Part shown: positions 1-64,000 of the stretch, piece by piece
Numbering within the stretch: the stretch's first letter is position 1
Layout of the letters: every line of letters starts with the position of its first letter
Assembly: GCA_034620365.1 (NCBI GenBank)
Contig: JAQGEQ010000380.1
Location: forward strand, 2,294,001-2,358,000
Source of the DNA: Pegea sp. RAD2-039
Lineage: Eukaryota; Chordata; Thaliacea; Salpida; Salpidae
DNA: 64,000 nt
Direction of reading: 5' to 3'
Notes under the pieces: model-generated
What the model was told of the DNA's origin: nothing
Databases searched by the model: none
Seen by the model: the letters and a program-made list of their open reading frames with translations, nothing else
Made by a program: the position numbers and the translations under genes

Positions 1-3000
1 GGTTTATTGTAGGAAGTGACTGTATCTGGCGGTGGTAGAGGATCAAAACTTAGCAACGTAATTGTTCGAATTTCCTGTTAGTTAGAAGCTAAATAAGAAA
101 AGTTGAAAAGTTTATCATCTTACAATTGGAATATATTCAGAAACTCCAATCACTTCGCTTATCAAAGCATGACGATAAATATTCAGAGGAGCTTTTTGAT
201 AATTCGATTTTCTCCTGAAAATTATTTAGTTTTTTTTGCGAGTATGAAATACAAATATCGTTTACATGTTTTGATATTTATCCAAGCGATCATCTTCATT
301 TTTATCTACGATTTTTAAGACCTTTTCCACATTTTTTTGTAACCATTCAAGAATTAAAGTATCTTTCCAGATAAGGAAATTTCTTTCAATAAACATATGA
401 CTTAGAAGCTGTAGTCCATAACTTTCACTAAAATATCAAACCAATAAATTAATCAGAACTAGCGACCAGACTTTGATATTCACCTGGTTTTTTGTGTAAA
501 GAATTTATGTTTAGAAACATCAGAAGACGGTTGAACCGAGCATTTTTCAAGAAGAGCTAATAAGACCTTTAAATTTGATCAATTTTTAATTATTTTCAAA
601 ATTAACTTATAATTAGTAATGATGATGTAATACTTTGTTGAAACAGGCAAAAAAGTTAAAAAATTTAAGCTGTTTTATGAAAGTGCGCCAACTAGAGGAC
701 GGAAATAAAGATTTTAAAAAGAAAAATTTTACTTTTTCTCCTTTCAAATCTATTTTTAGTCAGAAATATTTATATATAAAAATGAATACATAGAAATACT
801 ATGAGCTTACCGAAGGAAACCGAAGCAATGTATCCTGAAGCATCTCATCTGCTCTATTTGTATTTTGATCCTTATTTTTCATCGAGATTTGAAACTCAGC
901 TAGTGCTTGTGAATATGCCCAGTTTGGTAATTGGTTTAAATTCTTGACTAACTAAAATAGAAGTTAAAAATGATAAAAATAAATATCAGAAATATATCTC
1001 AAAGTGAATTAACAAATATTGTTTAATTAAAGTAAAAATTCTTTGCTTGGTTTCATGTAACAACTGATATTTTCAAATCTTACCCCCCAATCAATAACAG
1101 ATTTTGCGACGAACTCATATTCACCACAATTCATTGCATAGGTATCCATAAAGAGTAGACAGGCTAAAGGATCATTTTCAGGATCCAAACTAAATAAATA
1201 TAGGAAGATGAAGATCACTTAACAAATTCAATTACTTAAAGTGTTAAAAGTACCTGTATAAGAGCTTTGTTAATTCTAGAGATGTTCGATTACAACTTCT
1301 TCTTGAGATGTAATCGATAAGTTTGAACAAGCACAAGAAAAGAGTTCTAAGAAGAAAATTTATTTCAATAAATTTTGGTAAATAAAGAAATTTCTATTTA
1401 GAATTAAACCTGAAAAATGATTATTAAAACTTAAAGTTGAATAAAGTGTTGAATAAGAAAGGAAACTTTTAATCTATCATTGAATCAAGTGAATGTTGCT
1501 AGAAGATGAGAACTCTCTTCACTACATAAAAAAGTCCCGAAGAAGATTTGTTAACATCTCTTCTATGGATCGTAATATTTCTATAAGATATTTTGAAAAG
1601 ATTTTGTAATACATTTAAACAACTTTCATTCCTAATTAGTAGACGGTCAACATGAGTTTTCATTTTTATCAAATTGTTTTAAAAGTATTAAGTTGATAAC
1701 TGATGTAGCTACAAGACATCTTCAACCAAAATATTCTAAATTTGTTTCAAAAATTAACATTCAAATCATTTTATTGAAGATTATATGTAGAACAGCAACA
1801 AAGGTTTTAAGACTCCAATTAAATTATATTTAATTATTATATATAAACATTATTTTAAAAGAAAAACAACTGTACATGACAAGCTGATTTATAATTGATA
1901 TTTGAAAGCGGAGGTTTTCTGAATAGTGAGTAACCTAAAACAGGTTCAAATATTTTTGATAAGAAATAGATTCAGCTCAAAATATCTGTAAAAAAATTTA
2001 AATTTGAAACAAAAGTTTGAAAAACTCACCTATTTTCCTGGTACTTGTATTCAAGCCGGCAGTTTCCAGTAGTTAGACTGAACCGTGGATGGAATGAACG
2101 TTCAAGAAAAAACAAAGCTTTTTCTGAGTTGAAAGTTGATAATTGCCATCAATTAAAATTTAATAATCGAAATAGTGAGCTCGAAAAATAAATATTTAGT
2201 TTTCGTATTTACTTTTAAATAAAACATTTTTGATATCAAATTTTATTGAAGTAAAAGTTTCAGTCACCTAAATATTCACGGGCAAGTTTCACTTGTTCAT
2301 TCATTTTGCAAAAGTCACTAAAAACTAACATGGAATCGACATGAAATTGCTTTTCTTGTACCATTTTCTGTAAGAAAAAGTTCATTTGAAAAATCCAAAA
2401 TTCTTTTAGTTGCTTAAATATAAAATTTTACAATTTTATTTGAACTTTTCGCTTCTTTGCAGTATTAAATACAAGTCAGTTTTTAGCACTAGCGGCTAAA
2501 AAATTGATTGTGTTGATAGAAAGTGTTTAAAATTTCCAAATAAACCTTTTGTTTTAAATATTATGTTTCGAAGTAAAGATTAAATCAGAAACAGAAAGAA
2601 ATTGTGATTCTAATCAAATTTATCAAATTAAAGTTTATAAATCATCGCTACAATTAACCTTTAAATGAATAATAGTTCGCAGTGCTTTTAAGGTACTTTA
2701 AACACTTGAAATAAAAACTTCTGAGCGAAAGTACATTTAATTGATTAAAAAACTAAAACATCAATTTTAAGCACAGATGAAAAACTTAAGTTGCTTACAA
2801 AAAGTCCATCATTTTGACCAGAAGAATTGACTATATCTAAAAACTCAAATTGAAGTTTTTGATAATCTTTGTTGTGATTATATTTGAAAAACATGATATC
2901 ACTAAAAGAGAAAAACTTGGATAAGTAAAAATGTTCATTTTTATTTGCGTATACAACTAACTTTTCTGTCTTAATCAGTTCCATACTTAAACCCACTTTA

Positions 3001-4284
3001 CCAGTCCAGCTAAAGGTCTTTTGAGTCAACCACATACCTTTACTTGAACCACTAGCTTTATTTCTGTTTCGATTTTCGCTATCATTCTTCAGAACATGAG
3101 AGCCAAAAATTTTCTGTAGCTCGTTGTTAGGGTTAAGAAACCTGAAAATACTCTGCCTGTTCAAGTTTGCGATATAAATGAAATTAAAAGTAAAAAGTTA
3201 ATATAACTTGAAATAGAATCTGTATATTTTAGTTATTTGTATGCAAGAATATAAATTGACAACAAAATTTATTTTTGAAAGATTGGACATTTTAATTATT
3301 TAAACCTGTGTTCAACTTTCAATAAGGATTTAGATCTAACTGGAAACGTTTTGCTGAAATTGCAACTTTCAGTTTTCTTGTTGAACTGCTTCAAAGTTTC
3401 TTCAAAATCCTCATCTGTTTTCTAAATAAATGAAAATATTTAGCAACAAATTATTCGATCTTAATGCTACAACAATTTTTATCAAGTTTAAATACTTTAG
3501 AAAGAGATTAAACAGATTAAAACCAACTTTTTCCAATTTATTAAGGTTTCTTTTCTTCTTTTTTCTTTTCTTTCTACTTTTAGCAGAAGATTGAGATGAA
3601 GAAGCAGGTCGATTATTATGTTCTATGTCTTCAGATTTGACTTCACCATCTGAATTTTCATCATCTTCATTTGCAAGCTATCAATCAAAATTCAGCGTTT
3701 TTAAAACCTTCAAATGAAATTTGAAAATCACAAATGGCGCTCTAAGACGCTATCCGCCAGACAGAGCAAAGTATTCTGAGGTTTACTCGAAGGTGTAACT
3801 TTTGACCAATGACGATCACATCGCGTCGACCGCTGCGGATGCGCGCTTGATCTCAACGCGGTGAAGCTGGACTACTGCTGATCAAGTAGGTGATCGAGGT
3901 TTGTTAGCATTGGAGCTAGAAAATTAAAGTTTCTCTTGCCTTAAAGTGTGATTTTTTGAGAGGTTAGAGTTTGTGTAATGTAAATTAGTGAGATCAAAGC
4001 CCACAAACTCTTTCAAACGAAAGCAGTTTTCTAGAGAGTAATGTATAAACTGAGATCGTAGCTACAGTGGGGTTGAGACAAACAGTCCCTTAAAGTCTGA
4101 TTGTGGACACCATAAAGGACCGGCAAGTAGCAAAAAATATTGAGAAACAATAAACTGAAAGTACCATCAAAAATTTGTTGCTACAAGATGCATATTCTGG
4201 TTCGTCTGTTTCTTCAACTTCATCTTCTTCAACTTCCGGTAGAGATGGATTACAATAAAGTTTTCTTAAAGCTCTAGAAGACAT
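1..4284 (-). CDS. TCF25: TCF25 (NULP1/Rqc1 family), 3' end beyond window
   Basis: Homologue of TCF25/Rqc1, a component of the ribosome quality control complex that helps direct ubiquitination of stalled nascent chains. Exons read on the minus strand: 4165-4284, 3528-3677, 3306-3421, 2799-3141, 2278-2367, 2030-2123, 1254-1346, 1084-1189, 811-942, 484-566, 266-427, 124-214 and 1-74 (incomplete); all phases join. The start is ATG at 4284, giving MSSRALRKLY, the family N-terminus. An acidic stretch and a Lys/Arg-rich stretch follow. Family landmarks in order are EHRFLNPNNELQKIFG, WLTQKTFSW...GLSMEL, FHVDSMLVFSD, FHPRFSLTTGNCRLEY, SLDPENDPLACLLFMD, NLNQLPNWAYS, VLLALLEKCSVQP, NIYRHALISEV and FDPLPPPDT at the very edge. 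Only the last part of the C-terminus lies outside. The joining of exons 1 and 2 (intron 3678-4164) is the least certain. Confidence 0.93.
3700..3920. other. GC-richer block inside TCF25 intron 1
   Basis: About 200 bases, visibly richer in G and C (several CG dinucleotides, e.g. around 3820-3860) than the AT-rich intron around it. It has no open frame of note and no tRNA-like A/B boxes that I can recognise. It could be a mobile-element remnant or an internal promoter/CpG-like block; neither is shown. Confidence 0.3.
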
Positions 4285-4319
4285 CTAAACTAACACAACA
4301 GACAAAACTACTGTCAATG

Positions 4320-6235
4320 TAAAACAAGGTTTAGATGACGAATTTTCCATTGAAGATGTTGTCAAAATTTGCTTTTCAAAATTCATAGTTTAAGCAATTT
4401 TAGTAACTTTTTTGTGATAAGCCTTTACTAGCCAAACAAAAATATCACAAGTAGATAAGTTAACTATTATATTATAAAACTATAAGCGTAAGAAAGGTTC
4501 AACTTAAGTTTAAAATAATCTCAAGGCAAGTTCTTATTGGATTTATACAACAAAAGGAGCTGTAAACTTGTTTGGCAAAAGAAAAAAATTAATTTAAAAA
4601 TACTTATTTAAAAATCAGTTTTTCCAAAATCAACAAAAACACTTTAAAAAATTAAAACTAAATGTCTCTCTTAGAAAAAACCTTAATACTTAGTATAAAA
4701 ATCGGTTTCTGATAATCCAATAATTTACTTAATGATGGTCTTACAAATATTGCTACAAACCAAAATGATGAAATCCATATATAATAATTTCATTAAAAAC
4801 ATATAGAACTAATTTGTGTAACAACATCAGATAAAAATCTTGCCAATCATAAAACTTCGAATCAGTTAAAAGAAATTAGGAACCATCTCAAATTAAAATA
4901 TAACCTAATTCTATAAAATATTTCTTAAGTTTTTTTAAACGGAAAAATAAACAAATTCTTTTAAAATTCAAGACTGGATTTGAGCAGAGTATACTGAAAA
5001 TAGAATTATGTCTTGAATGTAAACTGATAATATCATTTGCAAAAATAGATCTCCATTGTGATACTGTACCGATATTTTTCTACAGGTAAAAAGTGTTAAT
5101 AGTGTATTCATAAAGGCCACGAAATGAACTCTTTAAAACAACACTGTTTAACAAATTCTAGAAATTTTAAGTTTTTAATAAAATTGTGGAAACTGAAATA
5201 TTTATCAAAAACAAACACATATACCAGCGATAAATGTTAGAGTAGATCTAAAATAAAGCAGCTTGCATCAATAAAAGACTGAAAGACCTACTAAAGCTTA
5301 ACTATGACGATAGTGAAAAATAAACTATCAGAAGTTAATAAAAATAGATTTATGATAATTATTTAACAAATATTTCGAAATTTTTTAACTTCAAAACAAT
5401 GATAAGAAATTAAACAAAAATATCATTAGGAAAACAATTGTTTAACTAATAGTAATATTTTTTACAAGATTACTTCTCAAGACTTTTTCATAATAGTTTA
5501 TCTCACCAATTAAGTCTTAAAGTCATGTTAAAAAGCAAAATGATTATTGTGAGATTAAGTTTAAATCAGAAACAAACAATTTCTATTGATAGTTAGCTGT
5601 CAATAGTTAATCATTTATTTATAATAACTCAAATTCTACACTTTTTCTATTTTACTAAAAAACTAGCTTATTATTTCACTAAAAATTCTTATGAAGACAA
5701 ATATTACAGATTGACTTTAAATTATTAAAGTAGAACAACTTGTAAAAAATTAAATTTACAAACAATCAACCAATAGAAAAACCATAATTAACAATCTTCA
5801 AAATGCCAACACTTAGAAATTTATCAACATCTAAAAACTTATGATGGCCAATTTAAAGTCTACACAAAGCTGAAAAGTATATAATACTATCAAGAAAGAA
5901 AAACTTCATTTATAAATCCTAAATTTATTGACTAAAAAATCTTGAATGTTTAGATATAAAATACATTTTTCAATTTTATTTCTTTTCACTAAAAATAAAC
6001 ATGGAGTGTAACAAGTGGTTCGGATGAATATAGCCCACGAAAGGTTAGTAGTTTGCGAAGATGAATAAAATTGATATATGAAAAGATTTTTCAAAAACTT
6101 GAAAATTAGTTTTGGGTTTCTTCAAATTTTATTAAACAAAAAGCTAAATCAAAAATAGCACTAACAACTTATCTAACAAACTGTTTGTCTAAATAGATAT
6201 TCTGACTATTAAGCAAAACGATCTTGGAAAAAAGT
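4320..6235. other. AT-rich intergenic stretch
   Basis: Between the TCF25 start and the first PGAM5-like gene. I see no supported coding frame; the short ORF at 5906-6094 has no recognisable similarity and looks like chance. It should hold the TCF25 promoter near 4300. Confidence 0.5.
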
Positions 6236-6239
6236 CATC

Positions 6240-6941
6240 TCATTCAGCCATTTCTGACATCTTGTGTAAAAAGTTATCTATAAGAGGCAACTTAGTTCTA
6301 AGCATAGATCCATACCCAGCTTTATTTACATTAAGAATAGTAATACTTCCATCTTGAACATTGAATAAATGCGATCTGTTTACAGGAATTTGAAGCAGAC
6401 GACAGATAAAAAACTGGACAACTTCAGGATAAGTAACAAAAGTGGTAATTTTGGGCTTTTTTCGATTAAAATGTGATCGAAATAAACACTCCATTTGAGC
6501 ATTAAAAACAAATGTATCATGTTCAGTGGGATTGACTTTATCTGCTTCACGGTCTTTGGCTCTATAGCCATTAAGTAGATTTACAAATTTCCCGCCTGGT
6601 GGCCAACTTTTTACGTTTGATAGACGAACTCTTTGAGCAAATTCTCGTTCCTCACGAATCATAAGTGAGAGAAATGTCTGTTGCCAGAAACTTTTTGTTA
6701 CTTTTGTTTGCTTTGTAGTATTACAGATAAAAACGTAGGCAGAATTTGAGCTCTCTGAGGGTGTTAATTCATCAAAGCAGTCCCATTCACCATCCCATTC
6801 GTCTGCTCTTACTTTCTTTCTTAAGCTAAGATACTTGTGAACCTGATCATCTACATTTGATACAGTGAACTTCGACTTACAAAAATTAGATAGAAAATAA
6901 GCTCCAGTTGTTAAAACTCCAAAAGACTTAACAATATTCAT
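6240..6941 (-). CDS. PGAM5-like protein, predicted catalytically dead (copy 1)
   Basis: A 233-residue single-exon ORF resembling PGAM5, the mitochondrial Ser/Thr phosphatase of the histidine phosphatase (phosphoglycerate mutase) superfamily. Residues 1-25 form a short hydrophobic N-terminal anchor, as in PGAM5. Residues 46-51 (WDGEWD) match the WDxNWD motif that drives PGAM5 multimerisation and activation. The first strand, which should carry the catalytic Arg-His-Gly/Ser triplet, reads YVFICNTTKQ, so Arg and His are gone. The C-terminal segment EVVQFFICRLLQIP aligns with NVIRYIVCRALQFP of PGAM5, but the preceding catalytic His position is Tyr (TYP). The segment DGSITIL and the tail are retained. 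I infer a pseudophosphatase that could still assemble through the WD motif. The neighbouring gene at 7716-8444 is a diverged paralogue in the same orientation. The frame has no interruptions, so it is probably under coding constraint. Confidence 0.8.
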   Translation of the reverse strand: MNIVKSFGVLTTGAYFLSNFCKSKFTVSNVDDQVHKYLSLRKKVRADEWDGEWDCFDELTPSESSNSAYVFICNTTKQTKVTKSFWQQTFLSLMIREEREFAQRVRLSNVKSWPPGGKFVNLLNGYRAKDREADKVNPTEHDTFVFNAQMECLFRSHFNRKKPKITTFVTYPEVVQFFICRLLQIPVNRSHLFNVQDGSITILNVNKAGYGSMLRTKLPLIDNFLHKMSEMAE

Positions 6942-7715
6942 CTAGAAAATGTTCAACTTGCTTCTCTTATGTAAGCAATTTTAAAGGTTTATTAAAAGAT
7001 TATCAAATGTAGAAAATATATTATATAAGCAAGAAGATTCAATTATAACAAAACTGCTGAACATAAAATTAAAACAATAAAGTATGAACAATTACAGAAT
7101 TTTAAACACCATGGAAATTTAAAAGAATTTTATGTAATCCAACTAAACTAAGGACATAACGTTGTTTTTAAATTTTAATCAACTTATTGAATAAATAAGT
7201 ATATACCAAAAACTAACTAAATTTATTTATAAATAAAATAGGCCAATAAAAATTTAAGTAAGATTTAAATTATAGAAACTTAAATTCATAAATGTAGAAG
7301 ACATAACTAAGAAGGGTATTAAATTAATAAACTAGCTATCAACAAAAACAGATTTAAAAATTTATACTTGCATATTTTATACAAAATAAATTAAAAAACT
7401 TCCACCACTTATTTAAATCCTTAAAAACAAAGAGATTATTACTGACAGACTTTTCTAAATTCTTACAGAAAAACTTTCTTAATTCTTTCACTTATATAAC
7501 CATAAAAACAAACTTACTAAATTTAAAGCAATAAATATGAATGAAAATACCAACAAAAAATTGATACAATCTTAACAAAATTTATATTAGCTTTAAATAA
7601 TGACAAACATACAAATATTTTACATTACAAAGCATTTTCTAAGAGTTGTTTAACATTATCTTTTAGTTATCATGTTTTTATCAACAAAAGTTTTAACAAC
7701 CATCACAAGTTTTAT
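6942..7715. other. AT-rich spacer between the two PGAM5-like genes
   Basis: Nothing recognised beyond AT-rich sequence. It should contain the promoter of the copy starting at 6941 and the 3' UTR of the copy ending at 7716. Confidence 0.5.
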
Positions 7716-8444
7716 CTAAAGTAATTCCTGTTTAAAAAGTTCATTCAATTTTGGACTAAAGGGATTTGAGTTGTAAAAATATACTCTACCATCATTAGTA
7801 ACATACAACTCAACAACTGTCCCTTCTTTAACATCAAATCTGCCACAAGACTCAAGTGGTAGTTGTATAGCTCGAGTTAACATAAACTTGACAACATCTG
7901 GAGAAGCTACCATAATTCTTCTAGATGAAACACCTCTACAGATATACTTTTTAAAAGCATATTCTAAAATAGAACGATTTACAAAATTTTGATGTTCATT
8001 TTGAGGATTAATTTCAGGTTGGGTGAAGTTTAAATCAACATCATTCAGAACTTTAGAATAATGTGAGTTAGCATCATAAAAGGCAGGAGCAAACATTGAT
8101 TTCAAATTCTCAACAAAACCTCTATGTTCTTCAGAAGAAATATAAGTAAGCGGCATAACATTACTTAACATTTTGGAATCTATTATATGCATTCTAATAT
8201 CATTCAAAAATCTTTGATTTTGGGCTGGATTCTTATAAGGACAAATGAAATGATATGTTCGGTCACCAAAGTTGTTTTCTTCACGACCATCCCAATTAAA
8301 ATTCCATTGGGCCGCATTTGCAACTTTTCTAGGACTATAACTCAACACTTTCTCCTTTATATTTGATATAGAATATTTTGATTTATAATAACAAGATAAT
8401 GATAAAACACTTCCAAAAATTCCTACACATTTAATGCTTTTCAT
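7716..8444 (-). CDS. PGAM5-like protein, predicted catalytically dead (copy 2)
   Basis: A 242-residue single-exon ORF, paralogue of the gene at 6240-6941. The N-terminal 20 residues are hydrophobic and likely anchor it in a mitochondrial membrane, as in PGAM5. Residues 47-54 (WNFNWDGR) closely match the PGAM5 multimerisation segment WDPNWDRRE. The strand that carries Arg-His in active enzymes reads YHFICPYKN, so the nucleophilic His and its Arg are replaced. The second catalytic His (ICHANVIRY in PGAM5) is replaced in VASPDVVKFMLTRAIQLP, while the rest of that helix (Val-Val...Arg-Ala-x-Gln-x-Pro) is kept, as is the strand KEGTVVELYVTNDGRV. It is more PGAM5-like than its neighbour. I infer a scaffold or decoy role, not phosphatase activity. 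Whether an active PGAM5 exists elsewhere in the genome cannot be seen. Confidence 0.82.
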   Translation of the reverse strand: MKSIKCVGIFGSVLSLSCYYKSKYSISNIKEKVLSYSPRKVANAAQWNFNWDGREENNFGDRTYHFICPYKNPAQNQRFLNDIRMHIIDSKMLSNVMPLTYISSEEHRGFVENLKSMFAPAFYDANSHYSKVLNDVDLNFTQPEINPQNEHQNFVNRSILEYAFKKYICRGVSSRRIMVASPDVVKFMLTRAIQLPLESCGRFDVKEGTVVELYVTNDGRVYFYNSNPFSPKLNELFKQELL

Positions 8445-8763
8445 TTTCTACAATATTTTATAAAATTTTACTAATTTAAAAAAAACTAACCTACAAATAT
8501 AAAATAGTGTAATGAAATAGAAAAAAGTATAAATTGAAATAATATAAACAAAATCTTTTAAGCAATTTATTTATAAAACCTGAAACAAAAATATATAATT
8601 TAAAAAGATTAAAAGCAACACTCAAAATAACATCATCATGAAACACAAAAATTGAGAAATTCATTGATAAAAAATGAGATTGTTATAATAAATTAATTCA
8701 TAACAGCTACAAAATACTCTAGGTATAAAAGAATTTTCATACCACTATTCAATATGTCTACTT

Positions 8764-10371
8764 TTAGCTAGTAGTCTTTTTAAAATGATTTAATAAACAT
8801 TTAATAGAAAACTTAATATTTGACATTTTTGTGCTTGCATAACCCAATTTTTTAGAGCTTAAATTATAAATATACCCAAAACCTAGTGCTAATACAGTAC
8901 ATACAAAACATATGACATTATAAGGCATTGAAAAATCTGGTACAGGTATGTTCACTAAAAGAGGCTCACCAAATATTTTCATATTCTGTTTTTCTACATT
9001 TGTAAGAAGGGTTTGATTTATAGAATTTACAATGAGAACAGAAGGACTGATATAAAATCCATGATTTGCATCAGGCGGGTATTCAGTCCATTTTAAAAAT
9101 CCTTTTTCAAAATCAAGATAAACTGATGTAGTTGAGTTTGGAGGTAATGTCATCATTATTTCCAAAATATGAGCCGATTTTCTAAACTGACCAGGTATGA
9201 ATTTGGTAAACTCAGGTTTAACTTTCATATTTTTATCATTTGACAAGAATAAAGTATGAAACTTTAAATATAAGAACCAGGGAAAAACTTGTAAAAATGA
9301 AATAGAAATTTGATCTTTTTTAAAGTTGCTAATTGAACAACATACACGACCAAATGAATATTTTTCTATTAAAAAGCAATGGTTAAATATATCTGATTGT
9401 TTTTGAGGGTTACTTGGTAATGAAACACTATTATAAATATTTTGAATGACAATGTCCTTTGGTGTATCTTTCTTCAAATTAAAAGAAAAAACAAGTTCAT
9501 CTTGATTAGAACCAGTGGGATAAGAAAGCATTTGATTATTTTTTGCAATGATAATATGACTACTAGTTGCTATGCTACATGGAGACTTTAAAGAGTTACC
9601 AAATGTTGACTTTAAGCTAAATGAATCATAGTTTGAGTCACTGCCTTGAACATCTAAAACCGCAGTCAAGTCTTGTCTAATGTAGACATCTAAATCCTTA
9701 CAAAGATTATCAACACATATGGAATTAAAATGAAAACCCATTGAAAGATAGTGACTATTATGAAGGTATTTATAATTTATAAGAGAAGCAATACCAAAAT
9801 TTGTAAAACAAGGTAACTGCTTTAGCCATGGTGTTAAATTTTCAGTACAAAGATTTTCTTTCACAACTGAAACATATCTAATTAAAGGAAAATTTTCTTC
9901 TGTGATATCATTTTCAGAAAAAAAATTTAGTTTAGTCTGAACAGCCATGTCTAATGAAATTTGTTCTAAAGATGTACAAAATATTCCAGATAAGGCATTC
10001 AACAAACCTTTCCATAGTTTATCTACATTAGAGCTTCCTTTTTTAAACTTAACCCAAACCTGAGTTCCAGTAGGAGCTGAAGCAAATGGTTTTGTCCAAA
10101 TATTATGTCTCCAAAAACCTCTGGTTATTGTAAAATGAATTTCTGAAACTTTATATCTTTTAAGTATTTGACCAATGGAACGTGGAAAAAGAGAATAATG
10201 ATCAGAACTAAAATCTTTAAAAGAAGTCACTGTAGTAAAGTTTAGATATGTATGCAGAAGATTTTTGTCCATAAACTCAATATTTGCAGTTTCATGAAAC
10301 TCTTCATAGCTTGAAGCAGATTTCAGGTAGATCAGGCCAACCAAAAAAGATAATAACAGTTTCATGGCCAT
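8764..10371 (-). CDS. PIGT: GPI transamidase subunit PIG-T
   Basis: A 535-residue single-exon ORF. PIG-T is a subunit of the ER GPI transamidase that attaches GPI anchors to proteins, and it stabilises the catalytic subunit PIG-K by a disulphide. Seen here: an N-terminal signal peptide (residues 1-21, MKLLLSFLVGLIYLKSASS); HTYLNFTT; HYSLFPRSIGQILKRY; RGFWRHNIW; SGIFCTSLEQI; CTENLTPWLKQLPC; FPWFLYLKFHTL; LKWTEYPPDANHGFYISPSVL; and LLVNIPVPDFSMPYNVICFVCT leading into a C-terminal transmembrane helix (about 490-510) with a short basic cytoplasmic tail. All are family hallmarks and the length is normal. Translation could start at the first or the third codon (both Met). The absence of introns is notable, since several other genes in the window are heavily split. 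Confidence 0.97.
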   Translation of the reverse strand: MAMKLLLSFLVGLIYLKSASSYEEFHETANIEFMDKNLLHTYLNFTTVTSFKDFSSDHYSLFPRSIGQILKRYKVSEIHFTITRGFWRHNIWTKPFASAPTGTQVWVKFKKGSSNVDKLWKGLLNALSGIFCTSLEQISLDMAVQTKLNFFSENDITEENFPLIRYVSVVKENLCTENLTPWLKQLPCFTNFGIASLINYKYLHNSHYLSMGFHFNSICVDNLCKDLDVYIRQDLTAVLDVQGSDSNYDSFSLKSTFGNSLKSPCSIATSSHIIIAKNNQMLSYPTGSNQDELVFSFNLKKDTPKDIVIQNIYNSVSLPSNPQKQSDIFNHCFLIEKYSFGRVCCSISNFKKDQISISFLQVFPWFLYLKFHTLFLSNDKNMKVKPEFTKFIPGQFRKSAHILEIMMTLPPNSTTSVYLDFEKGFLKWTEYPPDANHGFYISPSVLIVNSINQTLLTNVEKQNMKIFGEPLLVNIPVPDFSMPYNVICFVCTVLALGFGYIYNLSSKKLGYASTKMSNIKFSIKCLLNHFKKTTS

Positions 10372-11160
10372 TATACTATCATTTTTTTAAGCTACTAATA
10401 ATAAGCAAACATCTAAGTATGATTTAATATTTATACATAATCAGATTATAAAATTAAAGACAAGTATAATAAAAAATAAATGTAATAAAAACTAAACAAA
10501 ACAACATAAATTGTTGTTATTAATATAATAAAAATAATTAAATTTTTTTAAAGAATTTTCTGTTAAAATAATTTACTAACAACTTAAAGCATTTATTTGG
10601 TAGAAAAAAGTTACATAAAAGATCATTGACATTTCTAAAATAAAAAAAAAATTTTGGAAAATTATAAATAGATCAAACATACTATATATAAATATAATAG
10701 ATTTGCAGAAAAGTTCATGGACATACACAATTGATGGAAATTATAACTAACAACGAAATATATAAAAGAAAATATAAACTTGTAGTTGAAAAACAATATC
10801 CTTACTTTTGTATTTCATACGTCATAATACTCTTATGACAATCAGATGCAAAGAAAATGGTTGAATACAAAAATGTGTTAGAATTAGTTTTATTTGATTT
10901 TCATTACTGATAAGAATAATATAAATTACAATAATCCAAGTTTATTTTAACAAGTTTACGGTGTTGCTATGTAAGCTTTTGTAGGTTACTTACATTTTAT
11001 GTAAAAAATCTCACACTATTTAAGACTATTTTGATTTAATAACAAAAGTCAGTTTATTGTATTTACCAATTATTTATAATTTAAGCTCAAAATGAAGAAG
11101 TACACCTATTTAATAGAAAAGTCTTAAAATTATTGCCAGAACAACTTCTATACCATAATA
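10372..11160. other. AT-rich intergenic stretch upstream of PIGT
   Basis: No supported gene. The part close to 10,380 should be the PIGT promoter/5' UTR. Confidence 0.5.
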
Positions 11161-11166
11161 TTATTT

Positions 11167-11409
11167 CTAGAATCTAGAAGTGATAGTTCTTGAGTGATAG
11201 TATGAAACCAGAAGAATACAAATAGAAAACCATTTGATACACTCTATTGCCGGGTTCTCACCCAAGTAATTTTTGTAGCACGATTGGCAACCGCCATTGA
11301 AAGCTTGTTTTGATGAAGTCGGTTTGTTAGAAATGGTCCTTAATTTATGAATACTGGAACGTAAGTTCTTGCCACTTTTGTTTGGGTCTACCATAGTCTT
11401 TAATTTCAT
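11167..11409 (-). CDS. Small hypothetical protein with a possible membrane segment
   Basis: An 80-codon ORF starting MKLKTMVDPNKSGKN, with a second in-frame Met at codon 6. The first half is basic and polar (Ser/Lys/Arg); GGCQSCYKNYLGENPAIEC is followed by a hydrophobic stretch (residues about 60-70, WFSICILLVS) that could be a single membrane helix near the C-terminus. Its composition is less AT-biased than the flanks and cysteines are clustered, which argues mildly for a real gene. I do not recognise the family, and it could instead be one exon of a larger gene. Confidence 0.4.
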   Translation of the reverse strand: MKLKTMVDPNKSGKNLRSSIHKLRTISNKPTSSKQAFNGGCQSCYKNYLGENPAIECIKWFSICILLVSYYHSRTITSRF

Positions 11410-11414
11410 TTAAA

Positions 11415-12900
11415 ATACTTTTACCACAACCTATAAGCCCTATTCAATAGAATATAACCTACAACCTCAAAACCTTATTCAAATAAACCAAATAGAATTT
11501 AAATAAAAAATTTAGTATGTTTGATTGAAATATAATTGATCGTCTCAATACCTTCAACTATCAAGTCAAGAAAAATTTGAGATTTATCTTGGATTTAGTG
11601 TATGGGGTACTGAACACTTACCTTCTTTTATCATTTTAACTAAAAAAACTAATCAACTAACAACAACAATTCAATGATAAATTGTTTTACAAAAAAATCA
11701 TATATAAGTAACTAGATTTGATAAAGGCTATCTTTCAAATATTTTCAGTCATTCTAAAAACTGATTTTCTGAAAAGTCTATTTAATCAAATATCTAAACA
11801 CCTCACCAACAATATTCTAATAAAATCTCTATTCAAATTTTCTAAAATTAAAGAAACAAAGGTAATAAAGAACTTAAAACATTTAGTTTTTTCTTTAGTT
11901 TGAAACTAAATTTTTGTATTTTGTTGATAACATGTTTATAGATTTGTCAAAACAACTTCAAACTCAAAAAACAACTTTAAACTGTTTTGAAACAATTATG
12001 TTTTTCTGAGACTACATTTTAACTAAACTTTTTTCAATCCAGGATGTTAAACTTTCTGTTAAGTTTTAAATAATTTCAAGTAATTATTATTAGCATTATT
12101 TATTTATTATTAGCAAGTGAGATCAGTTTTGTGGTGAACTAATCTGAATCTCAATAACTTTTCAACATCTCTTTCACTGCTTTTGAAATCTTGTTTAAGT
12201 AAGGACACTATCAGACGAAACTTACAAAAATATCATCTAACAGGTCTCTAAGATTTCTTTTGATTATTTGCGGAAATCTTTAAATAATAGCATAATAACC
12301 ACTGCTTGTTCTAAAAAGGTTTAGAATTAGTTATATAGTTTTGTTAATTAAACTAGTTGATTCAACCAAAAACTAGTGCTTTTTGTAAATTAAGCTATTT
12401 GAAAAACAATTTCATTTGAAAAACAGTTAATGTAAACCAAATCAGTTTTAATGAAATTAGTTGAACTTTGAAAAGATTAAAAAGTCACAAATAGAATGTT
12501 TGATGTGAAACAAAATTATAATAAGGTTTTTGACAAAAGGGTATACAAATAATTGCTTCTCACTTTCTAAACAAAAGTTTACTAAAGCTTGTTAGTTTCA
12601 ACTTCTTTCACAATAAACTCATTTAACTACTTGATTTTTACTAAAAGTGAATCACAGTTACCATAAACATAGGAGGACTATTCGATTCAAATTACTAATA
12701 ACTTTTTGTAACAACACTGATGACACTAGTAATATTACAATTTGATTAATCAATTTATTAAATGTTATAATAATGATAAAGCAACAACACACTGATAAAA
12801 GATTATCTTCAAACAAAAAAAGGCCGACGACAAATGCAAGGCACAAATGAATAAATAAACTTTGGCTTCCAACTCTTCTCAGCTAACAGAAATACTTGGG
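11415..12900. other. AT-rich intergenic stretch
   Basis: Nothing supported. Short ORFs at 11718-11903 and 12658-12846 are low-complexity AT-rich frames without recognisable similarity. Confidence 0.45.
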
Positions 12901-12905
12901 AGATA

Positions 12906-15900
12906 TCAAATCAATCTTTCATAAAATGTCATATAGGCATTTGTTTCTAGGACTTTTGATTCAGCAATGGGTGAAACATAATCATCACTGATGTAGTACC
13001 ACTGTCCTTCTGAAGGGTGTTTGCGCATTGAGTCTGAAAACCACCAAAAGTGAAATCAAATAAAACAGGACAAGGTTTTGATCGGTGTCAGTAAACTAAC
13101 CGTTTGTATTTTGTTGCCCCAAAATTAATTTTGATAAGTTAGTTGGAGTTGACCTTCTTTTGACATAACAAGTGTAGTGACCAGAGTTTAGTGTCCCTTG
13201 GTGGACTACAACTCCGATTAGTTCATACAAAATTTGATTATCAGAGTTTGCATATTTCTATAATTTAAAAAATGAGTTTTAATTAAACATAATCAGAGTA
13301 TTTACCTTAGCTTCTGAGAGACAACAGGAAGAAAGATCAATTAGAAGAGACAACTTGACATGTTTCTTCAGCTTCTTTAAAGACGATGAAGTCTAAAATA
13401 TAATAATAAAAACAAATAACTTGAAGGTTAACATCTCAATATTGCCAGATAAGTAACAAAAAATTATCCTCACAAGATTAAATATCTTCATCTGTAAGAC
13501 TAGAACAGGAGGCGGGCACTTGATGAGGATTTGTTTTTGCTGGTTGCGTTTTACCACGATGTCTCCACCAGCTGTAACCAATTGTAGTGGTTGAAACAAA
13601 GAAAGTTTATTTAAAATTATAGGAGCATATAATCACCATTTTTGTTATGTTCAGCTGTACAGAAATCACACGTGGTTTGATTTGGACCAACCAGTGCTTC
13701 TGGTTTAGTATAAATTCTCAAAGAATTGATTATAGAACATTCCTGAATATAAAACAATGTTTAAATGCTTGAAATAAGAAAAGTTTTTGTGATAAACGTA
13801 TGAATCAGATAAAGCAAAATCAGAATTAGTGGGTTTTGATATTGATTGAAAAAATTAACATTTTTTGATTTCATTTAATTTCAAGTCAAATGTTTTTTAA
13901 AGCTACAAATCAAAAATTATTATCAACATTAAGGACTTACATCACTGTCAATTTCACTTCGTTTGCCTAATGTCTGTGGAAGTTTTGATCGAACTTCTTT
14001 GAGATACTTAGTAGAAACGCGAAACGGGCTGACAAACCAACTATTGTCTAACGGAGAAGTTTTCTAAAACAACAATCGTTTATATAAATTGGAAACAAGA
14101 TAATACTGATATTACTATGACAGGTGTTTGTAGTTTTAAGGATGAAGTCTTATTGTCATCAACAGAATCTTCATTTACTTCTTCATCTACATCATTCAAT
14201 TCTTCTTTATTCTTTGTTTCAAAAGGTTGTCCTCCGTTAAGTGGATGACATGATTCCTTTATAAAGTTACAAGCAACAGTCAATAACATTTTTTTACAAA
14301 AATGCAACAAAAACGAAACAAACTGTTTTTAAAACTTAAAGGAACAAAAATCTTGTAATTATTCTAGTGAAATAAACTGACAATTTTTTTGCTTTTCAAC
14401 TCCTCATCTTTCGAAATCAGATTTAGAGTCGTAAATTGATTCTCCAATGATTCAATTTTATCGAAATCTGATAAGCCTTTTGTTTGAATAAAAATAGGAT
14501 ATTTAATTAGAATTATTATATAATAGTATGTAATAAATAATCAAAAATATATAAATTATTGTTTATAGTATATATTATAAAGTATTAGAAAAAAATAGTT
14601 TTAATTTAATTATTATATTTATAATATAAAATTTCAGTTATCTAGAGATGTTTAAATTCTATCTTCAAAAATATTTACACTTTAAAGAGTGATAAGCAAA
14701 TTAGGGTACCTTCAACTTCACCATTTGATTTGGCATCAAGTGACTTTGTGCTGTTGATTCTAGGATACAAATTGTATAAATAATTAGTTTCACATTTCAA
14801 CCTTACGGCAGCTTTCTAGCAAAGTTAGGTTTTGGTGAATTCTGTTTTAAACTTGAATATCAAATTGAATGATGATTACAATTTTTGAGCAGTCTCATCA
14901 CTACATCCATTAGTGATTTCTTCTTCACAGGGACTGCCTTCTTGTTTATTTTCTGATAAGCTCTTTTTACAATTTTCATCTTCTTTTTTATCAAGACCAT
15001 TTTGTATCTGATAAATAAAATACGATCGATTCAGACAGAATCATTTTCAGTTCCACACAAACTGACATACCGTGGCATCAGACTCTTTCTGCATATCACC
15101 CTCACAAAAACTGTCATCTTCTTCTTGTTCTATGTTAAATACATAAAATTGAATTACAAATAATATTAACAAACATCATCAAGTTTTTCAAACATACTTT
15201 CATCTTGTTGGTGAGCATTTTCAGGAAAACTAAACTGAATATGTCTTTTTCTATAACGAGCCTCTCGCTTCGATTTCTGTCTTTCTTTTCTTAACGTCCG
15301 ATTTGATTTAGCAGAGCTGTGAAAGCAGATATTTACATTTGAAGATTGTTATTGAATAAACAATATATCAGAAATTAGTTGAAATAACTCATAAAACCAC
15401 CTTTCTGTCCTTTCACTTGATTGGCTTTCAACTTGGACATTTTTAGCCGCATTGCTTTTGGCTTGAACTTGTGTTTTTTCTTGTACACGATCAGTAAGTG
15501 GAAGTGAAAGGACATAAAATCTCTCTTCACATCGCTTGACCTTATAAAAATGAAATAAATAGTATCAATACATAAACTTTTTTAATAAATTTAATAATAA
15601 GATACAAAAATATTTCCACATTTTAAACGAATCAATCAATTACTAAGAAAAGTGATTCACCGTTTCACATGAATCACATCTTAGATGACTGATATAATAC
15701 CCAGAAAATATTCGATCCATAGGTGAAAGATAATTAGTGTCAATCTCCGCACCATAGTTTTTTACTTCTTCTTTTAACTCTTCAGGAACGTTCTTTGGAT
15801 TTTCATTTTTCAAATTCATCTTTTTTAGTAGAGCAGACTTTTGATTCTTAATAAGCTATGAAGTAAGCACTGTGATATTTTTACGCTAAATAAAAAAACC

Positions 15901-17455
15901 TTTTTGTCCTCATCAGACGCGAGAGTAATTAAAGTATCAAAGAGAGCGACGCAGTCGTCTTGTTCATAGGTGTTGAATCTTTTACTTCTAAAAATAAGTA
16001 ATAAAACAACTAAAATATATATTTTTTAATTTTAAAATGTTCATACTTTTTGCTGATGTAATCAAATAGTGCATCTGGACATATTGCTCTTTTTTGAGCA
16101 CGTGTTCTCGTTTTTCTTTCTTCTTTAAACTCATAAAATTTGTTCAAAAAATTAAGAAGGTTTGTAAGAGAACCGCACATTTGGGGGACTTCATATTCTA
16201 ATGACTTTATTGTGCTATCATTGTTAGTTACAATAGTACGTTTGGTACCAACATTTTGTTTTTCATCTTCTAAAACATTTTTCAAAACTTTCGTTTGACA
16301 CAAACACTGAAATACAAATAATAACAAATGTTTTCTTTCTTTATATTATTATTATTACATATTTTAAATTAACTAATATCTTTATATAGTGTTTACTACT
16401 TTTAAAAATATAAATTTAACTCAACTTATCAATAGATTTTCAATTTAGCATCAAAAGTCTAAAACATGTTGAATATAAAAGACTTTTCTCTTAATAAAAC
16501 TAACTTGAACTATACTGTTGAAAAAACAAGTGTTGCCGAGATTTTTAAGACCAACTGGCATTGGATAATCATAATTAGTTTCTTGAACAGTTAAGTCTAT
16601 GGATAATTCATTTTTATTACTACCTGAGAATAAGATAATATAAAATTATTTGAGCTACTTTACATCTATAAAGTTTTTTTTAATTTTATTCTATAAAAAT
16701 ATCATTTATACTTAATAATAAACCCAAATTTCTCAAATTGTTCTACAGTAACAAGTATAAAAAATAAACGATTAAAGTTTTAAAATAAATTAGTAAAATT
16801 GGAATAATAGATTTTATTCTAAATAAAAAATGAGTTTAATAACTAATTATAATTATATAAAAGTTTAATTATATTACATAGCTAAAAAATCTTTAAATAA
16901 AAATAGTGATTATAAAAAGGTTTAGAATTAGTAAAACTGTTTGAAAACTTTTATAAATACTTCTACTTTAAGGTTTTACATCAACTTTAACAATATAAAC
17001 TCTATGTTAGTTTTTTATAATTTGAATAAATTAATGACAAATTATCCCTAAAAGTTGTAAATTTGATGTAATACTAAATTCATAAAACAATTTCAAAAAA
17101 AATTCTACTATAAAAAATTTAAATGATTATAAATAAATAAAAGGTGTAATCCTAAAAGATAAATAAAAAAAAACTTTATCAAAAATTATAACTTTACACA
17201 AAAATAGTATTTTAAAGAAAAATGTTTAATACATTCAGTAGATTCAAGATAAATCACTAAAATGCTTAATTTTAACTAAAATGAATTTAATCATAAATTT
17301 GACTTATTGTTAGTAGAAAATTTATCATAAAAAGTTTTAATTAGTTTGTTTTAAAGTAGAATTAAAAGAAAATTTAAATATTTACCTTGGTCACTTTTTT
17401 TATTAGCTTTGGCAATTGCTTTTTCAGCTCGGGTCAATTTTTTTTGTCGTCCCAT
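12906..17455 (-). CDS. USP16: USP16/USP45-type ubiquitin carboxyl-terminal hydrolase
   Basis: Multi-exon cysteine deubiquitinase (USP family); USP16 removes ubiquitin from histone H2A and ribosomal proteins. The start is ATG at 17455 (MGRQKKLTRAEKAIAK). An exon near 16515-16624 holds the Cys box GLKNLGNTCFFNSIVQ. The next, near 16045-16305, has CLCQTKVLKNVLE. Later exons carry RIFSGYYISHLRCDSCET (about 15.7 kb), a Lys/Arg-rich insert (about 15.2 kb), LVGPNQTTCDFC (about 13.7 kb) and KQILIKCPPPVLVLQMK (about 13.5 kb). Exon 13101-13257 has the His box GVVVHQGTLNSGHYTCYV, and the last exon 12906-13033 has GQWYYISDDYV...AYMTFYERLI and the stop. Catalytic Cys, His and Asp/Asn are all present. Unlike human USP16, the start exon appears to join almost directly to the Cys-box exon with no ZnF-UBP exon visible in the roughly 760-base intron between. 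Several internal exon edges are approximate. Confidence 0.9.
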
Positions 17456-17459
17456 GCTA

Positions 17460-18860
17460 TGCTTAATATTTGTAAATGTATATTATAACAAACTGTTTAT
17501 ATTAACAAAGAAACATGATTCGAATTGATACGCTAAAAATGCTTAAATATTATTTGCGCTGATCAATCATTGAAAATGTACCTAATCTGTCTTTTTTATG
17601 TGGCAGAATTTTTTCACAATTTATATAATTTATAAGAAATCATTGTAATCTTTGTATGTGAATAATCTATTTTAAAAATAATTAAAAAATAAATCATTGT
17701 TTTTTAGATAACTTAAATTTTTATACTTTAAAAAAATGTTTATCTCAGAAGAAAAAGATCAAAATTATGCTAATCAACATTTTATTTTTTTCACGAAACA
17801 AAATCAAAAATATCTTTTAACATTTTTGTTGAAAAATATTTCTAAAATATTTATATTATATGGAAAACTTTATCCAACAAATCTTTTCAACTAGTCTTTT
17901 TGTTAATAAATCGTGATTTATTGATTTGACCTTGAGATTTTTGCAAATGTTTAGTGTTTGTTTTATCTATTACTGTACTTAGCTAACTTCTTGTGTTTAA
18001 CGTTTTTTTAAGTTTTGCTTTTCAGATGAATAACATACAAAGATCATTTTTGATGTCTATGACAATAAATACTTTATATAGATAAGTCAAACTCATCCTT
18101 TGTAAAAATAACATTATGTTATCAGTAATCACCTACAGCTATGTTTGAATAATTTTAAAACTATAATTACATCAGATAAATTTGGTTGTTTATAGTTAGA
18201 AACCTACCTTAAGTTTACAATGCCTCAACTAGAAGTAACATAAACTGAAATATTTGCTTATGTCAGCAGTTCTTAGCCCTAATTGTTGTATACCTCTCTA
18301 TATAAAAACCCTTTTGCTTCTATCCATAACTTTCAAAAAATATATTGCTGTTAAATAGCATATAGTGTACTTTTTTCTACATAGTAAAAGTTGTATTTTA
18401 TGATAAACATTTCCCACTATCATTGGCTTACTTTAATTTAATGAATAAATATATACATTATTATTCACATAATTCTATTAAAAACACTGAAATCGAATTG
18501 TTGCACTTCCTGCTTTTACCAACAGCTAGTGTAAAAGAATATATAATAAATATTAATAAATCATTATTATTAGTTATTGTAAATTTTCTTAGTCCTTTGA
18601 TATAATTGATAAAATCAATATGACACATCTCTTCAGACTGATGATTGGACCAACAATTTTTATGATGCAAATTTCTTAGGTCAACACTCACATTGATAAC
18701 TTACCCAGAAAATAGTTGCTAAACTGGTGATAGTTGAATAGCATTTTTAAAGTCGTGATTTATATAATTAAATCTTCTTTTTATTTACAATTTTAAAATC
18801 CTTTTAACACTAGTACTTAAGAAGTTAACGCTGATAAAGTGATTTATAATTTTTGTTTGC
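17460..18860. other. AT-rich intergenic stretch upstream of USP16
   Basis: No supported coding frame; the overlapping ORFs at 18423-18691 are on opposite strands, AT-rich and unrecognised. The first few hundred bases should include the USP16 promoter. Confidence 0.45.
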
Positions 18861-18869
18861 TTTTGTAGT

Positions 18870-20000
18870 GTTTTGTAAGCCAGGAGTTTTCAAACTTTTG
18901 AAGTTCTTTTCGGCCGTATTTTTGTTTTGAAGAGCAGTAGACTTTTTACACACAATAAAAGTCATCAATGTGCAACATGTCTACTACTAACTTTTTTTGC
19001 TGCCAGTGCTGTTGTCGACTTTGCGTCAACAACAAAAACGACCTATGAAACAAATTCTTGATCCCTATAGCGCAGCGTGTGCTGAACTGTCCCCACTTCT
19101 GATTTAGTGACTTGGTGCAGTAACACCAAGGTCTACATTTTAATGGTTTTCCGTCTGGACTTACTACCATATCCTTTGCTTTTCCTAAACCTGATAACTA
19201 TATACTTTAAAAATAGTTTCCTTGGAGTTTAAGCAAAGTCGCTTCTTGTGAACTTTGATATTTATTTTATAAATGACAATAATGCTAGATTGGGCGCAAT
19301 TGTACAGTTTACAAAAGCTGCTAAACTTGTTCAACATTTAATCGTCTAAATAACTAAATTCCATCTATTTTCCATATATTATTCTACTAAAGTTAAACAA
19401 TAATTCATCTGACCTATGCGACGTTTGAACTCTTGAACTAAACTATTATAAGGCTACATATCCAAAAGATAAATCAGCTTTGTGGTTTACCAGAGTCGAA
19501 AAAGTGTTATGGTTTTATCATCAAGTTATGTTGTCTAAAGAAACAGTTTGTTATTAAAAGCCAATACTGCTTTATGTAGCTCATGATACGTCTTTTTTGA
19601 AAAGAAAGTATTTAAAAAGTAAAGATGCCTGGTGAATTGAACCATGAATGCCAAACCAGCGAGAAATTCCTGGTCATCAAGCTGAGTCTTTCGTTTCCTA
19701 TAAATAATTAAATTTCAAAAACTACAAAACTTCTTGAGACACCATTTTTTAGCTTTTGAAGAAGCCGGTGATTTTGGTGGTTTATCATTATTTACTTGAA
19801 GTTTCTCAGCTTTAAACTAATTTAGCTATTACAAAAATTTTTTGCAAACACCGCTGCTTGCTTACTAACTTTGTCATTTGGATATGATTTTGTATTTTAT
19901 AAAAGTAGATGATTCATTTTGTAAATTCTTTTAGTGAATATTTGTTGATTCATCACAGTTATAAACATACTAGTTTGTGTTCTGCAATTTTCTTGTAAAC
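18870..20000 (+). mobile_element. Probable decayed retrotransposon fragment with Gag-like remnant
   Basis: A patch of higher complexity than its surroundings. Around 19450-19530 on the plus strand one frame reads YPKDKSALWFTRVEKVL, which resembles the motif PxDPxLWFxQVExQF found near the start of the capsid region of many Ty3/gypsy Gag proteins. The frame does not stay open, so the element is dead. Other Cys/His-containing short frames nearby (18946-19170, minus) are not assignable. The outer limits are guesses; no LTRs were identified. Confidence 0.4.
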
Positions 20001-20940
20001 CCTTTGAAGCAGCTATGCTTAGAAAAATGAAATTCGTGATGCTTCTTAAAAGCTTTTTATAATGATAGAATATTAAAGGCAGTGTTCCTCATTATTTACT
20101 CCAACTTTTTCTTTTTAGTGATTTTTTAAAACAGAATTGTTTGTTGTTGGATACCGCAACTTTTATTGAAGACTCCTCCGAAATGTTTAACAATAAAAAG
20201 TTATTAAGCTAGTTGTACCTCTGATTTGTAGTATTTTAACTTAAGAAATCTAATTACTACAGATATCATCGAGTTTAACCAAAAATATTTTGATTGATAA
20301 CTCGTAAAACACCAGATATCAATATTTAATACATATTCTGATTGACTTGAGTCTCTCACAAAAATATACTTCAAATTGATTGATAAAAAATTGATCAAAA
20401 CTTTGCGATAATTGTTAAGCAACAATGCATCATGATAAAAATTTTATTTATCTTTTCTATCAAATCTTTTAGGTACTATCATAACAACTTATTCCTTTAC
20501 TCAAAACATTGATTGTTGTTAAAAGTGAGCACAAATAAACAATTCTAACATAATATTTAGATATTATTTATATGAACAAAGATGTATTTATTTCTCAGCC
20601 TCAGCCACTCAGAGAAATGTAGCTACTGTCCACATCTGTAAGTGGCCAGTCTCACCTGAGATTTATAAATCAAGATTCCGTCATTTCACAGAAATCAGAT
20701 TGTTTCTTCATGACTTTTATCTTTAATCAAAATTTATTGGACTAAAACGATCGATGCAAAGATTGCTTTCATTAAAAAGATCCTTCAACGGCAAAACAAA
20801 TGAACATTTAAAAGCTTCTGCTATAGTGTAAAGTGTACAAATAATCTGAACACCCTTTACAAAATTTTATTTAAAAAATCTTTAAAAACTCCACAAAACG
20901 TTGCATTAAAAAATCGTAAAAAAAGCATCAACTGATCAGA

Positions 20941-23900
20941 TTAGCACTTTTCCGCATAATTTCTTAAATTCATTTTTCTTATTTTGACATGTTGAGTAAC
21001 TGGTTCAGAGGAGTTAACAACTACTATGTGATGTGGCGTATCTATCTTATCTAAATTATTTTTTGTTGTGTTGATTTCCTTGCTGGATTTGTAAGTACGC
21101 TTGTTACATCTTAATCTTGCTGTGGAATTCAATCTTTTAGAGAAATCGACTCTAGCAACAACTTTTCCACAGCTAATTAGGTCTGCAAACATAAAAAACA
21201 ACTTTTAAGTAAATTTTAAATCTCTTCAACATTTATTTATCTCTTTAAAGCGATGTTTTAATGAAACGAAAAATTAAACCTTTGATTAGCTTAAGGAATA
21301 GACTTATAACAGTGATTTGTTTTTATGTGAAAAGCAAAAACCGTACTTACTTGAACAATTTAATCTAGGCGAGGCTTCATGGCGTCCTGTGGCTTCTCTA
21401 GACTAAAATAAATCAAAATTTAATCAAATATTAAACTGATCAGCATTTACAAGTTTTTTTTGTCAAGTTTAATGAAAGTGCGAACTTTAGATGTTGAAAG
21501 CATTTACCTTGTGTTGTTGAACATTTTCTACTGGGCCATTTGCAATCGGCCATCTAGATAGAAAAGGTTGTCATTAAAAAAATGAAATTGAAAAAATAAA
21601 ACAAAATCCACTTGATAAAAATCATTTGCTATTTTATGTAAATACGATAGTTATAAACATCGTCTCAGCTTCCTAAACTTAGAAAGTTTGACGGATTAAA
21701 TACGAATTAATTCTTATTTTTTTCAATTCTTCACAACTTAATTGGCCTTTAATTCGATACTTTCATTTATATTAGTCCTACTTTAAAGCTATATCAACTC
21801 ACAGGACACACAGTACATCTTAATAAGCTCACATCACGTGTTACTTTAATTAGAACAATTTTTTTCTTATACCGCACAACTAATACTTGGAACCAGCTGC
21901 CATCAGACATTGTCATTTCAAACTCAAGCTGAAGTTGCCAATAAATCAATAAATAAAAAGTTTTTGCTGATAAAAGAAATATCAAAAAGAAAATTGATTA
22001 AATACTTGCCCATCTGTTTCTTCTAGGTAATGAGGTGGAAGTTTTGGAACAATAATTTGCCCAGGTGGCTATAAAGATAATAAAGTCAGAAATGAAAGAA
22101 GAATTTAGTGAAGGCTTACAATATTGAGTTGTTTAATTACATTTCTCAACGTCTCAGTAGGTTGATCAGCATTTTGTTGATTCGAATTTGGGTTAGATGT
22201 TGATTCGCTTTGAATATTTTCTTCAGGATAAATTGCGACTTGGTTTGAATCAATATTTGGAGTTTCAATTTGAATGAAATTAGTATTTGAAATATCCATG
22301 TGATTGGAGTCAGCAGTTTGAACATCAGGTCGGTCAGAACCATGATTAACTACTTGCTGAACAGAATCATCATTTTGAATCTCTTCTGGAATAGATTCTG
22401 CATTCAGAATTACAGACTCGCTTGACTCATTACTTGAAACAGCATTTGAATTTGGTTCAGTGATTTCATCTAAGTGTTGATTAGATTGTGAATTTGAAGT
22501 CTCTGAATGGCTGCTCGGATTTGCGGAGTTAGATTGAAAATTATTATCTGTTTTTCTTCCTGTAGGTTAAAATCTTCATCAGTGATGGATTTATGCAAAG
22601 GACAAACGCTGGAGCTTAAATAAATTAAAAAAACTTTTCATAATATCAAAAGAAATTATATAAAGTGATATTTTTCACAAATATCAGAGTCTACTTTTTT
22701 TAAGCTGAATGTAAAAAAGTGCAAAATAAAACAAGATGACAATGAGCAAAAAACAAATATAAAACCTAAGTATCTGTGGTGCTCTGGTATGACATGACAG
22801 CTTGAGATTTCTGTATTTGAAAAAGCATTTCTGCAAAAATGAAATATTAGACATCTACAAGTGAACAGAGATCTTAATAAGTTCAATGAGAATGCAAGGG
22901 ACACACAAGTAGTTAAATACATATTGAAACCGGTATGAAACATGTCTTCAATAAACTTATCAGTTTTTATTTTTTATAGTTTAGATTTTATAATTTTATC
23001 AGTTAGACAAAAGCAACTAGTGAAAGATAATTAGATAAACTAATTATATTAATAATTGGTGATCTAAAAAGTAAAAACTAAACTACTGGAGTTTGATTCG
23101 ATGAAATCAATTTTAAATCATTTTTGAGTAAGCTAAGAATTCATTTAAGTTCAATAATGATTTGTTTAAAGTTTCAGTTAAAAATTGCAGACTTATAATC
23201 ATATATAGTTGTTATATGATAAAGGTTGCTAGTTAGTTACATTGACAAAGCATAAAGTTAGTCATAGCAGGGTTGATTTGATGTAAACATTCTACAAAAT
23301 TTATTCAACAAATCTAATTTAGATAACTTTTCAGAAGTAAATAAGTTTAGGAATATTGTATCAATAAAGCCTACAACAGGTAATACAACTTTAAATGAAA
23401 TGTAGTTAGCCATTTAGCATAATTATTGATAAATGTGAGTATAACTAACTTATCCAAGATACCACTAAGGGTTGAAAGGTAAGGATTTGGAATAGACAAT
23501 TTCATAACTTTCTTAAACTTAGTATAACTTTCCACGATTTCAATGAGAGATTCTCCCAAAACATCAATTTCAGCAGAATTTTCTTCATTTAAGTCTTTAA
23601 ATATATTTGATTTATAATGAACAGTTTTACATCTACTTTATTTACATACTAAAAGTTACAGTTATCCTAAGTTTTATTAAACTTTTGAAAAAAATATTAA
23701 ACCAAAAAAAGTTTTTATGTTAATAAATAATATTTGTTAGGCAAGAACTAATAAGCTATTAGCAAACAAATTTGTAATCTGCAATCATTAAAAAAGAGTT
23801 TAATTTAACAATTCCTAAAAGATCCAATAATACCATGTAAAAGTTCTTCTTCTCCATTAAAATGATTGGACTCTTTAACAAAAGTTCTAGCTGTTTCAAA

Positions 23901-24099
23901 GCATTTTAATTGCACCAAGTAACCTAAAACCAATAATTTTCTGATTTCTTTAATCATTAAAGATAATATTCAAATATGTTTAAGTTTTAACTAATATTAA
24001 TAAGTCAACATAATAACTATAATTTTATTTATTATAAATTATAAACTACAATTACTGACCAAGGACTAATTTTGAATGAATTGCAGAGGGCTTAACCAT
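20941..24099 (-). CDS. LisH-domain protein, NPAT-like
   Basis: Multi-exon gene. The first exons read MVKPSAIHSKLVLG (start 24099), then GYLVQLKCFETARTFVKESNH (about 23,820-23,930), then GESLIEIVESYTKFKKVMKL...LSGILDK (about 23,455-23,600). Together these resemble the N-terminus of NPAT, the histone-locus activator, with its LisH dimerisation motif (LVLGYL...TARTF) and the following FGxxLxxILxxY segment. Further exons are Ser/Asn/Gln-rich and low in complexity (about 22,110-22,570), then PPGQIIVPKLPPHYLEETDG (about 22,010-22,070), a segment with MSDGSWFQVLVVRYKKK (about 21,790-21,930), WPIANGPVENVQQ (about 21,510-21,555), and a basic last exon ending at 20941. That they all belong to one gene is inferred from open frames and plausible splice sites. 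The LisH assignment is firmer than the NPAT orthology; the exon near 22,780-22,835 is doubtful because its frame reaches a stop next to the donor. Confidence 0.5.
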
Positions 24100-24109
24100 C
24101 TGTGAGGTA

Positions 24110-25385
24110 AAATATAAAAAATAATTATTCAATAAAAGTATGATGAAACCTAAAAATATTAATAAATATACATTAAAAATAATAAAATTAAGGCTTGTGA
24201 GCTCTTCAGTATAATTTGAAACCATTCAAAAAAATTATTTAAAAAAATTATTTAAATTGTTTATTGATTATAGAAAAATCTACTAAGTAAGTAATGTAGA
24301 TACAATTGATGAGAATAAAACATTCATTTAAATTAGAGATTTTAGACACGCTGCCTCGTACTACTATAGAAAATGAAACTAAAATAAACTGGCCTACAAT
24401 ACTCAGGCTGTTTTAAGCACATTACCAAATACTTCTTTACAATAACTAAAGTGTTTAATATAAAAATTAGAATAATTTCATAGTATTACATTTCTACATA
24501 GTTTTCATTAAAATATTTGATGCTTAGACAATTTTTCATTACTATTTATGAGTATAACAACAATTTCGATACTTTAGAAAAGCAATTGAGATAAAATGCA
24601 CTACCAATATAATCATTACTGAAACTATACGTAGATTATAGACATAAAATAAATATACACATATTTAATATCGCATTACTCAAAAACAAACCAGCTTTGT
24701 TCTGAAGTTTTAAAGCTGCTGTCTGATATAGTTTGGCAAGGAGTATTTAGCTACTTAAAGTATCCTATAAAGCGCATAAAATGAAATATGTCTTGAGATG
24801 TAAACCACTATAGTTGATATTACCAAAGTTTTATTCATTTTAAAGTTTTGATCATACTTTGTGTAACAAGAGACAAAACATCAATTAAAAGTTAACCTGG
24901 TCTGTCAAGTACTTTGGGCAATAAATATAATACTTGTCATTGTACTTAGTAGCCAAGGCCGCGTGCAACCAAGTACTTACTTTGATAGTAACGTGTATAT
25001 TATGAAAAAAACAAGATCTTGAATATATCACTTAAACTTTCTGCTTATCGTGATTTTTATAATTACAGTTAAAAGCATTTCTCAAATACTCTTATATAAC
25101 GTTTTACTTAATTCTAATTGTATACAATACTATCTTGCTTACTACTACCACCAAACAAAGTTGAAACACACTGATTCACTATTCCTAGCTGCGACCAACA
25201 AAAAGTTGAAATGTAACAAAGTTCAGAGCTCATCAGTCACTTTCAATTGATGGTATTTTCTAAATTTTTTTCAATTTGAAGGCAAATGTATCCTTAATGA
25301 TAGTTTTAAAAGTATTTATGAAAGTTGAAAAAATCATTTTGACTTTTTTGAGTGAGAGATCAAAACTAATCCCAAATACATCTTC
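24110..25385. other. AT-rich intergenic stretch
   Basis: No supported gene. Should include the promoter of the LisH gene near 24,100-24,300. Confidence 0.45.
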
Positions 25386-25389
25386 ATTT

Positions 25390-25742
25390 GTTTTTGAACA
25401 ATTATTCTTATAATGATAATAGATTTTTTTTAACAAATCTTTTTTAAATTGATGACTCAATCATCTTTTATTAATCAAAAATATATACAAGAAGCTAGCA
25501 TCTAAGCTTAAAGTCTTCCTCACAAAAAATTCTTATCATCCCTATATCTTATGTAAATAAATATCTTTATATCTTATGCAAGTAAATATTTCATAATTTT
25601 CTGCATATAAAATTTGAAGCTTTTAAGCATTGGGAGCCTCACAATTTAACCGTTATAAAAATAATGATTACTAAGAGAAATAAAATTGTTAAAGCTACAA
25701 ATACTTTGTGTGGTATAACAGTAAAGTATTTTGTTGCTGACC
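25390..25742. repeat. Tandem repeat unit, copy A
   Basis: First of two head-to-tail copies. Both begin at GTTTTTGAACAA and end at TTGTTGCTGACC, and the interior is nearly identical over about 290 bases. Copy A is longer by about 50 bases: it has an extra block after the first dozen bases and another near 25,463-25,496. Inside the unit there is a smaller duplication of TATCTTATGxAAxTAAATAT. Confidence 0.9.
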
Positions 25743-26046
25743 GTTTTTGAACAAGATAATAGATTTTTTTTAACAAATCTTTTTTAAATTGATGACGAAG
25801 CTAGCATCTAAGCTTAAAGTCTTCCTCACAAAAAATTCTTAAATCCTATATCTTATGTAAATAAATATCTTTATATCTTATGCAAGTAAATATTTCATAA
25901 TTTTCTGCATATAAAATTTGAAGCTTTTAAGCATTGGGAGCCTCACAATTTAACCGTTATAAAAATAATGATTACTAAGAGAAATAAAATTGTTAAAGCT
26001 ACAAATACTTTGTGTGGTATAACAGTAAAGTATTTTGTTGCTGACC
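25743..26046. repeat. Tandem repeat unit, copy B
   Basis: Second copy, abutting copy A with no spacer; only a few differences over the shared part. The near-identity indicates a recent duplication. No coding frame spans it. Confidence 0.9.
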
Positions 26047-26049
26047 GAA

Positions 26050-26740
26050 AAGTGTTATTCGTCATTCTCCTATAAACCTAGTTTATTCGGTTTATTAGAC
26101 TATGTTGAAGGTAGTGCGTATCTTCAGTATACTTATTATTGTTGTTAGTCGCCTTAATAATTCAAATAATGCTTAATATAATGAGTCATTATCATTAAAC
26201 TTTTTCAACTTATTTCAGCAAATCTATAAGAAAGATGAATAAATAATGCTTGTTACTGCTTGAGTTTTATCTCAGCTTTTTCATCTTAAATAAGCAATTA
26301 GTTAGCTATACAATAAAAGTAAACTAAGAATTGTTTAGTTGTTAACCAGGATAACTTTTCAACTGCCTATTGCCTTAGTTCTTTTTAATAGTTTTTGTTT
26401 TTTGATTAATCATATTTAAAAGCCAATTAAAAAAAACAGAAGCTTATCTTTCGTTGCGAATGTCAAATTAATGATTCTGGTATAAGGTTGTTGAAAATAA
26501 AAACAGATATTAACAGAAATTGTATTCTCATTTTGAGTAATTTACTGTAATTTTCAATTAAATGATTAGAGTGAATAAAAGTTTTAACAAAAAATCGTGA
26601 TTTTAACAGAAATTCACAGAGACAAATTCTCGGTTTGTTACATAATTTTATGGTAATGATTTGAGTTGATGCGCTCAATAACAAATATCAAGTAACTAAT
26701 TATTTAATATAAATACTTTGAATGCAACTAGCTTATATAG
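26050..26740. other. AT-rich intergenic stretch
   Basis: Nothing supported; probable 3' flank of the threonine aldolase gene. Confidence 0.45.
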
Positions 26741-26741
26741 T

Positions 26742-29700
26742 TTAATCATATGTCATTTCCCAATTATCGAACACATTTTTAATAGCTCTTTCAGCAAGCT
26801 TAGTATCATCAAAAGATACTCCATTATAAAAAACCATTCTTATCATATTAGATCCCATATGAAGTGCTTTAACAGCAGCAAAGCAGTCAGATTTTGGCTG
26901 TGAAAGTCTTCTTATAAACTCGTCAGCGGAAGAAAGTTGAGTCCCAGTTGGTATATTTTCATTGATTTTAAAAAATATCATATTTGTATGTACTAAATGC
27001 ATATTGATCTTGATAAAAGTGGGATCGTAGAACTGTAACACTAAAAATATTTTTTAAATCTTAGAGGTATAAATAATTTTAATTTTAATATAATTATGAT
27101 AAGTCAATTAAAATAACTAATTTCATTTTTTCAGTTTAAAGCAATGATCTTTGAAAATTATTTTTACGAATTAATACAAAATATAAAAAGATTATGATAT
27201 TTTTATGAAATATTTTCTTATATCTTATCTTGATTTCAAATAAGTTGACTCAATAAAGATGTTTTCAGACTATTAAAAATCAGCAATAAGAGAGCTAGAT
27301 GTATATATGAAGCTAATTTAGATGATTAACCTTTAGCTAAATAAAAAGTATTTTGATGATCGTCTTTTAGACGTTTACTCATTTGACGCAAAGAAACCAA
27401 GCCAGAAGCTGCAAGCATTCCAGCTTGTCTCATGCCACCCCCTAGAACTTTTCTCATTCTTCTTGCTTTAGTAATAAAGTTTTTATTTCCAACAATGACA
27501 GAACCTACTGGGGAACAAAGTCCCTGAAATAATGAAAATTATAAGTGACATTAAAGTTTATGTAAACAGTAAATAATGCTCAGAAAGCTATAAGTATTAC
27601 AGAAATATCTAATTTCTTCACGATATACAAAAAAATAAACAAGATAAATAAAACAAATAAATTAATTAGCAAAAATTATTTTCTTTGCAAAAGTCGATAT
27701 ACTTAGAAGCGGTTTTTAATCGATAAAATGTCTGAAGATCAGAGCAAGAATATTCTCTAATAATTTAGATATGCTCATTTCTCAATGTAGCATTTACTTT
27801 TTTTATCTAGAGAAGTTACATCTACCACAAAACAAGGGCATGTGACATTGAGGTTTAGAACCATTAAATTAGATGATTCCTGTTTGAGCTATTAAACCAA
27901 ATTGAAAAAAAAATATTCTTATTTCTTTACTAATTTCTTATAAGTTATAAACAATCAAATTCCAATTACTATGCGGTCACCTTTGATAAACAAATATTAG
28001 CGCTGTCTACGTATTGAGTAATTTCTTTGACATCTACTTCCATCGCCGCAGCTGCATTCATTAACCGCGCTCCATCTAAGTGGACAGGAAGCTTGTATTC
28101 GTTTGTCAGTACTCGAAGCTAAAGCATTGGATCAATTTATTCAAAGTTTATCTTGCAATAAGAAATCATTGCACTAACAGCAACAAAAAACAAAAAATGA
28201 TTAGTTTATTATTAGATCATTTTTTATTGCTTGAATATCATTCTATTTTGCTTTATATTCCATAAGCGCTCCATTTTAACTATTGAGTATATAAGCTTTT
28301 TCATCATGATAATAGCTACTTGGTGTTTTTTTTAAGATTAAAATTACCGAAAGAAAATTGTATTTTACATAAAGATTTATAGTAGCATTTTCACCATAGA
28401 AAATTCATAAATGTTAAAAGTTTGATGAAAACTGTAGAATAAAATGTACTTGTTTTAAAAATTCGATTGGTAACACTCTTCCATTAAACGTATTTTCAAC
28501 TGCCACAAGCGAAGTTATAGCTTTGTGAGGGTCAGTGCCATGTGAAATTTGTGCTTCAAGATGTGAAAGATTAAAAGTTCCATTCTCATTATTTGCCAAA
28601 GTTCGTGGTACTACACTACAAAGCTAAACAACAGTAGCAAAATATTTTTTATTTGAAGTAGAATGAAAATAAATATTGTTTTATAATATTATATTACAAA
28701 ATGTCAACTGGAAGATGCATACATAAAAAGAGTGTTTTGCTGTGTCTAATGAGAGCAACTTAGTCTTTAATACTTTTGGTATTAAGCGCAGATACTAATC
28801 TATAAGTTTTCTTGACTCAATTTTGCTTGTCGACAAGTCTTATACGTTAAATACTCAGATGACACAACAAACTTTAAATTTAAAAAAACTGTATTTTACC
28901 CAGGATCTTTACCTGGGTATGTTATCATGCTGCAAGATGAGCATGTTACACTAAAGTATTGAAATATAAAAATAATTTAATACCTGGGCTATACCACCTT
29001 GTTCGTAACAGTAAATATGACTTTTGTCTCCAATAAATACTTCAGAACCCCTAACATCACAATGACAAGCTACACTGATAAGATTTCCCATAGTTCCTGA
29101 TACTACAAACAAAGCTGCCTCTTTACCAAACATATTAGCTGAAAATTCTTCAAATTCTGTAAAAATAAGTTTGCATAATACTGATTGACATATTGAGCTG
29201 ATTGAAAGTAAAATTGTCTAAAAGTTTAGAAAACGTTTTATATAAATTATGATAGTTAGATTGGTACATAAAGTTAACTATTAGATTACAGAAATTCCTC
29301 AAAGCTTCATCATTTAATGTAACATTGTTTTAATTCTTTTGGCACGGCTTAGTAAGCCAAAGTAAGATAGAAGTAAGTTTATAACTATACTTCGAGCCTA
29401 CACGTTGGCTATGGTTATAGTGGAAAGCTGTATGAGCTAAGCTACCCGCTCTTCAGGTTCACTGGTCGTGACACGACCAGTCACCTGGTACAGTGATATC
29501 GAGGTCAACTGATTGTAGGTTTTCTGTCTAGGTTTATTTTCATTATCTTTGCTTCTCCCGAAGAAATATTAGTGATGACACTTTTTGGAATATAGTCGGG
29601 GAAGACGCTTTCAGCACTCATTAGCTTATTGCGTAATGTAGCACGACACATTGTATCTTCAACGACAAGTTAGTATGGGCTTTAAAATAATTTTAATCAA

Positions 29701-30077
29701 TCTAATCTGACCTAATAATTAATAAATAAGTGATTCTGTGTTTACGCAAACTTATTTCAAATTAAAAACAATTAAGCTTTGATAATGCCATGTGTAACAT
29801 CTTTCTCTTTCTATATTTTCAACTTAATTATATATAATAGGTGTTATATGTGAGAATATTTGTTAGCGAGAGGTGCTCTCTTCAGGTACCCTCCTTCGCA
29901 TTTATTGCAATAAATAAATAAATAAATAAATAAATAAATACCATTAATAGTTGGGTCTTCACCGTAAACATCATCGCCTAGTTCAGCCTTTATCATAGCT
30001 TCTTTCATTATTGCAGTTGGCTTAGAAATCGTATCACTTCTTAAATCAACCACATAGCTCTTTTCATTTTTTTTCAT
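26742..30077 (-). CDS. Threonine aldolase (PLP-dependent)
   Basis: Cytosolic pyridoxal-phosphate enzyme cleaving threonine/allo-threonine to glycine and acetaldehyde. Exons: 29942-30077, 28984-29156, 28450-28623, 27981-28118, 27331-27523 and 26742-27040; phases agree. The start is taken at ATG 30077 ([18 protein letters not shown]). Landmarks are [84 protein letters not shown] and the PLP-lysine motif [12 protein letters not shown], whose Lys is the last residue of exon 4. [16 protein letters not shown] and a C-terminal domain ending EMTYD follow. Its length of about 370 residues is normal for the family. The catalytic residues look complete. Intron 1 (29157-29941) carries repeat matter and a microsatellite directly at the splice donor. 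Vertebrate genomes have often lost this gene, so its presence is ordinary for an invertebrate. Confidence 0.95.
29370..29660. repeat. GC-richer repeat-like block in threonine aldolase intron 1, with palindrome
   Basis: A roughly 290-base block richer in GC than its surroundings, containing a near-perfect palindrome at 29461-29481: arms ACTGGTCGTG and CACGACCAGT around a single A. No open frame. It looks like the body of a short interspersed element or an element end, but I cannot name it. Confidence 0.45.
29869..29941. repeat. Dispersed repeat end with (TAAA)n microsatellite
   Basis: Reads CTCTCTTCAG, then ACCCTCCTTCGC, TTTATTGCAATAA, then eight or so TAAA units up to 29940. A related block without the long microsatellite lies at 33,153-33,199 (CTCTCTTCAGCCACCCTCG, TTTATTGTAATAA). 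Two copies with the same order of words point to the 3' end of a dispersed retroposon with a simple tail. The last repeat bases form the GTATTT splice donor of threonine aldolase exon 1 on the minus strand. Confidence 0.6.
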
Positions 30078-30099
30078 TTTACAGCGTTTAGTCAAATGC

Positions 30100-32640
30100 T
30101 ATCATCTGAAAATTACTGAGATTAAATTAATATTAGTAGGTTGAAACTGGTGAAAAGTTTATATTACGTGTTAACTAAGTTAACATTAATAATTTTTCAA
30201 TTCTGTAATTTCTGTAAAGTAAGTAGTCTGTTGAGTTCAAGTTTTATTATAAATTTATGATTCAAACTATTTAGAATATACCAAATAAAAGTTTCCGATT
30301 ACATAATTTTAAGTCGATATAGTTACAATAATTTTCTGCAAATAAAAAAATGATTAAAATTCGAACTAAACTTTGTATTGTATATAAATTGTCAACAGCT
30401 GCAAAAACCATGAAATAGTCTTACATTCTTATGATACAAAAGAAAAGCATTAAAGATTAGTTTGACTCTTTATGATTAACATTTTAAGTGCAAATTTGCA
30501 AAAAAAGAAATTATTCTGAATTAAAGGTTACTTTGTTAAGTGTAGCTTCTAATTTCTACAACTATTTCTCTTACAAAAAGAAAATTTATAATGTCTGTAG
30601 CAAAATTAAGCTCGACCTCTTATATTGTCATTAAAAACTTTAATAGCAGCTAAAAAAGTACACATAAGCTGCTTGTTCATTCAGAGTGAAACTGTTTAAT
30701 AATTGACTAGGTAACTACACAACTTCATTTTTATTATTTTATGGCAATCATAAGTACTATTTAGAGGACATTTGAAATGCAACCCTAAATAAACGATAAC
30801 AGGTGGTGATCTTTTATTTGTACAAATGTATGCTGCAAGTGAATAGTAATTACTAATATTACTAATTGCTTTAACATTATTTGTTTATATCGTTTACAGT
30901 CTTATAGTAGACTTACAAATATTTAGTACTAACTACGTTTAATTTATACAAATTTGCTGAGCCATGTCATCTTGTTTACTAATTGTAATAAATAAATAAT
31001 TCTTTGTTCAAAAAAATCACCTATCACAGATTTTATAGAAATATTGCTTATTTCATCATAATAAAACATGTTTCATTTTGTTGAATTCGGTTTTTGTATG
31101 CATAATTTTCTTACCATACTAAGCACGATAATAACTATAATATCAAAATATTTTGATATTCTGCTGCCTAATCTACGGGCTTTCGATATTTCTTGTACAA
31201 CTTCTCACTACCCTAAACAAATTGATAGGAAAACTAATTTTTCTTTCCTGTAAAAAATCACTTTTCGATCCTTGGACAATTATTTTATTTATGATAAAGT
31301 TAAGCTAAAAATTGATATATGGATGATTTACAAAAAACTACTTTAGAAACACTCCATTGTATAGGAAAAACAATTTAAACGCTAAGTAATAAACTCAGCT
31401 CTGTCCTGATTAATTCGGTTTCGTACTTTTTGTTTGTCTTGTCAATCTGGAGATTTGTTGCCAATTTTGTAAGTTACTGTTTTTATCTTTTTTATGTAAC
31501 GTATAATTTTTGTTTTGTGATATTATTGTTTTAATAGTTAATTTTGTTTAGAAGAAGAGTTAGTTAAACTTTAAAAAATTTTTCTTGATAAGGTTTTTTC
31601 GCTACATTCAAATCTTACTCAGTCCATAAACTATATTTCTAAGAGCTTTTTTTGCGTATTATGTATATAATTTCAAGATTTTTTTGCAGCTTTTATGTAT
31701 TGCTATAAAGAATACTCTCTAAATAGTACTATAAATAGAATAAACTTAAACAGTTTGATTTATCAATTTAGGGTTAATATTTCAATATACCTTTAAAAAT
31801 AACATTTTATATAAATTAAAAAAAAATTAAGTTATAAAATCAGCCAGCTTAGATATCATCTGTTTTCTTCAAAATATTACACATTTTTAGTGTATACATT
31901 AATAGTTATGTAAAAACCTTCAATTGACTATGTCAGCGTCTAATCGATTAGCTATTTTGAAAACTACTTTAATTTGCCTTTCTACAAATAGAAAACTAAT
32001 TAAAGATAAAGTTTAACTTTTGACTATGTAAGAATGCCGAATACTGATTAGAAAAGTTATAGATGTAGCAGTTTTGATAATAAATACTTAAGTACTTCGA
32101 TTATAAAGCTGTATGCTTACCTCTTTTACTAAACACTTTTGAAAAATAATTACTTAAATTTCATTGGTAAAGTATATAAACATCTATTTGATAGTATTGT
32201 AAATTGTAATGTATATTAATTGTCATAATTTCTACAAATTGAGCTTTTTCTACTTATTAATTATTATTTCGATTTTAAGTATGGTGTTAGTAAAAAGACC
32301 TTTTGCTGCCTAAAGACTAGCTTTTTATTCTTAGAAAAAAATGAAATAAATTCTTCTAATAAATTCTTCTATAAAATAAATATTACTGATAACATTATTT
32401 ATTTGTAGTTTTGTATATGATATATATAAAAGCTGCTCAAAATAAGTGTCATTTCTTTAAAAAAAAATTATGATTAAAAAATTTGAATTTTGATAGTTTT
32501 CAATGAATCAAATTTAATTTGAATAAAATATGCTTTAGTAGTTTTAATTTACTTTTCAGATCTGAAAATCAAAAGCTCAGCATTTATTGATGGTATTTCT
32601 GGATTAACTTTTTACCAATGAAAAGAGTTTTTTAAGCGCT
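30100..32640. other. AT-rich intergenic stretch between divergent threonine aldolase and CISD2 genes
   Basis: About 2.5 kb. It should contain both promoters because the two genes point away from each other. No coding frame, RNA gene or strong repeat recognised. The ORF at 31068-31253 is unsupported. Confidence 0.5.
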
Positions 32641-32646
32641 ATAATT

Positions 32647-35245
32647 ATGCCTATCGGTTATGTAGCCTACATCATTCGTGATGTAGTACCAAATTATTTG
32701 ACAAAAGTTCCGATTCCAAGGTCGCTTAGAGATTGTACTAACTTGACTAGTAAGCTGTTTGAAAAATATTTTTTGGTGTCTACTTAAAAAACTTGTTATG
32801 ATTAAGGAATACTGTACAATTTATTTACAGTTTAAAAATAATTTTCAACTTCTTTTGTTTAGGAGGTGACTGGATGCACTTAATTTGTTTTTCTGCTGCT
32901 TTTGGAGGATTTGTGTATGTTGTTACAAAACCTTTTTATGATACACACATAACTAAAACTAATGTTATGATAAATAAATCTGTAAGAAAATTTGATAGAA
33001 GAGTAGTTGACACAATTGATATTGAAGATCTTGGCGAAGTTACAAACTTTTGTCGTTGTTGGAAATCTAAAAGAGTAAGTTGAATATTTCTTTTATTTTG
33101 TAATAACTTTGTAGGATCATTGCAAATTAAGTAATCATTGTAAATTAAACTCTCTTCAGCCACCCTCGTTTGCGTTTATTGTAATAAGTAAATAAGTGGA
33201 TTGATTATTTACTAAATTAGTTTAGAATGTGTAAATATAATTTAAAAAATTAGATTTATCACTAAGAAATTGTAATACATTGAAAAAGATTATTTTATTG
33301 TAATTAGTAAAAATACATGTAAAGTAATTGACGGTTTGCACATAAAAATTAAAATCCATAATCTATATACTATGAAGTTATAAAACAAGCTGATTAAGTC
33401 TTGTTTTGCAAATAGTTTCCTTTCTGTGATGGCACACATAACTCCCACTGCAAAACAACTGGCGATAATGTAGGGAATTTGATTATTACTCGAATTCCTA
33501 TGACACGACCAGCTCCAAGGATCCCACTAGGTCCAATTCTAAAAAGAGATAAAGATTGTGATCGTTCTAAAGAACCTGATAAAGATGATGATTCACACCC
33601 AGAAACTCCGCCAGAGTCTCAACCAGAACCAGAGTCTCAACCAGAACCAGAATCTCAGCCAGAACCAGAATCTCAACCAGAACCAGAGTCTCAACCAGAA
33701 CCAGAATCTCAACCAGAACCAGAATCTCAACCAGAACCAGAGTCTCAACCAGAACCTGATTCTAAGCCGGAGCCAGAATCTCAGCCTGAACCTGATTCTG
33801 AGCCTAAACCAGAGCCGGAGCAGGAGGATGAATCAAAGTTAGATTCAGAAATGAAACTAAAACTAAAAAGTCTGAAAAATCAACGAATAAACTCCAATAA
33901 AAAATTAGATCTTAAACTAGATGATGGAAGTTTTTCTTCAGAAAACGACGAGATATATTTAAATAAGACATCTTCAAATGAAAAACTTGTTGAAAAAAAG
34001 CATCGAAGTCGAAGATTAAAAGCAAGAAGAGGTGGGAAAATAAGTGAAAATGTTGAAAGACTAAAATATGAAAGTGGAAACATAAGTGATGCGTCTACTG
34101 CTTCCAACAAAAGTTTTACTGAAAAGGTCTTCCTTGAAAGTAGTAATTTAGAAGAACCACTCTATTTTTCACCTAAAAAAGTTGAAACTACTGTTTTTTC
34201 TGAAAGCAATCATTTTGAAGTAACTCCAATTACTGTGGAAACTGCATTACTTCATTCAGAATTAGGAGATGTGAACTCAAATGCTTGTTTCACTACCAGT
34301 ACGTCAAAACTAGATATGTGTAACTATACTAACATGCCTGAAATAACTATCGTTGAAAAAGTCTTTATATCAACCATAGATAATAAAGAAGAGTTATCTG
34401 AAAACAATTTCACAAACGTAGATGAAACTTTATTATACGATACTATCTTGATAAATGAAAACAATGAGCAAAGTAAGTTTGATGAAAATGTTGTAGAAAA
34501 TTATCTGGATTCTAACAACGTAGACGAAACAACAAATTTTAATAAAGAAATTGAAAGTGTTAGTGATGTTACCAAAGATATCTCTATTGCTACAAAATCT
34601 TTTATGTTGGAAAATGAAGTTAATGTTATGAGTGATAATTCAGCCACGATAAAACACCAAAGCACTATTGAACAAAATAATTCCTCTATAGTATCGACCT
34701 CGAAGTTAGATTCTACAAATGACCCTACTGATAATACTCTTAAATCATCTTTTTCTGAAGATGCTAATAGAGAAGTTAGAAATGTAGCTGATTCTACTGG
34801 TGAACATTTCACATCTGATATTACTCTTGCGTTTACATCTAATTTAGATAAAACTAGTAGCTTAAGTACACAACCAGCTTCGTCTCAATCTGGAATAAAT
34901 GAAAGTTTGCAAACATCCCAAGTTAATGCAGACGAAGTTCAGAATGAAGTTATGAAAAATTCAAAGCTCCAAAGTAATTTGATTCATTATCCTAACAGTT
35001 TTGGTGCTAACTCAATTAAGAATAGCGATTATTGCAATTTTATGCGCTATTCCTACTTTGAATCATTGAATAATGAATCTTCAGTACAATCAGCTGATCA
35101 ACAAAATGTTATTGAGACTAACTACGAATTTGATGGAGACGAAATATGTCATGATTTTATTGACGGCCAAGTAGAAATTCAAGATAGATTGTATGAGCTT
35201 TTAGATTCTAACGATGAACCATTAAATGACCGAGAGAATTTGTGA
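32647..35245 (+). CDS. CISD2: CISD2-type CDGSH iron-sulphur protein fused to a long acidic tail
   Basis: Exons 32647-32749, 32863-33074 and 33416-35245 (phases 1 and 0) give about 714 residues. CISD2 (NAF-1/Miner1) is a 2Fe-2S protein of the ER and outer mitochondrial membrane. Exon 1 reads [18 protein letters not shown] then [16 protein letters not shown], matching the CISD2 N-terminus. Exon 2 gives GDW, a membrane helix ([15 protein letters not shown]), TKPFYD and [11 protein letters not shown]. Across the exon 2/3 junction it reads [16 protein letters not shown], with all three Cys and the His ligand and the [10 protein letters not shown] end of the domain. A normal CISD2 stops about here at roughly 135 residues. 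Instead the frame runs on without a stop through [15 protein letters not shown], eight perfect ESQPEP units, and about 450 acidic Ser/Asn/Thr-rich residues to TGA. The tail is presumably disordered and cytosolic. The alternative is a short isoform made by splicing out the tail; no obvious donor right after the domain was found. Confidence 0.85.
33614..33757 (+). repeat. Coding minisatellite, eight ESQPEP repeats (18 bp each)
   Basis: Eight consecutive 18-base units (type GAGTCTCAACCAGAACCA) in frame inside the CISD2 fusion tail, followed by degenerate units ([18 protein letters not shown]) to about 33,820. Units differ only at a few third positions (GAG/GAA, CAA/CAG), so the array is young and likely to vary in length. 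Another frame through it gives a spurious Asn/Gln/Leu-rich ORF. Confidence 0.97.
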
Positions 35246-35866
35246 TATGCTATTACGTACATATTTCCTTCTAATGACTTAAAATAAATTTAATTTTTTA
35301 TGTACACTTTCACCCACAACTTTTTGGGTTAGGTATTTTTAGATAGGCTTTTCATCGATATTTTGATGCTTTGAGCTAATTTTTTTCCTGCTTTTATGTA
35401 TCATTTCTCATAAAACTTCAATTGATGTGGAATCTTTTGAACTGTGTTTGCTCTCTATAACTTTAACATATTTATTGAATATTATAATTCAGTGTAAATT
35501 TCCACTGAGAAGATAGCTTCAATAAAATGTTTTGCTCATTTCAAATTTTCTGTGTTTTTGCTGTAATAGTTTGTTCTTATTTTAATCTTTATTCACTTAA
35601 ATATAACTCAGAAGCCTTAATATTAATAGATTATTTCAAGATTTGTTACTTTAACTTATAGTTTTGTAGTATGTTTATTGTTTACGAAGGTTTTTATGGT
35701 TTACTTTTAGTAAATTTATTTTTAATTATGTACTTTAATCTTAGCTAAAAGCCATTTTAAGTTTTTAAGATACATCTAATAATTTATCTTTCAATTCAAG
35801 AAATGAAGAAACTACCAAGTTATCTTATTTTTGGTTTCACTTATACATTTATTATGATTTTTGTAG

Positions 35867-37915
35867 TTGCAAATCTATGAAGATCCTGACAAGGAAATGT
35901 GTCAGCAATCTGATTGTCTTCAAGTTGATCCTTGGGTAATCTTACAAAACGTTGGATTTCATTTACCACCTTTTGTTGCAACACATGGCGTATTGCGGGA
36001 ACAACTAAGAAGAATTTTTTCCCATAATGCACCGAAGCTTAAAGTTGTTATAGATTTAAAAGACCAAGCTTTAAGTTACTTAAAACAAGTATCAAGAAAG
36101 ATAAGGAATCAATATCTGCAACTATCATACAATTTTGATGTTTATAATACCAAACAAGCTGAAAGTGACACTTCTGCAGTTGGTAAAGTTTTTAATTTGT
36201 CTATTTTAAATGAAGATAATGATCATCTAATAGTTTCTAGTGGGTTACCATTACACGAAAACACTTTGATTATATCATCTCGTTGTGGTGGTACTGCTGT
36301 TATTACTCATGACAGAACAGCAGATTGTAGTAGCTCAAAAGTTTCTGTTAAATCAATTCTTAAACAGCCTAGTGAAGTAGATGAAAGCTTTGATAATAGC
36401 TCTGTTACAAGTGACTGCTGTAACATGAAGAGAGTTCACTTTAATAGAGGATATGAACGAGTCAAAGCAAACATACCTTTCTGTGATGATGATGATGATG
36501 AATTTGATGAAAGTGAATTTGATTTTATAGAAAAACCTGCAACAATCGATAACAGATTATCAAATAATAATAGAAATAAGATGACAGCAAATGAAAGTTT
36601 CAACAGTTTAGATGCTCAAACTAAAAAATATCTGGACTCTATTTCAGAGATGCTACCTGATTGTAAATATTCCGAAATAAATTGTTTTACAAATGAATCT
36701 CCACTTTTAAGCAGCATTGTAACCGATCCTTGTGAGTTAGATCAAATGGAGGTGATTTCTGACGCAGAGCTGCACCAAATTTTAGATGGAATGACTTTAA
36801 ACAACATACAATGTAATTCACCAGACGATAGCATTTCCAATCAAAATGTAAAACCAAGTCATGTAAATCTTGAACCCGTTTTATCAGGTACACCATGTGA
36901 TGTAAATAAATCACAGAAAAATATGATAAATAATATTGATAAGATTTCATCAGATGGAAATATTGGTCGATCAAATTGTTCTACAAATAGTAAAAATAAA
37001 ATAGCTCATCAACAAACTTGGAAAAGTTTTACTGAAAATCATATAGCAAATATCAATTGTGATAGCCAATCTATTGCAGCAGACATACAAACACCTTGTT
37101 TCTCTTCATCTGTTATTAGGCTGGTGAAAAATTTGGAAAAAAAACAAAATAGTGAATGTGATAGAGTATTAGGTAATATTAGCTTGAACAATTTAGCTCA
37201 TAATCTAGAAAACAAAACATATCAAATCGCTAATCGCAGTAGGAAAGGTTCATGTACATCTACAGATCAACTACAGTTTTCAAGAAGTTTAAATAAAGAG
37301 TTCCTCAAAGTATTTTGTGATGAAAATCAGTTACCTCTGAATGATTGTATTTCTGATTCTCAAAGTTCATTCCAAAATGCAACAAATAATTTCATTGTAG
37401 AAAAAGAAAGAGACAACTTAAGTGTAATATCTCCCGATAATAATTGTGCTGTAAACGAAATTAGAGAGCGAAGGTTTTATACAAAAGATGAAATTTGTAT
37501 AGTTACCAATCAAATTAAACGTGAAAAAACTGATAATGGATTGATAATTTCTCAAGAAACTAAATACACGGTTCGTCCACTTTATGAAAACACAGAACTA
37601 TTTACTCAAGAACAGAATAGAACTTCAAAAAGGGCTGTAAATACTAGCTCAGAAAATTCACTGAAAAGCTCTGTCCATTCTAAAAAGTCAAATTGTAATA
37701 ATGCAAACAGTTCAACTTCATCATTTTCTTCTCTCAAGAAAGACTCTTCATCATTAGTAGAAGTTGATCATGAAAATTCAAATAGTTCTTTCTTTTCATG
37801 TTCTGAAGAACAGGGCGGGTTCGAATCTTCAAGTGGGAGAAATCTAACTTGTTTTTCTACTCCTCGTGGTTCACAGTGTCAGATGTACGGTGAAGATGAT
37901 TGTATGCTTTACTGA
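35867..37915 (+). CDS. Large unrecognised Ser/Asn-rich protein or downstream exon
   Basis: An open frame of about 680 codons ending in TGA at 37915. It begins right after a good splice acceptor (TTTTTGTAG, 35858-35866) and its first in-frame Met is 10 codons in, so this is probably a terminal exon and not a complete gene. Residues 1-90 look folded (DPWVILQNVGFHLPPF, VLREQLRRIF, DLKDQALSYLKQV); the rest is Ser/Asn-rich and presumably disordered, with an acidic DDDDDEFDESEFDF stretch and the end YGEDDCMLY. I do not recognise the family. The upstream exon could be the CISD2-tail exon, which is on the same strand and has a possible phase-0 donor (GTAGAA at 35171), or an unseen exon between 35.2 and 35.8 kb. 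Confidence 0.7.
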   Translation: MQIYEDPDKEMCQQSDCLQVDPWVILQNVGFHLPPFVATHGVLREQLRRIFSHNAPKLKVVIDLKDQALSYLKQVSRKIRNQYLQLSYNFDVYNTKQAESDTSAVGKVFNLSILNEDNDHLIVSSGLPLHENTLIISSRCGGTAVITHDRTADCSSSKVSVKSILKQPSEVDESFDNSSVTSDCCNMKRVHFNRGYERVKANIPFCDDDDDEFDESEFDFIEKPATIDNRLSNNNRNKMTANESFNSLDAQTKKYLDSISEMLPDCKYSEINCFTNESPLLSSIVTDPCELDQMEVISDAELHQILDGMTLNNIQCNSPDDSISNQNVKPSHVNLEPVLSGTPCDVNKSQKNMINNIDKISSDGNIGRSNCSTNSKNKIAHQQTWKSFTENHIANINCDSQSIAADIQTPCFSSSVIRLVKNLEKKQNSECDRVLGNISLNNLAHNLENKTYQIANRSRKGSCTSTDQLQFSRSLNKEFLKVFCDENQLPLNDCISDSQSSFQNATNNFIVEKERDNLSVISPDNNCAVNEIRERRFYTKDEICIVTNQIKREKTDNGLIISQETKYTVRPLYENTELFTQEQNRTSKRAVNTSSENSLKSSVHSKKSNCNNANSSTSSFSSLKKDSSSLVEVDHENSNSSFFSCSEEQGGFESSSGRNLTCFSTPRGSQCQMYGEDDCMLY

Positions 37916-37919
37916 ATTC

Positions 37920-38810
37920 CATAGGCTTTATGCAATATGAGGTTCACAAGATTTTCAAATGTGGCATCAGAACAATCTCCTTTTGTTTGTGTAAAAAGCA
38001 AAATTTTATAAAATTCCTTTATCCAGACGATACAGAAAAAATAGTTATGTTAGACTAACAATTATTTTATTCGTAGTTTCTTTTTAACAACTTTAAACTA
38101 AGCATTGTATTACAATTGACAAAAAAGGATCACTATAGAAAGAATCATAACTTGCAATTTTTTTAGACAGTTTATTGCAGTTCTGCTAATGAATATTTTT
38201 AATTAAAAAATTCTTTTTATATTAGTAAAATATATTTTGGTATAAACTTTTGCTAAATTCTCATTTGTAAAATTAATTTCTAGTTTAGCTATACTTTTTG
38301 TAAACTATGATAGAACACTAACAATATTAAAGTTGGATTCTTTAGCATGAAAAAGTTGTTGATTACATAAATTGACAAACTATAAAAGAAGGAAAAAAAG
38401 CTTACATTTGCTAATAAAAAGATGTTACTATTGAGTTCCAGCTACTTAAATTCCATATTTAACTACTTAATAAATTTGAGCTTTAAAAATTCTACAAAAC
38501 CTACAAACATATTAGAACGTAGAATTAAAAAAAAATGATTTTCTATTTTTAACGTCAGACAAAATGTAACTAAGTGATAAAAAATGTTAAACTTATGAGA
38601 TCGGGATTATGACTATTTGTTAGAAAAACTTTGGTTTGAATTACAAATGATATAAACTAGTTATCTGATTAATGATATCAAAGTTTTAATAAGAACACTC
38701 GATACTAAAGATAGACGTAAAAGTTTTTTGTATCGTTCTTTTGACTTTTTAACACACTCTTAACGTACCAAAAGTAATGTTAAGGGTTCGTTATATAGCG
38801 TTTTATTCAA
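37920..38810. other. AT-rich 3' flank
   Basis: Nothing recognised; it should hold the 3' UTR of the preceding gene. Confidence 0.45.
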
Positions 38811-38859
38811 AATATGGCGACTAGCAACAATGATAAGTATAATAAACGCTACTTATTCA

Positions 38860-41035
38860 CAATCTATTGCCGAATAAACCAGGTCTGTAAGAAAATGACA
38901 CATTTACGTCAGCGGCAAAATACTTTACTTTTATACTACATTTTTCCCATTCAATTAATTGAACCAAACAGTAAAGATCACACGTTGTCTCATCATTGCC
39001 ATCAACGACAATTAGTCTCAACCCTAACGATGTTGAGGTACTTCTTTGAATGATCTAGTAGACCGCCAAACCTCCACACCGTCATTTACTCCCACTCTTC
39101 CGGCTAACGTTACTACTCCTGGTATCCGAACCATTAAAGTTCGTCGTCGTTTTCTGATCTTAAACTTGCAACTAGATTCGTCCCTCTCTTCATCTTCTTT
39201 CTCAGTAGTCATAATGTTGTCATCAGGATTCTACCTTATAACACTTGGTGAAACCCATCGGTATCCAACCCCTTTTATTACACCATCCTGAATAAACTTC
39301 AAGGTCCTGCTATTCATCAATAGCATCTGGATAGATCTATAAAAGAAACGTTAAACTTCTTGCTATTCGGATAGCTGGCTCGCGCGTACAGCGGATTGGT
39401 CTCCAGCAGTTCAACCTTCTTATTACCATCATGTAGGCTAGAATAAGGTCAGGAACATTTAACATTTCTTCTTCCAAAGTGATAGTGTGAAGCTCTATTC
39501 TTACTTCGTCAGATATATCTCCATCGTGGTTCCAATTTCATATCAAACTCACGATATCTCTCTGCTCTCGTAGGGAATTAGTGAACTTTATCCAAAAATT
39601 GACAAACCCATCTTCATAATCCAAAAAATTCCCGCGCTCTCTGCAACGACTTGAATTTTTAAGGGGACAAATATCCATTAGAATTTTCAAATCAGACTTT
39701 ATTTTATTTCTTTGCACACCATAACCTGGGAAACAAAGCTCTTCTACTCTATATACTGCAAGTAATTAAGGCCATTTTTGTGTCTCCGGCGTACTTAAGA
39801 ACTGTGGGTGGTACGGAGCTGTTCTACAAAAGATTTTTCTACTGAATAAACAACTCGAAAAGCAAAATAAAAAGGATAGGAAGGAAGTTCAAGTGCTTGA
39901 AAGTTTGTTGTCACGCTTCCACCATCTTTTCTTCCACCGTGATTACAACAACTTTTATGGAATTCAATATTGTTCCTTGAACTCGCTCATATCTCTCCCG
40001 CCACCGTTTGTGATTGCTCCTACATTATTCTTACTCGCAGCGAGAAAGTATACGCATCCTTATTGATCCCTGATTACATCCACTAAAGTGTATTGTTTGT
40101 TCTTTAGATCACGAGGTAAGATTTATTCTTCTACTTCCCATTTTTAGCTTTTCTACCTCAAAACAACTAGAGCGTCCGGGTTCTTTCATAAAGCTGAGTA
40201 GCACCAAATACTCATTTCTGGTCTTGGCCGTCATTGCAGATTTTTTCTTATTTCTTTTCCTATGTGGATGCTTCTTAGATGACCCAATTTGAACATCACA
40301 CGAATTACTATATTCTCTGCCTACATCTAAGACATTTAGTATGACAATTTCGTGTTTGTTTCTTCTGTAATACAGTAACTTGATTAAAGTATTCATTTTA
40401 GAACTAGAAATCTACTGTATTTGGTCTTTCATGAGTTCCATTGATTTTAATGCTTCTTGTGCAGCTCCAACCGATCTGCCAGCCCCAAAGTATTGGTTGT
40501 TTCACCGAGAATCCTCCAGTTTTACCACTTGGTTAAGGTTTCTCTAATGTTAAAGATCCACGCTCAACAACCCTTTCTTTATACCTCATGGAGCTAATCC
40601 ATCTATAAATCAATCCCTGGTCATGATATCCCGAAGTTATGCGGCTATGACACTCTTAAAATCACAATTTCTGGCGAGACGTACCAAAGTGCAGCGAAAG
40701 TCTTCTAAAGATTGACTTAGCTTCTGCTTCTCTGTGTATAGTATCCTGTCTAAAACATAGACGTTGGAGTTATTGCATGAATAGACAAAGAAGTAGTCCC
40801 TGAAAACAGGTTCCAGTACTAAAGACGTAGCCCCAAGACCTAACTAGTAGTTGCTTTAGTAAAGAAAACAGTTGATTATATTGCTTTTGCCAAAGAGCTG
40901 CGAGGAGCAAAAATTACAACTAGACTGAGATCAGTGTTGATGACAAGTATCTTAGCTTTGAGAAGGATGCTGTAGACATTACCATACAGGGAATCGCATT
41001 AATAAAGTTTGAAGTAGAGTGAAAGGCTAAACTGC
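38860..41035 (-). mobile_element. Decayed Ty3/gypsy-like retrotransposon
   Basis: A block of about 2.2 kb clearly richer in GC than the rest of the window, with a sharp return to AT-rich DNA near 41,040. On the minus strand, about 40,730 down to 40,440, one frame interrupted by several stop codons resembles the helical capsid segment of Ty3/gypsy Gag: LEDFRCTLVRLARNCDFKS, then LRDIMTRD, GIKKGLLS, and finally GAAQEALKSM. These fit the family pattern of 'F..ALR.LA..C.F', 'IRD.I..GI', 'R..LL' and an Ala-rich helix. The remainder (e.g. 40,109-40,396, basic and Lys/Arg-rich) is too eroded to assign to protease or polymerase. No LTR pair was identified. The element is inactive. Confidence 0.6.
40440..40730 (-). 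pseudogene. Broken Gag (capsid-like) remnant
   Basis: Part of the element at 38.9-41.0 kb. The frame matching the Gag capsid pattern contains several in-frame stops and is therefore not translatable as one protein. Assignment rests on pattern resemblance only. Confidence 0.55.
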
Positions 41036-41047
41036 AAATGAACAACT

Positions 41048-46265
<5,218 letters not shown>

Positions 46266-47238
46266 AATGCTTTGTATACTAAAGATGCGCGTAACCCCAA
46301 CACAGTCGAAAGCGAATAATAAATTAATTAAGTTTTAAGAGATGAGATTATACTCAATATGGATGTGAAGTGTTTGGCGAAAGATTGTAGCAATAGAAGG
46401 GAAACAAGAAAAAACGAGCTAAAGCAATATTATAGGTTGGTTCTTCATCTAATAAAAAGTAGATTCATCTACAAAATAAGCTAGTGGTTAGAAAAGGTTC
46501 TAGTACAATTTTTTTAGTAATATAATCCGGCATGATCAATAGTAATTATCAGTTGTAATAGAAATATGCTTAACAAAGTAATACAAAAAAATTCATTTTA
46601 GAAATTCAAATAATAACTACAATTTTTCACCATTAGTATAAAAACTGATAATAAACTGAAGTCAGTTTATTGCTGCAAAATTATAGAAATAGAGCGTCTA
46701 AAGTGGTCAGAAACGCAAAATTATTCATAACAAAACTTGATATTTTTTCTCAAATAGTTTTTGCTTTTCATTAACTTTAAATCTTTAGTTTTACTGTGGA
46801 ATCTATTCAATAAGTTTTTGATGAAAAAATCTTTTTACTAGTAAATGTCTTAAAATAGTAATTAATAGTTTGTTTTAAAAGTTTTCAACAAATTATTTTT
46901 AAAGGCGTAAAACAATACATAGAAATAAATTTTATTTTGTTTGTTGTTGTTTACTTGACGAGTTTTTTTCCTAAAAATTGAAAACAACAATTTCGCAAGT
47001 GATGATTCATAAAATTTAGTAGTATACTCACTATAGTTTCATTTTTTAAATTGTTATCACTTATCTTGTAAAAAATGAATATAAAAAGTTGAATCTAAAA
47101 ATATTTGTCCACATTGGTCTAATATAAACTTTTTATCAACTCAAATTATTTGATATTTTATTTACACGAAGATTTTTAACCAAGTTGAATATATTTTTTA
47201 TTAGAAAGATTTTTTATTTGCAAAAAATATTTAGCAAA

Positions 47239-51317
<4,079 letters not shown>

Positions 51318-51999
51318 TTACAATTTTGGTTATTCAATAATATTGCAAAGATTTACTTATTTTAACTAAATAAGAAATCTTCTGTAACTACTCATTTATT
51401 TAACCTGAAATAAAAAATATTACACAAGTGTATAAAAACCAAATTGAAAAAATAAGAATGTACGCTGGACATTTGTTGTAAAGTATTGTTTGAATACTAT
51501 TTATTAAAAGTAAATTTGTAGAAACTTTGATAACTACTATAGAAAGCGATGAAACTTAGTCGTCAGTATTTTTCACCAACAAACTAAACTGAAAATAAAC
51601 AAATATTTGTTAAATAAAATAAACTTTTCTGCATCATTTAATGAAGAAGTTCTCGAAACTTGTGAGTTCTCATTGCCTAGATGTTATTTTTAACAACTAA
51701 ACTGCTCTACAGATGCAATCCTGGATTAAGTGTAAAGAATTATTCAAACTTGTCTCTTTTTTTAATTTGCATTTTTAAGTTTATAAAATATTAATAATAG
51801 TAAAGTGGAAGATTTCTTTTCTAAATAATCATAAATTTTCAATTCTTTAAACCTATTTAAGCAATTAAAATAATAAGTAAATGATAATTTTTCTCTGGCA
51901 TTCATAAGATCTCTTCTTAGACGCTTAAGGAAGCCAGACATAAAATTGAGAATCGCTTAGATAAATAAACGATCAAATAGGTAAACTTTGCAAAGCTTA

Positions 52000-52890
52000 A
52001 AGGTTGGTTGTAATTATCAGAATTAGTTTGCTTATGAAAATAGTTAAAATTTTAGGTTAAGTCCTTATCTATATAAGTTTAGTTTTTTTATGTTGAATCT
52101 GTACTTTGATATTAAACAAATTTTGAATAAAATTACCTAAGTTCATTTTTGTATATCAAAAGTGGGTGACTTTGTTCAGAAAGCCAAATTGTTGATGCAG
52201 CTGCTAACGTAAATCTTTTGCAAGGTTGTTTAAATTCTAACATCAAGAATTTCATAATTACTGTTTGGATGTATTATAACATTTGTGATGCATTTTAAGT
52301 TGACATTACGTCTAAATTTTAAATTCTATTTAAATTAGTAAACTATATTTATTTGATAAAGTAGTTCATTAAGTAGCTGATAAGATTATTAATTGATTAT
52401 AATTAGATAATGATTAATTAGTCAGAAATAATTTACAGTGTTTAGAAATATTATCATCTACTTTTAATTTATTTTCTTGCAACAAACAATAACCTTCATA
52501 TTATTCTAAGATATACTTATACTTTCTATATATGTAAAGTATAAAGTTTAATATTTATGTACTTTGATAAGAAAACTAATTTCAGCTGATCTGTTAAACA
52601 AATTATTAAATATTTTTAAATATATTTTTTTGCTTATAAATTGATTAAATGTGATTCTTCCCATTTTTATATTACAATTTTACAATTATTAGCTTTGATT
52701 TGTTGGTTCTTGTAAGAAATTTTTGATATTTATGACTGTAAAAATCATTGACAAAACATTTAAATGATTTAAAAAGTGAATATTTTTTGAAAATTGTTTC
52801 TATTATACTTAAGTAGGATATTTATTCTACATTAGTTATTTTACATGAATATTTATTTACTTTTTATTAGATTCAAAAAATAAAAAATTG
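52000..52890. other. AT-rich intergenic stretch upstream of QDPR
   Basis: No gene seen; should contain the QDPR promoter. Confidence 0.45.
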
Positions 52891-52895
52891 ATAAA

Positions 52896-53603
52896 ATGGT
52901 TAATCAAGTTGTAGTATATGGTGGTTGTGGAGCCTTAGGGCGCTCAATTGTTGCCACTTTCAAAAATAAGGGAGCTACTGTAACTTCTATTGATCTATCT
53001 GTTAATGATTCTGCTGATAATAATGTTATCATAACCAATCTAAATGATTGGTGTGGTCAGCAACAAGAAGTCCACTCTAAACTTGCTGAAGTTCTTGCTG
53101 GCACTAAACTAGATGGAATATTTTGTGTTGCTGGCGGATGGGCTGGTGGAAATACTGCTAGTAAAGATTATATCAAAAATTGTGATCTTATGTGGAAGCA
53201 AAGTGTTTGGAGTTCTACTATTGCTGGTAGCCTTTCAGCAAGCTTCCTAAAAGATGGTGGAATGTTGACTCTCACTGGTGCAGAGCCAGCTTTGAAAGGA
53301 ACAAGTGGTATGATCGGGTATGGGTTAGCTAAAGCAGCTGTACAACAACTTTGTCAAAGCTTTTCTGAAGAAAAAAGTGGTCTCCCATCAAACAGTTGTG
53401 TTGCTTGCATACTTCCAATAACATTAGATACTCCAATGAATCGTAAATTTATGTCAGGTGCTGATTTTTCTACCTGGACACCATTGCAATTTGTTTCTGA
53501 TATGTTTTATTCTTGGACATCTGAAGCAGATAGTCGACCTGTTTCAGGAAGTTTGTTGAAACTTCAAACAAGTGAAGGGAAAACTACTGTTACAAAAGTT
53601 TAA
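52896..53603 (+). CDS. QDPR: Dihydropteridine reductase
   Basis: A 235-residue single-exon enzyme of the short-chain dehydrogenase family that regenerates tetrahydrobiopterin from quinonoid dihydrobiopterin with NADH, supporting the aromatic amino acid hydroxylases. The Rossmann motif VVVYGGCGALGRSIV is at residues 5-19. It is followed by LDGIFCVAGGWAGGNTASK, the NCDLMWKQSVWSSTIAG helix, GGMLTLTGAEPALKGTSGM, the catalytic Tyr and Lys in GYGLAKAAVQQLCQS, and LPITLDTPMNRKFM. Length and all key residues are normal. The start at ATG 52896 directly precedes the family N-terminus and follows an AT-rich leader. Confidence 0.98.
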   Translation: MVNQVVVYGGCGALGRSIVATFKNKGATVTSIDLSVNDSADNNVIITNLNDWCGQQQEVHSKLAEVLAGTKLDGIFCVAGGWAGGNTASKDYIKNCDLMWKQSVWSSTIAGSLSASFLKDGGMLTLTGAEPALKGTSGMIGYGLAKAAVQQLCQSFSEEKSGLPSNSCVACILPITLDTPMNRKFMSGADFSTWTPLQFVSDMFYSWTSEADSRPVSGSLLKLQTSEGKTTVTKV

Positions 53604-53899
53604 CTTTTCAAATATTTTGATGTTCTGTGAATCATTTACTTGTAGTTTTTAAGTGTTACTACTTAATGTTATAAAGTTTAAGTTTCTGATATAGTACTAT
53701 AATAATAAAACTGCTGATTTAAGCTTCCATCTTTCAAAGAATCATATTTTAATGTAGTGAAGATATTTTTGTTAGGCATATTAGATTTCATTAGCATTGC
53801 ATGATTAGGCTTGGATAATATGTATTGTTTGGTTAATATGTTACATATTTATATTATTATATCATTTTATTTTTCCCAGTTGTAGCTTAAGTAACTTAA

Positions 53900-54353
53900 A
53901 TGTCTGTTGGTAGTTTGCAAGTTAAAGAAATATCTCAAAACAGCAAAAGATGTTGTGAAAGTCTGAATAAGACTCTTCATAGGATCTCTCATGAACCTTC
54001 ATTAGGGTTGTATAGGATACAAGAAAATATTTATAAGATACTTCCTAAAGTAGCTGATTTACATAAACAATTTCGAGAAGAGAATCAGAAATTAGAGGTT
54101 TAAAAATTTAATTTTTCTTTTTTAAATGGCATAACAAGTTTAAAATAATTACATTTTTAAAAATATAACTTTTATTCATATTTAGGATCAACATTTCGAT
54201 ATTTTAACCGCCATCGATGTTGTTAAAGATATCTCTAAAACTGAAGAAACTTTTTGTAGAATTGAAAAATCGTTAGCAGCTGCAACTACCTCAGCTGCCT
54301 TAATAAATATGAAAAAGTCAAAAAGTGAAGCTGCAATTAACAAGTATGTTTAA
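53900..54353 (+). CDS. BORCS8: BORC complex subunit 8
   Basis: Two exons, 53900-54097 and 54186-54353 (phase 0). BORC sits on lysosomes and recruits Arl8 to drive kinesin-dependent movement. Exon 1 contains the family core ISHEPSLGLYRIQENIYKILP and a helical segment. Exon 2 continues DQHFDILTAIDVVKDISKTE, then AAATTSAALINMKKSKSEAA, where helical heptads predict coiled coil. About 121 residues, close to the human protein. The stop depends on splicing: read through, it ends INKYV; if the GTATGT at 54343 is used as a donor with the acceptor at 55660, a stop follows at once (INK). Both give the same product apart from two residues. Confidence 0.85.
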
Positions 54354-54359
54354 TTCGAT

Positions 54360-56300
54360 ATTTAATGTTCTTCAGTTTGTTTATAATAATTTGAAATAAA
54401 TGTAAAGTCTTTCTGCTTAAATGTTAAAAAAACATTTATATTGAAGGGTTCAATATTTTGAATTCATTGTGATTTTTAAAAAGGTTTAAAATCAATAACT
54501 TCTAAACAAACACTTGTAAATATAAAACTCAACAGTTTTCTAGTACCTATGACATCTTGTATAGAGTAGTAGTTTGATCTTTTGAATAAAATGTGAAAAT
54601 GATGAATTTCATGTCATTAATTTTTGTTTTCAGATAAAATTTTATTTACTTCTTGAATGGAAACTTCTTTTAAATAAAATTTCCAGAAGAATTTACTGAG
54701 TGGATCATATATACATCTAAGGATTTCTAAATTTGAATTATCGTTTTTTGTATCGATAAATCTTCAATCATAATTCTTTTAATGAGCAAATATTAGTTTT
54801 ACAGTTAATTTAGTGATAGTTGATCAGTATTAGTTCAAAAATGTCCACTATCAATAACATTTTTAAGTTATATTAATTTCACTAAATAATCAGACGGTTT
54901 TGATATCATTTATCATATAATCATCAAATTCAAAGTATGAAAGACAACAAATAATATAGTTCAAAAACAAAAATGTTAGAGTTAGAAATTTTCTAAATAA
55001 ATAATCTTTAGATCTTAATGACAGTTCTTCAATATTAGTGAGTTAGATTGATAGAAAATCATAATCGTTTCTTAGGAGTTCGATAAGATTAATCCTATAA
55101 AGCTCATTAATGAAGATTATAAACTGATAATATTCAGCTAATTTTGATGCTTTATTTGAGAAATTTGTAAAATAGGAAAGCGTATAATCAATATTACTCT
55201 AATTTTAAATAAATAGGAATTAGCATATTCATATAAACGTATTGATCTGTAAAACTTTCAGCATCATTTATTTGCTGTTTGTGGGTAATAAAAATCGAAT
55301 AAAATTCAGATCAAAATATCTAAAAGTTGAAATTATTACCTACAATTCAAATTGTTAATTTATATGAAAGAGAAGCCTTGACTTAGCACAGAATGATGAT
55401 TCATGCAAATATATTATTTTGTATAAGCAAATTGTCACAAAACATTACTTATAAACTTCTATAAGCTCTAAATAATTAAAATCATTTAAAAAATTACTTC
55501 AAAGATAATTTTCAACAGTTAAAAAATCAAATATTATCGAGCAAATTAAGAGATAAATTAATGATAAATAATAATAAAGCTTAGAAGAGCTTTGTATTTA
55601 TATTTAGTTTTTTATTGAGCAGACACAACACTTAATTTGATTTCTGTTTTTTTATTTAGGTGATTCAACGCCATAAAGTTACAAACTTCTTGAATCAAAT
55701 GACATCATTTGTAGATTCGTTAAGAAGTTGGTCAATAATGAATCGCTAATAACTTCAAATCTTCTAAAATAAATCGAAATTAAACGCATCAGACATTGCA
55801 TATAAAGATGCAGTGGAAAGTTTTAGATAATAAATCAAATTAAGAAATTAATTAAAAATCACACAAATTAAGAACCAACATAAAATATCAGATAGATGAA
55901 CAATTTGATGAAAGCGTTACATAATTTCTCAAACTAGTAAAGATTGTAGCGTTTTTTATGAAAAAAATATAAAACTCGATTAATGGAATCTTAACAGAGT
56001 AGTTTTGCAACAAATAGATCCAAATAACACAGTTCAGCTCGCATATAATTCAAATAAACAATTTGGAATAATACTTTTAATGTGAATATTTTATCAACTT
56101 GATATTGGTACGTAGTCTGATTACTAACATACGAATCTAGGCAATATTTGTAAAGAAGTTACTTGAACATAGGTAAGAAAATGAAGCAGTTTTAACTCTC
56201 GCTTACTTCTAAATCGCTTCCAAAGCACAAAAATAGAAAACAAAGTTGGTGGTAGCCTTTGCAAGGCTAAAACTGAATGTAAAAAAGCTACCAAGTAGTT
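54360..56300. other. AT-rich stretch between convergent BORCS8 and MAP3K7
   Basis: Nearly 2 kb, mostly without features. At 55,650-55,749 a good acceptor (TTTTTTATTTAG) is followed by an open frame VIQRHKVTNFLNQMTSFVDS ending at a stop 55,749; this may be a 3' exon of BORCS8 or of an unknown transcript. Nothing else is supported. Confidence 0.4.
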
Positions 56301-56306
56301 TGGATG

Positions 56307-59300
56307 TTATCTTGCATTTTTGTTGTGATCCACAGGCCTGTTTTGCGTCCAAACCTGCTGGTGATGTTCACGAACAGAACAAAGATCCGTGTTCATCTTC
56401 TCTTTCCATTTACTCAGGGACTTATTCAATTTTGTCAACTCTTTATACTCATTCTGCAGCCGATTTTCCTCAACATCAACTTGTTCTTCTAACTCAATTC
56501 TTAACTGTGAAGCTCTTTGCTTGCAAAGTTCAATCTCAGCCTGAATCAATTTATTGATGCTTAGAACCAGCGCAGAGTCTCTAATGGTATCAACTAACTT
56601 GAACTCGTAGATAATTTTCCGCAAGTAGACAATGTTGTTCATAAATCTCCATAGACTTATCAGATAAGGCTGAAGGTGGTAAAGGTTGGAGATGAAGCTC
56701 AAGAGCTATATAAGCACGTGACAGAGATTCATGGCTTGAATCTAAAAATAATCAAACAATTATAGATCATCTAAAGAATCTTTAGGAGAAGTTTCAAAAA
56801 AAGTTTTCTTTAAAATATTTTATAGATAAAAAAAATATAAATGAACTGTTGCAGATGAACTCACTTCTATTTGTGATGACTTTTCTAGTATAATTGTTGT
56901 TCGGTGGATTAAGCTTTGAAGGATAATTAACTAAAGAGGCTTGAGGTGAATGCTGATAATGTGAAGAAGATGTTGATGTGTTCAAAGAAGAACTTGCTCT
57001 TCGATTGACTCTAAAAATAAAAGATTAATATAAATCGTTGAAAAGATTGTAAGAATCACTTTGTAGGAGCAGGACTTCCAGATCTTGATCCAATCGGTGT
57101 ACGCGGTGGATGATCAAGAGGTTGGTGTTCCAACTCCGCAATAAGATCAGCAGAAGATCGTCTTCTACCTTGCTTGTTGCTTTCACTTAGAGCTGTTAAA
57201 TACATTCAATTAAAATGAAATATTCTTCAGATATCTCGTCACGAGTTTTAGTGTGATGAATAACGCAACCATCTACCTGTTAGTTGTACTAATGTGCGTT
57301 TCTACTTCAAATTATATTTCTATTTCATATTTTTTTGCAATAAAATAAAATTTGTGAAAAAAATAAAATAGAAGTAAAATTGCAATCAAATTAGATGTAA
57401 TTATCGTAACATCTATATGCTACTGCCAGTTACTTGTTCAAATCACGAAATTTCAATTTAATAATTCAAAAGAAAATCATTATTTCAGTTTAACAGCTGT
57501 GTAAGCAATTGAAACTATTTTCATTTCAAAAATAAATGTTAGTGAGCAAAAAAAAAAAGAAAACCATAACACATCAATAGCAAGCTTTTACAAAATTCAA
57601 TTGAAATAATCACAACATTTGATTTAGATCCAAACTACATCTAGTACGCAGCTACTACAAGCAGTGGTGGGTACGAAACTAGAATACCTGCGCACTTTAA
57701 AGGATCAAGTGGAACACAGAGAGTGTTACCAAATGATGAGGAACGTTTGTGAGATTTCTTAAATTGAATAGGAATCGCTTGAGGTAAAAAGTTGGTTCGT
57801 TGAAGTAGTAAAAAGTCTGATGATTAAAATGAGATTACTTACGCGTTGGAGGAGGAACCGCATCAGCTTTTAATCCGGATGTCCTATGAGGATCAGGAGT
57901 ATGTGAACGAGAGCGGGATCGAGTTTCAAAGATGTCCTGAAAAGATTACTTGAAGTTGAATGAAAGGATCAAATGAAGACATACAGAGTGTCTTGATGAT
58001 GTAGGCACAGGTGATGAAGATCCGGTGACTGGTTTAATAGCAGCAGAGTAGTTAGGATGAGGATTATGAGGAGGATGGACATGCTTGCGTACAGTTTCAT
58101 TGGTTGCTGTCAAATGCATCTCTGAGCTACAAGAAGATTAGATGAATACGAAATGAAGTTGATATTTTACCGGTCTGTGTTTGTCAAATCATAACTTGAA
58201 CTGGTCCCAGAGCTTGCTAAACTAGAATCGTTGTCACTAGGTGGCGGGAACACCAATGGTTCCTTGCCGCCAGGAAAGAAGTGAAGTAAGTCGGTCATTG
58301 CCTGGACTATCTCGTCCATACTGGGCCGGACTGCAGGGGTTGCAGACCAGCATCTAGTGAATTGTTTATTTTATCATTTTTCAATTTATTTGTAATTTTA
58401 CTTTGTCATCAGATCTTCAATAGGCTGAGGACAGTTTTGTATTAGGCTTGGTCGAGTTCCTGAATGAACGGCCCACATTATTCGAAATGCTGGACCACCT
58501 AGTTCATCAAAAGGTTTCCGACGAGTAAGGACCTGGTCAGAAAACAAAGGTACAACCTCAAATACAGCAAACGATTTTTTATTTTTTTTGTTTTGTTGCC
58601 TACCTCCCATAAGATAATTCCCCAGCTAAAAACGTCACATTTTTCACTATATTGACAACCTTCGAACACCTCAGGTGCCATCCACGCCGCAGAACCCTGC
58701 AAATAAAAGTTATTGAGATTTTTTAGATAAATTACAAATGATTAATAATTAAATTATGCAAAATATTTATCAATTGTAAGAAGTGATTGAGACCTTATTG
58801 TTTGTCATGTAAGTGTGCTGGTCACATGCAGTTCCGAAATCACAGATTTTTAGAACAATCCCCATATTTGTTAAGAGTAAACTGAAACAAACAACTTTAT
58901 GAAGTAAAAACATATGTAGTTTGTCACAATACTAGAGAAAAGGGTTTTTAAATTATAATCTATAAGTTGATGATAAGCAACAAACACTTAGTTTGTAAAA
59001 TCATAAAAAGCGAAATCTTTAATTAACAATCAATCAAAATATCTAGACATCAAGCCTTAGTAACATCTTCTATTATTGAATAGCAGCGTGGTTTTATTAG
59101 AAGAGGAGTTTTATAGGCGATAGATTCAACTAACTAGCTTTTATATGAAACTATGTTTTTACACCAAGTCTATTTGCAGATTACTTGAATGAAATTACTT
59201 TGGTGGCTTCAAATCTCTATGTATAAGAGCTTTTGGTTTCATGTTATGAAGGTAGGCTACTCCTGTAGCACATTGTAAGCACCAGCTCATTGCATGGGCA

Positions 59301-60247
59301 ATAGTATAATGAGGTTGTAGACCAGGACCATGTAGCACTAAGAATAAAACATATCTATATTATCTAGAATGTTATTAAACTATATTATCATTATTGCAAG
59401 ATCAATCAGAAATAAAGCAAATCTTAATTAGTTGTTTGATTTTTCTATATAATAACTCAGAAGTAAATCATGGGGCGAAGAAGACACATGGACACTAGAA
59501 GAAAGGGAGGTATACATGGATAGTATACTGGGACACGAGAGGAACCTAAGCACCAATTAGCTAAAAATCTGACAGAAATAGGAATAAAAGTTGGTTTCTT
59601 GGAATGCCTCAGTTTATCGAACATAGAGCTTTGTAAATGGATTCACAGCTGCACATGTGTAAGAGGAATGCTAAGAGCAGTTTTTGAAGTCAACCTCTCG
59701 AGGAGTTTTAAAAAGGAGGTAGAAAAGAGGTGATGTGGACCGGTGCCCTAAAAAAATTAGATTAATGACTATCCTCGCTTGTGATTAAAGTCGGGAGATA
59801 TGTGAGAAGAACTTTACAAATAAATAGTTTATTACTAAATAAGGTTATAAATTATTTTTCAATGTGCAATTATATTAGATGAAGTTTTACTGACAGTTGT
59901 ACAAGGAACCACATTCAGCAAATTCCATCACAAGCGACACAGGCTGCCTACAAGCCCCATATAGCCGAATAATATTCCGATGGCTAACTCGTGAAAGTTG
60001 CCTGAGTTCAGTCATAAAAGCAATTCGTTCTGATTCAGAGTCAATCATTTTAACAGCCACATGAATTCCTCTCCATAAAGCTAAATAAACAACTCCAAAC
60101 GATCCTTTGCCAACAGGCTAAAAAGCATCAATTATATATAAAAAATTGTTGCAAGAAAAATTGAAAAAAACTTACATCTTTTAATTCCATTTCTGAAGCA
60201 TCAATTTCTTCAATAAAGCCTGGATGAGATTCAAGTTGAGAGGTCAT
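56307..60247 (-). CDS. MAP3K7: TAK1 (MAP3K7) protein kinase
   Basis: Ser/Thr MAP3K acting downstream of TGF-beta, IL-1/Toll and TNF-type receptors with TAB proteins. Exons: 60176-60247, 59895-60117, 59199-59337, 58794-58881, 58604-58696, 58402-58532, 58171-58353, 57985-58126, 57843-57936, 57060-57192, 56865-57010, 56599-56741 and 56307-56540; phases agree. Kinase landmarks: [12 protein letters not shown] (Gly loop), HVAVKM (Lys), [36 protein letters not shown], and the activation loop [16 protein letters not shown], which keeps both activating Thr positions. [19 protein letters not shown] and [11 protein letters not shown] end the domain. A Ser/Pro/His-rich linker follows. The C-terminal segment ([45 protein letters not shown]) matches the TAB2/3-binding coiled coil. 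The last intron (56541-56598) is only 58 bases; without it the end would appear frameshifted. Exon 1 is the N-terminus [20 protein letters not shown]. Confidence 0.96.
59460..59800. mobile_element. Probable transposable-element remnant in TAK1 intron 2
   Basis: About 340 bases inside the intron between exons 2 and 3, distinctly GC-richer and more complex than the surrounding intron. No frame stays open and I could not match it to an element class. Call is based on composition only. Confidence 0.35.
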
Positions 60248-60650
60248 TTCTGACTGGTGCGATTATTTAGCTTCTTGTTCGAATACAATTTTACATTCGA
60301 TCTTTTCAAAAACTAACTTAAACAAAATTCAGCATTTCTTTTGCTATTCTAATAGGATTCAAAAATAATATTCATTTCATTGATAATTCATGTCACAATA
60401 TACATTGCAAGATTTTAGCTCCAGAAAAATTGAACAATTTAAAAACAAAATTTGGTTACTTTTGTTAAGACAAGTTATATGAATTTTCCACTGGTAACCA
60501 TCAAACCATGACATTTAAATACTAATACAAGTATAAAAAAATTTAAAAAAATGTTTTTATCATGATGAACAACTTATAACGATCTTATTCTAGAGTTTAC
60601 TCAACATAAAATTGGATAGAAAGTATTTTGACTCAGAGGTATTAAAATGA

Positions 60651-62276
60651 TTAGCTTAAAGACATCCAAAAAGGTAGATTTTCAGACATATTATCATTTG
60701 ATGATTGTTCAACTTTAGTCTTTTTATTTACAGTGTCAGTGCTTTTCTGTTTTTCCATAACTGATTCAAAATTCAATTCTTTGGAATACTGTTTATATCC
60801 TAAAACGTTTGAATAGTCAGGAACTTCTTCTTGAAATCGTCTCTTTCTATATTTTACTTCTTTAACATCTTTAGATACAGATTTTTGCTCTGATTGTGAT
60901 GATAAACTATCATTTAAATTATTTGCTGATTCAGTTGGAACCACTGGAGCAGAACTTTTCATCATTTTATTTTTGACTGCAACTAAATTAGAATTAGAAA
61001 TTGTCGGCTTCATTTTAAATGCATTTGAATAGTTTAGATTCACGTTGGGGTACATCGCCAAGGCATTAACATTATTTGCAATGGTGCTGTATGCTGAAAC
61101 TGACTTATTACAAGGAGTTACTTGTAGATGAGAATTGTAATTAAGGGAAGGTGGTGTATAATTGACATTTCCTTTTATATACACTTCAAGATCACCTTTA
61201 ACTTTTTGAATTAGATTTATTACAAGAGTTTTAGCTTTTTCAACTCCATACTTAGTTGGGTGACTTATAAATACATACATAGCTTCAAACGCTTCTTTTC
61301 CTGACGTAGGTTCAATAAAACCAGAACCTCTTCCCCTTAAAATTACTTTTGATCCAGTTAGATTTGCTATATAGTTAAAAAAGTCACAATTTGGCCCAGT
61401 TAGTTTAGCTTTAAGATTAAAACTCACTGGAGCTGTTTCCATTCCAACAAACAACTTTTCCTGAAAATAGTTCCCTGTAGGAAGTCCTGGTTGAATTGGT
61501 ACAGTTGGAAGAACTGTTTTAATATTTTTATTTATATTTGATACAACTTCAGAAGAAATATCAAGAGGCTTAAAGTTCATAATCAAATCTTTTACTCTAC
61601 CTATAACTAAGTTTACCTGATCTTTTATTGGTGATTGTATAAATAGGTGAAGTTGTTTATCAATTGTATCCAAATTTTTCTTTTCAACCGCTGATAAATA
61701 ACTTCCTCTTGTTAAAATTGTTGAACTTGTTTGTTTACTTAAAGTTTCCTGAATTTGAACTTGAGTCAAATTTGTTCTCAAAGGCAAAGGTAAGTCATTT
61801 ATGTCTACTTTTGCCGAATAGACATCATTACATTTAGTTGTGGGACATATTTGAATTAATGACAATAAGGGATTACTGACCACAGGGTATGAAACAGGTG
61901 GTATTGATAAACTTTGGTCAGAGTTTCCAGATTTTTCTTTCAATTTTTCATTTACTGTTTGAGCACGAGCTATAGCTATCATTTTTGCGTTTAATCTACT
62001 TGTATTATAGTTTGTTTCTTTAAGTAAGCTTTGTACCTGTGTTGTTGTAGATGATGTTATTGGTTTAGGAGGTTCATATGAGAATTTTGAAGGTCTTTTT
62101 GAGGTTTGTTGTGGATTCCCAAGTTTATTCTTTAATAAAGAAACACTAGAGCCATTTGAGGTAAAATCTTTTTTGTTTTTTACTTTTATTCTTTTGAGAG
62201 GCATTTCAGGTGCTATAAACACATCTTTTTCAGACTTTTCTTTATTTAAATTGCTCAAATTTTTTCCAGATGACAT
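60651..62276 (-). CDS. KHDC4: KHDC4 (BLOM7/SNORA80E host type) RNA-binding protein
   Basis: Single-exon gene of about 541 residues. KHDC4 is a KH-domain RNA-binding protein linked to pre-mRNA splicing (Prp19 complex). I choose the ATG at 62276 (MSSGKNLSNL); upstream codons in the same frame are hydrophobic AT-rich sequence typical of a leader. Seen: a basic N-terminus; VDINDLPLPLRTNLTQVQIQ with TGSKVILRGRG further on; the KH-like core KLFVGMETAPVSFNLKAKL, GPNCDFFNYIANLTG, RGRGSGFIEPTSGKEAFEAM, YVFISHPTKYGVEKAK; then a Ser/Asn-rich low-complexity stretch and the C-terminal motif RKRRFQEEVPDYSNVLGYKQ. It lies head-to-tail after TAK1 on the same strand, about 400 bases upstream of the TAK1 start, so the TAK1 promoter must be in 60,250-60,650. 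Confidence 0.92.
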   Translation of the reverse strand: MSSGKNLSNLNKEKSEKDVFIAPEMPLKRIKVKNKKDFTSNGSSVSLLKNKLGNPQQTSKRPSKFSYEPPKPITSSTTTQVQSLLKETNYNTSRLNAKMIAIARAQTVNEKLKEKSGNSDQSLSIPPVSYPVVSNPLLSLIQICPTTKCNDVYSAKVDINDLPLPLRTNLTQVQIQETLSKQTSSTILTRGSYLSAVEKKNLDTIDKQLHLFIQSPIKDQVNLVIGRVKDLIMNFKPLDISSEVVSNINKNIKTVLPTVPIQPGLPTGNYFQEKLFVGMETAPVSFNLKAKLTGPNCDFFNYIANLTGSKVILRGRGSGFIEPTSGKEAFEAMYVFISHPTKYGVEKAKTLVINLIQKVKGDLEVYIKGNVNYTPPSLNYNSHLQVTPCNKSVSAYSTIANNVNALAMYPNVNLNYSNAFKMKPTISNSNLVAVKNKMMKSSAPVVPTESANNLNDSLSSQSEQKSVSKDVKEVKYRKRRFQEEVPDYSNVLGYKQYSKELNFESVMEKQKSTDTVNKKTKVEQSSNDNMSENLPFWMSLS

Positions 62277-62279
62277 TTT

Positions 62280-64000
62280 AAAAACTAGATACTTAAAAAT
62301 ATAATAATTTCTGCTAGAAAAAGTAAGATTTTCGCTTCTTAAAAAATAATAGAATAAAACAAATTTTAAGCGAATACATATATCTAAAATATATAAGAAT
62401 GCTAATAACTTAAACAATTAGTCAAAAATGAAATATAAAGAGTTTTAAGTCTTGCAGCTTCTTTTACTAATATGAAATATATTTTTACAAAATAACTAGA
62501 TCATTTTTAAATTTAAAACTGATATAAAATTAATATTTTAATCTGATAAAGAGTTTTATAAAAACAAACTAAACGTTTTCTCTTTGTGTACAAGTATGAA
62601 AAAAACAAGTTTAATAATATAAACAATTACAATTTTACAAATTGATTAAAAAGATTTATTACCACAATCAATAAAAACAAAAAGTTTACATAATTATAAA
62701 TAAATATATAAAATGAAACATAAAAAAATATCTACTGCACAACAAATTATATCTAAATCCTTCAAAAAATTAGCTGTATCATTAGCTCATTAATATAATG
62801 AGTAATATAGATATTCATATGATTAAATATTCTAATAAAATATTTATAAGGAATAAATCAAAAGTAATTTTTCTAAAATACACCCTTCAAAAACTAAATG
62901 ATATTTTATTCAAGAAAAGGAATTTTCTTAGCATAAAAAAGTTAGTTAATGCTAAGGCTCTATAATAAAAATAATTTCCACTTTATTAAAATATTTCATT
63001 TCTGTTGCAATTATAAAATTTACTTTTAATTACAGCTAACTCACTGTGACCAATTATAAAGAAAAATAAATTTAAGATATAAAAACTATTTGGATTAGAC
63101 AACTGGTTGTAAGCTTGAATTTATAATTTAATGCATACTAAACAGAGGCTACAACAACAATAACAGCGAGAAGCTAATATAGATGAGTAGATATCGGCAA
63201 ATGTGCTCACTAAAATTGATTCATAGATATAGTTAGACAGACTTTTTTATTTAAGCATTTACATATACAATTAAATAAAATAAAAAATATTTTAAGTTTA
63301 TACTCAACGATAAATTGTTAACAGGTTGTGGTTACATTATTTACAAATCTACTATTTTTTGTTTCGCTAAAAGAAATATTATCGAAACTGCTTTAAAGTT
63401 CTATTTAAAAACTGATTTCAACTTTTCGATATTCTAACCGAATCTTAAAATCCTGTGTCTTTGTATAGTAGCATGCAATAATAACTAACATTACTGGTTG
63501 GGTTACAACGTAGAACTCCAAATTTTATCCTAAGCAGTTATTTAAGCTCATCTAGTACATTGACTTGTAAAAACTTCCTGGCCAATATTACAAATACAAG
63601 AAAACGTTCTTACAGTAGAAAGGTAAAATCAGCCTCTTAGTAGCTAACAGCGCATCAGTTTGCCTATGAATAGAAACTTAAAGTGTATAACCGACCTCAA
63701 TAGAAGTTGTGGAATTAAATTTTTTTCATGATTAATAAAAATGTCATAATTTATGATTTTAAAGTATTTGTTTGAGATAAAAACTGTCATGCACTAGACT
63801 TGCATAATAATTATCGATAATAGTTATAAAAGCAACGCTGAATTAGAAAACGAGCTAATGAGTGCAGAAAGTATCTTTCTTAACTCAGGAGGAGTAGTGC
63901 CACTACCCAAAACAGTGGTTGCTTTGGAAAAAGCAAAGAGTATATGTGTAAACTAAGGCAGAAAACCTACAATTTATTGACCTTAATGTCATTGGATCCC
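62280..64000. other. AT-rich upstream region to window end
   Basis: Should hold the KHDC4 promoter and 5' UTR near 62,280-62,420. Nothing else recognised. The last 150 bases are somewhat less AT-rich but have no open frame. Confidence 0.45.

Follow-up and report, generated by a model that had tools for sequence, protein, structure and literature searches.

PGAM5 acts in mitophagy, in mitochondrial shape and in cell death, and the share of its action that is catalytic as against structural is a question that bears on the gene family described here. In the available part of PMC6355839, roles are described for H105, R152, H230 and Y108 of human PGAM5, and its WDxxWD peptide is said to drive dodecamer and ring formation even in trans. 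According to the same text, the H105A mutant is dead, yet forms dodecamers and clusters mitochondria, while higher-order assembly and clustering are lost in the AAxxAA mutant, which forms mainly dimers, and in the monomeric F244E mutant (PMC6355839). The N-terminal transmembrane anchor of PGAM5 is cleaved by PARL under the control of the oligomeric state, as stated in the accessible portion of PMC9436811. Two PGAM5 genes are found together in one animal in the case of Drosophila, with Pgam5 and Pgam5-2 named in the available text of PMC9800997, and the pseudophosphatase PTPRU offers a phosphatase fold without catalysis (PMC7320164, available part).

Two adjacent genes of the salp Pegea sp. RAD2-039, hereafter A and B, resemble human PGAM5 (PDB 5MUF, 3MXO and 6CNI) by their anchor-like N terminus, their WDxxWD-type motif, their C-terminal histidine-phosphatase core and their similar length. 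They differ from it by the absence of R104, H105 and H230 (numbering of human PGAM5, as for all family sites below) and by belonging to a set of at least 15 copies in one genome. As in H105A, a dead active site would go with a kept assembly motif, but the laboratory mutant carries one engineered change whereas A and B are natural genes that have lost most of the active site. The Drosophila genes, likened here by gene number alone, are two named genes and not fifteen in the text available, and PTPRU belongs to the receptor tyrosine phosphatase family and not to the histidine phosphatases. Among the matches listed in a search of open-access PMC literature, judged by titles and abstract starts, no paper dealt with pseudo-PGAM5 genes or with an expansion of the PGAM5 family. 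The observation made on A and B is confirmed as real and turns out to be larger than the original prediction, since the pair belongs to an expanded PGAM5 family in which most members are without catalytic residues.

The window, that is the whole stretch of 64,000 nucleotides analysed here (contig JAQGEQ010000380.1), carries A and B as two adjacent uninterrupted ORFs on the minus strand, at the place where they had been predicted (Table 1). They had also been called intronless, which holds in so far as each consists of one open frame, although untranslated exons may exist. The pair adjoins a gene for PIG-T, a GPI transamidase subunit, located at 8764-10371 of the window and made of one uninterrupted 535-aa ORF (Pfam Gpi16, E 9.6e-106). 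Elsewhere in the window, a 4.5 kb tandem duplication (41546-46088 and 47318-51854, 97.6% identical) carries the C-terminal domain of ATE1, an arginyl-tRNA-protein transferase, in its 41546-46088 copy and near-identical ORFs in the other. A short tandem pair (25491-25743 and 25797-26047) is 98.8% identical, and a 588-aa ORF at 33479-35245 starts with a long SQPEPE-type repeat and has a sub-threshold Pfam match only.

Table 1. Features of copies A and B (positions in the window) and members of the PGAM5-like family in the genome
Feature	Position	Strand	Basis
Copy A, PGAM5-like pseudophosphatase ORF, 233 aa	6240..6941	-	ORF, HMM, Foldseek
Copy A, anchor-like N-terminal segment, residues 1-22	6876..6941	-	Hydropathy scan, 15 members
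Copy A, multimerisation motif WDGEWD, residues 49-54	6780..6797	-	Counterpart of human PGAM5 WDxxWD (PMC6355839, available part)
Copy A, degenerate motif 1 ICNTTK, residues 72-77, where PGAM5 has LIRHS	6711..6728	-	Alignments
Copy A, Tyr171 at the human PGAM5 His230 site	6429..6431	-	Six of six MAFFT settings
Copy A, C-terminal PGAM5 core, residues 138-209, including LQIP	6315..6530	-	PDB search, HMM
Copy B, PGAM5-like pseudophosphatase ORF, 242 aa	7716..8444	-	ORF, HMM, Foldseek
Copy B, anchor-like N-terminal segment, residues 1-21	8382..8444	-	Hydropathy
Copy B, multimerisation motif WNFNWD, residues 47-52	8289..8306	-	Alignment
Copy B, degenerate motif 1 ICPYKN, residues 67-72	8229..8246	-	Alignments
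Copy B, Ser181 at the human PGAM5 His230 site	7902..7904	-	Six of six MAFFT settings
Copy B, C-terminal PGAM5 core, residues 147-219, including IQLP	7788..8006	-	PDB search, HMM
Intact active-site members: C11, C25, C39, C246a			
Degenerate members: A, B, C262, C59a-c (tandem cluster), C246b, C19, C21a-c (tandem cluster)			

A and B are confirmed as relatives of PGAM5 by descent. PGAM5 holds the first rank in the PDB for both copies, by sequence and by fold, and single-sequence searches match the human protein via the C-terminal core only (residues 147-209 of A, E 0.023; residues 154-223 of B, E 0.003). A Pfam search of the two proteins gave no match above cut-off. With the histidine phosphatase branch 1 profile in particular (PF00300, curated cut-off 21.7), A reaches 11.5 bits and B gives no match, and C19 alone among the 11 degenerate copies of the family passes, C246b (21.5) and C59b (21.2) lying slightly below. 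A profile HMM of intact PGAM5, made from the four intact paralogues of the same genome together with the PDB rows of human PGAM5 and Plasmodium 3eoz, gives 38.7 bits for A and 56.1 bits for B, where 900 shuffled controls score at most 5.6 bits. B aligns to this HMM in a single stretch (residues 21-223) and A in two (residues 11-57 with 8.1 bits and 137-209 with 29.5 bits) with nothing between. The two copies match each other over residues 4-209 (E 5.8e-10, 27% identity), and their identity in the linker, the motif and the core is weakly above that of the rest (permutation p 0.06). Compared with three of the intact paralogues, A reaches 16-20% identity over the alignment, and B shows 27% pairwise identity to the intact paralogue C25, which scores 149.6 bits against human PGAM5.

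Structure prediction had been proposed as a check, and its outcome is mixed. The AlphaFold models, which used no sequences but the two of the window, are of low confidence (pLDDT 42.3 for A and 40.8 for B) and the TM-scores for PGAM5 chains are low (0.29-0.42 by query length), but a Foldseek search of 350,542 PDB chains places human PGAM5 chains at ranks 1-20 for both models, with best E values of 1.3e-5 (A) and 4.2e-7 (B). Viral or bacterial relatives were sought by tblastn, in genome contigs with the four intact proteins and in viral contigs with those and the A/B pair, and none was confirmed.

The predicted PGAM5 architecture, namely an anchor-like N terminus, a W[DN]xxWD motif and a C-terminal core, is found in A and in B. 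The first acidic residue stands at position 31 in both copies, and none occurs before position 22 in any of the 15 N termini of the family. The hydropathy of this segment is modest, the best 15-residue Kyte-Doolittle mean being 1.31 in A and 1.71 in B, within a range of 0.88-1.85 for all 15 members. Both tryptophans of the multimerisation motif, W58 and W62, are present in A and in B, and B has an Asn for the first Asp. At the ring-interface sites R65/Y198/F244, the residues are F/F/I in A and R/F/L in B; these sites vary in the four intact paralogues too, and the F244 site is a Leu in all four.

Scrutiny of the active site bears out the predicted loss of the Arg-His pair of the first motif and of the second His. 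Indeed, R104, which we take to be an active-site residue of human PGAM5, H105 and H230 are kept in none of the six cells that A and B provide, whichever of the six MAFFT settings is used. Motif 1 could be misplaced by one or two residues: MAFFT puts T-T (A) and Y-K (B) at the Arg-His, where the original prediction had C-N and C-P, and Arg-His is absent from ICNTTK and ICPYKN in any register. The nearest His of B, His65, sits in the strand preceding motif 1. The R152 site depends on the alignment (no Arg in one, Arg108 of B in another, an Arg of A in one of the six MAFFT settings) and is unsafe for comparison because the middle of A and B aligns poorly. As for the non-catalytic positions invariant in PGAM5, 16 of 40 cells are kept by the two copies. 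From the lost residues, we infer that A and B would be catalytically inactive.

The window's own genome (105.7 Mb in 387 contigs, AT-rich), searched with ten protein queries and with the Pfam PF00300 profile, holds at least 15 PGAM5-like genes. All of those found are single ORFs; the active site is intact in four of them, and the other 11 are degenerate. The figure of 15 is a lower bound because C11, C39, C246a, C59b and C21b did not serve as queries and the best candidates alone were scored. The search for an active PGAM5 in the genome, suggested along with the original prediction, is answered by the four paralogues with an intact active site. The 11 degenerate copies all have open frames, of 201-260 aa; C21b, weak when taken alone (14.1 bits), owes its place in the count to its match with C21a (E 1.1e-13). 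Three further PF00300 matches (C71, C21:486926 and C9) were left out of the family count. Among them, C71, presumably a phosphoglycerate mutase-like gene, is apparently split by introns, whereas the PIG-T gene beside the A/B pair is a single uninterrupted ORF.

Two other loci of the family were noted as well. On L026, the intact C246a (1471-2211) directly adjoins the degenerate C246b (2513-3247), which keeps the second catalytic His. On L033, C21a (1471-2136) still has a His where the nucleophile belongs (ILAHSDA), but it lacks the Arg before it and the second His.

Human PGAM5 and the four intact copies share 25 invariant alignment columns, 21 of which are non-catalytic. For R104, H105 and H230, the 11 degenerate copies retain the PGAM5 residue in 3 of 33 cells, versus 95 of 212 non-gap cells of the non-catalytic invariants (Fisher one-sided 3e-5), a test that is weaker than its headline because motif 1 was used to define a copy as degenerate, R152 shifts with the alignment and the cells are not independent. 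When R152 is included as aligned, 3 of 42 cells are kept (p 8e-7); over the six MAFFT settings the count is 3-5 of 40-44 (p <=2e-5), and it becomes 7 of 42 (p 4e-4) if R152 is generously counted as kept in four copies. H230 alone is kept in one of the 11 copies (p 0.01-0.02), and R152 and H230 together in 1 of 20 cells (p 2e-4, a value resting on one alignment).

The invariants most often kept by the degenerate copies are W62, P185 and F208 (10/11 each), followed by P245 (9/11), and W58 is kept in 7/11, the results for both tryptophans being unchanged across the six MAFFT settings. Some non-catalytic invariants are lost as widely as the catalytic ones, such as Y108 (0/11 kept), R235 (1/11) and G124, Q127, A128, G132, A153 and E177 (2/11 each). 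The strict W[DN]xxWD pattern is present in six of the 11 degenerate copies versus two of the four intact ones; C59b is without the multimerisation motif, and C262, C59a, C21b and C246b fail the strict pattern. R104 survives solely in C19, H105 in C21a and H230 in C246b, so that, barring reversion, an ancestor shared by all 11 copies must still have had each of the three. At the level of residues, loss does look repeated across the wider family.

The family tree, built with the catalytic columns left out, is almost a star with long terminal branches, and one of its 14 inner branches is starred. The starred pair is C21a and C21b (98/95); the A/B node has 92/96 support and carries a warning that long branches meet there. 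The best tree has two changes between the intact and degenerate states, and the degenerate copies are united on one side of a branch in 0 of 200 bootstrap trees; the AU test does not reject a single clade of degenerate copies (p 0.43). C246a and C246b are not joined in the tree, and their pairing is not rejected by the AU test either (p 0.35). A and B are probably sisters. Since they group together and share the FIC strand end, one loss before the tandem duplication would be the simpler course of events, which leaves the parallel loss that had been proposed within the pair unsupported. A simple retrocopy origin is unsupported because the intact paralogues are also single-ORF genes.

The loss of R104, H105 and H230 could be the mark of decaying pseudogenes whose frames are open by chance, a reading that the coding pattern makes very improbable. 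Among the 58 identical residues of A and B (Met and Trp excluded), 35 differ in codon, where 29.8 are expected at full saturation if codons are drawn independently from family usage. The proposed dN/dS check between the copies was computed (pS 0.68, pN 0.48) but has no usable denominator, the ratio being uninterpretable because synonymous sites are saturated. Given a stop frequency of 0.087 per codon in local intergenic DNA, a frame scrambled completely by neutral change would remain free of stops with a probability of 5e-10 for A and 2e-10 for B, and in simulations that start from an intact gene the frames are still open in 15% of cases at 0.05 base replacements per site, in 2.9% at 0.1 and in 0 of 2000 at 0.2. 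Long neutrality is excluded because both frames are open despite synonymous saturation, and on the same ground decaying pseudogenes were rejected, in keeping with the original prediction that this is not simple decay. The open frames of all 11 degenerate copies and the coding-type composition of A (GC by codon position 0.44/0.35/0.25) also stand against decay. A very recent death of one copy, though limited by the simulations, may have occurred; there is strong evidence for long-term past constraint. If the genes are retained, they might in principle be active phosphatases with relocated catalytic residues, as the poorly aligned middles could hold an Arg in the role of R152 and the register of motif 1 may shift by one or two residues. 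This is scarcely credible and was rejected, since motif 1 has no Arg-His in any register and the H230 site of A and B has no His in six of six settings.

The reading that we prefer, albeit tentatively and with our judgement nearly evenly divided, is that A and B are catalytically dead PGAM5 paralogues, that is mitochondrial pseudophosphatases, which would join or tune PGAM5 assemblies as non-catalytic subunits. It fits because the anchor-like N terminus, the motif tryptophans and the core are kept while most of the active site is lost. A and B would sit in the mitochondrial membrane by means of their N-terminal anchor. Their W[DN]xxWD segment and core would let them join PGAM5 ring assemblies or, alternatively, they may donate the motif in trans to PGAM5 rings. 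As non-catalytic subunits, they could build mitochondrial scaffolds, and they could reduce or adjust the phosphatase activity of the intact paralogues. The mitochondrial location, the co-assembly with intact paralogues and the regulatory or scaffold effect are what we infer for the pair. The proposed selection for a non-catalytic role agrees with the coding constraint and with the coexistence of intact PGAM5 genes, whereas the part of filament, decoy or regulator is one that A and B may play.

Speaking against joint assembly, the interface residues R65, Y198 and F244 appear weakly kept, and the retained pseudophosphatases might instead be independent mitochondrial binding proteins, for instance of substrates or phosphosites, acting outside PGAM5 rings, with motif tryptophans that merely stabilise the fold. 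The lack of conservation of the R65 and Y198 equivalents, the five degenerate copies out of 11 that fail the strict motif (C262, C59a, C59b, C246b and C21b) and the long terminal branches would all suit such proteins. However, W62 is among the most widely kept invariants (10/11), and the degenerate copies do not fall behind the intact ones in the strict pattern (6/11 versus 2/4), so that we consider independent binding somewhat unlikely. Tissue- or sex-restricted duplicates, testis-biased and born of mitochondrial or sexual conflict, would make the catalytic loss incidental to a germline role. This would agree with copies that are both dispersed and in tandem, single-ORF and strongly diverged, of a nuclear-encoded mitochondrial gene, and it has a precedent in Drosophila, where a testis bias is seen in many of the new duplicates of nuclear-encoded mitochondrial genes (PMC8950493, available part). 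The intact genes are single-ORF as well, which leaves retroposition unsupported, and we regard a germline origin of this kind as distinctly unlikely; it is compatible with the assembly-subunit explanation and not exclusive of it.

A broader possibility, which we deem unlikely at the scale of the family, is that PGAM5 has turned predominantly non-catalytic in this genome. Catalytic residues would have been lost repeatedly while the anchor and the assembly motif were kept, and the dead subunits (11 versus 4 among the genes found) would form mixed or wholly structural mitochondrial rings and filaments. Eleven degenerate copies beside four intact ones make a natural experiment on the catalytic versus structural action of PGAM5, with dead subunits to test. 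If true, such a mostly non-catalytic family would be the equivalent, in nature and over many genes, of the H105A laboratory mutant.
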